Below are positions 1 through 64,000 of a DNA stretch of 64,000 bases, piece by piece. Source of the stretch: Reichenbachiella agarivorans (GTDB lineage Bacteria > Bacteroidota > Bacteroidia > Cytophagales > Cyclobacteriaceae); NCBI RefSeq assembly GCF_025502585.1, contig NZ_CP106679.1, forward strand, positions 849,001-913,000, written 5' to 3'. The notes beneath the pieces were generated by a model. That model saw nothing but the letters and a program-made list of their open reading frames with translations, ran no database searches and was not told the origin of the DNA. Numbering within the stretch: the first letter of the stretch is position 1; every line of letters starts with the position of its first letter. A program made the position numbers and the translations under genes.

Positions 1-95
1 AGGTCTTTTGGGTTCTAAACCTCGGTTTGTGGCGCACAAAGCAAATGCTGTAATCATATCAGCAATGATAGAAAGGGGTGAAGCTTACAGGAGTC

Positions 96-1097
96 CTACC
101 TTTCCCCTACCCAATGCGGATAAATTTTGTGAGGGCGGGTTAACGTGTTTAATTCCTCAATGTGCTGTGGAGATAATGACCATCCAGCCGAATCCAAATT
201 ATCTATCAATTGTCTCTCATTTCTTGCACCTATCACTACACTAGAGACTGTTTCATTTTGCAACAGCCAGTTGATGGCGACTTGTGGAATGCTTTTATCC
301 ATTTCTGTGGCAATACGCTCTAGTAAATCAACTACATCGTATACTAGCTCATCATTGACAGGTGGGGAACCAATAGCACCTCCTGATTTTATTCTTCCTT
401 CACCCATAGGCTGATTTCGCTTGATTTTTCCAGTTAACCTTCCCCAGCCTAAAGGACTCCATACCATCAGTCCCAACTCCTGATCTTTGATCAGCGGCAT
501 CAATTCTTGTTCATAATCCCTGCCAATCACTGAGTAATAACCTTGGTAGACGATGTACTTCTCTAGATTCAATTTTTCTGAAACTGATAGCGATTTCATA
601 AGCTGCCATGCTGCAAAATTAGAACAGCCAATGTAGCGTACCTTGCCACTACCCACCATGCCATCCAATGTGCGCAAAGTCTCCTCCATGGGTGTATGCG
701 CATCAAACCCATGCATGATATACAAATCAATATAATCGGTTTGCAAACGCCTTAAACTGTCGTCTAAAGCATTCATTAGGTGAAAGCGTGAGGCTCCCTT
801 ATCATTTGGCCCTGCGCCCATCTGAAATGTGGCCTTGGTTGAAACAATGCTGTTTTGTCTTTTGCCTGATAGCGCTGCACCGAGAATGGATTCGGAATCT
901 CCCTGAGAGTACACATTTGCCGTGTCAAAGAAATTTACACCTCGCTCCAAGCAAATGTCTATGAGCCTAGTGGCCTCTTTCACATCTGTTTTGCCCCATC
1001 TACCAAAAAACTCGTTGGTACCAGCGAATGTCCCTGTTCCGTAACTTAGTACAGGCACTTTTAATCCTGACTTTCCTAAATTTCTGTATTCCATCAT
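96..1097 (-). CDS. Aldo/keto reductase family oxidoreductase
   Basis: NADPH-dependent reductase of the AKR superfamily (voltage-gated K+ channel beta-subunit-like branch), predicted to reduce a carbonyl compound in the cytosol. The N-terminal YRNLGKSGLKVP strand, the FDTANVYSQGDSE segment holding the catalytic Asp and Tyr, the IDLYIMHGFD strand, YIGCSNFAAW and the C-terminal VVIGARNERQLIDN phosphate-binding segment are all present, and length (about 333 aa) is normal. The start is taken at one of two adjacent Met codons (1097 or 1094); the open frame runs 8 codons further but those residues are unlike the family. A CRP-like regulator gene lies just upstream on the same strand (90 bp gap) and may control it. 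The substrate cannot be told from sequence. Confidence 0.9.
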   Translation of the reverse strand: MMEYRNLGKSGLKVPVLSYGTGTFAGTNEFFGRWGKTDVKEATRLIDICLERGVNFFDTANVYSQGDSESILGAALSGKRQNSIVSTKATFQMGAGPNDKGASRFHLMNALDDSLRRLQTDYIDLYIMHGFDAHTPMEETLRTLDGMVGSGKVRYIGCSNFAAWQLMKSLSVSEKLNLEKYIVYQGYYSVIGRDYEQELMPLIKDQELGLMVWSPLGWGRLTGKIKRNQPMGEGRIKSGGAIGSPPVNDELVYDVVDLLERIATEMDKSIPQVAINWLLQNETVSSVVIGARNERQLIDNLDSAGWSLSPQHIEELNTLTRPHKIYPHWVGER

Positions 1098-1186
1098 TTT
1101 TACTGCGTTTCTTTTCAGCAAAATTCAGCCATGAAATACTCAATTCACAGGAGGATTGTCACAGATACGCTGTGCGGTTTGTCACA

Positions 1187-1753
1187 CTAAGCAGGGATGA
1201 GGCGGCTAAGTGTTTCTCGGGAAACACCTAAGTAGGAAGCAATCATTGTTTTCGGGATGCGCTGGATCAAGGCAGGGTATTGCTCTAGCAAATGATGATA
1301 GCGGTCGCTTGCATTGCTACTGATAAAACACATAATTCTTTTTTGTAATGCGATGTATCCAGCGGTTGTTTTCTTCCGAAAGAAGTATTCCATTTTCTGC
1401 AAGTCGCGGCACATTTTCTCTTTGTTCTCCAGGGTTAAGGAAAAAACGATTGCATCTTCTAGGCAATCTACAGACAGGCTTGCTTTGGTGCCATAATGAA
1501 ACGCTTCTGGGTCGGTTATCCACCAATTTTCCATGGCAAAGTGAATGATATGCTCTTTACCTTCGGGACTTATCCGAGCAGCCTTCATCAATCCTTTTGC
1601 AACAAAATAGTCGTACTGCACATAATCGCCCTGCTGGATGATGAGGTGATGTTTTTTAAATGCTTTTTGCTCGAAGTGAGATAATACCCATTCAAACTCT
1701 TCGTCCGTGAGAGAAACAATCTCTTCTATCTGTTGTCTAAGCTTTATTTTCAT
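1187..1753 (-). CDS. CRP/FNR family transcriptional regulator
   Basis: Predicted DNA-binding regulator of 188 aa with an N-terminal cNMP-binding-like jelly roll (about residues 25-115) and a C-terminal winged helix ending in MIASYLGVSRETLSRLIPA, the typical recognition helix of Bacteroidota CRP-like proteins. No Fe-S cysteine cluster like that of FNR is evident, so an oxygen-sensing role is unlikely; the ligand is unknown. It precedes the aldo/keto reductase gene on the same strand, and co-regulation or local control is an inference from that spacing. A second paralogue of the same family is at 3234-3806. Confidence 0.85.
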   Translation of the reverse strand: MKIKLRQQIEEIVSLTDEEFEWVLSHFEQKAFKKHHLIIQQGDYVQYDYFVAKGLMKAARISPEGKEHIIHFAMENWWITDPEAFHYGTKASLSVDCLEDAIVFSLTLENKEKMCRDLQKMEYFFRKKTTAGYIALQKRIMCFISSNASDRYHHLLEQYPALIQRIPKTMIASYLGVSRETLSRLIPA

Positions 1754-1929
1754 TTAAACCAGGGATGAATTTTTGAGTCGCAGATTATACTCGGCAAGCA
1801 GCTACCCCATTCTGTGATACCCACTTGTTTTTACCAAATCTAGAGGATTAATTATTCTTTTGAAATGCCTATTGGACACATGACTTTGTGGTTCGCGAGT
1901 AAATGTGCTCGGTGCTTGATCCTGTCTGA

Positions 1930-2030
1930 CAACATACAAAGGGTATAGTTGCAAACTATGTCTAGTTGGGTGGCTGTCAGCCTTTGCACCCTCAACTCGT
2001 CATCATCTATGACGAGTTGAGGGTGCATGG
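1930..2030. other. Non-coding stretch with a perfect 19-bp hairpin
   Basis: The gap 1754-2060 has no credible gene. Positions 1985-2003 and 2009-2027 are exact reverse complements with a 5-nt loop, giving a very stable stem of 19 bp. There is no T-run on either side, so a classical rho-independent terminator is not clear, although the hairpin sits 34 nt after the stop of the acetyltransferase gene. Next to it (about 1935-1984) is a weaker inverted repeat bounded by CTGACA/TGTCAG that could be a worn member of the attC-like family described for block A; that reading is weak. Confidence 0.5.
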
Positions 2031-2060
2031 CTTCAAATTTTCAACTTGAATACGGGAGTT

Positions 2061-2564
2061 TTATTTCAGACCAGTTTTATTACTTCTGCGCTCCAATAGG
2101 ATTGTGTCACGCCAAATTCCGTTCATTTTTCCGATTTTTTCACGATAACCAACTTCTCTAAACCCAAGTTTTTTATGAATTATGACACTTCCTTTATTTT
2201 CTGGAAAAATTCCAGATTGTAAAGTCCATATTCCATTATTTTCACTTTCGTCTATCAATTTTTCTAATAATTTAGTTCCTATTTTTTGACCTGAAAAAAT
2301 CGAAGAAACATATACGCTCACTTCTGCAACTCCACCATACACGCATCGAGAAGAAACTGGAGATAATGCACTCCAGCCAACAATTTTATTGTCTATTTCT
2401 GCGACAATTCGACAATCTTTTAAATGCCCGTTGTCCCAATCGTTCCAATTTGGTGCGCTCATTTCGAAAGAAGCATTTCCAGTATTAAGACCTTCTTGGT
2501 AAATTTCAGATACTTGCGTCCAATCAGCTTCTTTTAAGTTTCGAAATATTAATTCCCCATTCAT
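2061..2564 (-). CDS. GNAT N-acetyltransferase, phosphinothricin/methionine sulfoximine type
   Basis: 167-aa acetyl-CoA-dependent N-acetyltransferase. The order of motifs matches the Bar/Pat/YwnH group: IRF-like start, IYQEGLNTGNASFE, then VAEVSVYVSSIFSGQKIGTKLLEKLI (motif A, acetyl-CoA pyrophosphate loop, Q-K-I-G-T in place of Q/RxxGxG/A), SGIFPENKGSVIIHKKLGFREVGYREKIGKMNGIWRDTILLE. Family members acetylate phosphinothricin, methionine sulfoximine or related amino acids; the real substrate here is unknown. It is the last gene of cassette-like block A, preceded by an attC-like site at 2595-2713. Resistance-type acetyltransferases are common integron cassette genes. Confidence 0.85.
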   Translation of the reverse strand: MNGELIFRNLKEADWTQVSEIYQEGLNTGNASFEMSAPNWNDWDNGHLKDCRIVAEIDNKIVGWSALSPVSSRCVYGGVAEVSVYVSSIFSGQKIGTKLLEKLIDESENNGIWTLQSGIFPENKGSVIIHKKLGFREVGYREKIGKMNGIWRDTILLERRSNKTGLK

Positions 2565-2594
2565 TTTTCTTATGGTTTATCTGTTTTCTCAATG

Positions 2595-2713
2595 CTCCAC
2601 AACGTCCAGCTATCATCCGTAAGCTGGACTTTTCAAATTTCTATAAAAGTATCTCATCGCACCAGCCTTTGCAAATAGCTCTGTAAGCTTATGGGTGATA
2701 GGTTTGTTAGCGG
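2595..2713 (-). repeat. attC-like imperfect palindrome, site A1
   Basis: In gene sense (minus strand) the site begins GCTAACAAACC right after the doxX stop and ends GGACGTTGTGG before the acetyltransferase. Arms 2595-2625 and 2685-2713 pair over TATCAYCCRTAAGCT (13 of 15 matches), with two extra bases in one arm (outer part CAACGTCCAGC against TAACAAACC), an asymmetry like the extrahelical bases of attC sites. The AAC/GTT triplets are conserved at the ends. Total about 119 bp. Canonical GTTRRRY is not matched exactly; the 3' core here is GTTGTGG. Confidence 0.65.
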
Positions 2714-2726
2714 TTCGTACTTTTAG

Positions 2727-3179
2727 TCAGTATTTGATTGTTGATAAATACGTCCAGACAATGAAAAGAGCTTGTAAGGGTACCCTGAACCACAAATAGG
2801 GCAGACCATTTCCATCAAAGGTACCTTGCTGATAGTTTACCTGTTTTACAGCAGCGTAAATGTTTGCTGGGAGCATACATATGAAGAAGGCGATAAGCAA
2901 CCACGCAGTGACGATTCTGAAATTTGACATCAACAGTCCAATAGCTGCTGCTATTTCAATAATCCCTGTCAAATAAATGATCTCCTTTTTGTAGAGGACA
3001 AAGTCTGGCAACATCATGGTCATGCCTTTGGTAAAGACAAAATGTCCAATAGCTGTAAACAATAGCATCACCGACATGGCAACTCTAGCAGACAAAGCAA
3101 ATTCATAATTGCCGCTAAAAACCTTGTTTGCCATCAATGCAATGGCAAATACGCTTACTAGTATGATTAAAGGTTTCAT
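2727..3179 (-). CDS. DoxX family membrane protein
   Basis: 150-aa integral inner-membrane protein with four predicted transmembrane helices (about residues 3-20, 30-50, 66-84, 90-110, with a further hydrophobic stretch at the C-terminus). The GHFVFTKGMTMMLPDFVLYKKEIIYLTGIIEIAAAIGLL core is typical of DoxX/DoxX-like proteins, which have roles in redox or thiosulfate-linked processes in some species; the specific role here is unknown. It follows a CRP-like regulator gene by 54 bp in the same direction, so the two probably form one transcription unit and one cassette of block A. Confidence 0.8.
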   Translation of the reverse strand: MKPLIILVSVFAIALMANKVFSGNYEFALSARVAMSVMLLFTAIGHFVFTKGMTMMLPDFVLYKKEIIYLTGIIEIAAAIGLLMSNFRIVTAWLLIAFFICMLPANIYAAVKQVNYQQGTFDGNGLPYLWFRVPLQALFIVWTYLSTIKY

Positions 3180-3233
3180 CTCTTTTTTATGACAAAGATC
3201 AATGTGGCCAGAACAAGAAACAATGAACTTGGG

Positions 3234-3806
3234 TTAAGTAATGCGTCTTCGGATTCGACTCAATGCCTGAGGTGTTACCCCGATGTAGGAGGCAATATAT
3301 TTTAGCGGTATATATTGAATGAGATGTGGTTGTTCCAAAAACAAGTTTTGATAACGTTGCTCGGCAGTCTCGTTTAGTAGTGAAAGCTCTCTTTTCGATT
3401 TCTTTAGATACAAATCCTCACTTGCTTTTCGTCCAATTAAGTTCCCCACTTCTGTCTCTTCATAGATGGTTTGTAGATCATCAAAAGTTATGCGCCAAAG
3501 TGTGGCTTTAGTTAAGGTCTCTATCTGATAGGGTGATGGGGTTCGTGTGATGAAAGAGTCGTAAGCACTCATAAAATTGTTGTCAAAGACAAAAGTAAAG
3601 GTTAGGTTATTTTCCAATTTCGGTATGAAATAGCGAACTATGCCTGTTTCTACAAATGAGAGGTGATTTTCTGTTTGACCCGCTCTCAAAATAATATGCC
3701 TCTTCGGAAATTCTTCAAACGAAAGTTTTGAACTGAAAAGCATCCATTCCTTCTCGCTAATTTTTTGCTGAATCGTACGTTCAAAGTATTGCCTGATTTG
3801 TTCCAT
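3234..3806 (-). CDS. CRP/FNR family transcriptional regulator
   Basis: 190-aa regulator with an N-terminal cNMP-binding-like domain (about 25-120, including the RHIILRAGQTENHLSFVETGIVRYF stretch split by short loops) and a C-terminal helix-turn-helix ending YIASYIGVTPQALSRIRRRI. Same family and size as the regulator at 1187-1753 but clearly a different gene. It lies directly upstream of doxX, which it may regulate. Its own 5' flank contains only half of an attC-like site (3839-3864), so the cassette boundary seems to have been damaged here. Confidence 0.85.
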   Translation of the reverse strand: MEQIRQYFERTIQQKISEKEWMLFSSKLSFEEFPKRHIILRAGQTENHLSFVETGIVRYFIPKLENNLTFTFVFDNNFMSAYDSFITRTPSPYQIETLTKATLWRITFDDLQTIYEETEVGNLIGRKASEDLYLKKSKRELSLLNETAEQRYQNLFLEQPHLIQYIPLKYIASYIGVTPQALSRIRRRIT

Positions 3807-3838
3807 CTTGGATTAGTAGTTCAGTTTTCATCTGCACC

Positions 3839-3864
3839 CCCATGAATGATAGGTCATGTTAGCA
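3839..3864 (-). repeat. Half attC-like site (truncated), site A2
   Basis: After the stop of the 3869 lipoprotein gene, the minus strand reads GCTAACATGACCTATCATTCAT, close to the first arm of site A1 (GCTAACAAACCTATCACCCAT). The matching second arm with a GTTGTGG-type end is absent; the CRP-like gene starts about 33 bp later. The likely reading is a site that lost its 3' half by deletion, fusing two cassettes. Confidence 0.45.
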
Positions 3865-3868
3865 TTCT

Positions 3869-4270
3869 TTAAAAGCACTCATAGTTTCGTTCTATTCCGA
3901 AGCAGGCTTTACAAGAACCACTAATTAATGAGTCTTTAGCAGGAAATTCAAGATCACAAACAGATCCACCTTTAAGGTTATATAATTCAGTTTGGGAATT
4001 GCTGAGTTCGCCAAATAGGTTTTCTAGTTCTAGGGTGTCAATGCCCATAACTCCGTAAACATAAATTGGACCACATCCATTTCCTCCTGGAATATATGTC
4101 GTTCTACAATCTTCCGAGGTTTCGCCAGTTGATGCATCAATTATTCCATTGATTTTAGTTGTTAGTCGTTCAATTTTAGCTTCAAGTTCTGAAGCTGTTA
4201 AGTTGTCATCCTCATTGCAACTAAATGTTAAACATATGAACGTTAGTAGAATATAAAATGTAGTTCTCAT
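3869..4270 (-). CDS. Small putative lipoprotein of unknown function
   Basis: About 133 aa. Starting at the Met that gives MRTTFYILLTFICLTFSC, the N-terminus is a short hydrophobic signal followed by an LTFSC lipobox, so it is probably an outer-membrane or periplasmic lipoprotein. Residues about 20-50 (ELEAKIERLTTKINGIID) may form a short coiled coil. The rest has six cysteines spread over the mature part (CRTTY, NGCGP, VCDLEF, SCKACFG, ECF), suggesting disulfides or metal binding. No family recognised. It stands alone between attC-like sites A3 and A2, as a single-gene cassette. Confidence 0.7.
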   Translation of the reverse strand: MRTTFYILLTFICLTFSCNEDDNLTASELEAKIERLTTKINGIIDASTGETSEDCRTTYIPGGNGCGPIYVYGVMGIDTLELENLFGELSNSQTELYNLKGGSVCDLEFPAKDSLISGSCKACFGIERNYECF

Positions 4271-4316
4271 ATTCAAAAGACACATTATTTACTTCGTTGG
4301 TTGTAATCTATGAATG

Positions 4317-4436
4317 CTCCACAACATCCAGATATGACACGTGCCTCTGAACTTTCAAAGTTCTACTAAAGTATCGGTTTTTCACTTCAGTTTCAAATAA
4401 CTATGTAGAGGCATGTGCTATATCGTTTGTTAGAGA
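4317..4436 (-). repeat. attC-like imperfect palindrome, site A3
   Basis: Minus-strand start TCTCTAACAAACG follows the PEBP gene and the end CATCTGGATGTTGTGGAG precedes the lipoprotein gene. Arms match over ATATRRCACRTGCCTCT with two extra bases in the second arm, the same offset as in site A1. Length about 120 bp with a non-conserved middle of some 65 bp. The end GTTGTGGAGCATT is shared with site A1, as expected if cassettes were joined by recombination at this core. Confidence 0.7.
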
Positions 4437-4439
4437 CTT

Positions 4440-4994
4440 TTACTTTTTCTCTCTTTGATAGTAGGTGATTATACTTGCTTTCGCTATGGTATTGTTCCAT
4501 AGATAGTATCCTACTATTGCTGGATTTGTGTTTTCATCTAACCCTAGCTTTTCTGTTTTTAAGGCATATACGGTAATTACATATTTATGTAGTCCATGAC
4601 CTTCGGGTGGGCAAGGACCGCCATATCCTTTAGCTCCATAATTGGTGATACTTTGAATAGCATTTTTTGGCGCAAGGTCGGCCGAGACATTTCCAGCATT
4701 ACTAACTAATTCGTTTATATCAGACGGGATATCAAACATTACCCAATGCCACCACCCACTTCCTGTAGGAGCATCTGGATCATACATCGTCACGGCAAAG
4801 CTTTGAGTTCCTGCAGGAGCATTCTTCCATGTCAATTGGGGCGACTCGTTCTTGCCTACACAGCCAAAACCATTAAACTCTTCTGTTAAGGTTGCTTGTC
4901 CTCCAAGATTCTGACTTGACAAAGTAAATGTTGATTGGCTAAATGACACTTGAGTGATGATGCCAAAGGCAACTGATAAGATTATCTTTTTCAT
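4440..4994 (-). CDS. YbhB/YbcL-family (PEBP/Raf kinase inhibitor-like) secreted protein
   Basis: Phosphatidylethanolamine-binding-protein fold, about 184 aa from MKKIILSVAFG, which starts a cleavable signal peptide ending near VSFSQ. The family signatures are clear: NESPQLTWKNAPAGTQSFAVTMYDPDAP with the DPDAP ligand-pocket motif, GWWHWVMFDIP, and YGGPCPPEGHGLHKYVITVYAL with the PCPPxGxHxY motif. Members bind small anionic ligands; bacterial function is poorly known, and a periplasmic location is predicted here. An AraC-type regulator gene lies 88 bp upstream on the same strand, so both likely travel in one cassette of block A. Confidence 0.85.
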   Translation of the reverse strand: MKKIILSVAFGIITQVSFSQSTFTLSSQNLGGQATLTEEFNGFGCVGKNESPQLTWKNAPAGTQSFAVTMYDPDAPTGSGWWHWVMFDIPSDINELVSNAGNVSADLAPKNAIQSITNYGAKGYGGPCPPEGHGLHKYVITVYALKTEKLGLDENTNPAIVGYYLWNNTIAKASIITYYQREKK

Positions 4995-5082
4995 AATTGT
5001 ATATTTTAAATTAATAGACAAATATTATTTCTAATTCAACAGTGCCGTTAGTTGAGCTGGCTCAAAAAGTATTGCTAAAAGC

Positions 5083-5922
5083 TCAATCCAATTGATATTG
5101 CTTTGGAGTCATTCCATACTTGGATTTGAAGGCTTGAATAAAGTTGGTCAGTGAATCATAGCCAACTTGTAAATAGATATCGGTGGGTCTTTTCCCCTCG
5201 CTTTTAAGTAACAAGGCGGCATATTCTAACCTTCTTTCCTGAAACCATTTACTTGGAGAAGCATGAAATTGTCTCTCAAATGTTCGCTTAAAAGTAGATA
5301 TACTCATGTTGCACAAGAAGGCGAGTTCATTGATTGTTAGTCGGTTGAGCTTGTTGTTTTCTATTATTTCCTGAAAGTGGTGTTCATGTTCGTTTGTACT
5401 AATTACGAATGAAGAGAGTAATTCCACCCCCTCCTTATCAATCAGATACAGCATGAGCTCCTCAAATTTTACTTGTAGAACTTTATCCCTGTGAACAGAA
5501 GATAGGTTGACTAGGTGAGCAAGACTTTTAGCAAAAGATCGTAGGTAATCATCATATTTAATGGATTGAACTGATTTCCTTTCTGTCATCTTGGATAGCA
5601 CAATTGAGTATTTCCTTATAAAGCGTAGCAGAGCTTCATCCGTGAAAAAGAAAAGAATGCTTCTATACCTTTTCAGCGTATCGGTAAATTTCTCAGTCAT
5701 AAGGCACTTACCTGACTTCATTAAAAGGAACTCGCTATTCGAAATGGCACTAAATTTCGTATCTGAGTAAACCTCTTTATTCCCTTCGGTCAGGAAACTG
5801 AAGGTATTCATAGATAGGTTTACTTGCTGTTTGGTCGATTCTTGCTCTACTTGGTAATCGAAGGCCAGAACGCTTGAGCCTTTATTGATAATTAATTGTT
5901 CTGGGAGGGAGATTGTTTTCAA
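5083..5922 (-). CDS. AraC family transcriptional regulator
   Basis: 279-aa regulator. The C-terminal 95 residues hold two helix-turn-helix motifs: INELAFLCNMSISTFKRTFERQF and RPTDIYLQVGYDSLTNFIQAFKSKYGMTPKQY, which match AraC/XylS DNA-binding domains. The N-terminal part resembles the ExsA-like effector-free domain (DUF-type) found in many Bacteroidota AraC proteins, with no clear sugar-binding cupin. It is upstream of the PEBP gene in the same direction and is the obvious candidate to control it. Its upstream flank contains an inverted repeat and a REP-like element instead of another gene. Confidence 0.88.
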   Translation of the reverse strand: MKTISLPEQLIINKGSSVLAFDYQVEQESTKQQVNLSMNTFSFLTEGNKEVYSDTKFSAISNSEFLLMKSGKCLMTEKFTDTLKRYRSILFFFTDEALLRFIRKYSIVLSKMTERKSVQSIKYDDYLRSFAKSLAHLVNLSSVHRDKVLQVKFEELMLYLIDKEGVELLSSFVISTNEHEHHFQEIIENNKLNRLTINELAFLCNMSISTFKRTFERQFHASPSKWFQERRLEYAALLLKSEGKRPTDIYLQVGYDSLTNFIQAFKSKYGMTPKQYQLD

Positions 5923-5932
5923 GGTGCAATAC

Positions 5933-6022
5933 TGACTAACGCACGGAAAAGTGCAATTTATTTAATTGATAATTGTAATATTTCAAGCGTAATTTCATAT
6001 GTTCTCTGTCCGTGCGTTTGCT
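5933..6022 (-). repeat. Candidate attC-like site A3b in front of the AraC gene
   Basis: Exact 10-bp inverted repeat AACGCACGGA (5938-5947) and TCCGTGCGTT (6009-6018) with a 61-nt middle. On the minus strand it ends CGTTAGTCAG just before the AraC start, again with a GTT core. If it is a member of the attC-like family, the stretch between it and site A4 would be a cassette without a gene. The arms are short, so this is a candidate only. Confidence 0.4.
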
Positions 6023-6062
6023 TCTGAAATCAATTTGGAAAGGTTGAAATTGCCATCTTTCT

Positions 6063-6177
6063 GCTTGAGCGCATCTGTGATGCGTTCTTAATCTTATTTG
6101 GCATCTGAGATGCGGTACAGCCAATTATCCGCATTACAAATGCTCAATCTATATTCATCTTCTAGAATATCTCAGTC
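6063..6177. repeat. REP-like multi-hairpin element, copy 1
   Basis: About 115 bp repeated at 9361-9469 with high identity. It contains three mini-palindromes built on GCAT...ATGC: GCATCTGTGATGC, GCATCTGAGATGC and GCATTACAAATGC, separated by AT-rich spacers and the shared segment GGTACAGCCAATTATCC. Short clustered palindromes of this kind resemble REP elements mobilised by Y1 (RAYT) transposases. No such transposase is in the window. In this copy it is followed at once by a separate 27-nt palindrome. Confidence 0.65.
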
Positions 6178-6197
6178 GCAATGCAATTGCGACTGAG
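6171..6197. repeat. 27-nt palindrome, 12-bp arms
   Basis: Arms CTCAGTCGCAAT and ATTGCGACTGAG pair perfectly around a 3-nt loop GCA. It overlaps the end of REP-like copy 1; the second copy at 9361 diverges at this point, so the palindrome is specific to this locus. No T-run follows. The remaining bases up to 6268 are AT-rich with no gene. Confidence 0.6.
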
Positions 6198-6268
6198 CGG
6201 GATAGTATTGCAATTAAGCTAAGTCCAATTAATATTAATATTGAGGTTCTATTTCTCATGCAGGAATG

Positions 6269-6388
6269 GAGTACAACGATCAACTAAAATGAGTATGCGA
6301 CCCAACTGCTAGAAGCACTGAAGTTGCTTTTCTGTAATGCCTTATCAAAGATCTCAGTTCGAATATTCATTTTAGTGTTTGTTGTGGA
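6269..6388 (-). repeat. attC-like imperfect palindrome, site A4
   Basis: On the minus strand the site begins CCACAACAAACACTAAAATG a few bases after the stop of the AlbA_2/RRM gene and ends CATTTTAGTTGATCGTTGTAC. Arms pair over ACTAAAATGARTATKCGA (16 of 18 matches), with the AAC/GTT triplets near the ends and a one- to two-base offset between triplet and stem, as in the other sites. Length about 120 bp. The next gene on the minus strand (AraC) begins about 350 bp further on. Confidence 0.65.
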
Positions 6389-6392
6389 GAGT

Positions 6393-8198
6393 TTACTTTT
6401 TGAATTCTTGAACGAACAGTTTTCTTCCTTTCACAATTATATTATGGGTATGTTTCAGGGCTTTTAATGCACTTCCCTTCTTAGTAAATTCTAGAAACCC
6501 GAACCCTCTTCCTCGACCGTTAAAAGGATTCTTCGGTAGACTAATATCTTCTATTTCCCCAAAGCTTTGAAAAGCTTTCTCCATATCATCTTCAGTGGTA
6601 TCGTAATGAATGTTGGTTATATAAATTTTCGCATAGTCAGAAGAGTCTACTTCAAATTTTTCCGTTTCACTACCTTCTTCAGGCATAGTAATCTCATATC
6701 TCGGAACAGCCTTCCTTGAATTTCCATACTTGCGTTTAAGATTGGTAACCCTCGAAGAGGTCAACTTATTCTTCAGTATTCTCTTTCCTCTAAGTGATTC
6801 AATTAACTGTCTAAAAGCATCTTCACTCACTATTCCTACTTGGTCAAAGATTTCCCTAGTACTCACTAGCCTTGAGTTAAGCCCTAACCTTACGACTGTT
6901 TTTTCCTCTCTACTAAGATTTAAAGGTTCAAATTGTTCTAACCAAAGTTTCTCTTCTTTGGTATACACGTGCTTGTAAAATAGTGTTATTGCAAATGTCT
7001 TATTTGCCGATTCAAGTGAAGGCTTTACTAAATCATTTTGAGACATAAGTTCAAAAATCCTTCTAATTCCTTCCCCAAGTTCTCTGATATACCCAAATTC
7101 TCTTAGTACACGGGCGATGTATGTATTTCTTGATTGATGAGAGCCTTTTAATTCTTCTAGATCTTTAATTGTAATTGAGGAAAGGAGTTCACCTGGATTG
7201 CTTATAGTAAGTCGGTCATCATAAATTTTCACTTCAATTCCTCTTCCTTCAGCACTATAATCTCTATGGGTAATTGCATTTATAAGTGCCTCTCTACAGG
7301 CAGTTTCAGGGTATAGAATCTGCGTTCTAAATAGTGCGTCTTTCGAAAATCTCGTTTCTGTTAAATGTGGTCTAAGTAATTCCCAACTACGATCAACCAA
7401 CTGGAAAACATTTCCGCTCGCTTCGCCTACTTCTTGAACATTAAATTCTGAACCGACCTTCTCTTCAGTTCCTTTTATCTTTAAAATTCTTACTTGAATA
7501 CGTGGATGCCATTTTTGGGCATCTTTAGCAAACAGTAATGTTGCAGCTTTCCTTAGCTTCAATCTGTCGCCATCAAACTCTGCTAGCTCTAGATATTGAA
7601 GGAATTTCTCTGGTGATATTGTTTTGAATATATTCTGAGAAACTTCATTGATTAAAGAAATATCCAAGTCACTTACTTTAGCTGCATCAATAAAGTGACG
7701 ATCGTACTCTCTAGAAATTTCTTCATCTCTTTCTAGTCGAATTAAGTCAGCTGAAGTTGGTTCTGATTCTCGGTCTTTTCTTTGAAAGCATTCTCCTTTT
7801 GAGGTTTGGTGAATGTATTTCGTGCCTTTGTCTACGGAAAAATAGGCTACTTTCTTCGAGTTGATTTCAACAATAGTAGCTCTTTTAACTGGGACAGGAG
7901 TTTCTTTTAGAATGTTGTTTTTTGCAGAATCTAATATCAATTGAACAGCATTCTGATTATGTGGAATTCCTAGAATTTGGTTATCGTCTTCTATTCCAAC
8001 GAATAGTTCGCCTCCATCTGCGTTTGCAAACGCAACTAGGGTTTTTGCTACATCGTAGCATATCTCTTTTACATCTCGAGGGGTCTTGTTGTCAGGTGGA
8101 CCTTCAAGCGCACTTTTAAATTCTCGATAATAGCTTTCACCTATTTCGGTGGCTAATTCAATTCGCTCTTTTAGTTTTAATATTTCCTCAGTATCCAT
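6393..8198 (-). CDS. AlbA_2 (Schlafen-like) / GHKL-type ATPase / RRM fusion protein
   Basis: About 601 aa from MDTEEILKLK; the frame extends 16 codons upstream but those codons fall in attC-like site A5 and are not family-like. Residues about 20-150 form an AlbA_2/Schlafen-type nucleic-acid-binding domain (ESYYREFKSA, VAKTLVAFANADGGELFVGIED). Residues about 290-400 resemble the HATPase_c_4 domain of RecG-like regulators (CREALINAITHRDYS, ISNPGELLSSIT, RELGEGIRRIFELM). A winged-helix-like stretch follows (about 425-500). The C-terminal 80 residues are an RNA recognition motif, with RNP2-like IYITNIHY and RNP1-like RGFGFLEF. AlbA_2 plus ATPase is a common pairing in regulators and defence proteins; the appended RRM is unusual. 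Likely binds RNA or DNA. First gene of block A. Confidence 0.8.
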   Translation of the reverse strand: MDTEEILKLKERIELATEIGESYYREFKSALEGPPDNKTPRDVKEICYDVAKTLVAFANADGGELFVGIEDDNQILGIPHNQNAVQLILDSAKNNILKETPVPVKRATIVEINSKKVAYFSVDKGTKYIHQTSKGECFQRKDRESEPTSADLIRLERDEEISREYDRHFIDAAKVSDLDISLINEVSQNIFKTISPEKFLQYLELAEFDGDRLKLRKAATLLFAKDAQKWHPRIQVRILKIKGTEEKVGSEFNVQEVGEASGNVFQLVDRSWELLRPHLTETRFSKDALFRTQILYPETACREALINAITHRDYSAEGRGIEVKIYDDRLTISNPGELLSSITIKDLEELKGSHQSRNTYIARVLREFGYIRELGEGIRRIFELMSQNDLVKPSLESANKTFAITLFYKHVYTKEEKLWLEQFEPLNLSREEKTVVRLGLNSRLVSTREIFDQVGIVSEDAFRQLIESLRGKRILKNKLTSSRVTNLKRKYGNSRKAVPRYEITMPEEGSETEKFEVDSSDYAKIYITNIHYDTTEDDMEKAFQSFGEIEDISLPKNPFNGRGRGFGFLEFTKKGSALKALKHTHNIIVKGRKLFVQEFKK

Positions 8199-8209
8199 TT
8201 CGCTAATTC

Positions 8210-8258
8210 TCCACAACAATTGAGCATGCGGACAAAAGTTCCGCATACTTGCCTTATA
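8210..8258 (-). repeat. Short attC-like hairpin, site A5 (upstream end of block A)
   Basis: Minus strand: ATAAGGCAAGTATGCGGAAC, loop, GTCCGCATGCTCAATTGTTGTGGAG. The arms ATGCGGA/TCCGCAT enclose a tiny loop, so the site is only about 50 bp. The outer end GTTGTGG is the same core as in sites A1, A3 and B5. It precedes the AlbA_2/RRM gene by about 12 bp. A near copy is at 29776-29828, at the upstream end of block B. Confidence 0.65.
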
Positions 8259-8524
8259 TCTTTTTTACAGTGCACTATATTTTTCTACGTAGTGCAATAC
8301 TCAAAACACTCCGACCATCTAAATCAGAAGTACCGAATACCTTGACTTGATCAGCATAGCAAAATACATCCTCTCCCGTCATAGCGACAAACTTTTCCCT
8401 CTCTAATACCGCAAACCACCCAAAAAATACCCAAATATAGGGATGGCGGCAAAGCTGAGGATTGAATAACTTGACCTATATGAAACCAACCAGTTATATA
8501 CTTCATAGCTATCCCATTGGCTAT

Positions 8525-8790
8525 GTCGCTCCCAGCTACGGGAGCAGATTGTACCTCCTCGCAAAGTCGCTACAAGTCGCAGGAACAGATCGTACCCATA
8601 CTACAGGCTGCCACAATCTGCAGGAGCAAATCGTACGAGTACGACGGGTCGCTGCAAGCTGCAAGAACACATCGTACCAGTACAAAACGTCGCTACAAGC
8701 TGCGACCACAGACCGTAGCAGTACGCAGGGTTGCTGCAAGCTGCAAGGGCAGATCGTAGCAATACCCAAACCTGCTGCTACCATCGCTAG
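8525..8790. repeat. 41-bp tandem repeat array, six copies plus a partial
   Basis: Units begin at 8525, 8566, 8607, 8648, 8689, 8730 and (partial) 8771, an exact 41-bp step. The consensus is roughly GTCGCTACAAGCTGCARGA followed by ACAGATCGTACCAGTACnnnnn; copies are diverged but the period never slips. Because 41 is not a multiple of three the reading frame rotates from unit to unit, so the overlapping open frames here are probably not genes. The array is markedly more GC-rich than its flanks. The rest of 8259-8841 contains a small hairpin (8271-8296) and no gene. Confidence 0.85.
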
Positions 8791-8841
8791 AAAATGAACA
8801 TACTATTTTTAAATAAATTAATCACATAAACTAACTAAACT

Positions 8842-9365
8842 ATGATCAATGGAATCGCAATCACTAGGTTACGCAACAGCGAGTTTTCCCAACTGAACAG
8901 CGACGTATTGGCACTGATCCAGCGCAACGACCCTGCTGCCCTGAAGGTAGAAGAGGCTTACAACCTGCTGAAAGCCGAAAATGATGAACTCACCGTCCTA
9001 CTCAACCCAGACAAAGGCAGCGCCCTAACCGCGCTGCTGGAAGCTGCCGATGACCGTCGTGACCATGCCGTCACAGGCATCAATCTGGTGGTGTCGGGTT
9101 ATGTCAATCATTTTGACCAGGCTACCCGTGGGCATGCACTCGCTCTACTGCGCAATCTGGGGCAATATGGCAGTGGGAACCTCGCTAGAGCAAACTACCA
9201 GAGTGAGACGGCTGGCATCAGCAGCATGCTGACCGACTGGACTACCAAGCCCGAACTGGCGGCTGCCATCACGGCACTGCACCTAGACGACTGGAAAGAG
9301 GAACTGCCCTGGCCAACAAGGAGTTCAACGATCTCTATCTGTCCCGCACCGAGGAGGTCTGCTTG
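8842..9365 (+). pseudogene. DUF6261-like gene, frameshifted and truncated
   Basis: The first about 153 residues (MINGIAITRLRNSEFSQL ... ALHLDDWKEEL) look like a normal helical protein resembling the Bacteroidota DUF6261 family, which is usually 220-250 aa; family assignment is moderately sure. After GAACTG near 9310 the frame gives nonsense, but shifting by one base restores LANKEFNDLYLSRTEEV, a sensible continuation with few rare features. Right after that (9361) the sequence turns into REP-like copy 2, so the 3' third is missing. It is GC-rich compared with its neighbours and follows the 41-bp array. Best read as a decayed gene whose end was lost at the REP-like element. Confidence 0.7.
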
Positions 9366-9469
9366 AGCGTGTGATGCGTTCTTAATCTTATTTGGCACCT
9401 GAGATGCGGTACAGCCAATTATCCGCATTACAAATGCTCACTATCTTCATCTTCTAGAATAGCTCAGTC
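9361..9469. repeat. REP-like multi-hairpin element, copy 2
   Basis: Second copy of the 6063-6177 element, same orientation, differing by a small deletion in the first mini-palindrome and a few substitutions, ending with CTTCTAGAATAGCTCAGTC. It replaces the end of the DUF6261-like gene. The first palindrome is broken here (only TGTGATGC of it remains), the other two are intact. Confidence 0.65.
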
Positions 9470-9553
9470 CGCTCTCTGATTCGTTTTGAAATTTACCCTT
9501 CGCCTTGTCGTAGTTCTATATTTTGGATTGTATTGGGGTGCTTATTCTGAATC

Positions 9554-9925
9554 TTACCTGTGTTGGTCGATCAGGATATGGTTGCCATCAGGGTCGGTCA
9601 AGGTGATGTGTGCTGGGCCAGAGGATGTTTCATCAGCTTCGGCAGTCAGTTCTATACCACATTTTTTGAGGTGGTTTTGTATCGCGCGTACATCGTCATA
9701 CTCTTCTAGTTCTTGTGCACTGCCGTCCCATCCAGGGTTGAAGGTGATGATGTTGTCCTCAAACATCCCCTGAAAAAGGCCAATGACGGCATTTTCATTT
9801 TTGAGAACCACCCAGTTTTGGTCGATGTTTCCCCCCTTGTAGACAAAGCCTAGGTTCTCATAGAATGCTTTTGACTTATGGATGTCTTTGACTGCAAGAC
9901 TGATCGAAAATGCTCCTAATTTCAT
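9554..9925 (-). CDS. VOC superfamily (glyoxalase/bleomycin-resistance-like) protein
   Basis: 123 aa with the paired beta-alpha-beta-beta-beta fold pattern of vicinal oxygen chelate proteins: FSISLAVKDIHKSKAFYENLGF at the N-terminus and AHITLTDPDGNHILIDQHR at the C-terminus. Members are metal-dependent lyases or isomerases, or antibiotic-binding proteins; the ligand set here is incomplete (no clear first His), so catalysis is uncertain. Single gene, no obvious operon partner. Confidence 0.85.
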   Translation of the reverse strand: MKLGAFSISLAVKDIHKSKAFYENLGFVYKGGNIDQNWVVLKNENAVIGLFQGMFEDNIITFNPGWDGSAQELEEYDDVRAIQNHLKKCGIELTAEADETSSGPAHITLTDPDGNHILIDQHR

Positions 9926-10085
9926 GTTATTCCAGTTTAGTGTTCTGTTCTAGGTTTTGTAGCCATAGCAGATGACCTACAGCTATCCTATAAAGATACG
10001 CACTGAGTCGTATAGTTACATTTTTTTTGGAATGTTATGAGTGATGAGGATCTATGGATCGGCATTTTCTCCACAGGTAGCATAC

Positions 10086-10415
10086 TCACTGGTCAAGAGT
10101 TCTGGAGGCGGGGGCGTTGATTCGGGAGAGGCTGCAGCGATTCTCATGGAGTTCGGATATGCAGACGTACTTATAGGCTCGTCCGGCCTTGTCTTGGCAG
10201 TCGTATCCTGTAGCTCCTCCGGTATCTGTCTCACGGCAAAACCAGCCACCTGTCTCCTTCATATTGGCCAGTTCGCAGTGGAATCTATCGATAGTCACCT
10301 CTACCTCATCTATGTAATATTTGGTGACAGTATCCTGCTCCATCGCCAGGGCACTGATGGATGTAGCACCGAGCACTATTATGAAAACCCAAAAAGCTTT
10401 AATTGCCTCAATCAT
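10086..10415 (-). CDS. Small secreted protein of unknown function
   Basis: About 109 aa from MIEAIKAFWVFIIVLG, giving a hydrophobic signal peptide ending near ISALAM. The mature part has four or five cysteines (FHCEL, WFCRE, YDCQD, YVCIS, NRCSL), consistent with a disulfide-bonded periplasmic or secreted protein. No family recognised. Next to the MORN-repeat protein gene on the same strand (73 bp gap to its stop), but no functional link is evident. Confidence 0.55.
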   Translation of the reverse strand: MIEAIKAFWVFIIVLGATSISALAMEQDTVTKYYIDEVEVTIDRFHCELANMKETGGWFCRETDTGGATGYDCQDKAGRAYKYVCISELHENRCSLSRINAPASRTLDQ

Positions 10416-10487
10416 CCTTATTGATATGTAGAAATAATCGCACATCTACGATATGAAATCTAATAAACTGCTAATCTCTCAGCTATC

Positions 10488-11753
10488 TCAAAAATCCTTC
10501 TCCAAGATAATCTTGCCGCGCTGATTGTAGTAGATCCATGTGCCGGTGGGTTCGTTGTCCTTGAACTCACCGGTAGACTCTAGGTTGCCATTGTCAAAGT
10601 AGTATTTGGCCACTCCCTCGGCATAGCCACCGACGAAGTTCTCTTCTGACTTCAACACACCGCTGGGGTAGTAGGCATAGCGGATGCCATTGCCTTGTTT
10701 GAGTGTCCCCTTGGGTAGTGCATCACCCTTGGCTGTAAAAAACTCACTGACTTCCATCAGGTGACCGAAGGCCCAGTTTTCATCCTGCAAGAGCTGGCCG
10801 TTTTCATAAAACCGACCCCAAAGGCCATTTTTCAAATCCAGATGAAAGCTCCCTATCGATTTGAGTTTTCCGCTCTGATAATACTCCATCCACTGGCCGT
10901 TTTTTTGATCATTGAGGAAATCCCCTTCTAGCTCCAAAGCGCCCGATGGATAAAAATACTTCCAGTGTCCGTGCTTCAGGTCATTTTTATAGCTTCCCAT
11001 CGAGTAGACTGTGTTGTTTTCGGTCATATTGATCCAGACATCGTCTTTCTGTCCAGACACGAATTTGCCCTTGGCACTCAGGTTGCCATTCTCAAAATAT
11101 TCCTCATAGGCACCATTGAGCACACCATATTTGTAATGCGACTTGACTGCTACCCCACCGTTTTTATAATACTCCACACGCTCACCACTCAGGTAGCCAT
11201 TGAGGTAATTTTCTTTGATAGACACTTTGCCATTGCTATGATAGTAGTACCACTCTCCCATCGAGATGCCCTTCTTGTACATCTGAATGAAGTTCTTGAG
11301 GCCATAGGGACTGTACTCGATCCAGATGCTATCCTTCTTGCCCTGGTCATAGTAGCCCGTCAGTGCAGGACTACCTGCAGGGTAATACTCGATGTAGCGA
11401 CCGTCTAGGATATTGGATTCGTAGAATGTCTCCAAAATCACCGCTCCGGCATCATCAAAGACCACATAGGGACCGTTTTTTTCCCCATTGCGAAGAGATA
11501 CCCTTTCGGTCGCTTGATTGTTTTTGTAGAGAAACCAAGTACTATCAGGAGTACCATCTACAAAATAACCACTGGCAACATAGTTTTTCTGGGCATCTCT
11601 ATAGACCCATAGCCCTTGTTTGAACCCATTCATTTTTTTACCCGAACGGACGAGGGTAGAGTCTTTGATTATATCCAGATAAAAATCTTGAGAATAAGCA
11701 GTGTGAGCCAGAAAAATAAGTGCCAATATCGTGACACGACGTAGGATATGCAT
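10488..11753 (-). CDS. Secreted MORN-repeat (YwqK-like) protein
   Basis: 421 aa with a signal peptide (hydrophobic stretch ending AHTAYS) and about 16 consecutive repeats of roughly 23 residues of the form G.W.YY...GKL...G.Y..G...G, the MORN_2 motif seen in YwqK-family proteins. Such repeats form extended beta-hairpin stacks; in Bacteroidota these secreted proteins are annotated as antitoxin-like by homology to YwqK, but no toxin gene is next to it. Function is therefore unknown; a surface or periplasmic scaffold is an inference. Confidence 0.8.
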   Translation of the reverse strand: MHILRRVTILALIFLAHTAYSQDFYLDIIKDSTLVRSGKKMNGFKQGLWVYRDAQKNYVASGYFVDGTPDSTWFLYKNNQATERVSLRNGEKNGPYVVFDDAGAVILETFYESNILDGRYIEYYPAGSPALTGYYDQGKKDSIWIEYSPYGLKNFIQMYKKGISMGEWYYYHSNGKVSIKENYLNGYLSGERVEYYKNGGVAVKSHYKYGVLNGAYEEYFENGNLSAKGKFVSGQKDDVWINMTENNTVYSMGSYKNDLKHGHWKYFYPSGALELEGDFLNDQKNGQWMEYYQSGKLKSIGSFHLDLKNGLWGRFYENGQLLQDENWAFGHLMEVSEFFTAKGDALPKGTLKQGNGIRYAYYPSGVLKSEENFVGGYAEGVAKYYFDNGNLESTGEFKDNEPTGTWIYYNQRGKIILEKDF

Positions 11754-11816
11754 ACTGTCAATAAATTTTTATGAGTTTACGCAAAAACGATGCTAAAGCA
11801 TACAAAAATTTAAATT

Positions 11817-12827
11817 TTACCATCGAATCAATGCAGAAGCCCAAGTAAAACCACTGCCAAAGGCCGCCAGACAAAGCAAATCACCAGATTTGACTTTGCC
11901 TTGTTCCACAGCCTCACTGAGCGCTAGTGGAATCGAGGCAGCAGTAGTATTACCATATTTTTGAATGTTGTTGAAAACACGATCATCGCTGAGATTCATC
12001 TGCTTTTGGATGAACTGACTGATCCTCAGGTTGGCCTGGTGCGGGATCAATAGGTCAATCTGATCAGCACTACAATGATTGGCTTCCAAGGCTTCGTTGA
12101 TTACTTCTTGGAAGCGTACGACAGCATTTTTGAATACAAAGTTGCCATTCATGTACGGATAGTATCGAATGTCTTCGGGATCATTTCTCTCGATGTAGTT
12201 GGGGATCCAATCAGTAGTCGCTGGGGCGATCAAAGCCAACTCCTCAGCAAACTGTCCTTCGGCGTGCAAGTGTGTCGACAGCACTCCTTTGTCCTTGTCA
12301 TTGGTAGCTTGCATCACAATAGCTCCAGCACCATCTCCGAAGATCACAGAGACCCCTCTGCCACGAGTGGTCATATCCAGTCCTCCACTGTGCACTTCGC
12401 TACCCACGACCAAAATGGTCTTGTACATACCCGTCTTGATGAACTGATCTGCCACAGATAGGGAGTAAATAAATCCTGAACATTGGTTTCGAACATCCAA
12501 AGCTCCTATCTCCTTTTTAAACCCCAGTTGCTTTTGCAACATCACCCCAGGACCAGGGAAATAATAGTCCGGACTCAATGTAGCAAAGATGATAAAATCA
12601 ATTTCATCCACAGTGACCCCAGCTTTTTGGATGGCCATCTGAGAAGCCTTGGCTCCCATGGTAGAGGTGGTGTCTTCACCACCCGGGACAATATGCCTTC
12701 TTTCTTTGATCCCCGTTCTTTCTTGAATCCAAGCATCATTGGTATCCATGAGTGCTTCCAAATCAGCATTCTTCACAACATTCGCTGGCACATAATGCCC
12801 CGTACCAATTATTCTTGCTTGCTTCAT
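11817..12827 (-). CDS. fabH: Beta-ketoacyl-ACP synthase III
   Basis: Condenses acetyl-CoA (or a branched acyl-CoA) with malonyl-ACP to start fatty acid synthesis in the cytosol. 336 aa, family-typical. The catalytic triad is visible: Cys116 in DVRNQCSGFIYSL, His263 in IPHQANLRI, Asn293 in KYGNTTAASIP. The usual N-terminal GTGHYVP and C-terminal LLCLAAFGSGFTWASALIRW motifs are present. Bacteroidota often have several KAS III paralogues, so the symbol is by family rather than proven role. No pls or fab genes adjoin it; the upstream neighbour on the same strand is the degenerate SRAP gene. Confidence 0.9.
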   Translation of the reverse strand: MKQARIIGTGHYVPANVVKNADLEALMDTNDAWIQERTGIKERRHIVPGGEDTTSTMGAKASQMAIQKAGVTVDEIDFIIFATLSPDYYFPGPGVMLQKQLGFKKEIGALDVRNQCSGFIYSLSVADQFIKTGMYKTILVVGSEVHSGGLDMTTRGRGVSVIFGDGAGAIVMQATNDKDKGVLSTHLHAEGQFAEELALIAPATTDWIPNYIERNDPEDIRYYPYMNGNFVFKNAVVRFQEVINEALEANHCSADQIDLLIPHQANLRISQFIQKQMNLSDDRVFNNIQKYGNTTAASIPLALSEAVEQGKVKSGDLLCLAAFGSGFTWASALIRW

Positions 12828-12899
12828 GTCAGTATTTTTTAGTCTTTCATTTCCTAGGTCTGTATTAATTTAGGTCAGAAACCCAAATTAATCAAACTG

Positions 12900-13601
12900 T
12901 CATTCGAAAAGCGTGTAGTTCCCCAGTTGATCCACCTGCGCCTGTGGTTTGATCAGGTCAGCAGAGTTGTTGGTCACTACACTGATGTGTGGAGAGACAG
13001 GGTGATTGGTCAGTTTGAGGATTTCGCTGCGGTTATTTAATATCGCCAATAGCTCTTCATCCGAGCTGTAGTCATCCAGCCATTTGGCCTCCATGTCTTG
13101 CGGCAGTACGGCAGGCATAGTATCCCCATATTCGCTGATCCCAGAGTAATTTTTCACCTCGATGATCTTGAAGGTATAATTTGTTTTGCCATCCATGTCT
13201 TCATATTCCTCCCAGATACCAGGCAGGCTGATCAGTGCCTCATGGGGTGAATAAAAATAATGAGGTGTCATTCTTTTCTTGCTGTATTGCTTCCACTGAT
13301 AAAATCCATTGACAGGGATGATGCAGCGTCTCTTAGACAGTGCGGTTTTCAGTGTCGTACTTTTTGACAGTTGATCCAATGGAGCCGCCAACAATTTGGG
13401 AGAAATACTTTTATTGTTGGACCATTGCTTGTTGGTACCCCAGTAGAAGAAAGAGATTCCCTTCTTGGCCTTGTTGGCGATGACGGGCAGCTGCTGAGCA
13501 GGCGATGCGTTGTAATTAGGAACAGTAAATTCCTCTCCAACCAAACCAAACCGCTTGTTGATGTCCTTAAAATCTGAATATATAGCGTATCTATCGATCA
13601 T
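12900..13601 (-). CDS. SRAP (YedK/HMCES) domain protein lacking the catalytic residues
   Basis: 233 aa. The fold markers of SOS-response-associated peptidase/abasic-site crosslinking proteins are clear: YNASPAQQLPVI, KRRCIIPVNGFYQW and MPAVLP. But each active-site position differs from the family: the N-terminal MCGRY is MIDRY (Cys2 lost), the NARxE motif reads AAPLD (Asn lost), the FYEW Glu is Gln, and the IHDRMP His is replaced (EYGDTMP). Normal SRAP proteins crosslink to abasic sites through Cys2, so this copy should not. The start at 13601 overlaps the yheT stop by 11 bp, suggesting translational coupling; a longer frame exists but would lie inside yheT. Confidence 0.8.
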   Translation of the reverse strand: MIDRYAIYSDFKDINKRFGLVGEEFTVPNYNASPAQQLPVIANKAKKGISFFYWGTNKQWSNNKSISPKLLAAPLDQLSKSTTLKTALSKRRCIIPVNGFYQWKQYSKKRMTPHYFYSPHEALISLPGIWEEYEDMDGKTNYTFKIIEVKNYSGISEYGDTMPAVLPQDMEAKWLDDYSSDEELLAILNNRSEILKLTNHPVSPHISVVTNNSADLIKPQAQVDQLGNYTLFE

Positions 13602-14562
13602 GTATTTGCTGCGAAATAAAGTCAAATGCTCTTTGCTCAGACCAATAGACTCCACGAGTACCTACGGAACTAAACCCCACATGACCTCCAAATTTAGGCA
13701 TCTCGAAATAAACATCATCTGATGTGACGAAATTTGTTGTATCAAAACACGAGGTGGATAGAAATGGATCATTGAGTGCATTGACCACTAGCGTAGGGAT
13801 TTTGATTCCATGGATGAATTCCCGGGAGCTGCAGCGTGCATAATAATTGTCCGCCGTCCCAAAACCATGAATGGGCGCAGTGAGATAATTGTCAAACTCA
13901 TAGACACTTTTGGACTGCTCGATTTTGGCCATATCAACCATGTCCTTGATCAAATCACTTTTGCAGCGCACTTTTTCTTTCAGGGATTTTAAGAATCTTT
14001 TGGAATAAAGCACATTGTGCCTCTTGTCAATCTCTCGTGCACATCCTGCTAGGTCTAAAGGAACAGAAAAAACAGCCGCTGCTGTGACTCTGGCATCCTG
14101 TTCATATTCGCCTAGAAACTTCAAGGTCAGATTGCCTCCCAAACTAAACCCCGACAGTGCTACTTCCTTAAAATCCTGTTGTAGCACATAAGAAACCACT
14201 TCGTGCAAATCAGATGTCGCTCCACTGTGATAAAATTTCGGCTGGCGATTGGGCTCACCGCTACAGCCTCGATAGTTCCATGCGATCACATCCCAGCCCT
14301 CCGCAAAAAACTTGTTGACCATCCCCAATATATATGGTCGCTGGCTATCCCCTTCGAGCCCGTGGGACAAGATCAAGACCTTGTCAGCATTGTTTTTGTA
14401 CCAGTCCAAATCCAAGAAATCATCGTCTGTCGTCTCGATCCTGACCCGTGATTTCACCTTGGGTCCGCTGATCCTACGCAGCGTGCTAGGTACAATTGTT
14501 TCCAAATGTCTACTGAACAACCAAGACGGACGTAGGTAAGTTGAATTTGAAATTAGTGGCAT
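13591..14562 (-). CDS. yheT: YheT-family alpha/beta hydrolase
   Basis: 323 aa. Alpha/beta hydrolase fold with the nucleophile elbow GFSLGGNL, oxyanion strand LSHGLEGDSQRPYILG, and the C-terminal GGHVGF segment carrying the catalytic His; the Asp is likely in VVNALNDPF. YheT/ABHD1-3-type esterases act on medium-chain esters or lipids; the true substrate is unknown. Length and motif spacing are typical. Divergent from pdhC with 184 bp between. The 3' end overlaps the SRAP-like gene. Confidence 0.88.
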   Translation of the reverse strand: MPLISNSTYLRPSWLFSRHLETIVPSTLRRISGPKVKSRVRIETTDDDFLDLDWYKNNADKVLILSHGLEGDSQRPYILGMVNKFFAEGWDVIAWNYRGCSGEPNRQPKFYHSGATSDLHEVVSYVLQQDFKEVALSGFSLGGNLTLKFLGEYEQDARVTAAAVFSVPLDLAGCAREIDKRHNVLYSKRFLKSLKEKVRCKSDLIKDMVDMAKIEQSKSVYEFDNYLTAPIHGFGTADNYYARCSSREFIHGIKIPTLVVNALNDPFLSTSCFDTTNFVTSDDVYFEMPKFGGHVGFSSVGTRGVYWSEQRAFDFISQQIHDR

Positions 14563-14687
14563 TTGAAAAAACTACTTAAATGTGAGCCTCAAATTTAGGA
14601 ATTTTGAAATATCTAGAGCATTCATTTCAAAAAGTAGCCAAAGTAGGAATATCCTTGATGACAAATCCAATTTTAGGTCAGGATATA

Positions 14688-14719
14688 TTTGAATTAAGTT
14701 GCTTTTAAGCCTAATTTAG
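14688..14719 (+). promoter_or_regulatory. Candidate Bacteroidota promoter for pdhC
   Basis: TTTG at 14688-14691 and TAATTTAG at 14712-14719, separated by 20 bp, fit the -33 TTTG / -7 TAnnTTTG promoter of Bacteroidota sigma-A apart from one base in the -7 element. It lies about 30 bp upstream of the pdhC start. Confidence 0.4.
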
Positions 14720-14746
14720 CGCCTCGATTTTTAACTAATCAAAAAC

Positions 14747-16375
14747 ATGGCAGAAGTAATAAGAATGCCGAAGATGAGTGACACCATGGAAGAGGGTGTA
14801 ATCGCGTCTTGGCTCAAAAAAGTAGGAGATACAGTAAAATCAGGAGATATTTTAGCAGAAGTGGAAACCGACAAAGCCACAATGGAGCTTGAATCTTACG
14901 AGGATGGAACCTTATTGTATATCGGTATCGAAGAAAAAGCTTCTGTTCCAGTAGACGGTGTGATCGCCATCATCGGAAAAAAAGGTGAAAATATTGACAG
15001 CTTGATTTCTTCTATTGGCAGTGAGTCAAAGGATGAGGCTCCAGCCAAAGAAAAAACTGAGGAGAGTGCTCCTGCAGCTGAACCAGCAGAAAAAATTGAT
15101 ACTTCGGGCATCAAAGCTACTGTGATCAAAATGCCAAAAATGAGTGATACCATGGAAGAAGGTGTCATCGCAGCATGGGTCAAAAAAGTAGGCGACACAG
15201 TAAAATCTGGCGATATCCTGGCAGAAGTAGAAACTGACAAAGCCACCATGGAACTCGAATCATACGACGATGGCGTATTGCTATACACTGCCGTAGAAGC
15301 AGGCAAAGGCGTACCAGTCGACGGTGTGATCGCTATCATCGGTGAAAAAGGTGCTGATTACGAGACCTTGTTGAAAGCAGAAGCCAGCAACAAATCAGTA
15401 ACTAAATCAGCCGAAGCAGCGCCTGCTGCTAAAGAAGATAAAAAAGAAACACCTAAAGCTGCTCCAGCACCTAGTGCTCCTGCAGCTAGCTCACATAGCA
15501 CCAACAATGGCAGAGTAATAGCCTCTCCATTGGCCAAAAAATTAGCAGAAGAAAAAGGGTTTGACATTGCTCAGATTCCTGGATCAGGAGATGGTGGCAG
15601 AATCATCAAAAGAGACGTAGAGGCATTTGTTCCTACTGCTACCGCAGTAGCAGCTGGAGGATCTGTAGCAGCAGCTGTGGGTGTAGAAAGCTACGAGGAT
15701 GTACCTGCTTCTCAAATGAGAAAGGCGATTACAAAGAGTCTCAATGCAAGCCAATTCGGCGCACCTCACTTCTACTTGACCATGGAAATCGACATGGACA
15801 AAACCATGGAGGCTAGAGCAAGCATCAACGAAATGGCAGCTCCTGCAAAAATTTCGTTCAACGATATCGTAATCAAAGCAGTAGCCGCTGCATTGAAAAA
15901 ACATCCAATGGTGAATAGCTCTTGGATCAGCGAAACCAACAGCATCCGTATGAACCACCACATCAGTATCGGTGTGGCCATGGCAATAGAAGATGGTTTG
16001 GTCGTGCCAGTAGTGAAATTTGCAGACAACAAGTCATTGGCTCAAATCTCTGCAGAGGTAAAAGAGTTTGGCGGAAAAGCAAAAGCGAAGAAACTAGGAT
16101 TGGACGAAATGCAAGGCAATACCTTCACGGTATCCAACTTGGGTATGTTTGGCATCTCTGAGTTTACTTCTATCATCAACGCACCTGAATCATGTATCCT
16201 AGCAGTAGGAGCTATCAAGGCTACTCCAGTCGTGAAAAATGGTCAAATCGTACCAGGCAACATCATGAAAGTGACTTTGACCTGTGATCACAGAACAGTA
16301 GATGGTGCAGTAGGTTCAGCCTTCTTGCAGACATTGAAAGGCTTCATCGAAGATCCAGTTAGGATCTTAATTTAA
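14747..16375 (+). CDS. pdhC: Dihydrolipoamide acetyltransferase (pyruvate dehydrogenase E2)
   Basis: 542 aa. Transfers the acetyl group from lipoamide to CoA in the pyruvate dehydrogenase complex. Domains: lipoyl 1 (about 3-75, lipoyl-Lys43 in ETDKATMELES), lipoyl 2 (about 125-200, Lys165 in the same motif), Ala/Pro/Lys-rich linkers, the E1/E3-binding domain (about 258-297, ASPLAKKLAEEKGFD), and the catalytic domain (about 320-542) with DHRTVDG carrying His515 and Asp519. The two lipoyl domains are nearly identical and probably arose by duplication. E1 genes are not in the window. A strong terminator follows. Confidence 0.93.
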   Translation: MAEVIRMPKMSDTMEEGVIASWLKKVGDTVKSGDILAEVETDKATMELESYEDGTLLYIGIEEKASVPVDGVIAIIGKKGENIDSLISSIGSESKDEAPAKEKTEESAPAAEPAEKIDTSGIKATVIKMPKMSDTMEEGVIAAWVKKVGDTVKSGDILAEVETDKATMELESYDDGVLLYTAVEAGKGVPVDGVIAIIGEKGADYETLLKAEASNKSVTKSAEAAPAAKEDKKETPKAAPAPSAPAASSHSTNNGRVIASPLAKKLAEEKGFDIAQIPGSGDGGRIIKRDVEAFVPTATAVAAGGSVAAAVGVESYEDVPASQMRKAITKSLNASQFGAPHFYLTMEIDMDKTMEARASINEMAAPAKISFNDIVIKAVAAALKKHPMVNSSWISETNSIRMNHHISIGVAMAIEDGLVVPVVKFADNKSLAQISAEVKEFGGKAKAKKLGLDEMQGNTFTVSNLGMFGISEFTSIINAPESCILAVGAIKATPVVKNGQIVPGNIMKVTLTCDHRTVDGAVGSAFLQTLKGFIEDPVRILI

Positions 16376-16395
16376 GCCCGAATCAATTATACAGA

Positions 16396-16441
16396 GCGAC
16401 TGTTTCAATGACAAATGAGTAATTGAAACAGTCGCTTTTTT
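16396..16441 (+). terminator. Rho-independent terminator after pdhC
   Basis: Perfect 14-bp stem (16396-16409 with 16422-16435), 12-nt loop, followed by TTTTTT. It lies about 20 bp after the pdhC stop and before hslV. Confidence 0.9.
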
Positions 16442-16474
16442 ATTTCGTTCACTTCTATCTAATACGAATACAGC

Positions 16475-17026
16475 ATGTCAAAACATCCCATCATCAAATC
16501 AACCACAGTCTGTGCCATCAAACACAACGGGCAAGTAGCCATAGGTGCCGACGGCCAAGCCACATTGGGCAATACAGTTGCCAAAAGCAATGTCAAAAAA
16601 ATCCGTAAGCTACAAGATGGCAAAATCGTAACTGGTTTTGCAGGATCAACTGCCGATGCATTCACCTTGCTAGAAAGAATGGATGCCAAGCTCAACTCCT
16701 ACGGAGGCAACATGAAGCGTGCCGCCATCGAGCTGGCCAAAGATTGGAGGACAGATCGCTACTTACGCAAACTGGAGGCCATGCTCATCGTAGCTGACAA
16801 AGACGAAATCCTCATCGTATCTGGTACAGGTGATGTCCTAGAGCCAGACAACGACGTAGCAACCATCGGATCAGGCAGTATGTACGCCCAAGCAGCAGCA
16901 CTCGCCATGAAGAAATTCGCTGGAGACAAAATGACCGCCGAAGAAATGGTCAGAGAAAGCCTCAACATCGCCGCAGACATCTGCATCTATACCAACCACA
17001 ACTTGGTGGTAGAGACAGTGTCTTGA
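16475..17026 (+). CDS. hslV: ATP-dependent protease peptidase subunit HslV
   Basis: 183 aa, Ntn-hydrolase of the HslUV (ClpYQ) proteasome-like protease. After a nine-residue propeptide comes [19 protein letters not shown], where Thr10 is the predicted catalytic N-terminal threonine after processing. The [14 protein letters not shown] and [14 protein letters not shown] motifs are family-typical. The partner ATPase hslU is not next to it, unlike the enterobacterial hslVU operon; separate location is common in Bacteroidota. Confidence 0.93.
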
Positions 17027-17030
17027 TTTA

Positions 17031-17082
17031 GATTCTAGACTTTAGACCCTAGACTTTAGGTTCTAGACTTTAGATTCAAGAC
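17031..17082. repeat. 14-bp tandem repeat, 3.7 copies
   Basis: Units GATTCTAGACTTTA (17031), GACCCTAGACTTTA (17045), GGTTCTAGACTTTA (17059) and a partial GATTCAAGAC (17073). It starts right after the hslV stop. No coding role is seen. Confidence 0.85.
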
Positions 17083-17231
17083 AAGTGCTTGAAGCAAACT
17101 AGTAAAATAGCGATGAACTGAATTGACTTATGAGCCAATGGTTGAAACTATAAGCTAATATTGACGATGGAAAAATGTTTGAAATAGCCTTGCATTGAGG
17201 CTATTTTTGAATGCCTTTGAATTCTAAAAAC

Positions 17232-18512
17232 ATGATCAAAAAGCTCCTCTTGTCTTTCCTATTCTTCTTTTGCCTGTTAGTTTGTCAAGGCCAACATCTT
17301 CCCTATGCCAAAGAAGTGGTTCAAAAACTGGCTTCTCCAGCATTCAAGGGCAGAGGATATGTAGAAAAAGGAGAGCAAATTGCCGCACAATACGTGGCGG
17401 AGGAATTTGAAAAAATTGGATTGAAGCCTTTCAAAAAATCCTATTTCCAGACCTTTACAACTTCCGTCAATACCTTCCCTTCGGCTATGATGATAGCCCT
17501 CGATGGGAAAGAAATAGTTGCAGGACAAGATTATTTGGTCGAAGCAGGGTCTCCTGGTCTTTCTGGTAGTTTTCCAGTACTGAGCTTATCAGCCGAAGAT
17601 ATTTTAGATGAAGCGACTCTCATCCAAACGCTGCAAGAATCAAATAAAAAATTTATTTTGATTCAGGATTTTGATCGAAAGGAATTTGTAAAAGAACAAC
17701 TTCAGAGAATCGATGAAGTCATATCATTCCTAAAATACAATCCTGAAAACCCCGCTGCTGGTACGATCATCCTTACCTCGGGCAAACTCACCTGGGGGGC
17801 ATCTACTCAGCAGTATAGCAAACCTAACATCATCCTCAAGATAGACAGCACATACACTGCTATCAATCAAATTTCATTGGAAATAGGAAATCAATTTTAC
17901 AAAAATTACAAAACTCAGAATGTCATCGGTTTCATGACAGGCGAGCGATCTGATTCCTTGATGGTATATACGGCGCACTATGATCATCTCGGCATGATGG
18001 GCGAAAATGCAATATTCCCTGGCGCCAATGACAATGCCAGTGGTGTAGCCATGCTACTTAGCCTAGCCAAACACTACCAAACTCACCCTCCGCGATTCAA
18101 CACGATCTTCATCGCCTTTGGTGGAGAAGAATTGGGGTTATTGGGATCACAGTATTTCGTCCAAAACCCACTTTTTGATCTATCCAAAATTAAATTTCTC
18201 GTCAACTTTGACATCACAGGCACGGGCGAGGACGGCATACAAGTAGTAAATGGATCAGTCTATCGGGAACAGTTTGACCGACTAACAGCAATCAATGACG
18301 AAATGGAGTTGCTAAGTCAAGTCAAAATCAGAGGCCAAGCCTGCAACAGTGATCACTGCATGTTTGATCAGATGGGAGTACCCTGTTTTTTCATCTACAC
18401 GTTGGGTGGGATTCAAGCCTACCACGACATCTACGATCGCGCTGAAACACTGCCGCTGACGGAGTTTGAAGACTATTTGAAGTTGATAGTGGCGTTTGCG
18501 GATGAACTGTGA
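17232..18512 (+). CDS. Secreted M28-family zinc aminopeptidase
   Basis: About 426 aa from MIKKLLLSFLFFFCLLVCQGQ, a signal peptide, so periplasmic or exported. The M28 peptidase metal sites are clear: TAHYDHLGMM (His/Asp), GANDNASGVAMLL (bridging Asp), GGEELGLLGS (Glu catalytic and Glu ligand), NFDITGTG (Asp) and the C-terminal HDIYD His. Residues about 30-140 form the protease-associated-like lid domain. Start chosen at the second Met because the upstream seven codons are not signal-like. Convergent with the acyl-AMP ligase gene (29 bp gap). Confidence 0.88.
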   Translation: MIKKLLLSFLFFFCLLVCQGQHLPYAKEVVQKLASPAFKGRGYVEKGEQIAAQYVAEEFEKIGLKPFKKSYFQTFTTSVNTFPSAMMIALDGKEIVAGQDYLVEAGSPGLSGSFPVLSLSAEDILDEATLIQTLQESNKKFILIQDFDRKEFVKEQLQRIDEVISFLKYNPENPAAGTIILTSGKLTWGASTQQYSKPNIILKIDSTYTAINQISLEIGNQFYKNYKTQNVIGFMTGERSDSLMVYTAHYDHLGMMGENAIFPGANDNASGVAMLLSLAKHYQTHPPRFNTIFIAFGGEELGLLGSQYFVQNPLFDLSKIKFLVNFDITGTGEDGIQVVNGSVYREQFDRLTAINDEMELLSQVKIRGQACNSDHCMFDQMGVPCFFIYTLGGIQAYHDIYDRAETLPLTEFEDYLKLIVAFADEL

Positions 18513-18541
18513 CCTAGTTTTTTGCAGATTCCCTCTTTAGC

Positions 18542-19975
18542 TCAAAACACCCTCTTGATTTTTCCGCTTCCTGTCATTTCTATCCTTTCTACTTGCATGA
18601 TTCTCTGTGGCACCTTGAATGAAGAAAGTTGTTTGCGACAATGAGCGATCAATTTTTCACTCTCGATAGGTACTGCAGCGATGACCTCTGCCACCACGAT
18701 CTCTCCAAGCAAGGGATGAGCTTGACCAAATGCCCTTGACATCTTGATCTCAGGATAGGTATTGATCACTTGCTCTATCTCCGTCGGGAAAGCTTTGTTG
18801 CCATGGACAATGATCACATCCTTGTCGCGACCTTTGATCGTGACAATCCCAGAATCATCCATCACTGCCAGATCTCCCGTCATGAAAAAACCACTTTCCA
18901 AAAGCTCCTCTTTGCTGCGTGGGGATTTCAAATAACCACTAAACATCCCAGGACCTTTGATCCCCAGTCTTCCTATTGAATTGGGAGGTAGTTCATGACC
19001 CGACTCGTCCAGGATTTTCACCTCATATGCTGACAAAGGCAAACCGACAGCATCTGGATACAAGGCTGCATTTGCTTTGTTGACGATGGGCAAACCAATC
19101 TCTATGATTCCAAATGCCTGGTGAACGGGAAGCTGATATTTTTCTTGAAAGGCCGTACAGACCGCCGCTGAAACGCCGGTGGTAGTGGACACCACTCGCT
19201 GAAGTGATGGCATAGGCCTAGCACTCTCGTAGGTAGTCAGTAGTTTGAGGTGCATCGGCGAACAATAAAAAAAGGTGACTTGATGGGTCACAATGCTACG
19301 GATGATTTCCTCCGCCATGAAATCATTGTTGATGACGATGGTTGCGGCATTTGCGAGGTAGAGCACGATGGACACCATGAAATGGTAGGCCATTGGAAAT
19401 ACCCACAATATTCTGTCTTCCGGGGTGATTTGCAATGCCTCATTGGCGGCTTGGATTCGCTCTAGCACTGCTTCATGACTCACTACTACCCCCTTGGCCT
19501 CACCAGTCGTACCAGATGTGAAGCGGATAAAGGCAGGATTTGGAAAATGCTGAACCAAGTTTTCTTCCACGGTTCTATTCAATCTCGCAAAATAATACAC
19601 TTCCTTCTCTCCTACTGAAAATGCCCTTTCGTCCAGTATTTGCAGTCTCTCCACTCGGTCACTGATGATCACATGGAGACCCGCTTCCTCAGTTGCTTTT
19701 ACAATTTCCTGGGGCTTTTGCTGATGAAAAATCGGCATTACCACGGCACCACTTGCCAGTGCGGCATACATGCAGATAACAAAGTCTCTGTTGTTGGCAG
19801 TCAAGATGCCAACCGTCATGCCTGTACCTATATTTTGTTTCGTGAGATTATTTTTTAAGGCATTTACTTGAGTCAGGAGGTTTCCATAAGTCAACTCTCC
19901 TCTCTCATCGATGATGGCGATCTGATCAGGATACTGATCTGCGGATGCTATGAGGGATTGATAAATGTGATACAT
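18542..19975 (-). CDS. Acyl-AMP ligase / acyl-CoA synthetase-like enzyme (ANL superfamily)
   Basis: 477 aa. Activates a carboxylic acid with ATP as acyl-AMP and probably loads it on the acyl carrier protein encoded nearby. AMP-binding signature FTSGTTGEAKGVV, the TGDLAVMD motif, the GRDKDVIIVHG hinge and the C-terminal GSGKIKR holding the catalytic lysine are all present, so the enzyme looks intact. Shorter than typical long-chain ligases. Last gene of the six-gene operon 18542-24824, 33 bp after the FAD oxidoreductase. Confidence 0.85.
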   Translation of the reverse strand: MYHIYQSLIASADQYPDQIAIIDERGELTYGNLLTQVNALKNNLTKQNIGTGMTVGILTANNRDFVICMYAALASGAVVMPIFHQQKPQEIVKATEEAGLHVIISDRVERLQILDERAFSVGEKEVYYFARLNRTVEENLVQHFPNPAFIRFTSGTTGEAKGVVVSHEAVLERIQAANEALQITPEDRILWVFPMAYHFMVSIVLYLANAATIVINNDFMAEEIIRSIVTHQVTFFYCSPMHLKLLTTYESARPMPSLQRVVSTTTGVSAAVCTAFQEKYQLPVHQAFGIIEIGLPIVNKANAALYPDAVGLPLSAYEVKILDESGHELPPNSIGRLGIKGPGMFSGYLKSPRSKEELLESGFFMTGDLAVMDDSGIVTIKGRDKDVIIVHGNKAFPTEIEQVINTYPEIKMSRAFGQAHPLLGEIVVAEVIAAVPIESEKLIAHCRKQLSSFKVPQRIMQVERIEMTGSGKIKRVF

Positions 19976-20008
19976 CGTTCAGAAAATCCGAAGTTAATAG
20001 AAGAATGC

Positions 20009-21220
20009 CTATTTCTTGTCAAGAGGGCTCTTTGATTCATCATGAAAACGACTAAAATTAAGCGCCAACTTTCCTGCTTCATAGCCTGTTTGCAAACATG
20101 TACCGATCACTCTGGCGCTGCCTATTGCCCTGTCAGTGGCAGAAATATTTTTGCCTGCAAAATAGAGATTTTCCGCAAAGCAGGATTGGAGACAATCCAA
20201 CGGGATGTGGTAAAAGCCATGATCGGCAATGTTGGACAACTGCGCTCTACCTGATTGATCCCACTCCTCTATAGGCCAAGTAGCGATGACAGGAGACCCT
20301 TCCAATTTCCTGCCAGTGAGCACATCATTCTCAGTCAAAATATAATGCCCTTTGGATCGCTGCAACACACGAATACCTGCCTGAGGATAGATGCAATCGA
20401 TACTTGCCTTCGCAAAACTCTCCAACCTGGATTGAATAATTGAGAACACTTGACCTACCAACTTTCTACCCAATTCATTGAGAGAATCCTGTGTAGTCTG
20501 GTCTGTGACATGACATGGCAAAGTGAATTTCAGATCCACACAATCACCTACTAGCGAACCCGGGATCACCGTCGTATTGACCAAGGTGTTGGTTTTATCT
20601 CCCATGGTTTGAAACAAGGTCTTGCGGATCGCAAAATTCAAAGCATATTCGCTGGAAGAGGTGACTCCTTTGACCTTGAATACTTGAGAAGCTCGTTGGT
20701 AAGTCGCAGACCTGATCATCTCCAATCCAGCTAAACCAGACAGTACGCCGCGACCACTGCAATCTACATAGCTCTTGGCCAAAAGCCTGATTGTTTCTCC
20801 ACCTGCTTCCATGACTATTGAGCTGATCCGATGATTCTGGAGCTGGCTCTCGATTACATTCGCACCATAGTGTACTTGAACAGCGCTCAGTTTTAACTGC
20901 TCCTCCATGTACTGCCTCAGTGCATTTACTCGATAAGGAACGACCACCAATCCATCATGATGAATAATCGGTTGCGCCACTATGTCCTGCAAGACTTTCT
21001 TCAAAAAAGGATGATCAACAGGACTAATAGTCTCGACAGCATCTGCGTGATAATATGCCCCACAAATCGTCCCGACATTGCTCAGGACAGCATTGCCTCC
21101 TAATTCGTTTTCCTTCTCCAATAGTATGACACTGACACCAAATTCGGCAGCAGACATTGCCGCTGCAAAACCTGCGACTCCTCCACCAACAATTGCGATA
21201 TCAGTCTTAATCTCCCTCAT
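20009..21220 (-). CDS. FAD-dependent oxidoreductase
   Basis: 403 aa. N-terminal dinucleotide-binding motif DIAIVGGGVAGFAAAMSAAEFG, followed by LLEKENELGGNAVLSNVGTICG, and C-terminal FAD-contacting NLYFAGKNISATDRAIGSARVIG, as in the FAD_oxidored/fumarate-reductase-like superfamily. It could oxidise, desaturate or reduce an ACP-bound intermediate; the reaction is not determinable from sequence. Overlaps the start of the condensation-like gene stop by 4 bp (ATGA arrangement), showing translational coupling in the operon. Confidence 0.8.
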   Translation of the reverse strand: MREIKTDIAIVGGGVAGFAAAMSAAEFGVSVILLEKENELGGNAVLSNVGTICGAYYHADAVETISPVDHPFLKKVLQDIVAQPIIHHDGLVVVPYRVNALRQYMEEQLKLSAVQVHYGANVIESQLQNHRISSIVMEAGGETIRLLAKSYVDCSGRGVLSGLAGLEMIRSATYQRASQVFKVKGVTSSSEYALNFAIRKTLFQTMGDKTNTLVNTTVIPGSLVGDCVDLKFTLPCHVTDQTTQDSLNELGRKLVGQVFSIIQSRLESFAKASIDCIYPQAGIRVLQRSKGHYILTENDVLTGRKLEGSPVIATWPIEEWDQSGRAQLSNIADHGFYHIPLDCLQSCFAENLYFAGKNISATDRAIGSARVIGTCLQTGYEAGKLALNFSRFHDESKSPLDKK

Positions 21221-22497
21221 CCAAATGCAGCACCTGTCACCAATTCGTACTTAATTTTTTTCTCGATCAACTGATACTCCTCGTCCGAAACCGCCTGCGT
21301 GTGATACAAAATCATCAATTGGAGTGTCTCTCTAACATTCATAAAAGCGAAAGTAAGTCCAGGAGGATAAGCGTGGGCAGGCAAACTCATCGCATCCACT
21401 ACAGGTCGTCCCATGATTGTCTCCAGCTCTCTGGGATGATCCGCTGCTACGGTAAACAGAAAACTGGCAATGGAATTGCCTCCTCTACGCTTGACAAGAT
21501 AGTAGTACAGACTCAGCGGCAACCACTTCATGAAATTCATCAATTGGTTGTAGGAATCGGGAGATTTGCTCTTGATCTGATCCACCATTTGGCCGTTGAT
21601 AGACTGGACACAAGATTCCAAGCTGTTCATTTCTTTGTTTTTCAGTCTGTAAAACAGGAAAGAGAGGCGATTGCCAATAATCGGGCCTTTGGCTCCCTTT
21701 CTGCGGTTGTCACGAGGGACGGGAATCCAAAAATTATGCACTTTCGTTTGACGATTTTCCAATACAGTCTTTACAGCTCTGGCACTACAAGCGAGAAAAA
21801 AAGCACTCCGACCATAGCGCGCACCGCAGCGCAATGCTGACTCATCAATTTGTTTGACTTCATTCGCATCAAAAGTCAAGATTTTGGTTCTCTCCACAGA
21901 GTCATCTCCCAATTTGGGCGGACTGATCATGGTCAATGGCAATCGCGACGTGTGATCAATGAAAAATTTGGACTTAGTCGCTGCCCAAAAGGTTTTGAAA
22001 TTGTAATGTGGTTTTTCATAGGCCACCAGCAACTCCATGTCGCTACTATGATCGACTCCAAATAATCGCTTCAGGAACAGTACGGCACCATACCCATCCA
22101 TCAGCATATGATTCCAAGACAAAATGAGACTCATCTGTCCATTGCTTCGGCTCACCTTGTCCAGCGACAAACATTGCTCACTGGTCAGCAGTCTTCTGCT
22201 ACGAATCTCAACCGGAATCAATTCATCACTGATGATCTCACCTACAGTCAATGGCTCGCCTGATACATCGAGGTGCCAATGTGGGATATGAAATGTTTTG
22301 GGTTTCCTTGATTTTAATCTAAAAAGCTGCTGGGCAAAGTCATTGGTGTCTAGGAGCGTTTCCAGTGCTGACTTAGGAATGTCAGAGTCTACAGTGATCA
22401 CATAGTGACAGATGTTGCCAGAGATGTCATGTTGCAAGTATTGCTGCTCTAGCGCCAACAAAAAAGCATCAAATCCAGTGAAGGGAAACTGCTGCAT
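21217..22497 (-). CDS. Condensation-domain-like acyltransferase
   Basis: About 426 aa from MQQFPFTGFDAFLL; the frame extends 41 codons further but that part overlaps the ACP gene and reads as Trp/Cys-rich noise. The SWNHMLMDGYG segment is the HHxxxDG motif of condensation/CoA-dependent acyltransferases with Asn at the first His and the catalytic second His and Asp-Gly kept. A second block with PVPRDNRRKGAKGPIIGNRLSFLF resembles wax-ester-synthase/condensation families. Predicted to join an ACP-bound acyl group to an amine or alcohol. Starts 4 bp after the ACP stop. Confidence 0.75.
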   Translation of the reverse strand: MQQFPFTGFDAFLLALEQQYLQHDISGNICHYVITVDSDIPKSALETLLDTNDFAQQLFRLKSRKPKTFHIPHWHLDVSGEPLTVGEIISDELIPVEIRSRRLLTSEQCLSLDKVSRSNGQMSLILSWNHMLMDGYGAVLFLKRLFGVDHSSDMELLVAYEKPHYNFKTFWAATKSKFFIDHTSRLPLTMISPPKLGDDSVERTKILTFDANEVKQIDESALRCGARYGRSAFFLACSARAVKTVLENRQTKVHNFWIPVPRDNRRKGAKGPIIGNRLSFLFYRLKNKEMNSLESCVQSINGQMVDQIKSKSPDSYNQLMNFMKWLPLSLYYYLVKRRGGNSIASFLFTVAADHPRELETIMGRPVVDAMSLPAHAYPPGLTFAFMNVRETLQLMILYHTQAVSDEEYQLIEKKIKYELVTGAAFG

Positions 22498-22501
22498 ATT
22501 T

Positions 22502-22765
22502 CTAGATGGATTTGACGGCACACTGTGCCAGTGATGCCACACTTTTGAAGTTTTGCGGCAGCATATCTTTTTCCTGAATGGTGATTCCGTGTTTCCTCTC
22601 CAAAAACAACACCAGCTCAATCACAGAAAAGGAATCCACGCCAGCATCACTCAAAGGTGTGTCTGCATCGATCTCGATGGATGCGTCTAATATTTCGGAT
22701 TTGATAAACTCGATGAGATCTGACTTGATTTGTTCCTCTTGTTGACTTATTTGCTGCTTCGCCAT
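22502..22765 (-). CDS. Acyl carrier protein
   Basis: 87 aa from MAKQQISQQEEQIK; the longer frame upstream overlaps the permease gene end and is rejected. The phosphopantetheine site is in DAGVDSFSVIELV with Ser45, in an ordinary ACP four-helix pattern (IKSEILDASIEIDADTPLS ahead of it). It is dedicated, not the fatty-acid ACP (sequence DSF, not DSL). Sits between the exporter permease (23 bp upstream) and the condensation-like enzyme (4 bp downstream), so it most likely carries the pathway intermediate. Confidence 0.85.
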   Translation of the reverse strand: MAKQQISQQEEQIKSDLIEFIKSEILDASIEIDADTPLSDAGVDSFSVIELVLFLERKHGITIQEKDMLPQNFKSVASLAQCAVKSI

Positions 22766-22788
22766 TTGCCTGCCTCTATTCCTCTTCC

Positions 22789-24072
22789 TTAGTTTGTTCT
22801 TCTTTTGATCTTGTGAAAGTAATAAGAAAGTGAAACTGAAAAAACAAAAAACAAAGTCAATTTGAGAACCTGCCATTGGATATCGTACCAGTCACCTGAT
22901 TTGATGAAGAGTTCGTAGTAGCCTTTGAGTGCCCAATTAAGTGGGGAGATGTTGGCGATCTGCTGCATGTGCTCTGGCATGATGTTGAGCGGTACCCAGA
23001 TACCACCTAGGGCTGACATGATCAACACACTGATCCCTCCAAAGATCGCTGACTGCTGTGGTGTATCAAAGACCGTCCCAATCAGAAAACCATAGCCTAC
23101 CGCTGTGACTGATACCGACAAAGTCAATGCCAGCAACGCTGCCCAATGCTCTCCAATATACAAGACTGGCAACCCCATCCATGGCAACACAAACTTGCCC
23201 AGTGCCAACACCATCACGAACTGCAGCAAGGCTATCCCGATGTAGGTCACAATCTTGCCAGATAGGATGGACAAATAAGACCCTGGAAAAGTATGCATCC
23301 GCACAAAAACCCCCGTAGTGCGCTCACTGATGATGCTCCCCGCCAATGGCAACACGATAAAAAAGATCGAAAAAATCGCCCAAGCTGGCACATTGTGTTG
23401 CACGGCATTGGGGACGTAGGCTTCATTCTCTCCCGCTGCGGCATTGGTTTCTTTGAAGACAAAAAAGTCATCATCAGGAAAACTGACCTCATTGGTACTG
23501 CCCAGTACGCCATTGATCTTGCTGGTGACGATCTGGAAGAAAACCTTGGTTTTGATACTGGCGACTACTTCTTTGAGGCCGCTGGACATGGCCATCACGA
23601 AGGACTCTCTCGCCAAGGGATCGGTGATGATCTCGAAATGAATCTCGGTAAAGGCTTGCTCCACTTGGATCACTGAGTCTCCATCGAGATAGCTATCCAT
23701 CATGTCGCCCAAGTCACTGCGCAGTCTCTCCGTCGCGCCTTTGGGGATGATCAGCGCCACCAGATACTCTCCCTGCAACACCCGCTCACGTACCTTGTCC
23801 ACATCATCAAAGCGCTCGCCACGATCTATTGTCAGATCACACATCGGATTCTTGGCAAAGCCCTTTTCGATCGCAATCCCGAGGCTGTCTATGTCATGGT
23901 TGACTAGCAACACGGGAATGCCCGATTCATTGAGACTTTTGTATGCTTCGTTTTGAATCACTGTCATGATGATGACCAGCATCATCGGCATCACAAACAA
24001 GACAGTCATGCCTGTGCGGTCATGCGCCAGCAACTTCAGTTCTTTGATCAGTGTCGCGATTAATCTCTGCAT
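22789..24072 (-). CDS. ABC-2 type exporter permease
   Basis: 427 aa. One N-terminal transmembrane helix (about 20-40), a large extracytoplasmic domain (about 45-240) and five C-terminal helices, the YhhJ/DrrB-like ABC-2 membrane protein layout. Motifs ISERTTGVFVRMHTFPGSYLSILSGK and FGGISVLIMSALGGIWVPLNIMP are family-typical. Partner ATPase gene overlaps by one base (TGATG). Expected to export the product of the adjacent ACP/ligase pathway, an inference from operon structure. Confidence 0.88.
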   Translation of the reverse strand: MQRLIATLIKELKLLAHDRTGMTVLFVMPMMLVIIMTVIQNEAYKSLNESGIPVLLVNHDIDSLGIAIEKGFAKNPMCDLTIDRGERFDDVDKVRERVLQGEYLVALIIPKGATERLRSDLGDMMDSYLDGDSVIQVEQAFTEIHFEIITDPLARESFVMAMSSGLKEVVASIKTKVFFQIVTSKINGVLGSTNEVSFPDDDFFVFKETNAAAGENEAYVPNAVQHNVPAWAIFSIFFIVLPLAGSIISERTTGVFVRMHTFPGSYLSILSGKIVTYIGIALLQFVMVLALGKFVLPWMGLPVLYIGEHWAALLALTLSVSVTAVGYGFLIGTVFDTPQQSAIFGGISVLIMSALGGIWVPLNIMPEHMQQIANISPLNWALKGYYELFIKSGDWYDIQWQVLKLTLFFVFSVSLSYYFHKIKRRTN

Positions 24073-24824
24073 CAGTCCTTGATTTTTTTACCTGTCAGTT
24101 GCACGAATAGTTCCTCCAGATTTTGGCAGTTGCCCGCAGTGACCAGCTCTCTGGGTACGCCCACCTGGATGATCTCTCCCTCGTCGATGATTGCCACCCG
24201 GTCGCAAAACTGCTCTGCCTCCTCCATGTGGTGAGAGGTATAGATGATGGTCGCTTTGTCAGTTTGGTTGATGGCTTTGAGTTTCTCCAAAATCCCTCTC
24301 CGCGAATGCACATCGATACCCACCGTGGGTTCATCGAGCAAGAGGATTTTAGGGCGGTGGAGGATGCCTCCGATCAGGTTGATTTTGCGTTTCATCCCAC
24401 CAGAATATTTCTTGACAGCCAGATGCCTATTGGCATCAAAGCCAAAGTCGTCGAGGCAGCTATCCACTCGCTGCTTGAGTTCGGCACCCTTCAATCCGTA
24501 CATGCGACCGATGAACAGCAGGTTGTCACGACCAGATAGCGTTGGATACAGGGCAATGTCCTGTGGCACGACCCCAATGATTTGCTTGATGCGACCTAGA
24601 TCCTGACGGATGGACAGATCCTGTAGTATCACCTCTCCTTCCCCCAACTCGATCAAACCACACAGCGTGGAAAAGAACGTTGTTTTGCCAGCGCCGTTGG
24701 GTCCGAGGAGACCAAATACCTCTCCCTCTCGGATGCGCAAATCGATCCCATTGAGGGCGGGGCGGCTGCTTTTTTGGTAGTGCTTGGTCAAGCCAGTAAT
24801 CGTGATACAATCTTGGGAAATCAT
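24072..24824 (-). CDS. ABC transporter ATP-binding protein
   Basis: About 250 aa from MISQDCITITGLTKHYQ; 16 upstream codons are not typical. Walker A GPNGAGKTT, signature YSGGMKRK, Walker B ILLLDEPTVGID and the switch His in TSHH are all present. Energises the ABC-2 permease encoded next. First gene of the operon 18542-24824. Confidence 0.92.
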   Translation of the reverse strand: MISQDCITITGLTKHYQKSSRPALNGIDLRIREGEVFGLLGPNGAGKTTFFSTLCGLIELGEGEVILQDLSIRQDLGRIKQIIGVVPQDIALYPTLSGRDNLLFIGRMYGLKGAELKQRVDSCLDDFGFDANRHLAVKKYSGGMKRKINLIGGILHRPKILLLDEPTVGIDVHSRRGILEKLKAINQTDKATIIYTSHHMEEAEQFCDRVAIIDEGEIIQVGVPRELVTAGNCQNLEELFVQLTGKKIKD

Positions 24825-25035
24825 AGATGCCATATATGAGCACGAACATACGAATATCTCTCCAAGAGACAAAGCCTAGATTGACGTCATGGAAATACAA
24901 CGTTTGAAACCTATGAAGCTGAGTTCGATTGATCTGAGGTTGATTTAGGTACTTCTCCAAGGTTTTGAGAGAATAATCAATAGTTGAAATGTAGTGGTTG
25001 GCAAAACACATGATCGATCAATAAAACATAGCATT

Positions 25036-25067
25036 CCATAGCCCACGGTTTAAACCGTGGGCTATGG
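25036..25067. repeat. Perfect 32-bp palindrome
   Basis: 16-bp arms CCATAGCCCACGGTTT and AAACCGTGGGCTATGG with no loop. It lies in the gene-free stretch 24825-25317 between the exporter operon and block B. Such CCCACGG...CCGTGGG palindromes recur in some Bacteroidota genomes; only one copy is in this window. The rest of this stretch is AT-rich with nothing recognised. Confidence 0.8.
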
Positions 25068-25317
25068 TGGTATCAGATATGTGGGAAATGGATTTATCCA
25101 TTCTTATAGTACTCACCATGTCGAAGACTGCTTATTACTGAGGAGTTTGCAGTGATCTGACTTGTTTGATATACTGACCTGAATTGTAGCTTTTCATTTT
25201 TTTATGTTCACTTTGAATTACTTAATCAAATGTGTCTCTTATTTAAGAAAATGATTAAAATCTTAAATAAGGAAATTATTATTTAACCCTCAAGATAAAT
25301 ACTTAGATAGGAAGATA

Positions 25318-25508
25318 TCTTAACGTCTATGTATGGTGTGTGCGTTTTGGTGAAGATAATGTTTCGTTTACTAAATAGCCAAATCTCTGATTTGCGCTAT
25401 CCCTTTTTGATTTCATAGTACTAATCTGAGATATGGCGAGGCTTCCAGAAAGCAAAGAACTTTCATTTACAGCTAAGCCGCCATGATTTGATCACAGCAT
25501 GTTAGCAT
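25318..25508 (-). repeat. attC-like site B1 (downstream end of block B), mismatched arms
   Basis: Minus strand begins ATGCTAACATGCTGTGATC right after the beta-barrel gene and ends CATAGACGTTAAGATA. AAC/GTT cores are present at both ends, but the two arms pair poorly with each other. Each arm instead resembles arms of other block B sites (CATGATTT...ATGTTA of B3; TATGGTGTGTGCG of B2). The interior shares ACTAAATAGCCAAATCT with B3. It may be a hybrid of two sites. Confidence 0.5.
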
Positions 25509-25511
25509 CTT

Positions 25512-26135
25512 TTATTTGAATTTATATGCTAGAGAAAGTTGTAAGAGCCTATTCTTATATGTAGCTAAATCAGGGTTTATGATCACTTCGGCCTGAGAGG
25601 TTAATCCATGTACATATCTAGCTGAAAGGTTAATTTTTTCTGTTATATCGTACTGTATTCCACCAGCAATGCCAAAGTCTTTTGTTTCTATCCAGATTGC
25701 TTCAGCTTCACCCAATTCAGAAATATCCTTTGAAGAGAGTAAACTATTAAGTTCAACACCAATTAAAACTGATAGTTTTGATGTTAGAGAATACCCAAAT
25801 AGTAAGGGTATACTTAGATAATTCAATTTGACTTCTCCATCATTATTTGATCGACCTATTATATCATTTTCTGGGTATTTAAAACCTTTGACTGAATAAT
25901 TGACCTCCCCTTGAACAAAGACTTTATCCGTTATATCATATAAACCGAAAATCCCAAAATGGAACGAAGCTTGAGATTCATAATGATCTTTATATGGGTC
26001 TCCTTGTTCACTATTGACATTAAAATTAGAGACGTTTAGACCGCCTTTTAACCCGAAGTTGAATTGGGCAGATGCTCCAAATGAAGATAGGATTATTAGA
26101 ACGACAATTAATGCTTTGTTGATTGATATATTCAT
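25512..26135 (-). CDS. PorT-like outer-membrane beta-barrel protein
   Basis: About 207 aa from MNISINKALIVVLIILSSFGASAQ, a signal peptide with a Bacteroidota-type cleavage site. The mature protein has FNFGLKGGLNVSNFN and alternating amphipathic strands ending in KNRLLQLSLAYKFK, a C-terminal barrel signature of the OMP_b-brl_2 family. Role unknown. The frame extends 55 codons upstream, but these lie in attC-like site B2. Last cassette gene of block B. Confidence 0.82.
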   Translation of the reverse strand: MNISINKALIVVLIILSSFGASAQFNFGLKGGLNVSNFNVNSEQGDPYKDHYESQASFHFGIFGLYDITDKVFVQGEVNYSVKGFKYPENDIIGRSNNDGEVKLNYLSIPLLFGYSLTSKLSVLIGVELNSLLSSKDISELGEAEAIWIETKDFGIAGGIQYDITEKINLSARYVHGLTSQAEVIINPDLATYKNRLLQLSLAYKFK

Positions 26136-26147
26136 TTTATGATTGTA

Positions 26148-26401
26148 GCTAACCTTGCGTATGGTGCGTGTGCGTGTCATTTGATAATACAGCCAAAGTA
26201 GTGAAAATCTGCCGAATCTACCAACCATTCGGTGAGAGCTGCCTGCCCGTCCGGCAGGCGGGCGTTCCGCCGATTTTGTGATGCGGCGAACTGATCTCAC
26301 TATAAGCAGAGAAATAATTGCCGCGGCAGATGCACGGGTTCGTTCCGCCGAAGCTGGCTAAATGCTCAGTTCGCACATGCATCTATACGCCATGTTAGCG
26401 G
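26148..26401 (-). repeat. attC-like imperfect palindrome, site B2
   Basis: Arms 26148-26174 (GCTAACCTTGCGTATGG then TGCGTGTGCG) and 26372-26401 (CGCACATGCATCTATACGCCATGTTAGCGG) pair over most of their length: GCTAACaTGGCGTATagaTGCaTGTGCG. The long middle (about 195 bp) contains its own hairpin GCCTGCC/GGCAGGC and AAAGTAGTGAAAATCTGCCGA, a segment shared with site B4. Confidence 0.65.
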
Positions 26402-26403
26402 TA

Positions 26404-26648
26404 TTATTCACCAATCTTCAAGAGTTCGTAGGTTATGTCATTCGTTGTTGGAGCTATCGGTCCCTCTGTTCCCTCGATATAACCAGACAAGTTGAGCTTT
26501 TTGTTTGTTCGTATGTATTGCCAACGGTACTTTATTTCTAGACCAAGGTCATGAACTTCGGATACATGTCCATATTCATGAATTTCTAAAGTGTCGCCAG
26601 AGTAGAAGTAATCGATTTTGTTAGTTGATTCAAACTCGCAGCTGGACT
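26404..26648 (-). pseudogene. 3' half of a lipoprotein gene split by IS3
   Basis: Reads CEFESTNKIDYFYSGDTLEIHEYG... to the stop ELLKIGE. Joined across the IS to the 5' half at 27899-28187 the frame is continuous if three bases at the junction are treated as target duplication (ACT/AGT, one mismatch). The joined product would be about 180 aa, with a beta-rich C-terminal part like lipocalin-type proteins; this family call is tentative. Not expected to be made as a functional protein. Confidence 0.7.
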
Positions 26649-26672
26649 TGCAACAAAAAAGTGGACAAATAG

Positions 26673-27533
26673 TTAAGCGCATTTTGAATAATTATCTTCC
26701 CCAAATTCATCGGGTGTTTTATAGCCTAGATAGGCATGTTTCCTTTTTCTATTGTACCAAACTTCAATGAATTCAAATATTTGAGTTTTAGCTTGAAGGA
26801 TACTGTAGTAATTGACATGGCTGACCATTTCAGACTTGAGTATTTTGAAAAAGCTTTCAGCAACAGCATTGTCCCAACAATTCCCTTTTCTGCTCATGCT
26901 CTGCTTGACTCCCTCTCGCTTGAGATGATCAGAAAAAGCATACGCAGCATATTGCACGCCTCGATCTGAATGAAATAACAAGGCTTTAGTAATAGGTCTG
27001 TTTTTGATTGCCATTTTCCATGCAGCTAATACAGTAGCCTGTGTGGTCATCGTCGTGCTTAGTGACCAACCCACGATCTTTCGGTCGTACAAATCCATGA
27101 CAATAGTGAGGTACAACCATCCTTGCTTTGTGGGAATGTAGGTGATGTCAGACACCCATTTTTGCCCTGGGCCTTCCGCATGAAAATCCCTATTCAAGTG
27201 GTTTTCAGCTAATGGGAATGAATGTTTAGAATCAGTAGTAACACCTCTGAATTTCTTGACCACAATACTTCTAATGCCTTCTGCACGCATGATTCTTGCC
27301 ACTCTCTGCCTGGAAACTTTCCATCCCATATCCTGCAGGTCATCTGTGACTTTAGGGCTTCCATACCTTTGTTTACTGCTAAGATGAACCTTTTTGATGT
27401 CCTCCATGAGCTGTTTCCTTTGTTTATACCTTTTGGAAGGCTTGTGATGTAACCAACGATAGTAGCCGCTCCGACTTACCTTGAATACTCGACACATCTT
27501 CTCAACGGAATGTTTATCGTGGTTTGCCTTCAT
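26673..27533 (-). CDS. IS3-family transposase OrfB (DDE integrase core)
   Basis: 286 aa. N-terminal HTH_21 region (FKVSRSGYYRW...), then an rve integrase core with the DDE triad: Asp in WVSDITYIP, Asp in FHSDRGVQYAA, Glu in DNAVAESFFKILKSE, and the downstream Lys/Arg patch YNRKRKHAYLGYKTP. Overlaps the end of orfA by 4 bp (ATGA); no A6G slippery site is obvious, so coupling rather than frameshifting may link the two. Confidence 0.92.
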   Translation of the reverse strand: MKANHDKHSVEKMCRVFKVSRSGYYRWLHHKPSKRYKQRKQLMEDIKKVHLSSKQRYGSPKVTDDLQDMGWKVSRQRVARIMRAEGIRSIVVKKFRGVTTDSKHSFPLAENHLNRDFHAEGPGQKWVSDITYIPTKQGWLYLTIVMDLYDRKIVGWSLSTTMTTQATVLAAWKMAIKNRPITKALLFHSDRGVQYAAYAFSDHLKREGVKQSMSRKGNCWDNAVAESFFKILKSEMVSHVNYYSILQAKTQIFEFIEVWYNRKRKHAYLGYKTPDEFGEDNYSKCA

Positions 27534-27850
27534 GAAGAAGAAAACTTCCCGTCGTTCTTGGAGAAGATGCTCACCGCCTTTTTTAGGATATCCCTTTCTT
27601 CCTGGGCATCTAGGAGCGCTTTGCGTAGTCTGGCTATCTCTTTTTGTTCATCAGTCATATTTGTGTTTCCCTGTCCAGAAAAACTCCCTTCCTGATATTG
27701 TTCATGTTCTCGTCTCCACCGTCTGACTAGGTCTGGTTTGATCCCCAGCTCCTCGGCTACTTCTTTGGTAGGCTTTCCTGATGAAACCAGGTTAACTACC
27801 ATCATTTTAAACTCCTTATCGAAGTTCCTCCTTTCTCTTTTCATATGCAA
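27530..27850 (-). CDS. IS3-family transposase OrfA (helix-turn-helix)
   Basis: 106 aa. HTH_Tnp_1 domain (FDKEFKMMVVNLVSSGKPTKEVAEELGIKPDLVRRWRRE) followed by a leucine-zipper-like coiled coil (EIARLRKALLDAQEERDILKKAVSIF), the usual layout of IS3 OrfA. Start may be Met1 or Met3. Confidence 0.9.
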   Translation of the reverse strand: MHMKRERRNFDKEFKMMVVNLVSSGKPTKEVAEELGIKPDLVRRWRREHEQYQEGSFSGQGNTNMTDEQKEIARLRKALLDAQEERDILKKAVSIFSKNDGKFSSS

Positions 27851-27898
27851 TAAATTTAACTCCTACGAGCTTAACTTACTGTCTCTTCAAATGTAGCA

Positions 27899-28187
27899 AG
27901 TTCAAGCGGTATTCATAGCCAATTGTATCGTTGACAAAGTTCAAGGTATCGACACAGTTAGGGAAGTCCTCAAATGGTCGGTGAATCCAAATCGTTCCGG
28001 TTAAGCTCTTAATTTCAATAACCTCTTCGGTTTCATTCGCCTCTGAAGGTTTGGTTGGTTCTGAAGTTGGTTGTTCAGCTGCGGATACTGCAGAGGTATC
28101 TTGTTGTTGGGAAGAATTGTTCTTCTCAGTTCCAGTAGAACAGCCGATGGCCGATAAAATAATGATTGATAAGATTAGGTTCTTCAT
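27899..28187 (-). pseudogene. 5' half of a lipoprotein gene split by IS3
   Basis: MKNLILSIIILSAIGCS gives a signal with lipobox SAIGCS; then a Ser/Glu/Pro-rich linker (about 20-65) and the start of a folded domain (LTGTIWIHRPFEDFPNCVDTLNFVNDTIGYEYRLN). The IS3 end follows; the open frame runs a few codons into the IS to a stop at 27876. The continuation is at 26404-26648. Confidence 0.75.
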
Positions 28188-28194
28188 GATATTA

Positions 28195-28386
28195 CCGCTA
28201 ACGCCTGTGTATAAATCGTGCGCTTTTTGGAAAGTTAATGCTTCTGATACTAAATAGCCAAATCTGTGAAATGGTCTATAATTTTTTTCTTTTCAATAGG
28301 CCAATTCGCAGAATTGGCGGGGCTTCCAAAACCGCCGCCCTTTCGTCTAGCACCGCCCGCGCATGATTTTATACACCATGTTATGC
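28195..28386 (-). repeat. attC-like imperfect palindrome, site B3
   Basis: Minus strand begins GCATAACATGGTGTATAAAATCATGCGC, where TAA is also the stop codon of the upstream membrane-protein gene, and ends GCGCACGATTTATACACAGGCGTTAGCGG. The arms pair over TGTATAAAATCRTGCGC with a few mismatches. The middle includes ACTAAATAGCCAAATCTGTGA, shared with site B1. Stop codon inside the first core box is typical of compact integron cassettes. Confidence 0.7.
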
Positions 28387-29046
28387 TTTTTTTCTTAGTC
28401 GGTTTATATACCCTTTTATTTGAAATATGAGTCTTGCCAAAACTAAAGTTCCTATTGTGAAAAATGCGATTGAAACTTTATTTGAAAAGTCATTCTCAAC
28501 CATTTTTGAATAGCTTATTCCAATTACGAAAACTGTGACTATCAATATTAATGTAGAAAACCAAATGTTAGTTTTAGCTTGGTCATATCTGTTTTGGTTC
28601 CTAGTTTTTAAGTTAGGTTTATGGCTCGATGAGTTAATAATAACCTGTTCAAGGGAGTCGAAATTCTGAAATTCTAGATCGGAAATAGTAATCAATTGAC
28701 CAGACTTGAAAGTAATATCTAGCATTCTATAGTCTCCAGCTCTAACTGTTCCCCAAAGTCTCCATGATAGCTTTTTTACTTCTGATAGCTCAAGTCTAAT
28801 TATATGAAGTTTAAGAGGGTAAATAGCCGTAATTGAATTGCTGTTCAAAATTATCCATTTCGTTTTAATGGCTATAAAAAGAAGGGCTGCTGGAAAAATA
28901 AGATAGAAGCATAACATCCCTAATTGTTTAAAAGTATCTGCTTCATCAGTGAATTTGATTCCTGTTGAATAAATCAAATAACCACTTACCCAAAGGATTG
29001 ATCCAAAGTAAAGAGATGTGAAAAATGATGGGATACTGATCTTCAT
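28381..29046 (-). CDS. Membrane protein with a PH-like cytosolic domain, unknown function
   Basis: 221 aa. Two transmembrane helices near the N-terminus (about 8-28 and 42-60), a soluble domain (about 62-150) with strands like WIILNSNSITAIYPLKLHIIRLELSEVKKLSW that resemble bacterial PH domains, and two more helices (about 160-182, 190-208). No family with known function recognised. Single-gene cassette between sites B4 and B3; its stop codon lies within site B3. Confidence 0.7.
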   Translation of the reverse strand: MKISIPSFFTSLYFGSILWVSGYLIYSTGIKFTDEADTFKQLGMLCFYLIFPAALLFIAIKTKWIILNSNSITAIYPLKLHIIRLELSEVKKLSWRLWGTVRAGDYRMLDITFKSGQLITISDLEFQNFDSLEQVIINSSSHKPNLKTRNQNRYDQAKTNIWFSTLILIVTVFVIGISYSKMVENDFSNKVSIAFFTIGTLVLARLIFQIKGYINRLRKKA

Positions 29047-29060
29047 TCAAGTCCTATAAA

Positions 29061-29286
29061 GCATAACGCCCATGTATGAGGCGTGTGCTCTCACTTTATG
29101 GACAGCACTAAAGTAGTGAAGTCTGCCGATGCTTCCAAAGTTTGTAGAATGCACTGCGTTCCAAAAGTCAAAAAATCCCGCGAGCTGAAGCTTCCAAACA
29201 GCACAGAACTTTCTCGGTGGCAGACTGTCCCGATGCAGTCTGTAGAAAGCACGTAAGCACATGCCTCATACATAATGTTGTGGTGC
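29061..29286 (-). repeat. attC-like imperfect palindrome, site B4
   Basis: Minus strand begins CACCACAACATTATGTATGAGGCATGTGCT after the 153-aa gene and ends AGCACACGCCTCATACATGGGCGTTATGC. The arms pair over ATGTATGAGGCRTGTGCT, 17 of 18 bases. Both ends carry AAC/GTT. The middle (about 165 bp) contains CTAAAGTAGTGAAGTCTGCCGA, shared with B2, and inner inverted repeats (CAGACTG/CAGTCTG). Confidence 0.75.
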
Positions 29287-29293
29287 GTTTAGT

Positions 29294-29755
29294 TTAGAAT
29301 TCTGGCATTTTCTTTAGAAGGTTTCTTCGGTCTATTCCTTCAAGTTCGGTAATGTCAATCTGCTGTTCCTCCTTCCCCTTAACTTGCCAGTTGGTATTGG
29401 TATGAATGCTTAGAATTAAATGATTCTTATTATGTTCCGATGTTGTTGGGTTGTTGAAGTTAGTCCAGATAGTTATCTCAAGCCTCATTAGGTTTTCTGG
29501 ATCGCAGTTGTGTTTCAAGCAATGTTCTGGAAGCCAATCCATGTAGTCGTTCAAAAGTTGTTTGCTACTATCTGATATTGCTTCATTCGGTTCAATCGTT
29601 CCTTTCAAAAAATCGAAAGTTGCTTTTGGTTCTAGACCCAAGTTTGCAAGTTCCACCAGTACATTAAAAGACTGTTTTGGACTCTTCATATAGTCCAGAC
29701 TCTGAAAGGAGTGCGCAAAGTTGTGAATTGCCGATTTGTAGTTCTTGTACTTCAT
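29294..29755 (-). CDS. Unknown 153-aa protein, first gene of block B
   Basis: Soluble, mixed alpha/beta protein, no signal peptide or transmembrane helix. N-terminal MKYKNYKSAIHNFAHSFQSL and a C-terminal half with ITIWTNFNNPTTSEHNKNHLILSIHTN strands. I do not recognise the family. It lies between site B5 (upstream) and B4 (downstream), so it is a single-gene cassette. Confidence 0.7.
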   Translation of the reverse strand: MKYKNYKSAIHNFAHSFQSLDYMKSPKQSFNVLVELANLGLEPKATFDFLKGTIEPNEAISDSSKQLLNDYMDWLPEHCLKHNCDPENLMRLEITIWTNFNNPTTSEHNKNHLILSIHTNTNWQVKGKEEQQIDITELEGIDRRNLLKKMPEF

Positions 29756-29775
29756 GAGTTTCTATGCAGTGCTAT

Positions 29776-29828
29776 GCACCACAACATTCGTGTATGCGGA
29801 ACTTTTGTCCGCATACTTGCCTTATGGC
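29776..29828 (-). repeat. Short attC-like hairpin, site B5 (upstream end of block B)
   Basis: Minus strand GCCATAAGGCAAGTATGCGGA, loop, TCCGCATACACGAATGTTGTGGTGC. The stem GTATGCGGA/TCCGCATAC has a tiny loop. Nearly the same as site A5 (both share CCGCATACTTGCCTTAT on the plus strand and the GTTGTGG core). No integrase gene follows on either side. Confidence 0.65.
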
Positions 29829-30032
29829 ATGAGTAAATCTAAGTTTTTTAATTTGTCGATAAGATAGCTTTTCTCACTCATGCCTCCTGCCAAATCTAAC
29901 ACCTCACCCTCATATCTCACCAAAAGATGGATGCTTTGTTGCACTGTTCATAGCAATATACCCAAATCTTGGTAGGTGATTTTCGTGCTTAGGGAGCCGT
30001 TTTCCTGGCTATCCGTTACTTCGACTCCTATG

Positions 30033-30142
30033 TAAGCTTACATCAGGTCCCAGGATAGCTTACATGGAGGCTCAAGTAAGCTATCTTGGAGGGTCATATA
30101 AGCTATCATGAAGGCTATAGTAAGCTTACTCCCAAACTACCT
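30033..30142. repeat. 22-bp tandem repeat, five copies
   Basis: Units start at 30033, 30055, 30077, 30099 and 30121, exactly 22 bp apart, with conserved head TAAGCT(T/A) and variable tail around GGAGGCTCA. Period and copy number resemble iterons or a regulator array; no replication gene is near. The rest of 29829-30399 has no gene. Confidence 0.8.
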
Positions 30143-30180
30143 TAAAATACTCGTTTAGAAGGAGATAGAGCATGAAAACT

Positions 30181-30278
30181 ATTGATCACAATTTTGTATC
30201 AAGACTTGTGGGTAAAAGCACCCATGAGCGCATAAAAAGCCAAAAGAGTCTTGTGTTTTTTTATTTCTCTTGATCAAT
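30181..30278 (+). other. Nested-stem leader or small RNA upstream of the csp gene
   Basis: Three nested exact stems: ATTGATCA (30181) with TGATCAAT (30271-30278), CAAGACT (30200-30206) with AGTCTTG (30247-30253), and TGGGT with ACCCA inside. A run of T follows the second stem (30254-30262). It could be the structured 5' leader of the cold-shock mRNA, a terminator of an unseen small RNA, or both. No start codon or frame is evident in it. Confidence 0.45.
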
Positions 30279-30399
30279 AATTACAATTCATTTGATTTTT
30301 TATGGTCTGGTATTTTTCTTCCAATCTCAGAACTTTAGCTATAAATGATGCTGGATAGCGATAAAGCTCTACATTTGCGTTTCATTTAATATATAAGAC

Positions 30400-30591
30400 A
30401 TGAGTACCGGAACAGTAAAATTTTTCAATGACTCTAAAGGATTCGGATTCATCACTCCAGATCAAGGAGGTAAAGATGTATTTGTCCATGTAAATGGATT
30501 GACCGACGAAATAGCTGAAGGAGACAAAGTAAGCTACGACGTAGAGGAAGGAAAAAAAGGATTGAATGCAGTTAACGTAGAAGTTATCTAA
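30400..30591 (+). CDS. Cold-shock domain protein (CspA family)
   Basis: 63 aa, single cold-shock domain binding single-stranded RNA/DNA. RNP1 KGFGFI at residues 13-18 and RNP2 VFVHV at 27-31. A long gene-free upstream region with nested stems may be a temperature-responsive leader, as known for csp mRNAs. A hairpin terminator follows. Confidence 0.95.
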
Positions 30592-30630
30592 TTCAAGTTT
30601 TTTCCACATTGCAAGAATTGAAAGCCTGTC

Positions 30631-30655
30631 GTTATTGATAGGTTTTTTTATTTTA
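30631..30655 (+). terminator. Terminator after csp
   Basis: Short stem CCTGTC/GATAGG with a 6-nt loop and one G-U pair, followed by TTTTTTTATTTT. Confidence 0.75.
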
Positions 30656-30711
30656 TATCCCTACGCTTTAGCATTACTTCTATTTCGTTTTTTTACTAAA
30701 TTCGGTGCATT

Positions 30712-31953
30712 ATGACCGAAAAAGAACGAATCATTGCCATCTCGGATATATTGGATGGTGCCACTGCCCACATCAACATCCTGCGCAACATCGCCTGGCC
30801 CAACCAAGTTCAAACAGATTTTTTTCGGAACAAAGCCCAAAAGCTCCCAGTAGTAGTATATGCTCCATATGATGCCAAACCCGTATTGGATGAGGTCAAA
30901 AAAGCTCGAAACCTACTCTCTGGCAATGACGTCATCGACCAATGGGCAGGACGTATTGCTGATATGCTAGAAAGTAGCGCACTGTTGCTACAAACGAGAG
31001 GCACGCAGGAATTTTTCGAGCACTCCACCACCATGTACGGCAGTCCCAAAGACCTCTTGCCTGATGGTGAAAGTACGGCGCTAGATCTCGCCAACCACTT
31101 TGGGACACTGTTTGAGAACATCAAAAACTTCGACCTAGGCACACCGCCCAAAGACTCTGTCATGCCTGAATACTTGGCAAAAAAAATGAAACGAGCGGTC
31201 AAAAAAATGTTTGGGAAACTAGGTCCTAAAATAGAAATGGATGACAGCATCTCTTCCAACGCCATCGCTGGACGTAGAAGGATCGCTATCAATCCCAACG
31301 CCATCTTTAGCGACAAAGACATCAAGCAACTGATCGAGCATGAGGTGCACATCCATGTAGCTACCTCCATGAACGGCATGGCTCAGGATCAACTCAAAAT
31401 CCTCGCAGCAGGGCACTCAGGGACGACAGAAACACAAGAAGGCTTGGCCGTGTTTTCTGAATTCATCACTGGATCGATAGATCTAGACAGAACCAGACGT
31501 CTGTCTGATCGTGTCATTGCCACCCAAATGGCCATAGATGGTGCAGATTTCATCCAAGTCTATCAATATTATTTAGAGAAAACAGACAATCCTGGCAAGG
31601 CCTTCGATGGTGCCAAAAGAGTCTTCCGTGGAGGTGACGTCAAAGGAAGAGCTCCCTTTACCAAAGACATTGTCTATCTACAGGGGCTAGTCAGAGTGCA
31701 AAATTTCCTAACCGTAGCGATCTCCACTGGCAAGTTTGAGTACATCAACTTGCTGTTTTGTGGCAAGCTGGATTTATCAGACATCCCTGCTCTCAAGCAA
31801 CTCAACGAGATGGGGCTGATCCGTCCTCCACAATATTTGCCACCATGGATTGTTGACAAACGATACCTCCTGACTCACCTGACTTACACGTCATTCCTGA
31901 GCAACAAGGAATCGTCCGTTTTGCATGATCATTACAAGTCACTGTTGGTATAG
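30712..31953 (+). CDS. DUF1704 (QEGLA-motif) putative metallopeptidase
   Basis: 413 aa. The HEVHIHVATSMNG segment is a HExxxH-type zinc motif and TQEGLAVFSEF is the second signature after which the family (flavohemoglobin expression-modulating QEGLA protein) is named. The eukaryotic tyrosine carboxypeptidase MATCAP belongs to the same DUF1704 superfamily, so a carboxypeptidase activity is a reasonable guess; bacterial substrates are unknown. Cytosolic, no signal. Convergent with the SDR gene (7 bp gap). Confidence 0.88.
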   Translation: MTEKERIIAISDILDGATAHINILRNIAWPNQVQTDFFRNKAQKLPVVVYAPYDAKPVLDEVKKARNLLSGNDVIDQWAGRIADMLESSALLLQTRGTQEFFEHSTTMYGSPKDLLPDGESTALDLANHFGTLFENIKNFDLGTPPKDSVMPEYLAKKMKRAVKKMFGKLGPKIEMDDSISSNAIAGRRRIAINPNAIFSDKDIKQLIEHEVHIHVATSMNGMAQDQLKILAAGHSGTTETQEGLAVFSEFITGSIDLDRTRRLSDRVIATQMAIDGADFIQVYQYYLEKTDNPGKAFDGAKRVFRGGDVKGRAPFTKDIVYLQGLVRVQNFLTVAISTGKFEYINLLFCGKLDLSDIPALKQLNEMGLIRPPQYLPPWIVDKRYLLTHLTYTSFLSNKESSVLHDHYKSLLV

Positions 31954-31959
31954 AAAACC

Positions 31960-32685
31960 CTAGGGCAACTTGGCCACCAACTGCTCTGGCATCCATCGCA
32001 GTACGTGGTAGATCAGTTTCCACTTCAGTCCTGGAACAGACACAAACTGATTGCCGACATGTACTACGGCTCTGGCGATGTATGACGGCTCCAGCATCAG
32101 AGATTCGGTCAAGTCAAGACCTGCGGTCATTTTGCTACGGATATATCCCGCTACAATCACATTGACGGTGATGTTCCGATCATACAAATGCTGCCTTAGC
32201 CCCGCTAGATATTGAGTAAAGGCCGATTTGGAACTCCCATATACAAAATTGCTCTTCCGTCCTCGAACACCAGAAAGAGAAGACAAGCCTACAATTCTCT
32301 CCAAACCTACATTCTCTTGATCGGACACGATGAGATTCAATATTGATACCGCCCCACAATAATGCACATTCATCATCTGATAGGTACGATCCCAATCCAA
32401 GAGTGCCTCTTGGTTGTCTACCAGGTACCCCGCCGCGTAGAGTACAATGCTGGGTTTCGTCTTTATTCCCTGATAAAATCCCGCATGACTGGCGAAATCT
32501 ACAGCATCAAAATACAGTACTTCAACTTTAGATGCGTCGAGACTTCGGTCTTGAACGAATCGATGCAAGGCATCTATGCTCCGAGATGCAGCGATTACGT
32601 GGCAACCATGCTGGAGGTATTGAACGATGGCTTCTTTGGCCACATCAGAGTTAGCTCCGAGGATAAGTACGGTTTTGGTATTCAT
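31960..32685 (-). CDS. SDR-family oxidoreductase
   Basis: About 241 aa from MNTKTVLILGANSDVAK; a longer frame exists but its N-terminus is unlike SDRs. Cofactor motif GANSDVAK, and the catalytic region with Ser (SSLSGVRG) and YGSSK (Tyr-x-x-x-Lys). The shape resembles DprE2-like reductases. The substrate is unknown. Divergent from the carotenoid desaturase gene with about 150 bp between. Confidence 0.85.
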   Translation of the reverse strand: MNTKTVLILGANSDVAKEAIVQYLQHGCHVIAASRSIDALHRFVQDRSLDASKVEVLYFDAVDFASHAGFYQGIKTKPSIVLYAAGYLVDNQEALLDWDRTYQMMNVHYCGAVSILNLIVSDQENVGLERIVGLSSLSGVRGRKSNFVYGSSKSAFTQYLAGLRQHLYDRNITVNVIVAGYIRSKMTAGLDLTESLMLEPSYIARAVVHVGNQFVSVPGLKWKLIYHVLRWMPEQLVAKLP

Positions 32686-32835
32686 GGAGGACTGTGGAAA
32701 TATCTTTTGATCCAAAACTAACGACTCTTCGCTGAGTTGAAGACATATGGATGTAAAAATCGATAGCGACCTGTTGGTATAGGATATCATCGATAATGAT
32801 AGCAAATTTGCAGTCATTGCAAAAAAGGAAGGAAG

Positions 32836-34302
32836 ATGCATAAAAGTGTGGTGATAGGTGCAGGGATTGCTGGGCTAGCCTCAGGGATCAGGCTAGCAGC
32901 AAAGGGACATTCGGTAGATATATATGAAGCCAACAGCACTCCTGGAGGCAAAATGAGGCAGCAATTTGCACAAGGTTTTCGTTTCGACATGGGACCTTCC
33001 ATCGTGACCTTACCACATCTGATTGACGAACTATTCGTCTTGCACAACAAAAACCCCAGAGATTATTTTGATTATTCTTTGCTCAACCGACCTTTCAAAT
33101 ATTATTATGAAGACGGTACCGTCATCTCTGCCTATGCTGATATTGAGCGGTTTGCCGAAGAGATTGAAAACAAAACCAAGGACAGCAAAAAAAGTTTTTA
33201 CAAATACCTCAAAAACATCCGTAGAAAATACAGCATCACCAGACCCGTTTTCATCGAACGCTCCATTCACCGCGTCAAGGATATTCTTCATCACAACGTA
33301 TTTCTTGGCATACTTCGATTCAGCAAAATCGAAGCTTTCAAAAGTATGGACAAGGCCAACAGAAACCACTTCAAAGACCCTAAATTGGTTACTTTGTTCA
33401 ACAACTACGCCACCTATGTAGGCTCCAATCCCTTCGTGGCACCTGCCACCCTCAATGTGATTCAACACCTAGAGATGAGCCTAGGTATGTACCTGCCCAA
33501 TCGTGGGATTTACTCGATCGTCGAAGCACTCTACCAGCTTGCAAAAGACGTAGGTGTACAATTTCATTTCAACACCAAAGTAGAGAAAATCATCACCGAA
33601 GAAAAGAAGGCAATTGGCATCATAGCCAATGGTCAAGCCCTCTCATATGACATAGTAGTTAGCAACATGGATGTTTACCTAACTTACCGTCATTTACTCC
33701 CCGACACAAATCCCCCACGACATGTCATACAGCAAGCCAAATCTAGTTCTGTGATCGCCTTCTATTGGGGAATTAATCGCGTATTCGAAGACTTGAATGT
33801 TCACAACCTGTTGTTTACTGAGAATCAAAAAGAAGAATTCCGCAGCATATACAGCGATCAAAAAATCAGCTCTGACCCCTCTCTCTATTTGTATATTTCT
33901 TCCAAGCATGTACCGACTGACGCACCGAGAGGAAAGGAAAATTGGTTTGTACTCATCACTGCGCCAAACAACCAAGGTCAAGACTGGAACTATATAGTGT
34001 CTCAGGCCCGAAAAGATGCCATAGCCAAACTCAACCGAGTCCTCAAGACTGACATCACCTCTCATATCGAGTATGAAGACCACATCGATCCCAAAAGCAT
34101 CGAAACAGACCTTCTAAGTGCCTTTGGGTCAGTGTATGGCAATAGCTCCAACAGCATGTTTGCTGCCTTTCTGCGTCACGCCAACTTCTCCCGAAAGATC
34201 AAAAACCTCTACTTTGTGGGCGGCAGTGCCCACCCTGGAGCGGGCATCCCTATGTGCCTCAACTCAGCCAAAATCATGGAGCAGGTACTCAAGCAGTCCT
34301 AA
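32836..34302 (+). CDS. Carotenoid desaturase (CrtD/CrtI family)
   Basis: 488 aa FAD-dependent amine-oxidase-like enzyme. The N-terminal KSVVIGAGIAGLASGIRLAAKG dinucleotide motif, EANSTPGGKM, FRFDMGPSIVTLP and the C-terminal YFVGGSAHPGAGIPMCLNSAKI FAD signature are present. Overall it looks closer to 1-hydroxycarotenoid 3,4-desaturase (CrtD) of Bacteroidota than to phytoene desaturase. Carotenoid cyclases or synthases are not in the window. Predicted membrane-associated. Confidence 0.82.
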   Translation: MHKSVVIGAGIAGLASGIRLAAKGHSVDIYEANSTPGGKMRQQFAQGFRFDMGPSIVTLPHLIDELFVLHNKNPRDYFDYSLLNRPFKYYYEDGTVISAYADIERFAEEIENKTKDSKKSFYKYLKNIRRKYSITRPVFIERSIHRVKDILHHNVFLGILRFSKIEAFKSMDKANRNHFKDPKLVTLFNNYATYVGSNPFVAPATLNVIQHLEMSLGMYLPNRGIYSIVEALYQLAKDVGVQFHFNTKVEKIITEEKKAIGIIANGQALSYDIVVSNMDVYLTYRHLLPDTNPPRHVIQQAKSSSVIAFYWGINRVFEDLNVHNLLFTENQKEEFRSIYSDQKISSDPSLYLYISSKHVPTDAPRGKENWFVLITAPNNQGQDWNYIVSQARKDAIAKLNRVLKTDITSHIEYEDHIDPKSIETDLLSAFGSVYGNSSNSMFAAFLRHANFSRKIKNLYFVGGSAHPGAGIPMCLNSAKIMEQVLKQS

Positions 34303-34371
34303 AGCTGTTTTAGCACCAATCCTATCCATGATGGGAGATTTCTATTAGATTTGCGTCCTAAATTTGACAAC

Positions 34372-35460
34372 ATGACTGCAAAAAACATTACCCTCAATGA
34401 TTTGCATGTTTCCCTTGGAGGAAAGATGGTTCCCTTCGCAGGCTTCAACATGCCTGTGAGATATAGCTCTGACAAAGAAGAGCACCTATGTGTAAGAGAA
34501 AATGTAGGCGTATTTGACGTCTCTCACATGGGAGAATTCCTCCTCGAAGGGCCTCACGCACTAGACCTAATCCAAAGAGTCACTAGCAACGATGCATCCA
34601 AAATCGTAGATGGCCAAGCACAATACTCCTGCCTACCCAACGAAGATAATGGGATCGTCGATGACCTGATCATATACAAAATGTCAGATGACAAGTACTT
34701 TCTAGTCGTCAATGCCTCCAACATCGAAAAAGATTGGAACTGGATCAGCCAGTACAACACCAAAGGCGTAAAGATGACCAATGTATCGGATGACTACTCG
34801 CTGTTTGCCGTACAGGGACCAAAAGCCATCTCAGCCCTACAAAAAATCACAAAAGTAGATTTGTCTGCGATTAAATTCTATCATTTCAACATAGGAGAGA
34901 TAGGAGGAATTCAAGAAGTAATCATCTCTGCTACTGGATACACAGGCGCAGGAGGGTTCGAGCTCTATGTCAAAAATGCAGATGCCGAAACACTTTGGAA
35001 TGCAGTATTTGCTGCTGGTGCAGAATTCGGCATCAAACCAATCGGTTTGGGTGCACGAGACACTTTGAGATTGGAGATGGGTTATTGCCTCTATGGCAAT
35101 GACATAGACGACACCACTTCCCCTATCGAAGCAGGTTTAGGTTGGATCACCAAATTCACCAAAGAATTCACCAACAGTGCTGCCATTCTTAAGCAAAAAG
35201 AAGAAGGAGTAGACAAAAGACTTGTCGCCTTCATCATGGAAGACAAAGGGATTCCTAGAGGAGGGTATGAAATCCAAGATGCCAATGGCAAAGCCATCGG
35301 AAACGTGACCTCTGGTACGATGTCTCCATCTATGAATGTAGGAATCGGCATGGGCTATGTACAGACAGGCTTTCATACTATAGACAGCGAAATCTTCGTT
35401 CAGGTAAGAAATAAATCATTAAAAGCTATCATTACCAAGCTTCCACTTTATAAGAAATAG
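34372..35460 (+). CDS. gcvT: Aminomethyltransferase (glycine cleavage T protein)
   Basis: About 362 aa. Transfers the methylene of glycine from the H protein to tetrahydrofolate. N-terminal [23 protein letters not shown] and the conserved Asp in [10 protein letters not shown], the [14 protein letters not shown] folate region and [18 protein letters not shown] are all family motifs. The frame starts 21 bp earlier at a non-typical Met; 34372 is preferred. Other gcv genes are not adjacent. The comB gene follows after 4 bp. Confidence 0.93.
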
Positions 35461-35464
35461 AAAA

Positions 35465-36175
35465 TTGAATCACAGCATTGACGTATGTCTATCTCCTAAC
35501 TTGATAGACCTGTATGACCTCAAGGGAAAAATTGTAGTAGTAGTGGACATACTTAGAGCCACTTCTGTCATGACCACTGCCCTGGCACATGGAGCCAAGG
35601 AAATCATCCCCGTAGAGCATCTCGATGAGGCCAAGGGGTATTTAACAAAAAAGGGATATTTGTGTGCCGCGGAGAGAGGTGGCCAACAAATAGAAGGATT
35701 TCCTCTCGACAACTCACCGTTTAGCTACATGGACGAAAGCATCGTAGGTGCATCCATTGTGATCACAACTACCAACGGTACTTTGGCAATCAAGCGATCA
35801 GAAGAAGCAGATGAAATCCTAATTGGGTCGTTTTTGAACCTATCGAGTATCGCAGATTACATCAAGATGCAAAACAAAGATGTGTTGGTACATTGTGCAG
35901 GATGGAAAGGCAAGACCAACATGGAGGATACACTCTTTGCAGGTGCATTGGTAGAAAAACTCAAACTCAGTCACCAACTGGGCTGTGACACACCTCATAT
36001 GGCTCTTACCTACTGGGAAGCTGTGAAGGCGGACCTATCAGAGACCATCGCCAATTCATCTCATGCCAAGCGACTCAATGGACTGAACATCACAGAAGAC
36101 ATATCGTTTTGCATGCGCATAGATGAGTACCAGGTAGTCCCAAAAATGAAAGGAGACAAACTCGTCGCTGTCTAA
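35465..36175 (+). CDS. comB: 2-phosphosulfolactate phosphatase
   Basis: 236 aa. Dephosphorylates 2-phosphosulfolactate to sulfolactate in sulfonate metabolism (coenzyme M pathway in archaea; roles in bacteria include spores and sulfonated compounds). Motifs VVVVDILRATSVMTTALA, EVH-like VEHLDEAKGY, AAERGGQQIEGFPLDNSP and TTTNGT are typical. The start must be TTG at 35465; no ATG or GTG fits in frame. It is 4 bp after the gcvT stop, so translation is probably coupled. Confidence 0.88.
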   Translation: MNHSIDVCLSPNLIDLYDLKGKIVVVVDILRATSVMTTALAHGAKEIIPVEHLDEAKGYLTKKGYLCAAERGGQQIEGFPLDNSPFSYMDESIVGASIVITTTNGTLAIKRSEEADEILIGSFLNLSSIADYIKMQNKDVLVHCAGWKGKTNMEDTLFAGALVEKLKLSHQLGCDTPHMALTYWEAVKADLSETIANSSHAKRLNGLNITEDISFCMRIDEYQVVPKMKGDKLVAV

Positions 36176-36178
36176 ATA

Positions 36179-36225
36179 GTCAGCGTCATCCGAAGGATCG
36201 TCAGGATGGCTCGGATGACGCTGAC
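36179..36225 (+). terminator. 15-bp hairpin after comB
   Basis: GTCAGCGTCATCCGA pairs perfectly with TCGGATGACGCTGAC, loop 17 nt. No T-run follows, so it may act as an mRNA 3' stabiliser rather than a classical terminator. Confidence 0.6.
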
Positions 36226-36338
36226 CAACTACATTTTCGTAGCAAATCAAGACCTATTGAGCCATTGGTTCATTCATTAGTTGCAAGATCTGCCTCATTA
36301 TTCCTATCAAAAAGTTCAATTGGCACTATATTAGCTGC

Positions 36339-36737
36339 ATGAATCTTCTCATGAGAAAACAAATCGTCACGACCCTTATCTTAGCATCCCTTTCGTTTTG
36401 GAGCTATGGACAAAGTACCACAGATCAAATTGAGCAAGCTTTCAATGCAGGCAGTGCCAAGGAATTGATCAAGTATTTTAACCAAGTGACAGAAGTAAAA
36501 ATCAATGACGTAGGAGCCAATTATAGCAAAGCACAAGCTGAGCCCTTGCTTCGAGATTTCTTTCAACAAAACCCTCCAAACAGTTTTGAGTACATTCACA
36601 AAGGAAATTCTCCTGAAGGACTCAAGTACAACATAGGACTCTACTCCTCGCGATCCAAAAACTACCGTGTCGTTCTCCTCCTCAAAAAAGTAAAAGACGA
36701 ATATGTAGTCGATACCATCAATTTCAATGAAGATTAA
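36339..36737 (+). CDS. DUF4783 secreted protein
   Basis: 132 aa (or 128 from the second Met, MRKQIVTTLILASLSFWSYG). Signal peptide, then an NTF2-like fold: helix TTDQIEQAFNAGSAKELIKYF and strands ending VVLLLKKVKDEYVVDTINF. This matches the DUF4783 family of Bacteroidota; function unknown, periplasmic. Confidence 0.8.
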   Translation: MNLLMRKQIVTTLILASLSFWSYGQSTTDQIEQAFNAGSAKELIKYFNQVTEVKINDVGANYSKAQAEPLLRDFFQQNPPNSFEYIHKGNSPEGLKYNIGLYSSRSKNYRVVLLLKKVKDEYVVDTINFNED

Positions 36738-36855
36738 GACTTCAAAATACTGACACATCTCTTCAGCAGAGCCAGTTGGCAGGTTATTGAACTAATCTGA
36801 CAGTATTGAAATATCCATATTGATTTGTTTTGATCAAAATTCAAAACCTGATCCT

Positions 36856-37065
36856 ATGAATATAATTTGGTACAATTCAGAACTCAAAGCATACAGTACT
36901 GGTAGTTCTGCAGATTACATCAAACAAATCACCGCAGCCCAAAGCCCTTCTTCTCTCATCATCTTGATGAAATTCGATTCCAAATCGAAGAATCTTGCTA
37001 ACAAAGTGCTGAAGCAACTCAACCTCGTAAACACTGAAATGAAAAAAACATGGTTGGTCTCGTAG
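36856..37065 (+). CDS. Small protein of the IWYNS family, copy 1
   Basis: About 69 aa from MNIIWYNSELKAYSTG; the frame extends 12 codons upstream. Similar along its length to the next gene (37154): both start M(N/K)(I/L)IWYNS, have a charged middle and a SSLIILMKF / STITILMEF strand and end in a helix with LxxQLN/LxxELN. No known family. Two tiny tandem paralogues suggest a real but uncharacterised protein. Confidence 0.65.
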   Translation: MNIIWYNSELKAYSTGSSADYIKQITAAQSPSSLIILMKFDSKSKNLANKVLKQLNLVNTEMKKTWLVS

Positions 37066-37153
37066 TTGTCATCCTGATCATTATCTTCTTCTTATAATCT
37101 ATCGTCTTACAAATTGATTTTCAGTAACTTTAATAAGAACTAACCAAAAAAGC

Positions 37154-37351
37154 ATGAAACTCATCTGGTACAATTCGATCACCAAATGCTACGAATACGG
37201 CGACACAAAGGAGTTTAGAACGATCAAGAGCAACTTGGTAGACACCTCTACTATCACCATTTTGATGGAGTTTTCGCAAAACAACGACATGCTAGCTCAG
37301 AAAGTCATCAGCGAACTCAACATGGCAAAAAAAGAATCACTGACTGCATGA
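37154..37351 (+). CDS. Small protein of the IWYNS family, copy 2
   Basis: 65 aa, MKLIWYNSITKCYEYGD at the N-terminus and MLAQKVISELNMAKK near the C-terminus. Paralogue of the gene at 36856 with the same secondary-structure pattern. 88 bp lie between the two genes. Function unknown; cytosolic by sequence. Confidence 0.7.
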   Translation: MKLIWYNSITKCYEYGDTKEFRTIKSNLVDTSTITILMEFSQNNDMLAQKVISELNMAKKESLTA

Positions 37352-37417
37352 TTCACAAAACACAAAAGGTCTTTTTCTCATAGCTTATCCCGTAGACGAC
37401 AGGAAAGTGCTAATAAT

Positions 37418-37449
37418 AAACCCTGACTAAACCGGTCAGGGTTTCTTTT
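37418..37449 (+). terminator. Terminator after the small paralogues, overlapping the next gene's stop
   Basis: AAACCCTGAC/GTCAGGGTTT, 10-bp stem, 7-nt loop, then CTTTTTG on the plus strand. The stop codon of the glycosyltransferase on the minus strand lies inside the stem. Confidence 0.8.
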
Positions 37450-38437
37450 TGTCGAAGAAAAAAGAAGGAAAGGCCTTTCGCTCTGGCAGACCCAAAACGT
37501 GAAGTTTCCACATTGACTTGAGAAACCCAAAACCATAAGCCAATAACTGAATCCAAGCTGCGGGTATAGCCATCAGTGACACTTTGAGAGAATTACCCAG
37601 TCGGATCGCGTCCACTAGCAGTAGGACCGAGTAGAGTATCAGCGGCAAGAAGAAAACCACTCGATAACACACAGCAAGTAGCACCGTGAGGCTCACTCCT
37701 ATAAAAAATAGAGAGGGCAAAAAATAAACTGTTTTCTTGGTAGCAGGATACCATTTGTTCAGAATGACACGTACCACACCGAATTTATAGACTTGTTTGA
37801 GAAATTTAGAAAAATCTATTCTGCGCTTGTGAAACACCTTGGCCTGAGGGATCAATACTACCTTGAAACCTTGCTCCATGATACGAAAACTCAAATCAGG
37901 ATCCTCTCCAGGGTGAATGTCCGAGAACCCACCTACTCGTGCATACACTTCCTTGGATATCCCCATGTTGAAACTCCGAGGTTGGTACTTGTCTAATTGC
38001 TTTTTGCCACCACGAATGCCCCCTGTTGTCAAGAAGGAGGTCATCGCATAATTAATGGCCTTTTGTACATCTGAGAAAGATGCATGAGCAGCATCCGGCC
38101 CTCCAAAGGCATCTGGCTGCTGGTGTGCGATCCCCCTATCCAACTGCTCAAAATAATCCTCCGGCAGTAAGCAATCCGAATCGAAAAAAAGCAAATAGTC
38201 TCCTTTGGCTTTGGTCATCCCAAAATTCCTACTATCTCCTGGTCCCGTATTCGGCTTGTAGAAATAATCAATATTCAGATCATACCCACTCATCAGATGA
38301 TCACAGCGATCCGTTGATCCATCCTCCACCACAATAATCTCAATATCCTTTCGGGTTTGAACTGCCATACTATCTAGGAGTTCCTTCATCTCATGGGGAC
38401 GGTTGTAAACTGGTACGATGACAGAATATTTGATCAC
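37436..38437 (-). CDS. Family 2 glycosyltransferase
   Basis: 333 aa inverting glycosyltransferase, GT-A fold. N-terminal YSVIVPVYNRPHEMKELLDSM, nucleotide-binding IIVVEDGSTDRC, DYLLFFDSDCLLP (DxD-type) and GEDPDLSFRIMEQG (acidic catalytic motif). Two to three transmembrane helices near the C-terminus (about 240-300) anchor it to the membrane. Probably acts on a lipid-linked or surface glycan; the sugar is unknown. Confidence 0.9.
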   Translation of the reverse strand: MIKYSVIVPVYNRPHEMKELLDSMAVQTRKDIEIIVVEDGSTDRCDHLMSGYDLNIDYFYKPNTGPGDSRNFGMTKAKGDYLLFFDSDCLLPEDYFEQLDRGIAHQQPDAFGGPDAAHASFSDVQKAINYAMTSFLTTGGIRGGKKQLDKYQPRSFNMGISKEVYARVGGFSDIHPGEDPDLSFRIMEQGFKVVLIPQAKVFHKRRIDFSKFLKQVYKFGVVRVILNKWYPATKKTVYFLPSLFFIGVSLTVLLAVCYRVVFFLPLILYSVLLLVDAIRLGNSLKVSLMAIPAAWIQLLAYGFGFLKSMWKLHVLGLPERKAFPSFFFDKKKP

Positions 38438-38533
38438 GTTGAAGTATTTGAATAATGTATAATACTAAATCTACGACAAGGTTAATGTCAATAGTCAACA
38501 CAAGCAATTTTTGATGCCTTGACCCAAAATAAA

Positions 38534-39400
38534 CTACAGGTTTTTCAAGCTTTCAATTGCCGTTTCATAAAATCCCCTGACAGTCCGAATCTGATCTTGT
38601 ATCAAATCCATTTTATTCATCTCGGAATAAAGCAGTACCGCTCCGATCCAATTGTTGCTATGCCAGTGTCCCAAAGTAGCCGAAATATCTGGTAGTTCCT
38701 TGACGGGGTATGGCCATGGTGCCACATAAAAATAGGGTTCATCATAGTGCTCATCCCCAGGGGACATCCCTATACTGATTTTTTTAGACGTATCAGGATC
38801 CCCCGTGTCTAATAAAATAATTGATCCTGCTATATCAAAATGATGGGGCCAGCATTTTATCTCAGAGACTTTCTCCTCTTTGGACAAAACCTCTGTAATA
38901 GCCAAAACCGAATTGTGATACAAACGACTCAACTCATGACTAGCCAATGGATTGACCACACCAAATGCCTCACCAGAGGCAGTAGGATAAACAGGCAGAT
39001 CATAGGGATAATGTAAGTTAATTTTAGAAAAATCAGCTCCCAATTTACCTAGCTGCTGTTCTAGCCAAACCATCACATCTCTCTGTCTGCTGTCCTGCAT
39101 GGAAATAGATGAAATGGTCTCAAATTGCTCATCCACCAGATAAACGATGAACTCATGTATGCTAATAGAAGATCGAAAAGTAATATCTGCATCAACCCAA
39201 CGACCTACGAGACGTTGCAGTTTGGCATCCCATTCCAAATTGGCAGATTCATCACTTGGGCTCGGTGGCAAAAATGATCTGCCTACTGCTGCTACATTCT
39301 GTATCGCCTGATGACTCTGCTCTCTCGCTTGCTTGATGTCCTCCAAAGAGGGGTAGATAAACCGCTGCCAGTTCTTATTCATGGGTTCAATTGCTTTCAC
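38534..39400 (-). CDS. Conserved protein of unknown function downstream of dgt
   Basis: 288 aa soluble protein (or 282 from the second Met). Notable segments: LHYPYDLPVYP, IKCWPHHFDIAGSIIL, GMSPGDEHYDEPYFYVAPWPYPV and LGHWHSN; the many aromatic and His residues suggest a metal or ligand site. I do not recognise a named domain with confidence. 13 bp after dgt in the same operon (SDR-dgt-this gene). Confidence 0.75.
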   Translation of the reverse strand: MKAIEPMNKNWQRFIYPSLEDIKQAREQSHQAIQNVAAVGRSFLPPSPSDESANLEWDAKLQRLVGRWVDADITFRSSISIHEFIVYLVDEQFETISSISMQDSRQRDVMVWLEQQLGKLGADFSKINLHYPYDLPVYPTASGEAFGVVNPLASHELSRLYHNSVLAITEVLSKEEKVSEIKCWPHHFDIAGSIILLDTGDPDTSKKISIGMSPGDEHYDEPYFYVAPWPYPVKELPDISATLGHWHSNNWIGAVLLYSEMNKMDLIQDQIRTVRGFYETAIESLKNL

Positions 39401-39413
39401 TCAAAATAGGGGC

Positions 39414-40766
39414 TTAATTTATACTAATTCCCTTTAATATTCTGAACAACTTGATGGCAGATCGATCAGTCATACCAGAAATATAATCTGTAATTAACAA
39501 CATGGACTCATATGGAGTCTTTGCTTCATGATCGAGTTTGTAAATGATATCTTGAGGTAGTAGTCCAAATACACTTTTGAAACGTCCCGTGAAAGATTCC
39601 TTGCGGTAGTATTTGTTATATGTAGCCAACACAAAAGCCTCCAATAAGCCATCGATCACTTCAAAACCAGCAGCCTCTTTTTCTAAAACTTGACGACTCT
39701 GATACAGGTGTCTGATCGAAAACTTGCTGATCTCAGCCAAAACACTCGCCGAAGGAATCAAATCGGTAATTGCCTTGTCAAAGGTTCCAGCCAACATTTC
39801 TTCTTCATGGCTCAAGAATACCTCAGTACTCTCCTCAATCAACACCTGTATGGCAACAGCTCTCAGTACACCTATTTTCTCTTTGTCACTCGGTATTTTT
39901 TCAAGTTTGTCAGGCATGTACTTTTCTTTGAGAATAGCAGCCAAAAAATCTCTCGCCTCTACATAGCTCACCAAGCCTAATCCAAAGCCATCTTCCAAAT
40001 CAATAATGCTGTAACAAATATCGTCTGCCGCTTCTACCAAAAATGCCAATGGATGCCTTGCCCAAACATGTTCAGTTAAGGAAATCAAACCCACACTTTC
40101 GGCCATTTCTTTGAATATGTTGCTTTCGGATTGAAAAAAACCATATTTCTTCTGACTCTTTCTAGATTTGTCTCTCCCTTCAAATGCGGCATAACAAGGA
40201 TACTTGGTAAAGGCAGCCAAAGTAGCCTTGGTCAGTTTCAATCCCTGTCTTTGATTACTTGTCAACAGACGAAAACCTTGTGCATTGCCCTCAAAATGAG
40301 TCAAATCCTCCCATTCTTCCTTGGTCATTTCTTGTTTCAATTGTTGACCCATGTGATGATGCGAAAAAAAGTCAGAAATGGCAGTTTCTCCAGAATGACC
40401 GAAAGGCGGATTACCCACATCATGTGCCAATGCTGCAGCACCTACCACCGCTCCAAAATCACTAGGAGTCAGGTTTTCCAAAGTTGGGTATTTATGTAAA
40501 ATCCTGGCACCAGCGTTTTTGCCCAACGAGCGACCCACACTAGACACCTCCAAGCTATGTGTCAATCTGGTATGTACAAAATCCTGATCCGGGAGAGGAA
40601 AGACTTGCGTTTTGTCCTGAAGGTTGCGAAACGGACGACTAAAGATAATTCGATCATAATCTGCCTCGAACTCGCTCCGCAAATTACCCTCGGGATGAGG
40701 CTTAGGTTTGAAATCCTCTCCCAATCGCTGAGAGGACATCAAATCATTCCAATTCATTTGGATCAT
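39414..40766 (-). CDS. dgt: Deoxyguanosinetriphosphate triphosphohydrolase family protein
   Basis: About 450 aa from MIQMNWNDLMSSQR, placed 4 bp after the SDR stop; a longer frame is not supported. HD-domain hydrolase: FSRPFRNLQDKTQVFPLPDQDFVHTRLTHSLEV, then ALAHDVGNPPFGHSGE gives the metal-binding His-Asp, followed by FVEAADDICYSIIDLEDG. Splits dNTPs to the nucleoside and triphosphate; related enzymes protect against phage by lowering dNTP levels. Family call firm, nucleotide specificity not. Confidence 0.9.
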   Translation of the reverse strand: MIQMNWNDLMSSQRLGEDFKPKPHPEGNLRSEFEADYDRIIFSRPFRNLQDKTQVFPLPDQDFVHTRLTHSLEVSSVGRSLGKNAGARILHKYPTLENLTPSDFGAVVGAAALAHDVGNPPFGHSGETAISDFFSHHHMGQQLKQEMTKEEWEDLTHFEGNAQGFRLLTSNQRQGLKLTKATLAAFTKYPCYAAFEGRDKSRKSQKKYGFFQSESNIFKEMAESVGLISLTEHVWARHPLAFLVEAADDICYSIIDLEDGFGLGLVSYVEARDFLAAILKEKYMPDKLEKIPSDKEKIGVLRAVAIQVLIEESTEVFLSHEEEMLAGTFDKAITDLIPSASVLAEISKFSIRHLYQSRQVLEKEAAGFEVIDGLLEAFVLATYNKYYRKESFTGRFKSVFGLLPQDIIYKLDHEAKTPYESMLLITDYISGMTDRSAIKLFRILKGISIN

Positions 40767-40770
40767 GCTT

Positions 40771-41526
40771 TTATTTTTTAAAAACTTTAGTAGCACTGGC
40801 CTGTGCCCTTGCCAAAACCGTGGTATCGGCAAGATTAACATGAGCGGGCCTGTTCACCGCAAAATGCACCACATCGGCAATGTCTTGCGCCAGAAGAGGC
40901 AGCATCCCTTCGTACACAGCAGATGACTTTTCTTCATCTCCCTTGAATCGTACACTTGAAAACTCCGTATTAACCAAACCAGGATTGATGGACATCACAC
41001 GTATGTCATGTTCTATCAACTCCATCCTCATGCTTTTGGTGATGGCATCTACCCCGAATTTGGTCGCGCAGTACACATTCCCATTTTCATAGGCTTCTTT
41101 GCCAGCAATAGACGATATATTGATTACATCACCAGATTTGGCAGCCACCATATTGGGCAAGATCGCACGAGTGACATGCAGTAGACCTTTGAGGTTAGAG
41201 TCGATCATGGCATCCCAATCAGCAATATCTCCTTCGTGCAAAGGAGCTCTACCATGAGCATTTCCTGCGTTGTTGACCAACAGGTCGACAGTTGACCAGT
41301 CCGTAGGCAAAGAAGCAACCGCATCTTGTACTGCCTTATTGTCTCCTACATCAAATGTCAGTGTTTTCACCTCAGTGATTGCCTCCAGCTCCACTCTCAA
41401 TTCATCCAAGCGATTTTGTCTTCTCCCACAAATAATTAAGCGAAATTCGGGCGCAAGAGTACGTGCGATTGCTTGACCTATCCCAGAAGTAGCACCTGTC
41501 ACAAAGGCTATTTTCGGTGTATTCAT
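40771..41526 (-). CDS. SDR-family oxidoreductase (YdfG-like)
   Basis: About 251 aa from MNTPKIAFVTGATSGIGQAIA. Cofactor motif TGATSGIG, NNAGNAHGRAP, catalytic Ser in NISSIAGKEAYENG and YCATK. Resembles serine/3-hydroxy acid dehydrogenases such as YdfG. First gene of the operon with dgt. The frame extends 41 codons upstream without sense. Divergent from the DUF885 gene. Confidence 0.9.
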   Translation of the reverse strand: MNTPKIAFVTGATSGIGQAIARTLAPEFRLIICGRRQNRLDELRVELEAITEVKTLTFDVGDNKAVQDAVASLPTDWSTVDLLVNNAGNAHGRAPLHEGDIADWDAMIDSNLKGLLHVTRAILPNMVAAKSGDVINISSIAGKEAYENGNVYCATKFGVDAITKSMRMELIEHDIRVMSINPGLVNTEFSSVRFKGDEEKSSAVYEGMLPLLAQDIADVVHFAVNRPAHVNLADTTVLARAQASATKVFKK

Positions 41527-41705
41527 ATTTCCATCTTTGTTGCGCTGGCAAGTTAATAAGGATAGATATAAAGCACGTGCTAAAACCAATCCCGAACCAC
41601 TTTTAATAAGATACTCTCGATTCAAAGCACCAATTTGCCGCTCAAACAAAGCTCCTTAGCAATCGGTATTAAAACATATACCTTTATACAAACAACAAAA
41701 TAGCT

Positions 41706-43499
41706 ATGAAACTAAACATCATTACCCTTGGGTTATCTTTGCTTATTTTTTCATCCTGCAAAAAAGAAAAAGCAGTCATTGATTATGACAATAAGCTTAG
41801 TTCCTTTTTCCAGAGAACATTTGAAGCCAGAGTGGAAAGATCTCCAGAATTCCAAACTTCATTGGGATACAAAACCAACATGGACAAATGGGATAACAGA
41901 TCTGAAAAATTTAGACTTGAGGAACTCCAAATTCAGAAAGAGCAACTGCAATGGATTAAAGACTCTATTGATTTTGAATCCCTCAATCCTGATTCTAAAA
42001 TCAGCTATCGCCTATTTGTAGACAAAGCTCAAGACCAAATCGACAACTTCAAATTTAGTCTATACAACTATCCCGTCAATCAAATGTTTGGGGTACACTC
42101 AATGGTACCTAGCTTGCTGATCAATATGCACAAAATAGACAGCATCCCTGATGCTCAGGCATACATCTCTCGAATAAAAGCACTACCTGATCTATTCTCG
42201 CAATTGATTGACGAATTAAAACTTAGAGAAGAAAAAGGCATTATCCCACCCAAATTTGTATTCAGCAGAGTGATTGACGATTGTCAAAACATCATCTCTG
42301 GTTATCCATTTGTAGGGACTGATACTACCACACTGTACGAAGATTTCGTTGCTAAAATCACCAAGTTGGAATTAAAAGATTCTGCTAGTTCTGCCTTGAA
42401 AGAGCAGTTGACCACAGCATTGACAATGAATGCCAAACCTGCCTATGATTCCTTGATATCGTTCCTTAGCGATCAAATGTCAAGGGCCAACGATGAGGCT
42501 GGAGTCTGGAAGTTCCCTGAAGGAGCGGCTTTTTATCAAACAGCACTCAACCAAACCACAACCACCACGCTCACTGCAGAACAAATTCACGAAATAGGAT
42601 TAAAGGAGGTTGATAGAATCCACGGGGAGATGAAAGAAATCATGTTAAAAGTAGGTTTTGAAGGAGATTTGCAGTCTTTTTTTTCCTACTTAAAGGAAGA
42701 TGATCAATTTTATTACCCCAATACTGATGAAGCAAAAACCCTCTACATGGACTCTGCTACTACAATCATCAACAACATGAAAGCTCAGCTTGACAAACTT
42801 TTCATCACCAAGCCAAAAGCTGATATGATAGTCAAACGTGTAGAAGCATTCAGAGAGAAGTCAGCAGGCAAGGCATTTTATCAAAGACCCTCTAAGGATG
42901 GCAGCCGACCAGGTATTTATTATGCCAACTTGCACGACTCTCGCAACATGCCTAAGTTTGAAATGGAAGCACTCGCTTATCATGAAGGTATCCCTGGACA
43001 CCATATGCAATTATCCATTGCACAAGAATTAGAGGGTATCCCTGAGTTTAGGAAATACGCTAGATACACCGCCTTTTCTGAAGGATGGGGACTCTACTGT
43101 GAGTTTATCCCCAAAGAGATGGGCATGTATAGCAACCCTTATTCAGACTATGGCCGATTAGCTATGGAGCTATGGAGAGCTTGTCGACTTGTGGTAGATA
43201 CCGGTATTCATAGTAAAAAATGGACACGCGAAGAAGGTATAGAATACTATAAAAACAATACTTCTGGCACAGAGAGAGAGTGTACTAGAATGGTAGAGAG
43301 ACACATAGTGATGCCTTCACAAGCTACTGCTTATAAAATTGGGATGATGAAAATTCTAGAGTTAAGAGAAATGGCGAAGGAAAAACTAGGTGAAAAGTTT
43401 GATCTCAGAGAATACCACGACGTGGTAATTACCAACGGCATGATCCCTTTGGACTTGCTGGAAGAGTTGGTCAATGACTGGATTGTATCCAAAAGTTAA
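41706..43499 (+). CDS. DUF885 lipoprotein, putative metalloprotease
   Basis: 597 aa. Signal with lipobox (IFSSCKK), so a lipoprotein at the cell envelope. The C-terminal third contains YHEGIPGHHMQLSIAQEL, a HEGxPGHH zinc motif, and SEGWGLYCEFIPKEMG, both hallmarks of the DUF885 family distantly related to M32-like carboxypeptidases. Predicted peptidase, substrate unknown. Confidence 0.9.
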   Translation: MKLNIITLGLSLLIFSSCKKEKAVIDYDNKLSSFFQRTFEARVERSPEFQTSLGYKTNMDKWDNRSEKFRLEELQIQKEQLQWIKDSIDFESLNPDSKISYRLFVDKAQDQIDNFKFSLYNYPVNQMFGVHSMVPSLLINMHKIDSIPDAQAYISRIKALPDLFSQLIDELKLREEKGIIPPKFVFSRVIDDCQNIISGYPFVGTDTTTLYEDFVAKITKLELKDSASSALKEQLTTALTMNAKPAYDSLISFLSDQMSRANDEAGVWKFPEGAAFYQTALNQTTTTTLTAEQIHEIGLKEVDRIHGEMKEIMLKVGFEGDLQSFFSYLKEDDQFYYPNTDEAKTLYMDSATTIINNMKAQLDKLFITKPKADMIVKRVEAFREKSAGKAFYQRPSKDGSRPGIYYANLHDSRNMPKFEMEALAYHEGIPGHHMQLSIAQELEGIPEFRKYARYTAFSEGWGLYCEFIPKEMGMYSNPYSDYGRLAMELWRACRLVVDTGIHSKKWTREEGIEYYKNNTSGTERECTRMVERHIVMPSQATAYKIGMMKILELREMAKEKLGEKFDLREYHDVVITNGMIPLDLLEELVNDWIVSKS

Positions 43500-43505
43500 G
43501 TAGGG

Positions 43506-43545
43506 AAATCATAAGACCATCCCATTTGTATGGTCTTATGATTTT
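43506..43545. terminator. Bidirectional terminator between convergent genes
   Basis: Perfect 15-bp stem AAATCATAAGACCAT / ATGGTCTTATGATTT with a 9-nt loop, bounded by T and A runs. The stop codon of the sterol desaturase on the minus strand lies in the stem. Confidence 0.85.
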
Positions 43546-44816
43546 AGATTTGAATTCAAACTGATTTGGACACTCTTCAATTCCCACAGTGTAAAACCCA
43601 AAACTACCAATACTGATACCAAAAAATACCCCATCAGCAAGAGGCTACCCTCAGCCACAAAGGCATTCAATCCAAACCAATCTCCCGACTCGGAGATCCA
43701 ATACATGCCAGCAGCGCATTTGAGCAATTCTAAGTAAATCGCATACTTGTTCAAATCCATCAGGGTCGTGTAAGCATAGACGTGCAGAAACAAGATTGCC
43801 CCGTAAGCAAACAGACCTGGAAAACCAATAGCCTCAAAATTGTACAGCATAAAAAGCAACAAGAGCAACGCAATGGTCATTTGAACCCAAGACCAGGCAT
43901 GTAGCCATCGAGATGCTGGTGTACTGTATTTGATCTGATCAAAAGGGTTTGTAATAACTTCTATTGGATACTTGACCGCCACATCAGCTGGTCTCCAGCC
44001 AGTAGGCTTGAACCAAATCGTGAATTTTGCCTTCCAATCCTTGGTTCGCCAAGCATCTTGGATCAAGATCCAAATGTGCTGAAAGTTGATCAAAACGGGA
44101 TTCCAGGTTTGAGCAGGTTTTTTAATCCCATAGACACAAGGCACATCCTTCAATTCCTCTTGAAATGTCCCAAACATACGATCCCACCAAGGAAAGATCT
44201 GCCCCATGTTTTTATCCAAATACTCAGGGTTGATCGCATGATGAACACGATGTTGTGAAGGTGTGACGAGGATGTATTCTACCCATCCCAATTTAGGAAT
44301 ATGCTGCGTATGGTACCAAAACTGTAAGAACAAATGAATCGGAGCAATTGTCGCAATCACCACTGGAGACATACCTATCAAAGCGGCAGGAATTAATAAG
44401 AATGCGCCAATCGTAAAAAACTCTGAAATAGTCTGGCGCAATGCACAAGCCAAGTTGAACTCTTCACTGCTATGATGGATGACATGTTCATTCCAAAAAT
44501 AGTTGACACGATGAGACAAAAAATGCTTGATATACCCTGCAAAATCAATCAACAAAAAACTAATGACATATACCAACCAAGTAGCCTCAATATGAATCAA
44601 AGCCATGTGCTCATACATCCAAGTGTAGCCAACAATGACCAAAGTCAGTCCCAATACAGTTTTGAGCAAATTGGTAATCCCCGAACTGAGGCTAGAAATA
44701 GTATCAAAACTTCTAAAGGTTTGCCTATTTACGAACCATCCATAGCTACCCTCGATGATGATGAGGACAACAAAAAATGGAATAGCAATGAGTAATACTT
44801 GGGCGTATGTAGTCAT
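43536..44816 (-). CDS. Sterol desaturase/fatty acid hydroxylase family membrane enzyme
   Basis: 426 aa with about eight transmembrane helices. Di-iron histidine clusters of the family: HFLSHRVNYFWNEHVIHHSSEEFN, WYHTQHIPK and QHRVHHAINPEYLDKNMG. Size and motif order resemble alkylglycerol monooxygenase-like enzymes that use O2 to hydroxylate a lipid. Acts in the inner membrane; the lipid is unknown. Confidence 0.88.
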   Translation of the reverse strand: MTTYAQVLLIAIPFFVVLIIIEGSYGWFVNRQTFRSFDTISSLSSGITNLLKTVLGLTLVIVGYTWMYEHMALIHIEATWLVYVISFLLIDFAGYIKHFLSHRVNYFWNEHVIHHSSEEFNLACALRQTISEFFTIGAFLLIPAALIGMSPVVIATIAPIHLFLQFWYHTQHIPKLGWVEYILVTPSQHRVHHAINPEYLDKNMGQIFPWWDRMFGTFQEELKDVPCVYGIKKPAQTWNPVLINFQHIWILIQDAWRTKDWKAKFTIWFKPTGWRPADVAVKYPIEVITNPFDQIKYSTPASRWLHAWSWVQMTIALLLLLFMLYNFEAIGFPGLFAYGAILFLHVYAYTTLMDLNKYAIYLELLKCAAGMYWISESGDWFGLNAFVAEGSLLLMGYFLVSVLVVLGFTLWELKSVQISLNSNLKS

Positions 44817-44916
44817 AATCTCTGCTGCTTAGTTTTCAAAAATACCGCACAACAGCTCAAAAGAAAAGATAAACGGGAGTTTTGTTATGCATGCATAACT
44901 CTTAAATACAAAGACA

Positions 44917-45351
44917 CTATATCACCAAATCTTCAGCATATTCTTTGAGTGCTCGATTGAAAGCAACGAAGCCTTCTTCTGTCGATTTCCCAATCTTCTT
45001 CAAAATCGCTCGGCTAAAAATGCCAGAAAATCGCTCTCCATGAATAAAACGCGTTTGTCCCTCCCCCTCAGGGTAAAAATGAAAATAATGAGTCCCTGAA
45101 AATAAACGACCATGTCCCCAACTTCCCTTCCATTCAAATTTGCGTTCATCTTCTATCAAACTGACTTTGGGTTTGAAACTTGAGGCTTTACCGTTCAAGG
45201 AAACATTTACATGCAATCTATTCCCCAGCTCCGCTTCTCCTGAGACTGTCATCACTGTATTCCAATCTGGATAAGCAGAAAATAACATAAAAGCCTTCCA
45301 CAATACCTCTATAGGCGCCTTTATCAAAATATTCGTTTCTATTGATTTCAT
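44917..45351 (-). CDS. SRPBCC (START-like) domain protein
   Basis: 144 aa. Helix-grip fold: NILIKAPIEVLWKAFMLFSAYPDWNTVM at the N-terminus, strands in the middle and a long C-terminal helix (ILKKIGKSTEEGFVAFNRALKEYAED). Binds a hydrophobic ligand or lipid; function unknown. Confidence 0.85.
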   Translation of the reverse strand: MKSIETNILIKAPIEVLWKAFMLFSAYPDWNTVMTVSGEAELGNRLHVNVSLNGKASSFKPKVSLIEDERKFEWKGSWGHGRLFSGTHYFHFYPEGEGQTRFIHGERFSGIFSRAILKKIGKSTEEGFVAFNRALKEYAEDLVI

Positions 45352-45659
45352 ATCTCACTCTTCTAGTCAACCGACCTTGAACCTAATATACCCTTGTGAT
45401 AAGTTACAAAAAATAATTGAGCCAAAACCCTGCCAAATGAAACAAGTGCTTTGATTCAGGGGAGAACGCATGACTCCCGAGTCTCAAAAAATATTTTCTA
45501 TCGTAAAATATCACTAGTTGCGGATCAGTGTACTTTCTATTCAACAGACAGCTCCTTGGGATGATTTCCAGACATGGTCTCCGTTTCAATATCCATCCAT
45601 TTATTTGCTTTCATCGATATTTAAGCTATTTTTGCATCGAAATACCGTTTTCAAGGAGT

Positions 45660-45686
45660 GAGGGGACAACAGTCCCCTCTATTTTT
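45660..45686 (+). promoter_or_regulatory. Hairpin with T-rich tail just before rimP
   Basis: 8-bp stem GAGGGGAC/GTCCCCTC, loop AACA, followed by TATTTTTAT, then the rimP start at 45701. It may attenuate the rimP-nusA-infB operon, as NusA-controlled leaders do elsewhere; inference only. The rest of 45352-45659 has no gene. Confidence 0.5.
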
Positions 45687-45700
45687 ATACTGAAAAATTA

Positions 45701-46171
45701 GTGAGCGAAGTAGTCAAACATATAGCGTCTTGGACAGCAGAGTGTCTTTCTGATCAGGAGGATTTGTTTTTGGTAGACATCATCCAAAAAGGGTCTGGTG
45801 CCATGAGCAAAGTCATCGTCCTATTGGATGGAGACAACGGTATATCCATTGACAAATGTGTGGAAGTAAGCAGAAGCATCTCCCGTCGTTTGGATGAGGA
45901 GTTGGAATTGCAAGAGCCACTCACATTAGAGGTTTCTTCACCAGGTCTTGACCATCCATTGAAATTGGATCGTCAATATCAAAAAAACATTGGGAAATCA
46001 GTGAAGATTACTTTACTAGATGGCTCTCAAATAGAAGGGGTTTTATCTAAGGCTGACCCAGACCATGTGGTGCTGGAGGTGCTTGTGGATAAAAAGAAAA
46101 AGATCTCTGAAAACAGAGAGCTTAAATTAAGTGAGATAAATAAAACTATTGTTCTAGTTTCATTCAAATAA
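45701..46171 (+). CDS. rimP: Ribosome maturation factor RimP
   Basis: 156 aa; 30S subunit maturation. N-terminal domain (ECLSDQEDLFLVDIIQKGSG, the CVEVSRSISRRLDE helix, LEVSSPGLDHPL) and C-terminal SH3-like domain (KSVKITLLDGSQIEGVL). Start is GTG at 45701. Followed 4 bp later by nusA, the conserved rimP-nusA-infB order. Confidence 0.93.
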   Translation: MSEVVKHIASWTAECLSDQEDLFLVDIIQKGSGAMSKVIVLLDGDNGISIDKCVEVSRSISRRLDEELELQEPLTLEVSSPGLDHPLKLDRQYQKNIGKSVKITLLDGSQIEGVLSKADPDHVVLEVLVDKKKKISENRELKLSEINKTIVLVSFK

Positions 46172-46175
46172 TAAA

Positions 46176-47420
46176 ATGGATAGTTCTGTACTAATAGAAT
46201 CATTTTCGGATTTTGCGAAAAGCAAAAATGTTGATAGACCAACAATGATCAGAATACTGGAGGATGTATTCAAAACAATGATCCGAAAGAAATTTGAATA
46301 TGATGATAATTTCGACATTATCATCAACGCAGATAAAGGTGACCTTGAGATCTGGAGATTTAGAGAAATCGTAGACGACAACTCGGAAGATATCTGGGAT
46401 CACGACAAGATCAGCTTGAGCGAAGCAAAGAAGATAGAACCTGATTTTGAAATTGGAGAAGAAGTAGCTGAAGAAGTAAAGCTGTTGGATTTTGGCCGTA
46501 GGATGGTCATGACAGCTCGTCAGACTTTGATCCAAAAAATCAAAGACCTTGAAAAAGACATTCTATTCCAAAAATACAAAGACCTAGTAGGTGAAATCAT
46601 CGTCGGCGAGGTGTACCAGGTATTGGGTAGAGAAGTACTACTGATCGATGGAGAGGGCAATGAATTGACCATCCCTAAATCAGAGCAAATAAACAAAGAC
46701 AGATACAGAAAAGGTGATTCTATCAGAGCCATCGTAGATCGCGTAGAAATCGTGAACGGTAACCCTAAGATCATCTTGTCTAGAATATCTCCGACTTTCT
46801 TGGAAAGACTGTTTGAAAGTGAAGTACCAGAAGTATATGACGGTCTGATCACCATCAAAAAAGTAGTAAGAGAACCAGGAGAAAGAGCAAAAGTAGCCGT
46901 TGAATCTTATGACGATCGTATCGACCCAGTCGGTGCCTGCGTGGGGATGAAAGGTTCTAGAATCCACAGCATAGTGAGGGAATTACAAAACGAGAATATC
47001 GATGTAATCAACTACACTGAAAACATGGATTTGTATATCTCTAGAGCACTTAGCCCTGCAAAAATCTCTAGCATTAAGATAGAGGCGGAAAGTAAAAGAG
47101 TTTCTGTATATCTGAAACCCGATCAAGTATCTCTTGCTATCGGCAAGGGAGGCCAAAACATCAAGTTGGCTAGTAGATTGGTAGATATGGAGATCGATGT
47201 GTTCAGAGAATTGGATGGTGCAGAGGACGAAGATGTGGCCTTGACCGAGTTCTCAGATGAAATCGAAGAGTGGGTAATTGAAGAATTGAGAAAAATCGGT
47301 TTGGACACTGCCAAAAGTGTATTGAACCTATCTGTCGAAGAGCTTCAAAGGAGAACCGACCTAGAAGAGGAAACAATTCAGTTCGTTCTCAACACCCTCA
47401 AGCAGGAATTTGAGCAATAA
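46176..47420 (+). CDS. nusA: Transcription termination/antitermination factor NusA
   Basis: 414 aa. N-terminal RNA-polymerase-binding domain (about 1-130), S1 domain (about 135-200), two KH domains (about 205-345, with GACVGMKGSRIHSIVREL and LAIGKGGQNIKLAS), and a short acidic C-terminal region. Acts in transcription pausing, termination and rRNA antitermination. Confidence 0.95.
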   Translation: MDSSVLIESFSDFAKSKNVDRPTMIRILEDVFKTMIRKKFEYDDNFDIIINADKGDLEIWRFREIVDDNSEDIWDHDKISLSEAKKIEPDFEIGEEVAEEVKLLDFGRRMVMTARQTLIQKIKDLEKDILFQKYKDLVGEIIVGEVYQVLGREVLLIDGEGNELTIPKSEQINKDRYRKGDSIRAIVDRVEIVNGNPKIILSRISPTFLERLFESEVPEVYDGLITIKKVVREPGERAKVAVESYDDRIDPVGACVGMKGSRIHSIVRELQNENIDVINYTENMDLYISRALSPAKISSIKIEAESKRVSVYLKPDQVSLAIGKGGQNIKLASRLVDMEIDVFRELDGAEDEDVALTEFSDEIEEWVIEELRKIGLDTAKSVLNLSVEELQRRTDLEEETIQFVLNTLKQEFEQ

Positions 47421-47456
47421 TTAAGAATAAAGAATAGAAGGATAGTAAATTAGCAT

Positions 47457-50372
47457 ATGACAGAAGGTAAAATGGTTCGTCTCAATCAAGTGGCTCGTAA
47501 ACTCAACGTGGGTATTGACACTGTCGTTGAATTCTTGACAGAAAAAGGACATGACGTAGAGCGTAGTCCTAACACGAAAATATCGTCTGAACAATACGAT
47601 CTTCTTGCTAAAGAATATGCTGGTTCTGCTCACGAAAAAGAAGAAGCTTCTGGTTTAGTTATTGGTAACAAATCAGGAGAAAACTATGTGATCAAAGCAG
47701 GCTCGCCTGCTCCTGAAGAGAAGAAAGAGGAAGAATATTTCGTCCCTGAAAGTTCGACCCCTACAGCTCCTCCAAAAAAGGAAGAACCTAAGGAAGAAAA
47801 ACCTAAAGAAGAATCTGTCATTCTTGAAAATAAGCTGCAAGGCATCAAGGTAGTTGGGAAAATTGATCTCGATCAAAACAAAAAGAAACCTACCGAAGAA
47901 GTCAAAGCTGAAGAGCCAAAAGTAGAGTCTCCTGCTCCAATCAAAGAAGAACCCAAAGCTGAAACTAAAGTAGAAGCGAAGGTAGAACCTGCAGTAAAAG
48001 CAGAACCCAAACCCGAAGCGAAAGAAGAACCTAAAGTAGAAGAAGTAAAAGCCAAAGAAGAGCCTAAAGTAGTTGCAGAGGAGAAGAAAGAGGTGAAGCC
48101 AGCCACACCTGCACCAGATGCTCCTAAAGTTGAAGAAATTAGTACGGCCTCAAAGCCCCAAGAATTCAAAACAATAGAAGCCAAGGCTGATTCACTCAGA
48201 GGACTCAAAGTACTCGGGAAAATCGAACTACCTTCTACCAACAAAAAATCTGATAAGCCTGTTGCTTCTTCTGACAAAAAAGACGCTGACAAAAAACGTC
48301 CTAGAAAACGCATCAGTAGATCAAAAACACCAGGAGGACCACAAGGACAAGGCGGTCAGGGAAATAACGCACCTCGTACGACTGGTGGGCCAGGCAATGG
48401 CAATGGTCCAAGAGGAAAATTCGGCAGCAAAGACACCAAGAAAAAGATCGTCAAGGAGGAACTGACCGACAAAGAAATTCAAGACAAGATCAAAGCAACC
48501 TTGGCCAAATTGAGCGGTGGAAAACCTAACTCAAATGTAAGCCGATCAAAATACCGTAAGGACAAAAGAAATGCAGTTGCAGAAGCCAACGAAGAAAGGC
48601 TCATGCAGGAAGAGGAAGACTCTAAAACACTAAAAGTAACAGAGTTTATCTCAGCCAATGATTTGGCTAGCTTGCTAGATGTGTCAGTCAACGAGGTAAT
48701 TTCTACCTGTATGTCATTGGGTATGTTCGTATCGATCAACCAAAGATTGGATGCCGAGTCTATCACGATTATTGCTGATGAGTTTGGCTACAACGTAGAG
48801 TTCACTACCCATGATGACGATGTGGATGTCGCTGAAGAAGAAGATTCTGAAGAGTCATTGGAAGACAGAGCACCGATTGTTACGATCATGGGACACGTCG
48901 ATCATGGTAAAACATCATTACTAGATTATATCCGTGACTCCAGTGTTACTTCGGGTGAAGCTGGAGGTATTACTCAACACATTGGTGCTTACGATGTAAT
49001 GACACCATCTGGCAAAAGAGTGGCATTCCTAGATACTCCAGGTCACGAAGCGTTTACAGCGATGCGTGCAAGGGGAGCTAAAATCACAGATATTGTGATC
49101 ATCGTAGTAGCGGCAGACGATGACGTCATGCCCCAAACCAAAGAAGCTATCAACCACGCACAGGTAGCAGGAGTTCCGATTATCATTGCGATCAACAAGG
49201 TGGATAAGCCAACGGCTAATCCTGATAAAATAAAGGAAGCACTTTCTGCAAACAATATCCTTGTAGAGGATTGGGGAGGAAAGTACCAATGTCAAGAAAT
49301 TTCTGCTAAGACAGGACAAGGTATCGAAGACCTATTGGAGAAAGTATTGCTCGAAGCAGAAGTCCTTGAACTAAAAGCCAACCCCAAGAAAAAAGCAGTG
49401 GGTTCTGTCATAGAAGCAACATTGGACAAAGGTCGAGGCTATGTAACAACCATGATGGTACAAAGTGGCACGCTAGCTATAGGCGATGTAGTACTAGCAG
49501 GTTCTTACTTCGGCAAGGTCAAGGCGATGTTTGACCACACAGGTAAAAAATTGGCAAAAGCAGGGCCATCTACCCCTGTACAAATGCTAGGTCTAGATGG
49601 AGCAGCTCAAGCAGGTGACAAATTCAACGTCATGGAATCTGATAGAGATGCCCGAGAAATTGCAACCAAAAGAGAGCAGATACTGCGTGAGCAAAGTATC
49701 AGAACTAAAAAGCATATCACACTGGATGAAATCGGTAGACGTTTGGCTATTGGTTCGTTCAAGGAACTCAATGTCATCGTCAAAGGTGACGTGGATGGAT
49801 CGGTAGAAGCCTTGTCTGATTCTTTGTTGAAGCTATCAACAAGCGAAGTTCAAGTCAACATCATTCACAAAGGTGTGGGTCAGATTTCTGAATCTGATGT
49901 ATTGTTAGCTTCAGCATCTGATGCAGTCATCATTGGTTTCCAAGTGAGACCATCAGGCGGTGCGAAGAAAATTGCTGAGAAGGACGAAATTGAGATCAGA
50001 TTGTACTCAATCATCTACGATGCGATCAACGATGTGAAAGATGCAATGGAAGGTCTGCTGGCACCAACAGTTGAAGAAATCATCACAGGTAACATTGAGG
50101 TAAGAGAGGTATTTAAAATCACTAAGGTTGGTACAGTAGCAGGATGTTATGTAACGGATGGTTATGTGAAGAGAGCCAACCATATCCGATTGATCAGAGA
50201 TGGTATCGTGACCTACGAAGGTGAAATCGGTCAATTGAAACGATTCAAGGATGACGTTCAGGAAGTGAAATACAGCTACGAATGTGGTATCAGCATCAAA
50301 GGATTTAATGACATCAAAATCGGTGACGTAATCGAAGGTTACGAAACACGTGAAGTCAAAAGGTCTCTTTAA
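47457..50372 (+). CDS. infB: Translation initiation factor IF-2
   Basis: 971 aa. N-terminal IF2_N domain (about 5-55), a long Lys/Glu/Pro-rich linker (about 60-300), a Gly/Arg-rich stretch (about 290-325), a second IF2_N-like domain (about 395-450), then the G domain with [12 protein letters not shown] (about 480), [12 protein letters not shown] and NKVDK, and two beta-barrel domains. Places initiator tRNA on the 30S subunit with GTP. Confidence 0.96.
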
Positions 50373-50382
50373 CTAAAGAATA

Positions 50383-50568
50383 GTGGAAGCAATTGGTCAC
50401 TTGGCTAATTTTCTTTTTTACTTTTCTTTATCGTGTGTCGTGATTGGATTGTTTTACAAACCATGGGTGGTACTCTGGTGGATGGATCAACAAAATCGGA
50501 TGATGGTGTTGAAGTATTACGGGACGATTGGTCTCGCAAGTTTCCTAATAAAATATCTCCTCAATTGA
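50383..50568 (+). CDS. Small membrane protein downstream of infB
   Basis: 61 aa with GTG start at 50383, 10 bp after the infB stop. Two transmembrane helices (about 8-28 and 42-60) separated by a short loop FYKPWVVLWWMDQQNR. No domain known. Close spacing suggests it is the last gene of the rimP operon. Confidence 0.65.
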   Translation: MEAIGHLANFLFYFSLSCVVIGLFYKPWVVLWWMDQQNRMMVLKYYGTIGLASFLIKYLLN

Positions 50569-50639
50569 ACATAGTTTTTCTAAGAGAGGCTATATTTGCA
50601 GCTCGAAAAAAGTAGCTAAAGTGCTACACTAAGATAACT

Positions 50640-50713
50640 GGCCTTGTAGCTCAACTGAATAGAGCACCTGATTACGGCTCAGGAGGTTTCAGGTTTGAAT
50701 CCTGACAAGGTCA
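50640..50713 (+). tRNA. tRNA-Arg (anticodon ACG)
   Basis: 74 nt. Acceptor stem GGCCTTG/CAAGGTC, D-arm GCTC...GAGC, anticodon stem CCTGA/TCAGG with loop TTACGGC (anticodon ACG), T-arm TCAGG TTTGAAT CCTGA. CCA is not encoded. Confidence 0.95.
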
Positions 50714-50715
50714 CA

Positions 50716-50745
50716 AAGGTCTGAGTAATACTCAGACCTTTTTTT
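50716..50745 (+). terminator. Terminator after tRNA-Arg
   Basis: AAGGTCTGAGT/ACTCAGACCTT, 11-bp stem, 3-nt loop, followed by TTTTTG. Confidence 0.9.
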
Positions 50746-50903
50746 GTTTCCCGATTCAATAAACCCAAAAGAGGGATCAATCTGGGAATAGAAAAGAATT
50801 CTCAAATGAGTTATTTTAAATGACCGAAACTTCTACCGCTATCCAAAAAACTCTTGGAGAGTTGTTTTGGATAATTACCCCTGTTACTTGTCTAATTATG
50901 GGA

Positions 50904-53507
50904 TCAACTTCCCTTCAATATAGACTTGATCTCATTGAGCTTGAGCAAGGCCTCTACGGGGGAAATGGTATTGATGTCTAGCTTGCTCAGCAAAGCCAGT
51001 ACCTCTTCGAAATGAGGGTCTGTCTCAAACATGCTCAGCTGAAAATTGTTCTTCGGCATGGTTTCAATTCTTTCGAGTTGATTTTCCTTGATCTTATCTT
51101 TTTCTAAGTGACCCAAAATTTCATTGGCGCGGATGACTACTTCATTGGGCATCCCAGCCATTTTGGCTACATGAATACCAAAACTATGCTCACTACCCCC
51201 TTCTTTGAGCTTGCGCATGAAAATGACGCGGTTGTCAAGTTCCTTGACGGACACGTTGAAGTTCTTGACACGAGGAAAATCCTGAGCGATCTGATTGAGT
51301 TCGTGGTAGTGTGTGGCAAACATCGTCTTGGCGCGGTGCTTGGGATGATTGTGCAGGTGCTCGACGATAGACCATGCGATGGACACACCGTCGTAAGTAC
51401 TTGTCCCTCGTCCGATCTCATCCATCAGCACCAGCGTACTCCCACTTAGATTATTCAAAATACTGGCGGTCTCGGTCATCTCCACCATAAAGGTCGATTC
51501 ACCTTTGGACAAGTTGTCTGAGGCACCCACTCTCGTAAATACCTTGTCGATGATCCCTATTTTGGCGTATGCTGCGGGCACATAGGAGCCCATCTGTGCC
51601 ATCAGCACGATGAGCGCAGTCTGCCTCAGAAGTGCCGACTTACCCGCCATGTTGGGGCCCGTGATGACCATAATCTGTTGAGAAATATCGTCCAGCATCA
51701 CACTGTTGGGGATGTACTCCTCTCCAGTCGGCAACTGCGCCTCGATCACTGGGTGACGTCCCTCTTTGATGTCAATGATATTCTCATTGTGGATGGATGG
51801 CTTACAATAGTTCTGTTTCTTCGCTACATGAGCAAATGACATCAAGCAATCGATCTCTGCGATGCACTTGGCGTTGGCCTGAATCTCGTAGACATAGTCT
51901 GCTGTGAAGGTGATCAACTCGTTGTAGAGTTTGAACTCTATCGTACCGAGCTTTTCCTCCGCTGTGAGGATTTTCTCTTCGTATCCTTTGAGCTCCTCGG
52001 TGATGTAGCGCTCGGCGTTGACGAGGGTCTGTTTTCTGATCCACTCGACGGGCACTTTGTCTTTGTGTGCATTGGATACTTCGAGGTAGTAGCCAAAGAC
52101 CTTGTTGTAGGCGATCTTTAGGGATGAAATCCCCGTTCGTTCCTTCTCTCTCTCCTGAATCTGAAGCAGGTAATCTTTGCCAGAGAAAGCAATTTTCCTC
52201 AGTTCATCCAGCTCAGGATCTATCCCACTCTTGATGATGTTGCCTTGTGTGGCATTGAGAGGCACCTCTTCCTGCAGTTGGCTCTCAATTCTATCCAACA
52301 ACTGTGCACAGGGGTTGAGTTTGTCACCGTATTTGGCAAGGGCTGCTTCGGACGAATTCTCCAGCTCCGCTTTGATGGGCTGGATGTGAGCCAATGCCTT
52401 TTTGAGGTAGAGCAACTCACGCGGATTGATGCGGAGAGCGGCTACTTTAGACACCAATCGCTCGATATCGGAGATTTGTTCCAGATGTGATTTGATCACT
52501 TCGGCTGTTTCCGTAGCGACGAGCAGAGATTCGACGACAGACAACCTGCTCTCGATCAAGGTCTTTTCTTTTAGAGGTAGCACCATCCATTTTTTGAGCA
52601 GTCGTGCTCCCATAGGAGTGGAAGTGTAATCCAAGATGTCCAATAGAGGGACACCGTCTTGCTGCTGGGGATAGACGAGTTCGAGATTACGGATGGTGAA
52701 CTTGTCCAGCCAAACGTATTTTTCGGTATCGATCCTAGAGATCGACGAGATATGACTGATCTGCTTGTGTTCAGTCTCTTCGAGATAATAAAGAATAGCA
52801 CCCGCGGCAGCTATGCCTTCCTTGGTTTCTTCTACGCCAAAGCCTTTCAGACTTTTGGTCTTGAAATGGGTGTTTAGTTTTTCGTATCCGAAATCAAAAC
52901 CGAAGATCCACTCCTCCAGACAGAAGGTATTGTGATCTGTGCCGAGTAGTTTTTCGAAGTGGTTTTTCTGGTTCTTGCAGTAGATGATCTCGGCGGGGCT
53001 GAAACTCTGGATCAGCTTGTCGACATAGTCGTCCTGACCAGCAGACAACATAAATTCACCAGTACTCAGGTCGAGGAATGCCACACCATGAATCTCCTTG
53101 CCAAAAGCTATGGCTGCCAGGTAATTGTTTTTTCGTTGCTCAAGAACATTGTCGTTGAGTGTGAGCCCAGGGGTAACCAGTTCTGTAACGCCACGTTTGA
53201 CGATACCTTTGACATCCTTTGGGTTTTCCAATTGGTCGCAGATAGCGACTCTGTTGCCCGCCTTGACGAGCTTGGGCAGGTAGGTGTCCAGCGAATGGTG
53301 CGGGAATCCTGCCAATTCTATGTGAGAGGCAGAACCGTTGGCTCGTTTGGTGAGTACGATGTTGAGAATTTTGCTGGCTCGGACTGCATCCTGCCCGAAG
53401 GTTTCGTAGAAATCCCCCACTCTAAAGAGTAGCAATGCATCAGGGTGTTTGGCCTTGATGGCATTGTATTGGGTCATTAGGGGTGTTTCTTTTTTTGCGA
53501 CTGCCAT
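50904..53507 (-). CDS. mutS: DNA mismatch repair protein MutS
   Basis: About 867 aa. Mismatch recognition with the GDFYETFG motif (Phe-x-Glu) near residue 38, connector and lever domains, and the C-terminal ABC-type ATPase with Walker A GPNMAGKSALLRQ, Walker B/signature LMDEIGRGTSTYDGVSIAW and the TMFATHYHEL switch. Start chosen at MAVAKKETPLM. No mutL nearby. Confidence 0.96.
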   Translation of the reverse strand: MAVAKKETPLMTQYNAIKAKHPDALLLFRVGDFYETFGQDAVRASKILNIVLTKRANGSASHIELAGFPHHSLDTYLPKLVKAGNRVAICDQLENPKDVKGIVKRGVTELVTPGLTLNDNVLEQRKNNYLAAIAFGKEIHGVAFLDLSTGEFMLSAGQDDYVDKLIQSFSPAEIIYCKNQKNHFEKLLGTDHNTFCLEEWIFGFDFGYEKLNTHFKTKSLKGFGVEETKEGIAAAGAILYYLEETEHKQISHISSISRIDTEKYVWLDKFTIRNLELVYPQQQDGVPLLDILDYTSTPMGARLLKKWMVLPLKEKTLIESRLSVVESLLVATETAEVIKSHLEQISDIERLVSKVAALRINPRELLYLKKALAHIQPIKAELENSSEAALAKYGDKLNPCAQLLDRIESQLQEEVPLNATQGNIIKSGIDPELDELRKIAFSGKDYLLQIQEREKERTGISSLKIAYNKVFGYYLEVSNAHKDKVPVEWIRKQTLVNAERYITEELKGYEEKILTAEEKLGTIEFKLYNELITFTADYVYEIQANAKCIAEIDCLMSFAHVAKKQNYCKPSIHNENIIDIKEGRHPVIEAQLPTGEEYIPNSVMLDDISQQIMVITGPNMAGKSALLRQTALIVLMAQMGSYVPAAYAKIGIIDKVFTRVGASDNLSKGESTFMVEMTETASILNNLSGSTLVLMDEIGRGTSTYDGVSIAWSIVEHLHNHPKHRAKTMFATHYHELNQIAQDFPRVKNFNVSVKELDNRVIFMRKLKEGGSEHSFGIHVAKMAGMPNEVVIRANEILGHLEKDKIKENQLERIETMPKNNFQLSMFETDPHFEEVLALLSKLDINTISPVEALLKLNEIKSILKGS

Positions 53508-53592
53508 GTTGATAGGTTCCAACCACGAATTTAAAAACTAGTGGGGTTTTTGGGAGGCTTGCACGGATTTCTTTTTGGGAAGAAGGGGAAAG

Positions 53593-53628
53593 AGTTGATG
53601 GTTGACTGTCAACGGTCGATCATCAACT
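53593..53628. repeat. Nested inverted repeat upstream of mutS
   Basis: AGTTGATG (53593-53600) pairs with CATCAACT (53621-53628); inside is GTTGACTGTCAAC. The rest of 53508-53755 has no gene. Possibly a regulatory hairpin; no T-run. Confidence 0.45.
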
Positions 53629-53760
53629 GTAAAAATCAGACTCAGATCGCAACAATCGTAATCCAGGTCACTACTTATTAAAGTAGTAGTGTAGTAAAAA
53701 ATCAATGATTCTCAAACCGCGTAAAACATGCTGTATCCCTTTTACTTTAACTGATTAATT

Positions 53761-53818
53761 TATACCCGATCAGGTATATCGCTTGGGTAAAACATAAATT
53801 TATACCCGATAGGGTATA
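53761..53818 (+). promoter_or_regulatory. Two palindromic operators for the HipB-like repressor
   Basis: TATACCCGATCAGGTATA (53761-53778) and TATACCCGATAGGGTATA (53801-53818), 40 bp apart, each preceded by AATT. The second ends a few bases before the start codon. They look like autoregulatory operators of the Xre-family gene that follows. Confidence 0.7.
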
Positions 53819-53826
53819 ATGTGACT

Positions 53827-54144
53827 ATGAGAAAATTGAATCAATTCGCAAAAGAAAGGCGCAAAAGCCTAGATCTAACACAAGCAGATCTTTCGTTTAA
53901 AGCTGGAGTTGGCTTACGATTTATTCGCGACTTAGAACAAGGGAAAGAATCATTAATGATTGATAAAGTCAATCAAGTATTGTCATTATTCGGTCATGAA
54001 CTTGACCCATTGCCAACGGCAACGAAACGAATACTCATAAACAACATCCTATTTAAAAAAAATGGTCAGGGGCGAGTCCCATGGGATCTGAAAGAAGAAT
54101 ACAAATTATTGCTTCATCTCAAATCGATCCAAATTGAACTCTAA
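53827..54144 (+). CDS. HipB-like Xre-family repressor without a HipA partner
   Basis: About 105 aa. Helix-turn-helix LTQADLSFKAGVGLRFIRDLEQGKES followed by MIDKVNQVLSLFGHELDPLP, the couple_hipB (y4mF) pattern. Normally it is the antitoxin of HipA kinases, but here the following 140 bp are non-coding and a gene on the opposite strand comes next. The two upstream operators suggest it still regulates itself. A GTG start at 53821 is possible. Confidence 0.85.
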   Translation: MRKLNQFAKERRKSLDLTQADLSFKAGVGLRFIRDLEQGKESLMIDKVNQVLSLFGHELDPLPTATKRILINNILFKKNGQGRVPWDLKEEYKLLLHLKSIQIEL

Positions 54145-54283
54145 AAATTAGGGTCAGCCATAAACCTCGGTACACCCTCTCAAACCATCAAACACACTGT
54201 TCATCTCATCCTGACCATTCACTACATCGAAATTTGACCTTAAAAAAGTAACCAATTGTTGACAATGCACAGTCAATTGACAA

Positions 54284-55249
54284 TCAAAACAATCCCAAAC
54301 CTTTGGCATGAATGTATGCCTCCGCCGTATCGTTGACCAAGAGCATCTCTACGCCATGTACAGCGGTTGACTTGACGAGGGACTGATCCAGTTCCTTTTT
54401 CTTGCCTATGGCTCTGATGTAGATGGCTTTGATTCTATGAGGGTAGTGCGCGACTGCATCCGCATAGATCTCTGGGTCTCGTTGTCCGCTGTCCCCTATC
54501 AGGACAAATGACAGACTAGGAAACAAATCCATGAGTCGTTTGATTTTTTCGATCTTGTGGGCATGACTGCCTCCTCCCGAAGAGATCAATTCTTTGAGTC
54601 CTGACTTGAAATTTTGCAGTAAAAATGGCCCCTTGGGCAGTTGCTTGGTAGCGAAGAAATCCACAAGGAAATCATAGAGATTCCATTCGCTGCTGCTCAC
54701 ATAAAATATCGGATTGGCAGCCTCTCCTGCCAAGGCATGATAAAATTCGCTGACTCCCGCAAAGGGCAGTCTGGTCTTGGCATTTTGTGTCAGAATCAGT
54801 CTGAGTTTGCGCAACAACTCTGTAGCGTGCGAAACAAGAACAGTGTCATCAATATCCGAAATGACACCATAGGTAGCTGTAGGATTGACGATCAAGACCT
54901 CACCATGCTCTACCGACTCACCCCACTCTGAGTCTTGGAGTTGGTACTCTACGCCTAACCATCCGGTATGCTTCAACTCCTCCTCCATCACAAACCAAGT
55001 AGCAAAGTAGCCTACTTCGTCTGTACGCACTGTTTTTTCATGTCCTGCAAAAGAAATCCGAATCTCCACATCGGGTATGGCGGTACTCAGATACCTCGCC
55101 ACCATGTGTTTCAGATTTTTACTTCTCTTGTCATCGGCATGCGCCAAAAACTCAGGCCTATTTTCCAATACCATGCCTTTGATGTACACTTTCTTATTTG
55201 TACCATATCCGCGATAGGGCACAATCACTGGAGGATGAATGATACCCAA
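54284..55249 (-). CDS. App1-family (DUF2183) phosphatase
   Basis: 321 aa. C-terminal HAD-like domain with YGVISDIDDTVLVS (DxDxT nucleophile) and FVLIGDSGQRDPEIY (GDSxxxD) as in phosphatidate phosphatase App1. N-terminal part is a beta-sandwich. Predicted lipid phosphatase; substrate unproven. Divergent from the lipid kinase gene at 55358, which fits a role in lipid metabolism. Confidence 0.88.
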   Translation of the reverse strand: MGIIHPPVIVPYRGYGTNKKVYIKGMVLENRPEFLAHADDKRSKNLKHMVARYLSTAIPDVEIRISFAGHEKTVRTDEVGYFATWFVMEEELKHTGWLGVEYQLQDSEWGESVEHGEVLIVNPTATYGVISDIDDTVLVSHATELLRKLRLILTQNAKTRLPFAGVSEFYHALAGEAANPIFYVSSSEWNLYDFLVDFFATKQLPKGPFLLQNFKSGLKELISSGGGSHAHKIEKIKRLMDLFPSLSFVLIGDSGQRDPEIYADAVAHYPHRIKAIYIRAIGKKKELDQSLVKSTAVHGVEMLLVNDTAEAYIHAKGLGLF

Positions 55250-55357
55250 GGTTTTTTTTAGCCAAAGGGCAACCCGAATGCTTATTTTTCTGAATATTGC
55301 GATGAGTATGTATTAGTTTGGTCTTACAATACTAAAATAACGCTATTTCAAGAACCT

Positions 55358-56239
55358 ATGAGCACAGCATCGCTTTTGTTTGTCATCAATCCCAAATCAG
55401 GCGCCTCAGACAAAAAAAATTTGGATGCGACCGTCTCAGAATTTTGTAATAGAAATGATTTGACATTTCATCTATACAAAACCACAGGAGATCAGGATGT
55501 CTCTCATATCAAAGAACTGATCGAAAAGTTGAAGCCTCAGATCGTCATAGCTGGTGGTGGTGATGGTACCGTCACGCTCGTCGCTGAACTGGTCATGGAC
55601 ACGACGATCAAGCTTGCGATATTGCCACTGGGATCCGCCAATGGTCTGGCAACAGAGCTAGGTATTCCAGAAGATTGGGAAGAAAATCTCTCTCTACTGC
55701 TGCATCCGAAAACCATGTCGATGCACGCTATCAAAATCAACGACAAATACCTATCCCTGCACTTGGCAGACTTAGGATTCAATGCAGACCTCATCAAAGA
55801 GTTTGAAAAAGAAGGCCAGCGAGGTATGCTAGGTTATGCCAAATCCTTTATCAAAAAAATGAGTCAACGCAAATCTGGCAGATTCAAGGTACAGACTCCA
55901 GAATCTGTCAACCGGTACAAAGCGGATATGATTGTCATTGCCAATGCGTCTAGCTACGGTACTGGCGCCATAGTCAATCCACGCTGTGACTTAGAAGATG
56001 ATCTCTTTGAGGTATGTATATTCAAACCTCTGCCTTGGCACAATTTTTTGGAGTTTACCTGGTACAGTTTTGCAGGACAATTAGAGAACTCTAAATATTT
56101 TTCTATCTATCAAACCAATCAAGTGACTATCACATCCACTAAACCACATACATTGCAAATAGATGGAGAGGTGATCGGATCAGTGAACAAAGTCACTGCA
56201 CGACTGTTGCCAAAGGCAGTGAATTTGGTGATTCCTTGA
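55358..56239 (+). CDS. Diacylglycerol-kinase-family lipid kinase
   Basis: 293 aa. DAGKc domain with FVINPKSGASDKK, the GGGDGTVT nucleotide motif and LPLGSANGLATELGIP. YegS/BmrU-like; phosphorylates a lipid or sphingosine-like head group. Convergent with the response regulator gene (9 bp gap). Confidence 0.92.
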   Translation: MSTASLLFVINPKSGASDKKNLDATVSEFCNRNDLTFHLYKTTGDQDVSHIKELIEKLKPQIVIAGGGDGTVTLVAELVMDTTIKLAILPLGSANGLATELGIPEDWEENLSLLLHPKTMSMHAIKINDKYLSLHLADLGFNADLIKEFEKEGQRGMLGYAKSFIKKMSQRKSGRFKVQTPESVNRYKADMIVIANASSYGTGAIVNPRCDLEDDLFEVCIFKPLPWHNFLEFTWYSFAGQLENSKYFSIYQTNQVTITSTKPHTLQIDGEVIGSVNKVTARLLPKAVNLVIP

Positions 56240-56248
56240 ATTGTAATT

Positions 56249-56932
56249 TTAGTGCTTCAAGCTGAGTTTGAAGCCTACTCCATGTATATTTTCAATGTCA
56301 AGACAAGGATCATGAGAAAGGTATTTCCGGAGCTTAGAAATGAAAACATCCAAACTCCTGCCTTTGAAGTAGTCATCATCTCCCCATAGTGCCAAGAGCA
56401 ATTCTTCCCTTTTACATACCACATTTATACGCTGATAGAGGTAATACAAAATCTCAGATTCCCGACGCGTGAGTTTGGTCATTTGATCCTGATAGTACAG
56501 TTTAAACTCGACTGAGTCAAAACGGTAGTTCCCCAAATGAATGTCTCCAGATGATTGGGAGATGATCATGCTTCGCTTCAAAAAGACCTCTATGCGGTAG
56601 ATCAACTCTTCCATAGAAAAGGGTTTGGTGATGTAGTCATCCACACCTATTTCAAATCCAGCCAATTTATCCTCCTGCATAGATCGAGCCGTGAGGAAAA
56701 TGATTGGAATTGCTCTGTTCACTCCACGGATATTCTTAGCCAAAGACAATCCATCCATATGAGGTAGCATGATATCCAAGAGGCAAATATCATAGTCACA
56801 TGTCTGGTATTCCTGCCAGGCAGTGCTACCAGTCTCAAAGAGATCCACTGCATAACCTCGCAGTACCAAATTGTCCTTGATGACAAATCCAAGACTCTCG
56901 TCATCCTCCACTAGCAGTATCCTTTTGCTCAT
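56249..56932 (-). CDS. OmpR-family response regulator
   Basis: 227 aa. Receiver domain with phosphoacceptor Asp53 in ICLLDIMLP, acidic pair ED at 9-10, and Lys in ITKPFSM. C-terminal winged helix with TRRESEILYYLYQ and the GRSLDVFISKLRKYL recognition region. Partner kinase gene is directly upstream (2 bp gap). Resembles RprY of Bacteroides. Confidence 0.94.
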   Translation of the reverse strand: MSKRILLVEDDESLGFVIKDNLVLRGYAVDLFETGSTAWQEYQTCDYDICLLDIMLPHMDGLSLAKNIRGVNRAIPIIFLTARSMQEDKLAGFEIGVDDYITKPFSMEELIYRIEVFLKRSMIISQSSGDIHLGNYRFDSVEFKLYYQDQMTKLTRRESEILYYLYQRINVVCKREELLLALWGDDDYFKGRSLDVFISKLRKYLSHDPCLDIENIHGVGFKLSLKH

Positions 56933-56934
56933 AA

Positions 56935-58194
56935 TTATTCCATTGGTAATATGATTGATATCGTAGTTCCTTCATTCAGTTGGCTCACAACATTAATTTT
57001 GCCTCCATGTGCTGCTACCACCATTTTGACATAATACAGTCCCAAGCCAAATCCCTTCACATCATGCCTGTTTCCTGTAGGTACTCTATAAAATTTATCA
57101 AAAATCAAGGATTGATGCTTAGGATCGATCCCCTTACCGTGATCTTTAAAATTGATTTCTATGCGTTTTCTTCCATGTTGAGACCACGAAATTTCAACCA
57201 TAGGCTCTTTGTCGCTGTATTTGATGGCATTGTCAATCAGGTTGTCAAAGACATTGCTCATATGTAGCTGATCTACAAATAGACGAGGCATCCCTGTGTC
57301 TACCGAGATCGAAACGTTAGGGTTGGACAAGGCACTTCGTTGAACTAGATCATGTATGATCAGATCAATTTCAATCCACTCTTTGTTGAGTTGAATCTGC
57401 TCCTGTTTGATACTGGACATCTGCAATACTCGCTCGACCTGACCCTGTAGTCGATCGATCTCCTTATTGATAATTTCGGTATATGTACTCAATCGTTTCG
57501 GGTCATCTGTTATCTCTGGTGATCTGAGTACATCCGCTGCGATCCTCATGGTAGCGATTGGTGTTTTGAATTCGTGGGTCATATTGTTCACAAAATCCTT
57601 TTGTATTTCGGACAAGCGCCTCTGTCTAAAAATCATGAACAAACTAAAGCCAAAAAAAAGCACGACGATCAACAATACTGCTGATGAAGAAATCCAGATT
57701 CCCATCTGTCCTACCAAATCCAAGGTCTTGCTAGGAAAGTAAATCCCAAAATAATACTCGTCTTTGGATAGGTTTGGAAAGGCATGCAGTGTATTTTCTC
57801 CCTCAATGGCTGTCATAGAGGGGTTGACACGTTGGCCATACACCATCTCTCCATTGCTACAATCAAAAATACCGTACTCGAATACCTCCTTGATTCCCCT
57901 ACTTTTAAACTCTCTGGTAAGCAAGGTTTCTAGTGTCAAAGGTGTTATTTTGTTGTTGATTTTGACGATGAAATAATTGGATGAAATCTGCTCAATCGCG
58001 TCAGGTCTGGTTGCTTCTAGGTTGATAGAACAAAGAATCTCCGTAATATTTAACAAAGCACTTTTGACATTGTGATCAAATTGCTGACTCCTCACGTCAA
58101 AGGCCTTCTTCATCCAAAAAAGCTGAATTGTCAATGTCCCTCCTATTGAAATCACTGCCAATATCACCAATATCCGATATGCTCTTCGATTCAT
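56935..58194 (-). CDS. Sensor histidine kinase of the two-component pair
   Basis: 419 aa. Two transmembrane helices (about 8-28 and 165-188) flanking a periplasmic domain, then HisKA with His207 in NNMTHEFKTPIATM and HATPase (NVFDNLIDNAIKYS, DHGKGID, GFGLGLYYVK). Similar to RprX. The signal is unknown. Divergent from the DUF1573 gene, with 150 bp of shared upstream DNA. Confidence 0.94.
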   Translation of the reverse strand: MNRRAYRILVILAVISIGGTLTIQLFWMKKAFDVRSQQFDHNVKSALLNITEILCSINLEATRPDAIEQISSNYFIVKINNKITPLTLETLLTREFKSRGIKEVFEYGIFDCSNGEMVYGQRVNPSMTAIEGENTLHAFPNLSKDEYYFGIYFPSKTLDLVGQMGIWISSSAVLLIVVLFFGFSLFMIFRQRRLSEIQKDFVNNMTHEFKTPIATMRIAADVLRSPEITDDPKRLSTYTEIINKEIDRLQGQVERVLQMSSIKQEQIQLNKEWIEIDLIIHDLVQRSALSNPNVSISVDTGMPRLFVDQLHMSNVFDNLIDNAIKYSDKEPMVEISWSQHGRKRIEINFKDHGKGIDPKHQSLIFDKFYRVPTGNRHDVKGFGLGLYYVKMVVAAHGGKINVVSQLNEGTTISIILPME

Positions 58195-58250
58195 CTAGGT
58201 TAAAATCAGTCTATATTTTCTAAATCCATACAATCCGTATGCACTTTAAC

Positions 58251-58283
58251 ATTTCATTAACAACTAATAAGATTTCATTAACA
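58251..58283. promoter_or_regulatory. Direct repeat ATTTCATTAACA, candidate response-regulator site
   Basis: Exact 12-bp repeats at 58251-58262 and 58272-58283, 21 bp apart (two helical turns), between the two-component genes and the DUF1573 gene. OmpR-type regulators bind such direct repeats, so the pair may be a binding site for the adjacent regulator. Confidence 0.5.
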
Positions 58284-58344
58284 GTCCATCAGATCATCCC
58301 ACACCATCTTTGAATCATTATCTAAACAATTAAACATAACTATT

Positions 58345-58716
58345 ATGAAACATGCAATAATGATTTGTATCACGGTACTCAGCTTGAGTTCGTTCAAAGT
58401 TCACGATGACAACACCACTTTCTCTTGGAACAAAACCACACATGATTTTGGAAAGATCGCACTGAATAATCCAGTGACTACCGAGTTTGAGTTTCAAAAT
58501 CAAGGAGAAGACCCAATTGTAATTGTATCAGCCAAGGGCTCTTGTGGATGCACAGTTGCCAGTTTTACTAAAGGTGAGATATTGCCTGGTGACTATGGCA
58601 AAATCAGTGCTACATACAATGCAGCCAAGATTGGAACTTTCAATAAATCGGTGACAGTCACAACCAACATGGGCGACCCTGTCACACTTCAAATCAAAGG
58701 GGAAGTGATACAATAA
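58345..58716 (+). CDS. DUF1573 secreted protein
   Basis: 123 aa with a signal peptide and a single immunoglobulin-like DUF1573 domain (FSWNKTTHDFGKIALNNPVTTEFEF, ASKGSCGCTVASF-like KGSCGCTVASFTK and AKIGTFNKSVTVTTN). Periplasmic; function unknown. It may belong to the regulon of the divergent two-component system. Confidence 0.88.
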   Translation: MKHAIMICITVLSLSSFKVHDDNTTFSWNKTTHDFGKIALNNPVTTEFEFQNQGEDPIVIVSAKGSCGCTVASFTKGEILPGDYGKISATYNAAKIGTFNKSVTVTTNMGDPVTLQIKGEVIQ

Positions 58717-58748
58717 TAAGTAGAGTCCAGGTGGGTAGCGCAATGCTG

Positions 58749-59264
58749 CTACTCACCCATTTTGTCTCTCCTAATCCCTCTCGTGGTAAAAGAAATACCT
58801 TGTTGCCCTGACGAACGGATCATGACTGCCTCAAAAAATGGTTCAAGGCCAGTGCCTGCCTGCCAATCGAAAATGAAATTCCCTCCAGTACCTCCGTGTT
58901 CTTCTTCTTCGTCAATGATGATTTCTAAAGTCTCTAGTGGCAACAAATATATCGGCGATGTGAGGTAGGTGTGCAATAATTCTCCCGCTGTGTCATAGCT
59001 TTTGATCCCAGATAGATAGAGAGTGTCTGCATCGTAGATATTTCTCATACTCACCGTGACTGTCAAGCCTTGTTTGGTATCCCTGTCAAAACTGTTGATC
59101 TGACTGTATATGGACAAATAACTACTGGCCGACTCCAAAGAGTCCAAAGTTGACTTAGCCACCACTCTATTCGTCCATCCCAAATCATGGTGACTCTGTC
59201 GTGTACCTTGTTCATCACATGCGAACAGAGATACGACAGCTAGTATGGTTAATAGTTGTTTCAT
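58749..59264 (-). CDS. DUF3124 lipoprotein
   Basis: About 171 aa from MKQLLTILAVVSLFACDE, a lipoprotein signal. The folded part (YSQINSFDRDTKQGLTVTVSMRNIYDADTLYLSGIKSYDTAG, then a C-terminal IEIIIDEEEEHGGTGGNFIFDW) matches DUF3124. Located next to the octaheme cytochrome gene and likely works with it at the cell envelope. Confidence 0.78.
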   Translation of the reverse strand: MKQLLTILAVVSLFACDEQGTRQSHHDLGWTNRVVAKSTLDSLESASSYLSIYSQINSFDRDTKQGLTVTVSMRNIYDADTLYLSGIKSYDTAGELLHTYLTSPIYLLPLETLEIIIDEEEEHGGTGGNFIFDWQAGTGLEPFFEAVMIRSSGQQGISFTTRGIRRDKMGE

Positions 59265-59295
59265 GTGACTCAATCGTTTGCTTGTTTGTGCTTCC

Positions 59296-61512
59296 TTACA
59301 ATTTAGATTTTAGTTGGGAAAATATCTGCTGGTACTGCTGATTATTTGGAGACATCTGGATCAAAACCTGGCAAGTGGATACTGCACTTGTCACATCCCC
59401 ATTTTGCATTTGAGCCAGCATTTTGACGTAGAGTAAATCCTCGAATGCATCAAAATACAATTCCCCTTTCTGCGCTACAGAGATGGCCTCCTCAAACTGC
59501 TGGTGCTGCAACAAAAGCGTGGCGTAATTGTAAAAAGCACGTGGATTAGCTGGTTGCTTTTCAGTGGCCAATTTCAAATACTTCATTGCAGATACAGCGT
59601 CTCCTTGTTCATTGTAGAGCAGCCCCAGCATATAGTAAGAATAACTGTAATCAGGCTCCTGAGTCGTGACCTTCTTATAGAGTGCTATCGCTTCCTCAGC
59701 CTTACCTTGATTGTACAGTGTCAGCGCTAGATTCATTCTGGCCTGATTGTAATAATTATCAATAGCGATGGCTTTTCGGTATGCTGCTATGGCTGCTTGC
59801 ACATCACCTTGTCGTTCATAGTAGATAGCCAAGGCATGTTGTCCGGAGGCAAAATCCGATTGCAGTTTCAAGGATGTAAGGTTTTCTCTCATCGCGTTTT
59901 GATAAGCTGGAATATTCCGTGCCTGCGGGTCTATTCCCACCATGTACTGCGCAGCACTAATCCTCACCAAACGAATGCTATCATTCAAAAGCCCCGCAAC
60001 TAAATCTCTCGAATCTACATCCGGTCTGTTGCTCAGCACATTGATCACTTCTTCGCGTACGATAGCGGAACTATCGTGTAGGAACTGCGTGATTTTCCTC
60101 ATCTCCTCTGTAGTGGCGTTTCGTCCATAATAATTAACCGCAGTGGCTCGGGCAATATCTGGATATTTGGACCCCATGATCAGCGTCATCAACTTGTCCT
60201 GATCGCCATGATAACCTTCCAGAAACAAGTCCGAAAAATGATCAGGCCTGTTTGTGCCATATTCCTTCGTGATGAAGTCACTGGCCCATTTGGCTGATTT
60301 ATCTGCATGACAGCCATTGCAAGCATTGGGCGTACCATACTTGACAGTCTGATCTGGACGCGGCACTCTAAAACTATGATCCCGTCTAAAATCATTGCCC
60401 ATATAGGTCTTGCCTGTCATATGACAGTTGATACAGAGACTAGCATCGGTATTCATTTTGTGCTTGTGATGACTCACCTCATTGTATTTGGGCTCATGAC
60501 ACTGCAGACACAAAGCATTGCCTTGTCTTTTTAGTTTTAATGAATGTACATCGTGACAATCCTTACACGATACATTGTTGTGATACATTTTGCTCTGGGT
60601 GAAGGAATTGTACACGTACACCTCATCTTTGATCTGACCATCCAGTTCATACAAATCACTGGTCAGCAATGCAGGCCGATAGTGATCCAAAAAACTCCCT
60701 GTATAATCAAAATACGGCGTGATTTGTCCCCTACGAGAGTGACATCTGGCGCATTTGTCTACCAGCTCATGGCTTGACATATCCGATTTCATGTATAGTT
60801 CTGGGGCTTTACCCTGTTTGCCATTTTGATAAAAAGAAGCATGCTCACTGGCAGGACCATGGCAACTCTCACATGCTACATTGATTTCGCTGAAAGTCGT
60901 ATGATAGGATTCATCCGTTGGGTTATAATTTTTATGGAGGTTGGTACTATGGCAATCAGCACACATGGTATTCCATCTGGCAGCACCTCTACTCCAGTGA
61001 AGCCATTCGGTGGTATCAATCTTTAAGTGTGATTGAACATTGAACCATTGACTTTTTTGGTCATCCCACGCTGCATGCAACGTCTGATAGGATCCTTTCG
61101 GGAAAGGGATCAAATATTGCTGCAAAGGAGTCACTCCAAAAGTGTACTCAATCATAAAATCTTTGTATTGGCCATCTCCATCTTGTGTATTGACCCAATA
61201 TTTACCGTCTTTTTTGAAGAAAAAATACTTTACGTCATTAGAAACAAAAGACACGTTGTTGAAGTCACCCTTCACCGTGGTAGAGTCAGCCGCTTTCATC
61301 GCTTCGTCGTGATGTGATCCTTCCCAAGCAGCGTATTCTTTGGCATGACAAGTTTTACAAGTTTCAGCACCTACGAACGTGGACTGAGTGGGCAAGGTCG
61401 TCGAAGCGCTCGGGGTACTAGGCTGATAGCCCTCTTCCTTTTTGCTACAGGCCAATAGTAAAGTGATACCTAATATTACAGGGGTGATTTTCCAATTCAT
61501 AGTCATGCGCAA
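59296..61512 (-). CDS. Octaheme c-type cytochrome lipoprotein with TPR repeats
   Basis: 738 aa. Signal with lipobox (LLLACSK). Eight CxxCH heme-binding motifs between about residues 50 and 400: CKTCH, CADCH, CESCH, CARCH, CKDCH, CLQCH, CINCH, CNGCH, as in the cytochrome c554-like multiheme superfamily. A HEAT-like region (about 440-530) and five or so TPR repeats (about 540-700) follow. Electron-transfer protein at the envelope; its redox partner is unknown. Operon-like with the DUF3124 gene. Confidence 0.9.
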   Translation of the reverse strand: MRMTMNWKITPVILGITLLLACSKKEEGYQPSTPSASTTLPTQSTFVGAETCKTCHAKEYAAWEGSHHDEAMKAADSTTVKGDFNNVSFVSNDVKYFFFKKDGKYWVNTQDGDGQYKDFMIEYTFGVTPLQQYLIPFPKGSYQTLHAAWDDQKSQWFNVQSHLKIDTTEWLHWSRGAARWNTMCADCHSTNLHKNYNPTDESYHTTFSEINVACESCHGPASEHASFYQNGKQGKAPELYMKSDMSSHELVDKCARCHSRRGQITPYFDYTGSFLDHYRPALLTSDLYELDGQIKDEVYVYNSFTQSKMYHNNVSCKDCHDVHSLKLKRQGNALCLQCHEPKYNEVSHHKHKMNTDASLCINCHMTGKTYMGNDFRRDHSFRVPRPDQTVKYGTPNACNGCHADKSAKWASDFITKEYGTNRPDHFSDLFLEGYHGDQDKLMTLIMGSKYPDIARATAVNYYGRNATTEEMRKITQFLHDSSAIVREEVINVLSNRPDVDSRDLVAGLLNDSIRLVRISAAQYMVGIDPQARNIPAYQNAMRENLTSLKLQSDFASGQHALAIYYERQGDVQAAIAAYRKAIAIDNYYNQARMNLALTLYNQGKAEEAIALYKKVTTQEPDYSYSYYMLGLLYNEQGDAVSAMKYLKLATEKQPANPRAFYNYATLLLQHQQFEEAISVAQKGELYFDAFEDLLYVKMLAQMQNGDVTSAVSTCQVLIQMSPNNQQYQQIFSQLKSKL

Positions 61513-61557
61513 TTTGAAGCTTTATTATCAAAAAAGGGAGTTATTAGCTCCCTTTAC

Positions 61558-62256
61558 TTATGCTCCTACGACCTTTTCTTTGTTCCCGCAATGCGAACAA
61601 TTGTAGTATTTGGTTTTGTCGTTAGATATTTCATCAACTTCCTCTTTGACCATTTTCAAGGTACGGAAATTACATTTCCCACAGATTCTATTGGTTGTAC
61701 CCTTATAGGTTTCTATGATGGTTTCACCTGTTCTATCATCAATCCACACATCAAAGTCAAACTCAAAGTCCTCCTCTTGTTTCATCATCTCTTCAGATAG
61801 ATGTTCATCTTCCTCTTCCTCGTTGAGTAACCTCATCGCATGACCATTTTTTGGGTTTTTTCTGACTCTGAATCGGATATCTGCCAATCGTCTTTCAAGA
61901 ATGAATGGATAATAGGTATTTAAATAAGCATTGAATGCAAAAGCAATCGTAATACCTATTCCGAGAGATAAGCCTGCCTTTAAGGAAAATACGAAAATAT
62001 GGCTAAAATCTCTCTCGTTGAGCATAAACGCGTTGAGGATCAATGCTACTGCAATAGATACCCCTACTGCGGAGACCATCATCACTTTGGACTCATTGTT
62101 GAGCACGAAGCTGTATTTGCCCGAGCGATGTCCCATCACTGTGACAATCAACATGTAAACTATGTAATTCACACAAGCCATCAGTATAAGCACCAGCGCA
62201 GATATGTGGGCAATGTATGTCCATGATTCTAAATAGTTAGTAGGTTCAGCATTCAT
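61558..62256 (-). CDS. Membrane protein with C-terminal zinc ribbon
   Basis: 232 aa. Three transmembrane helices (about 12-34, 52-74, 84-108), a charged cytosolic region rich in Glu (about 140-175), and a C-terminal rubredoxin-like zinc ribbon with CGKC and CSHC pairs. No known family; cytosolic tail could bind a partner or nucleic acid. Confidence 0.75.
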   Translation of the reverse strand: MNAEPTNYLESWTYIAHISALVLILMACVNYIVYMLIVTVMGHRSGKYSFVLNNESKVMMVSAVGVSIAVALILNAFMLNERDFSHIFVFSLKAGLSLGIGITIAFAFNAYLNTYYPFILERRLADIRFRVRKNPKNGHAMRLLNEEEEDEHLSEEMMKQEEDFEFDFDVWIDDRTGETIIETYKGTTNRICGKCNFRTLKMVKEEVDEISNDKTKYYNCSHCGNKEKVVGA

Positions 62257-62318
62257 AATTCGGGATAATTAGGATAAACAATAGACTAAAAATAACTAAA
62301 AGCAACGAATATCTAGAA

Positions 62319-63104
62319 CTAGCTTTGTCCCATGCTCTTCAGTGCTTCTTCTATGTAACTAAATGTTGATAGAACTTCGGCTTTTCCATCCACTACAGCT
62401 ACGTCATGTTCAAAATGTGCAGACGGTTTACGATCTCCAGTGATGATCGTCCACCCATCGGACAATTGCCTCACATCTTTAGTACCTAGATTGATCATCG
62501 GTTCGATGGCGATGACAAGACCCTCTTTGATGACAGGACCTCTACCACGCTTGCCAAAATTGGGGACTTCAGGTCCTTCGTGCATTTTTCTACCCAAGCC
62601 GTGTCCTACCAACTCTCTCACGACACCATAACCGTGTTTTTCGGCATGTTGCTGGATGGCAAAGCTGACATCACCTATTCGGTTGCCCTTTTTTACTTGA
62701 GCTATGCCTAGGTCTAAGCATTCTTTGGTTACCTTGAGTAATTGCCGCACTTCTGGAGCTACCTCGCCGACTTCAAAAGTATAAGCATGATCACCATAAA
62801 ACCCATTCTTCAACGCACCGCAATCAATGCTGATCACGTCTCCACTTTCGAGAGGACGGTTGTCAGGAATACCGTGGACTACCTGCTCATTGAGTGACAT
62901 ACAAAGCGTATTGGGAAAATCATAGAGCCCCAAAAAACCAGGAATTGCACCATGATCTCGGATACAGGCCTCAGCCATTGTGTCAAGTTGTAGAGGCGTC
63001 ACTCCTGGTTTCACCTCAGCAGCCAACATTCCCAATGTTTTGGAAACAATGAGCGCACTCTCACGCATCAACTCTATTTCTTCTCTTGTTTTGTAATGAA
63101 TCAT
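62319..63104 (-). CDS. map: Methionine aminopeptidase, type I
   Basis: 261 aa. Removes the initiator Met. Ligand motifs SIDCGALKNGFYGDHAYTF (Asp pair), GHGLGRKMHEGPEVPNFG (His), and MINLGTKDVRQLSDGWTII (Glu-type region) and the C-terminal EHDVAVVDG. Length typical for bacterial type I enzymes. Confidence 0.95.
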   Translation of the reverse strand: MIHYKTREEIELMRESALIVSKTLGMLAAEVKPGVTPLQLDTMAEACIRDHGAIPGFLGLYDFPNTLCMSLNEQVVHGIPDNRPLESGDVISIDCGALKNGFYGDHAYTFEVGEVAPEVRQLLKVTKECLDLGIAQVKKGNRIGDVSFAIQQHAEKHGYGVVRELVGHGLGRKMHEGPEVPNFGKRGRGPVIKEGLVIAIEPMINLGTKDVRQLSDGWTIITGDRKPSAHFEHDVAVVDGKAEVLSTFSYIEEALKSMGQS

Positions 63105-63160
63105 ATTGCTTTCATATTGTCAATCGGCAAAAGTATATCAAAATACAGTCCCCCTACAAC

Positions 63161-63211
63161 AAAAAACCCTGATCCAAACACCAAGCTCACTCGGTCCTCA
63201 GATCAGGGTTT
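63161..63211 (-). terminator. Terminator of the SPOR-like gene
   Basis: AAACCCTGATC (63164-63174) and GATCAGGGTTT (63201-63211), 11-bp stem, loop 26 nt, followed on the minus strand by a run of T. It lies 22 bp after the stop at 63233. Confidence 0.8.
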
Positions 63212-63232
63212 GTATCCTGAATGGTGTAATAA

Positions 63233-63838
63233 TTATATTACCCCTTCTAAAACTTCTTTGATTGGCACTCTTTTGCCGTCTTTGTAAGCTACGATCCAAG
63301 CGTCCTTCACTCCCATTTCTCTTAGGTATTTTTTGAACGTATCTGCTTCCCAGTAATCCTTAAATACACCAATAGTGTATCTCATAGTTCCATCTTCACT
63401 GTCCACTTCGAAAGAAGGGTTTCCTTGAGAGAATTTAGATAAATCCTTTTGTTTGAAAGCCCCAATTTGGACTTTAAACAAAACTCCTTTTTGAGAAACG
63501 GTTCCCCTGCTTGCCAACCCCTCTTCTCCAGATCCTGATGAATTCTTCTTAGCTTCGGCCAATTCTTTTCTCAAACTAGATACTTGATCTTGATAATCTG
63601 AAATTTGATCATCCTTCTCTCTGAATTTACTGTCAAAATCAGCAGCCTCAGCTTTCAAGCTGCTCAACTGACCTTTCAGTGATTTGTTCTCTTCTAGCAG
63701 CGCCTTATATTGTTCTGGTGTCAGCGATTTGATTCTTTTTTTCCATTCTTTACTCTCACTTTTAGACATCTGTGCTGTAGCATCAAATGACATGCTTAGT
63801 GCTAGTAGAACAGAGAAAATTGCTAGTATACTCTTCAT
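63233..63838 (-). CDS. Secreted coiled-coil protein with SPOR-like C-terminus
   Basis: 201 aa. Signal peptide (LALSMSFDATAQ), long coiled coil (about 45-110, KSLKGQLSSLKAEAADFDSKFREKDD and following), and a C-terminal SPOR-like domain (GVLFKVQIGAFKQKDLSKF...YTIGVFKDYWEADTFKKYLREMG). SPOR domains bind denuded peptidoglycan at the division site; a cell-wall role is inferred. Confidence 0.8.
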   Translation of the reverse strand: MKSILAIFSVLLALSMSFDATAQMSKSESKEWKKRIKSLTPEQYKALLEENKSLKGQLSSLKAEAADFDSKFREKDDQISDYQDQVSSLRKELAEAKKNSSGSGEEGLASRGTVSQKGVLFKVQIGAFKQKDLSKFSQGNPSFEVDSEDGTMRYTIGVFKDYWEADTFKKYLREMGVKDAWIVAYKDGKRVPIKEVLEGVI

Positions 63839-63935
63839 AATTTTATGATTTAATCCAATTTATAGTTACTAATGTACAAATATATTCATCTAATTAAAGT
63901 AATAATTAGACTTTTTTAGGCTATCTTTTAAAAGA

Positions 63936-64000
63936 TCAGTCCTTTAAGCTGCCCACCATATCCGCTGGGACGACCCATTCGTCAAACTGCTCATTGGTCA
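63936..64000 (-). CDS. fumC: C-terminal end of class II fumarate hydratase (partial)
   Basis: Partial gene cut by the window edge: EQFDEWVVPADMVGSLKD and the stop. This tail is typical of class II fumarases (FumC), which convert fumarate to malate in the citric acid cycle. Frame runs to the window end. Confidence 0.75.
   Translation of the reverse strand, partial: TNEQFDEWVVPADMVGSLKD

Follow-up and report, generated by a model that had tools for sequence, protein, structure and literature searches.

The closest described systems are the integrons built on IntI, including the sedentary chromosomal integrons of the Vibrio cholerae type, in which an integrase and an attI site accompany short co-oriented cassettes. 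The system presented here shares these parts, as well as an attC at the 3' end of the cassette that forms an imperfect palindrome with an inverse core, a core and unpaired spacers, and a point of exchange that is placed by inference at GTT. As far as the available portions of the papers go, Bacteroidota are counted among the integron-bearing phyla (PMC8618304, PMC9668308) and are absent from the 11 taxa for which attC models are named (PMC8352920); an earlier survey had only In0 elements in Bacteroidetes and a later one names a single complete integron, in Salinibacter ruber (IntegronFinder 2.0, PMC9024848). Judged by titles and abstract openings, none of the papers listed by searches of the open-licence literature in PubMed Central, a scope outside which preprints fall, describes the system. 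Closely similar machinery occurs in many members of this phylum, which has been thought poor in integrons.

Block A of the window (the whole stretch of DNA analysed, 64,000 nucleotides) resembles a CALIN, a cluster of attC sites without an integrase, but differs in that it starts at a copy of attI and in that its attC sites are of another structural class (Table 1). Block A is very probably an array of cassettes belonging to a class of integrons that escapes models based on IntI. An earlier note had described a cassette-like array with genes on one strand and four attC-like palindromes. The array stands, with seven genes that are all on the minus strand, as do three of the palindromes (S1, S2 and S3), which are co-oriented, carry AAC/GTT ends and have spacers of unequal length (in S2 and S3 4 bases against 5, in S1 4 against 6); the fourth (8210-8258) is the hairpin of the attI copy. 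The half site placed at 3839 is merely a left-arm-like stretch of the minus strand, on which the model built from the attC-like sites themselves (model R1) is silent at E ≤ 0.05. The proteins matched by Pfam in the seven genes include no transposase, and an Rfam scan at the gathering score gave no match in block A and solely a tRNA in the window. The adjacent gene pair of Table 1, presumably Crp-like and aldo/keto-reductase-like, has neither a recognisable start core nor an attC in its window copy.

Table 1. Features of the window and of one counterpart locus (positions are those of the window unless a locus is named)
Feature	Position	Strand	Basis or remark
Gene pair homologous to a cassette of congener G002	96..1790	-	88% over 1695 nt
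attC-like site of the G002 counterpart cassette	L316:6082-6222		model R1
Possible integrase C-terminus remnant, adjoining block A	1835..1909	-	25 aa, 48% identity, E 0.53, weak alone
GNAT acetyltransferase	2061..2564	-	Pfam; own attC not reported by model R1
attC-like site S1, stem type ACTATCATCC, 108 nt	2601..2708 (palindrome 2590-2715)	-	pattern, model R1
DoxX-like membrane protein	2727..3179	-	score under Pfam cut-off
Crp-like regulator (cNMP_binding)	3234..3806	-	Pfam
Lipoprotein-like ORF	3869..4285	-	by eye; no Pfam match
attC-like site S2, stem type GATATAGCAC, 109 nt	4323..4431 (palindrome 4312-4440)	-	pattern, model R1
PEBP-family protein	4440..5021	-	Pfam
AraC-type regulator (ExsA_N + HTH_18)	5083..5922	-	Pfam
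attC-like site S3, stem type ACTAAAATGA, 109 nt, AAC..GTT	6275..6383 (palindrome 6265-6392)	-	pattern, model R1
SLFN_AlbA_2 + HATPase_c_4 + RRM_1 protein, gene of cassette A1	6393..8198	-	Pfam
attI copy A	8215..8258; dyad 8227-8245; core GTT 8217-8215	-	
Upstream part of landing pad A, leader with stacked palindromes	8246..9371	-	duplicate at G000:C1 ~4.16 Mb
Cassette B2 gene, 221 aa	28381..29046	-	start GTTATGCTT matches end AAGCATAAC at 28388
attC-like site of B1, 215 nt	29065..29279	-	A.C at stem position 11, by eye
Cassette B1 gene, 153 aa	29294..29755	-	start GTTGTGGTGC = end GCACCACAAC, exact
attI copy B	29783..29830; dyad 29795-29813; core GTT 29785-29783	-	

The pattern AACAAAC-N(85-115)-GTTGT recovers exactly S1, S2 and S3 from the window (3 against 0.48 expected, a count reached by 1 of 100 shuffles), and GTTGTGGAG alone with one mismatch allowed is not enriched (18 against 13.4 expected). 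The stems of the three sites are unlike in sequence, yet they covary: across 14 related sites 97.1% of cells are paired and 15 of 20 pairs are altered on both sides, and none of 500 shuffles reaches either value. Stem position 11 is unpaired in 51 of 53 sites, whereas each of the remaining 16 positions is unpaired in 0-21%. The sequences thus show one conserved stem mismatch and unequal spacers; for IntI sites, two extrahelical bases are described on the folded bottom strand of attC (available part of PMC3053210). The earlier description of the core as unlike the GTTRRRY of IntI integrons is borne out, since that motif fits 14 of 86 intact sites; the core here is GTTR, with R as the fourth base in 84 of the 86. 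Identity between genera reaches 93% at the DNA level, loop included, and orientation is uniform in every examined locus with at least two sites, apart from a weak reverse-strand match to the same palindrome in one locus (L161). Folding of S1 as the gene strand is not better than that of shuffles (z -0.82), and the strand that folds better varies from site to site. S1 gave no matches in a search against plasmids and phages. Two looser site patterns were discarded: AACAA-N-GTTGT gives 212 and 221 hits in the organism's own genome against 318 and 316 for the reversed control, and TAACAA-N-CGTTGTGG occurs in 18 of 59 genomes with the reversed control at least as frequent, the sites accepted from it being S1 itself and one other (L047).

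Model R1 gave matches in 93 of the 196 genomes of the family, spread over 52 of 84 genera, and an IntI-type integrase scored over the curated TIGR02249 cut-off in only two (G032 and G108). Each of these also has two R1 matches, which, together with the overall anatomy and with a quick tree that leaves the IntI rows within the recombinase side, agrees with the view of block A as a degraded canonical integron, a CALIN in which IntI-class cassettes remained after the IntI gene was lost. This view is nevertheless improbable given the disparity between the two counts, the small share of cores that fit GTTRRRY and the fact that the neighbour of the arrays and attI sites is a different recombinase. 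Around that recombinase, model R1 places a site in only 5 of 20 loci (E ≤ 0.05), partly because contigs end early, and a stem finder returned no R1-like stem in 80 named integrase loci, as other clades seem to have other forms of attC.

Xer recombinases are known for chromosome dimer resolution. In contrast to XerA and archaeal Xer, the recombinase gene of the present system precedes attI and a cassette array: in relatives, attI and the cassettes follow immediately on an XerA-like recombinase that lacks the insertion specific to IntI, and in one locus (L153) a frameshifted recombinase is immediately 5' of a seven-site array. Integrons in the broad sense have an attI adjoining the integrase gene, with cassettes starting there, and this order is present in the sequences of the relatives, whereas the landing pad in the window stands apart from its integrase. 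The earlier statement that no integrase is present holds inside block A and has to be tempered by the weak C-terminal remnant that adjoins it and by a related tyrosine recombinase elsewhere in the chromosome, at 2.405 Mb, whose gene is followed by the same attI dyad. The integrase of unusual specificity that the earlier note had postulated thereby gains a candidate, a tyrosine recombinase that is not IntI and is found elsewhere in this genome and beside arrays in relatives. The copy at 2.405 Mb may be inactive, since its N-terminus is altered, the core of the adjacent attI reads GAT and a matched cassette after attI is missing. An internal stop reported for it was rejected, the TAG in question being the C-terminal stop, as was the proposal that a recombinase gene broken in two at 2.073 Mb, close to a site, encodes the integrase of the array, because its halves read as housekeeping Xer by eye.

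The residues R, K, HxxR, H and Y, which we take to be the catalytic residues of tyrosine recombinases, are invariant across an alignment of eight rows. Two of the integrases, P0001 and P0002, score 209.2 and 205.2 bits with TIGR02249, both under its cut-off of 265 bits, and 218.9 and 222.3 with NF040815 (recomb_XerA_Arch; curated cut-off 220), and in a sequence alignment residues 211-242 of the 2a3v chain (~32 residues), taken for the IntI-specific insertion in the catalytic domain, have no counterpart in P0001. This closeness to XerA by profile and fold, and the other Xer-like genes of the organism's own genome, would suit housekeeping Xer recombinases moving the cassettes with no dedicated integrase involved. 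That explanation is less probable still than a degraded canonical integron. Against it, the quick, midpoint-rooted tree sets the recombinases adjacent to arrays and attI apart from two Xer rows of the organism's own genome, with 99% support; in the same tree two IntI rows fall within the recombinase side at a fork that is not settled, so IntI is not separated from these integrases. Relatives of these recombinases may already belong to the integron-like subgroup of tyrosine recombinases, in which the insertion is incompletely conserved; the available part of that account describes no attI, attC or cassette array for such members (PMC8138268).

In part of the cassettes the start, GTTRnnnnn, recurs inverted at their own attC, as is expected from the chemistry of integrons. 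Cassette A1 starts with GTTGTGGAG (8217) and its attC opens with CTCCACAAC, the ends matching at 11 of 12 positions; within the window matched ends are found in A1, B1 and B2 only, the steps from S3 to S2 and from S2 to S1 giving 2/7 and 1/7. Among 48 intact neighbouring pairs, 20 match at five or more of seven positions, nine of them at 7/7, compared with a mean of 3.1 and a maximum of 10 in 2000 shuffles. The sequences thus have cassettes with an attC and a start complementary to their own inverse core, another trait of integrons in the broad sense; the match is absent in the remaining 28 pairs, where decayed or undetected sites are assumed, given that many of the pairs span several genes or a long gap. 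Of the 111 GTTR close to a recombinase stop in the named genomes, 33 have an exact inverted 9-mer downstream; among control GTTR the figure is 122 of 4172. In 33 of 63 testable named loci attI matches the first cassette.

The attI sites differ from those of IntI integrons in having a dyad and in occurring in many copies in one chromosome: 14 dyads are present in this chromosome, against 1 in the reversed control, and 12 of the 14 have GTT at the core. On visual inspection of 10 loci, 8 clearly have a conserved attI element 3' of the recombinase stop. Landing pad A is 98% identical over 1158 nt to a second pad of the same genome (L336), after which the two diverge at the GTT of the attI core; no exact matched end was found within 1.5 kb in L336. 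Copies of the landing site in this chromosome that differ from GTT onwards suggest variation in cassette content. Long palindromes 3' of genes, in numerous copies and with a conserved loop, might also be immobile terminators or MITE-like repeats that lie behind genes by chance, the least probable of the explanations in view of the matched cassette ends, the match of attI with the first cassette, the start of arrays at the recombinase and the divergence of the duplicated pad at GTT.

The sequences are best read as an integron class centred on Bacteroidota that has an integrase type, an attI and an attC of its own, and many scattered attI pads in this chromosome, a reading held slightly less firmly because the quick tree does not separate IntI and because the IntI-specific insertion varies (PMC8138268, in its available part). 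A tyrosine recombinase of the XerA/IntI neighbourhood would join attI, a short dyad followed after a few bases by GTTR, to attC, the long and imperfect palindrome that closes each cassette at its 3' end. With the point of exchange at G^TT, a cassette would enter as a circle in such a way that its start (GTTRnnnnn) and the flank of its own attC (nnnnnYAAC) are inverse complements. By analogy with known integrons, the reacting form of attC is probably a folded single strand, and the features that decide which strand is used may be the unequal spacers together with stem position 11, where A.C on the gene strand means G.T on the opposite one. The ~14 scattered attI pads, among them the one that bears block A, may be served in trans, now or formerly, by the recombinase at 2.405 Mb.

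The wider proposal, which we favour by a modest degree, is a second integron class independent of IntI, widespread in Bacteroidota and beyond, with its own integrase type, often with a Zn-ribbon partner, a dyad attI and an attC whose A.C/G.T asymmetry marks the reacting strand, some chromosomes being distributed integrons with one integrase and many scattered attI pads. If so, a major phylum would have its own large pool of cassettes that IntI-based detection has missed, the IntI-specific insertion would be dispensable for cassette capture, and scattered attI pads would be an architecture that lets one integrase load many chromosomal positions. A further difference from IntI integrons is the Zn-ribbon gene beside many of the integrases; a search of the organism's own genome for a homologue gave 0 matches. 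Such a gene adjoins the integrase in 36 of 80 named loci, and the XerA-like recombinase of relatives often has a divergent Zn-ribbon gene as its neighbour.

Block A, the cassette-like array of the window, belongs to a 4.47 Mb genome in a single contig, and its seven genes, all on the minus strand, are listed in the table. Its attC-like sites S1, S2 and S3 are 108 to 109 nt long and share YAAC and GTTR ends, have unrelated stem sequences and carry unequal spacers (4 versus 5 bases; 4 versus 6 in S1). Among 14 related sites, picked for their site-like appearance, 97.1% of cells are paired, changes on both sides are found in 15 of the 20 stem pairs and the covariation score is 0.501, versus 0.170 after shuffling; as a control, pairing falls to 21–39% once the partners are slid. 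This covariation supports the palindrome structure of the sites. Stem position 11 is unpaired on the gene strand in 51 of 53 sites, many of them related copies (49 A.C and two C.C), and is A.T in the other two; these 53 remained from 98 collected after exclusion of 45 in which the ends were incomplete or the outer stem was weak. Since A.C on one strand is G.T on the opposite strand, the two strands differ in fold.

A BLAST search with S1 gave matches in 42 of the 196 family genomes (at most four candidates scored per genome), with identity across genera of up to 93%, and the covariance model R1, built from these sites, gave matches in 93 (at most 17 candidates scored per genome). The family includes Ekhidna lutea, and locus L206 is the same as L225. 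Size classes of ∼154, 215 and 223–240 nt have the same ends as S1–S3.

In integron chemistry, a cassette is predicted to open with bases that are inversely complementary to those flanking the attC of that same cassette. Of 58 neighbouring co-oriented site pairs, 48 have AAC and GTT intact, and in 20 of these at least five of seven informative bases match, compared with a mean of 3.1 and a maximum of 10 in 2000 shuffles. In locus L156 the cassette starts GTTATGCGC and GTTGGCGGTA are found again, exactly, at their own ends. The 28 unmatched pairs and the multi-gene intervals are assumed to reflect decayed or undetected sites.

The candidate integrases P0001 (306 residues) and P0002 (290 residues) score under the IntI cut-off in a profile search, and ∼32 residues of the IntI structure 2a3v have no counterpart in P0001. 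The predicted structure of P0001 (pLDDT 78.5, pTM 0.57) is nearest to archaeal Xer and XerA, followed by 2a3v. In a quick tree these recombinases split off from two Xer rows of the same genome as the window; two IntI rows fall within the recombinase side, at an unresolved fork with long branches. One Xer-like gene of that genome (L110) lies in two reading frames, possibly through sequencing error or as a pseudogene.

An element on the 3′ side of the recombinase stop, designated attI, combines a TATATTTGA stretch with a dyad and GTTR; by eye it is clear in eight of ten printed loci, partial in L155 and absent in L203. In L153 a tyrosine recombinase gene broken across two reading frames, with 28 bp from its stop to the next gene, is followed by seven co-oriented sites; P0001 and P0002 are relatives. 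A second recombinase group of ∼380–390 residues is arranged alike (L314, L221 and L222). R1 sites occur in five of 20 recombinase-centred loci (L205, L209, L210, L221 and L222), in several of which 20 the contig stops shortly after the gene; in all but L209 of the five the sites were recorded downstream of the recombinase in the same orientation. L204 and L208 gave no R1 match despite more than 2 kb of sequence past the recombinase.

Alignment against 84 980 named genomes gave at least 559 integrase relatives, of which the best 80 loci were analysed. In 33 of the 63 with at least 400 nt past the recombinase stop, one GTTR near the stop has its 9-mer inverted downstream (33 of 111 such GTTR versus 122 of 4172 control GTTR in the same loci). 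Loci with a match include Winogradskyella, Aquimarina, Seonamhaeicola, Pontibacter, Algoriphagus and Flavobacterium psychrophilum, and a few matching bins carry, as deposited, labels of other phyla. The attC forms at named integrase loci are unlike the R1 form; flavobacterial attC-like palindromes of different form are seen in L263, L296, L288, L233 and L267. A Zn-ribbon homologue is present in 36 of the best 80 loci, in 35 of them divergent and 97–875 nt upstream of the integrase match. Six of eight genomes of the window's genus have a homologue, and none was found in the window's own genome in this comparison. The Zn-ribbon-like protein of L153 has no match in Pfam or NCBIfam.

Features of block A, the attI pads and associated loci
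Feature	Position	Strand	Basis or remark
SLFN_AlbA_2/HATPase/RRM protein		−	Block A; Pfam
AraC type		−	Block A; Pfam
PEBP		−	Block A; Pfam
Lipoprotein-like ORF		−	Block A; without Pfam match
Crp type		−	Block A; Pfam
DoxX-like protein		−	Block A; score under its Pfam cut-off
GNAT		−	Block A; Pfam
Noncoding repeat, copy 1	window 6076–6177		Inside block A
Noncoding repeat, copy 2	window 9370–9469		Past the attI of block A
Second attI pad with B1 and B2	window 27876–29830	−	
Integrase-like 5′ part	window 26648–26839	−	
Short-palindrome arrays	window 8520–8800, 29990–30130		By eye
Split Xer-like gene (L110)	G000:C1:2073662–2074175		
Recombinase with adjoining attI copy	2,405,537–2,406,310		Altered N-terminus
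Zn-ribbon-like gene, ∼135 residues	L153 17568–17978		
Zn-ribbon-like gene, ∼135 residues	L156 5730–6137		
Zn-ribbon-like gene, ∼135 residues	L205 8935–9345		

The palindrome at 8210–8258, counted with the attC-like sites in the earlier note, is reassigned as an attI copy. Its dyad has 14 copies in its own genome (one for the reversed control) and 0–2 per genome in seven congeners. The core is GTT in 12 of the 14 and GAT in the copy 3′ of the recombinase with the altered N-terminus. An exact matched first-cassette end lies within 1.5 kb of five copies; beyond that distance, start and end match at 11 of 12 bases in cassette A1 of the 8.2 kb window copy and at 9 of 10 in L335, the search for the remaining copies covering 1.5 kb flanks. 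The window pad at 8.2 kb and a pad at 4.16 Mb, which has no exact matched end within 1.5 kb, are 98% identical over 1158 nt, up to the core, with unlike sequence beyond. This divergence of duplicated pads forms a natural comparison and, at the sequence level, points to exchange at GTT. The second window pad, at 29.8 kb, opens cassettes B1 and B2, whose matched ends are exact, and is probably followed by a third cassette, with start GTTAGCGGTAATATC and then a 103-residue ORF.

A stretch of 25 residues to the left of block A shows weak similarity to an integrase C-terminus (E 0.53). The gene pair after it is 88% identical over 1695 nt to a copy in the congener G002, which lies ∼13 kb downstream of a 381-residue recombinase, flanked by a GTTGTGTG start on one side and, on the other, by a site at which eight of nine bases match; inspection of the junctions of the window copy found neither start core nor attC. 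The C-terminus-like stretch and the gene pair homologous to a G002 cassette therefore suggest that the window may hold remains of the genome's ancestral platform, adjoining a scattered pad. Near the second array, the translation of a minus-strand segment is identical to a region of L313 located at the N-terminus of the recombinase and extending upstream of it; judged from this identity, the segment is a duplicated integrase 5′ part.

The two near-identical copies of the noncoding repeat share 99% identity over 71 nt and 93% over 29 nt. Upstream of the attI pads, the short-palindrome arrays have a spacing of ∼25 nt, and their palindrome sequence varies between pads.
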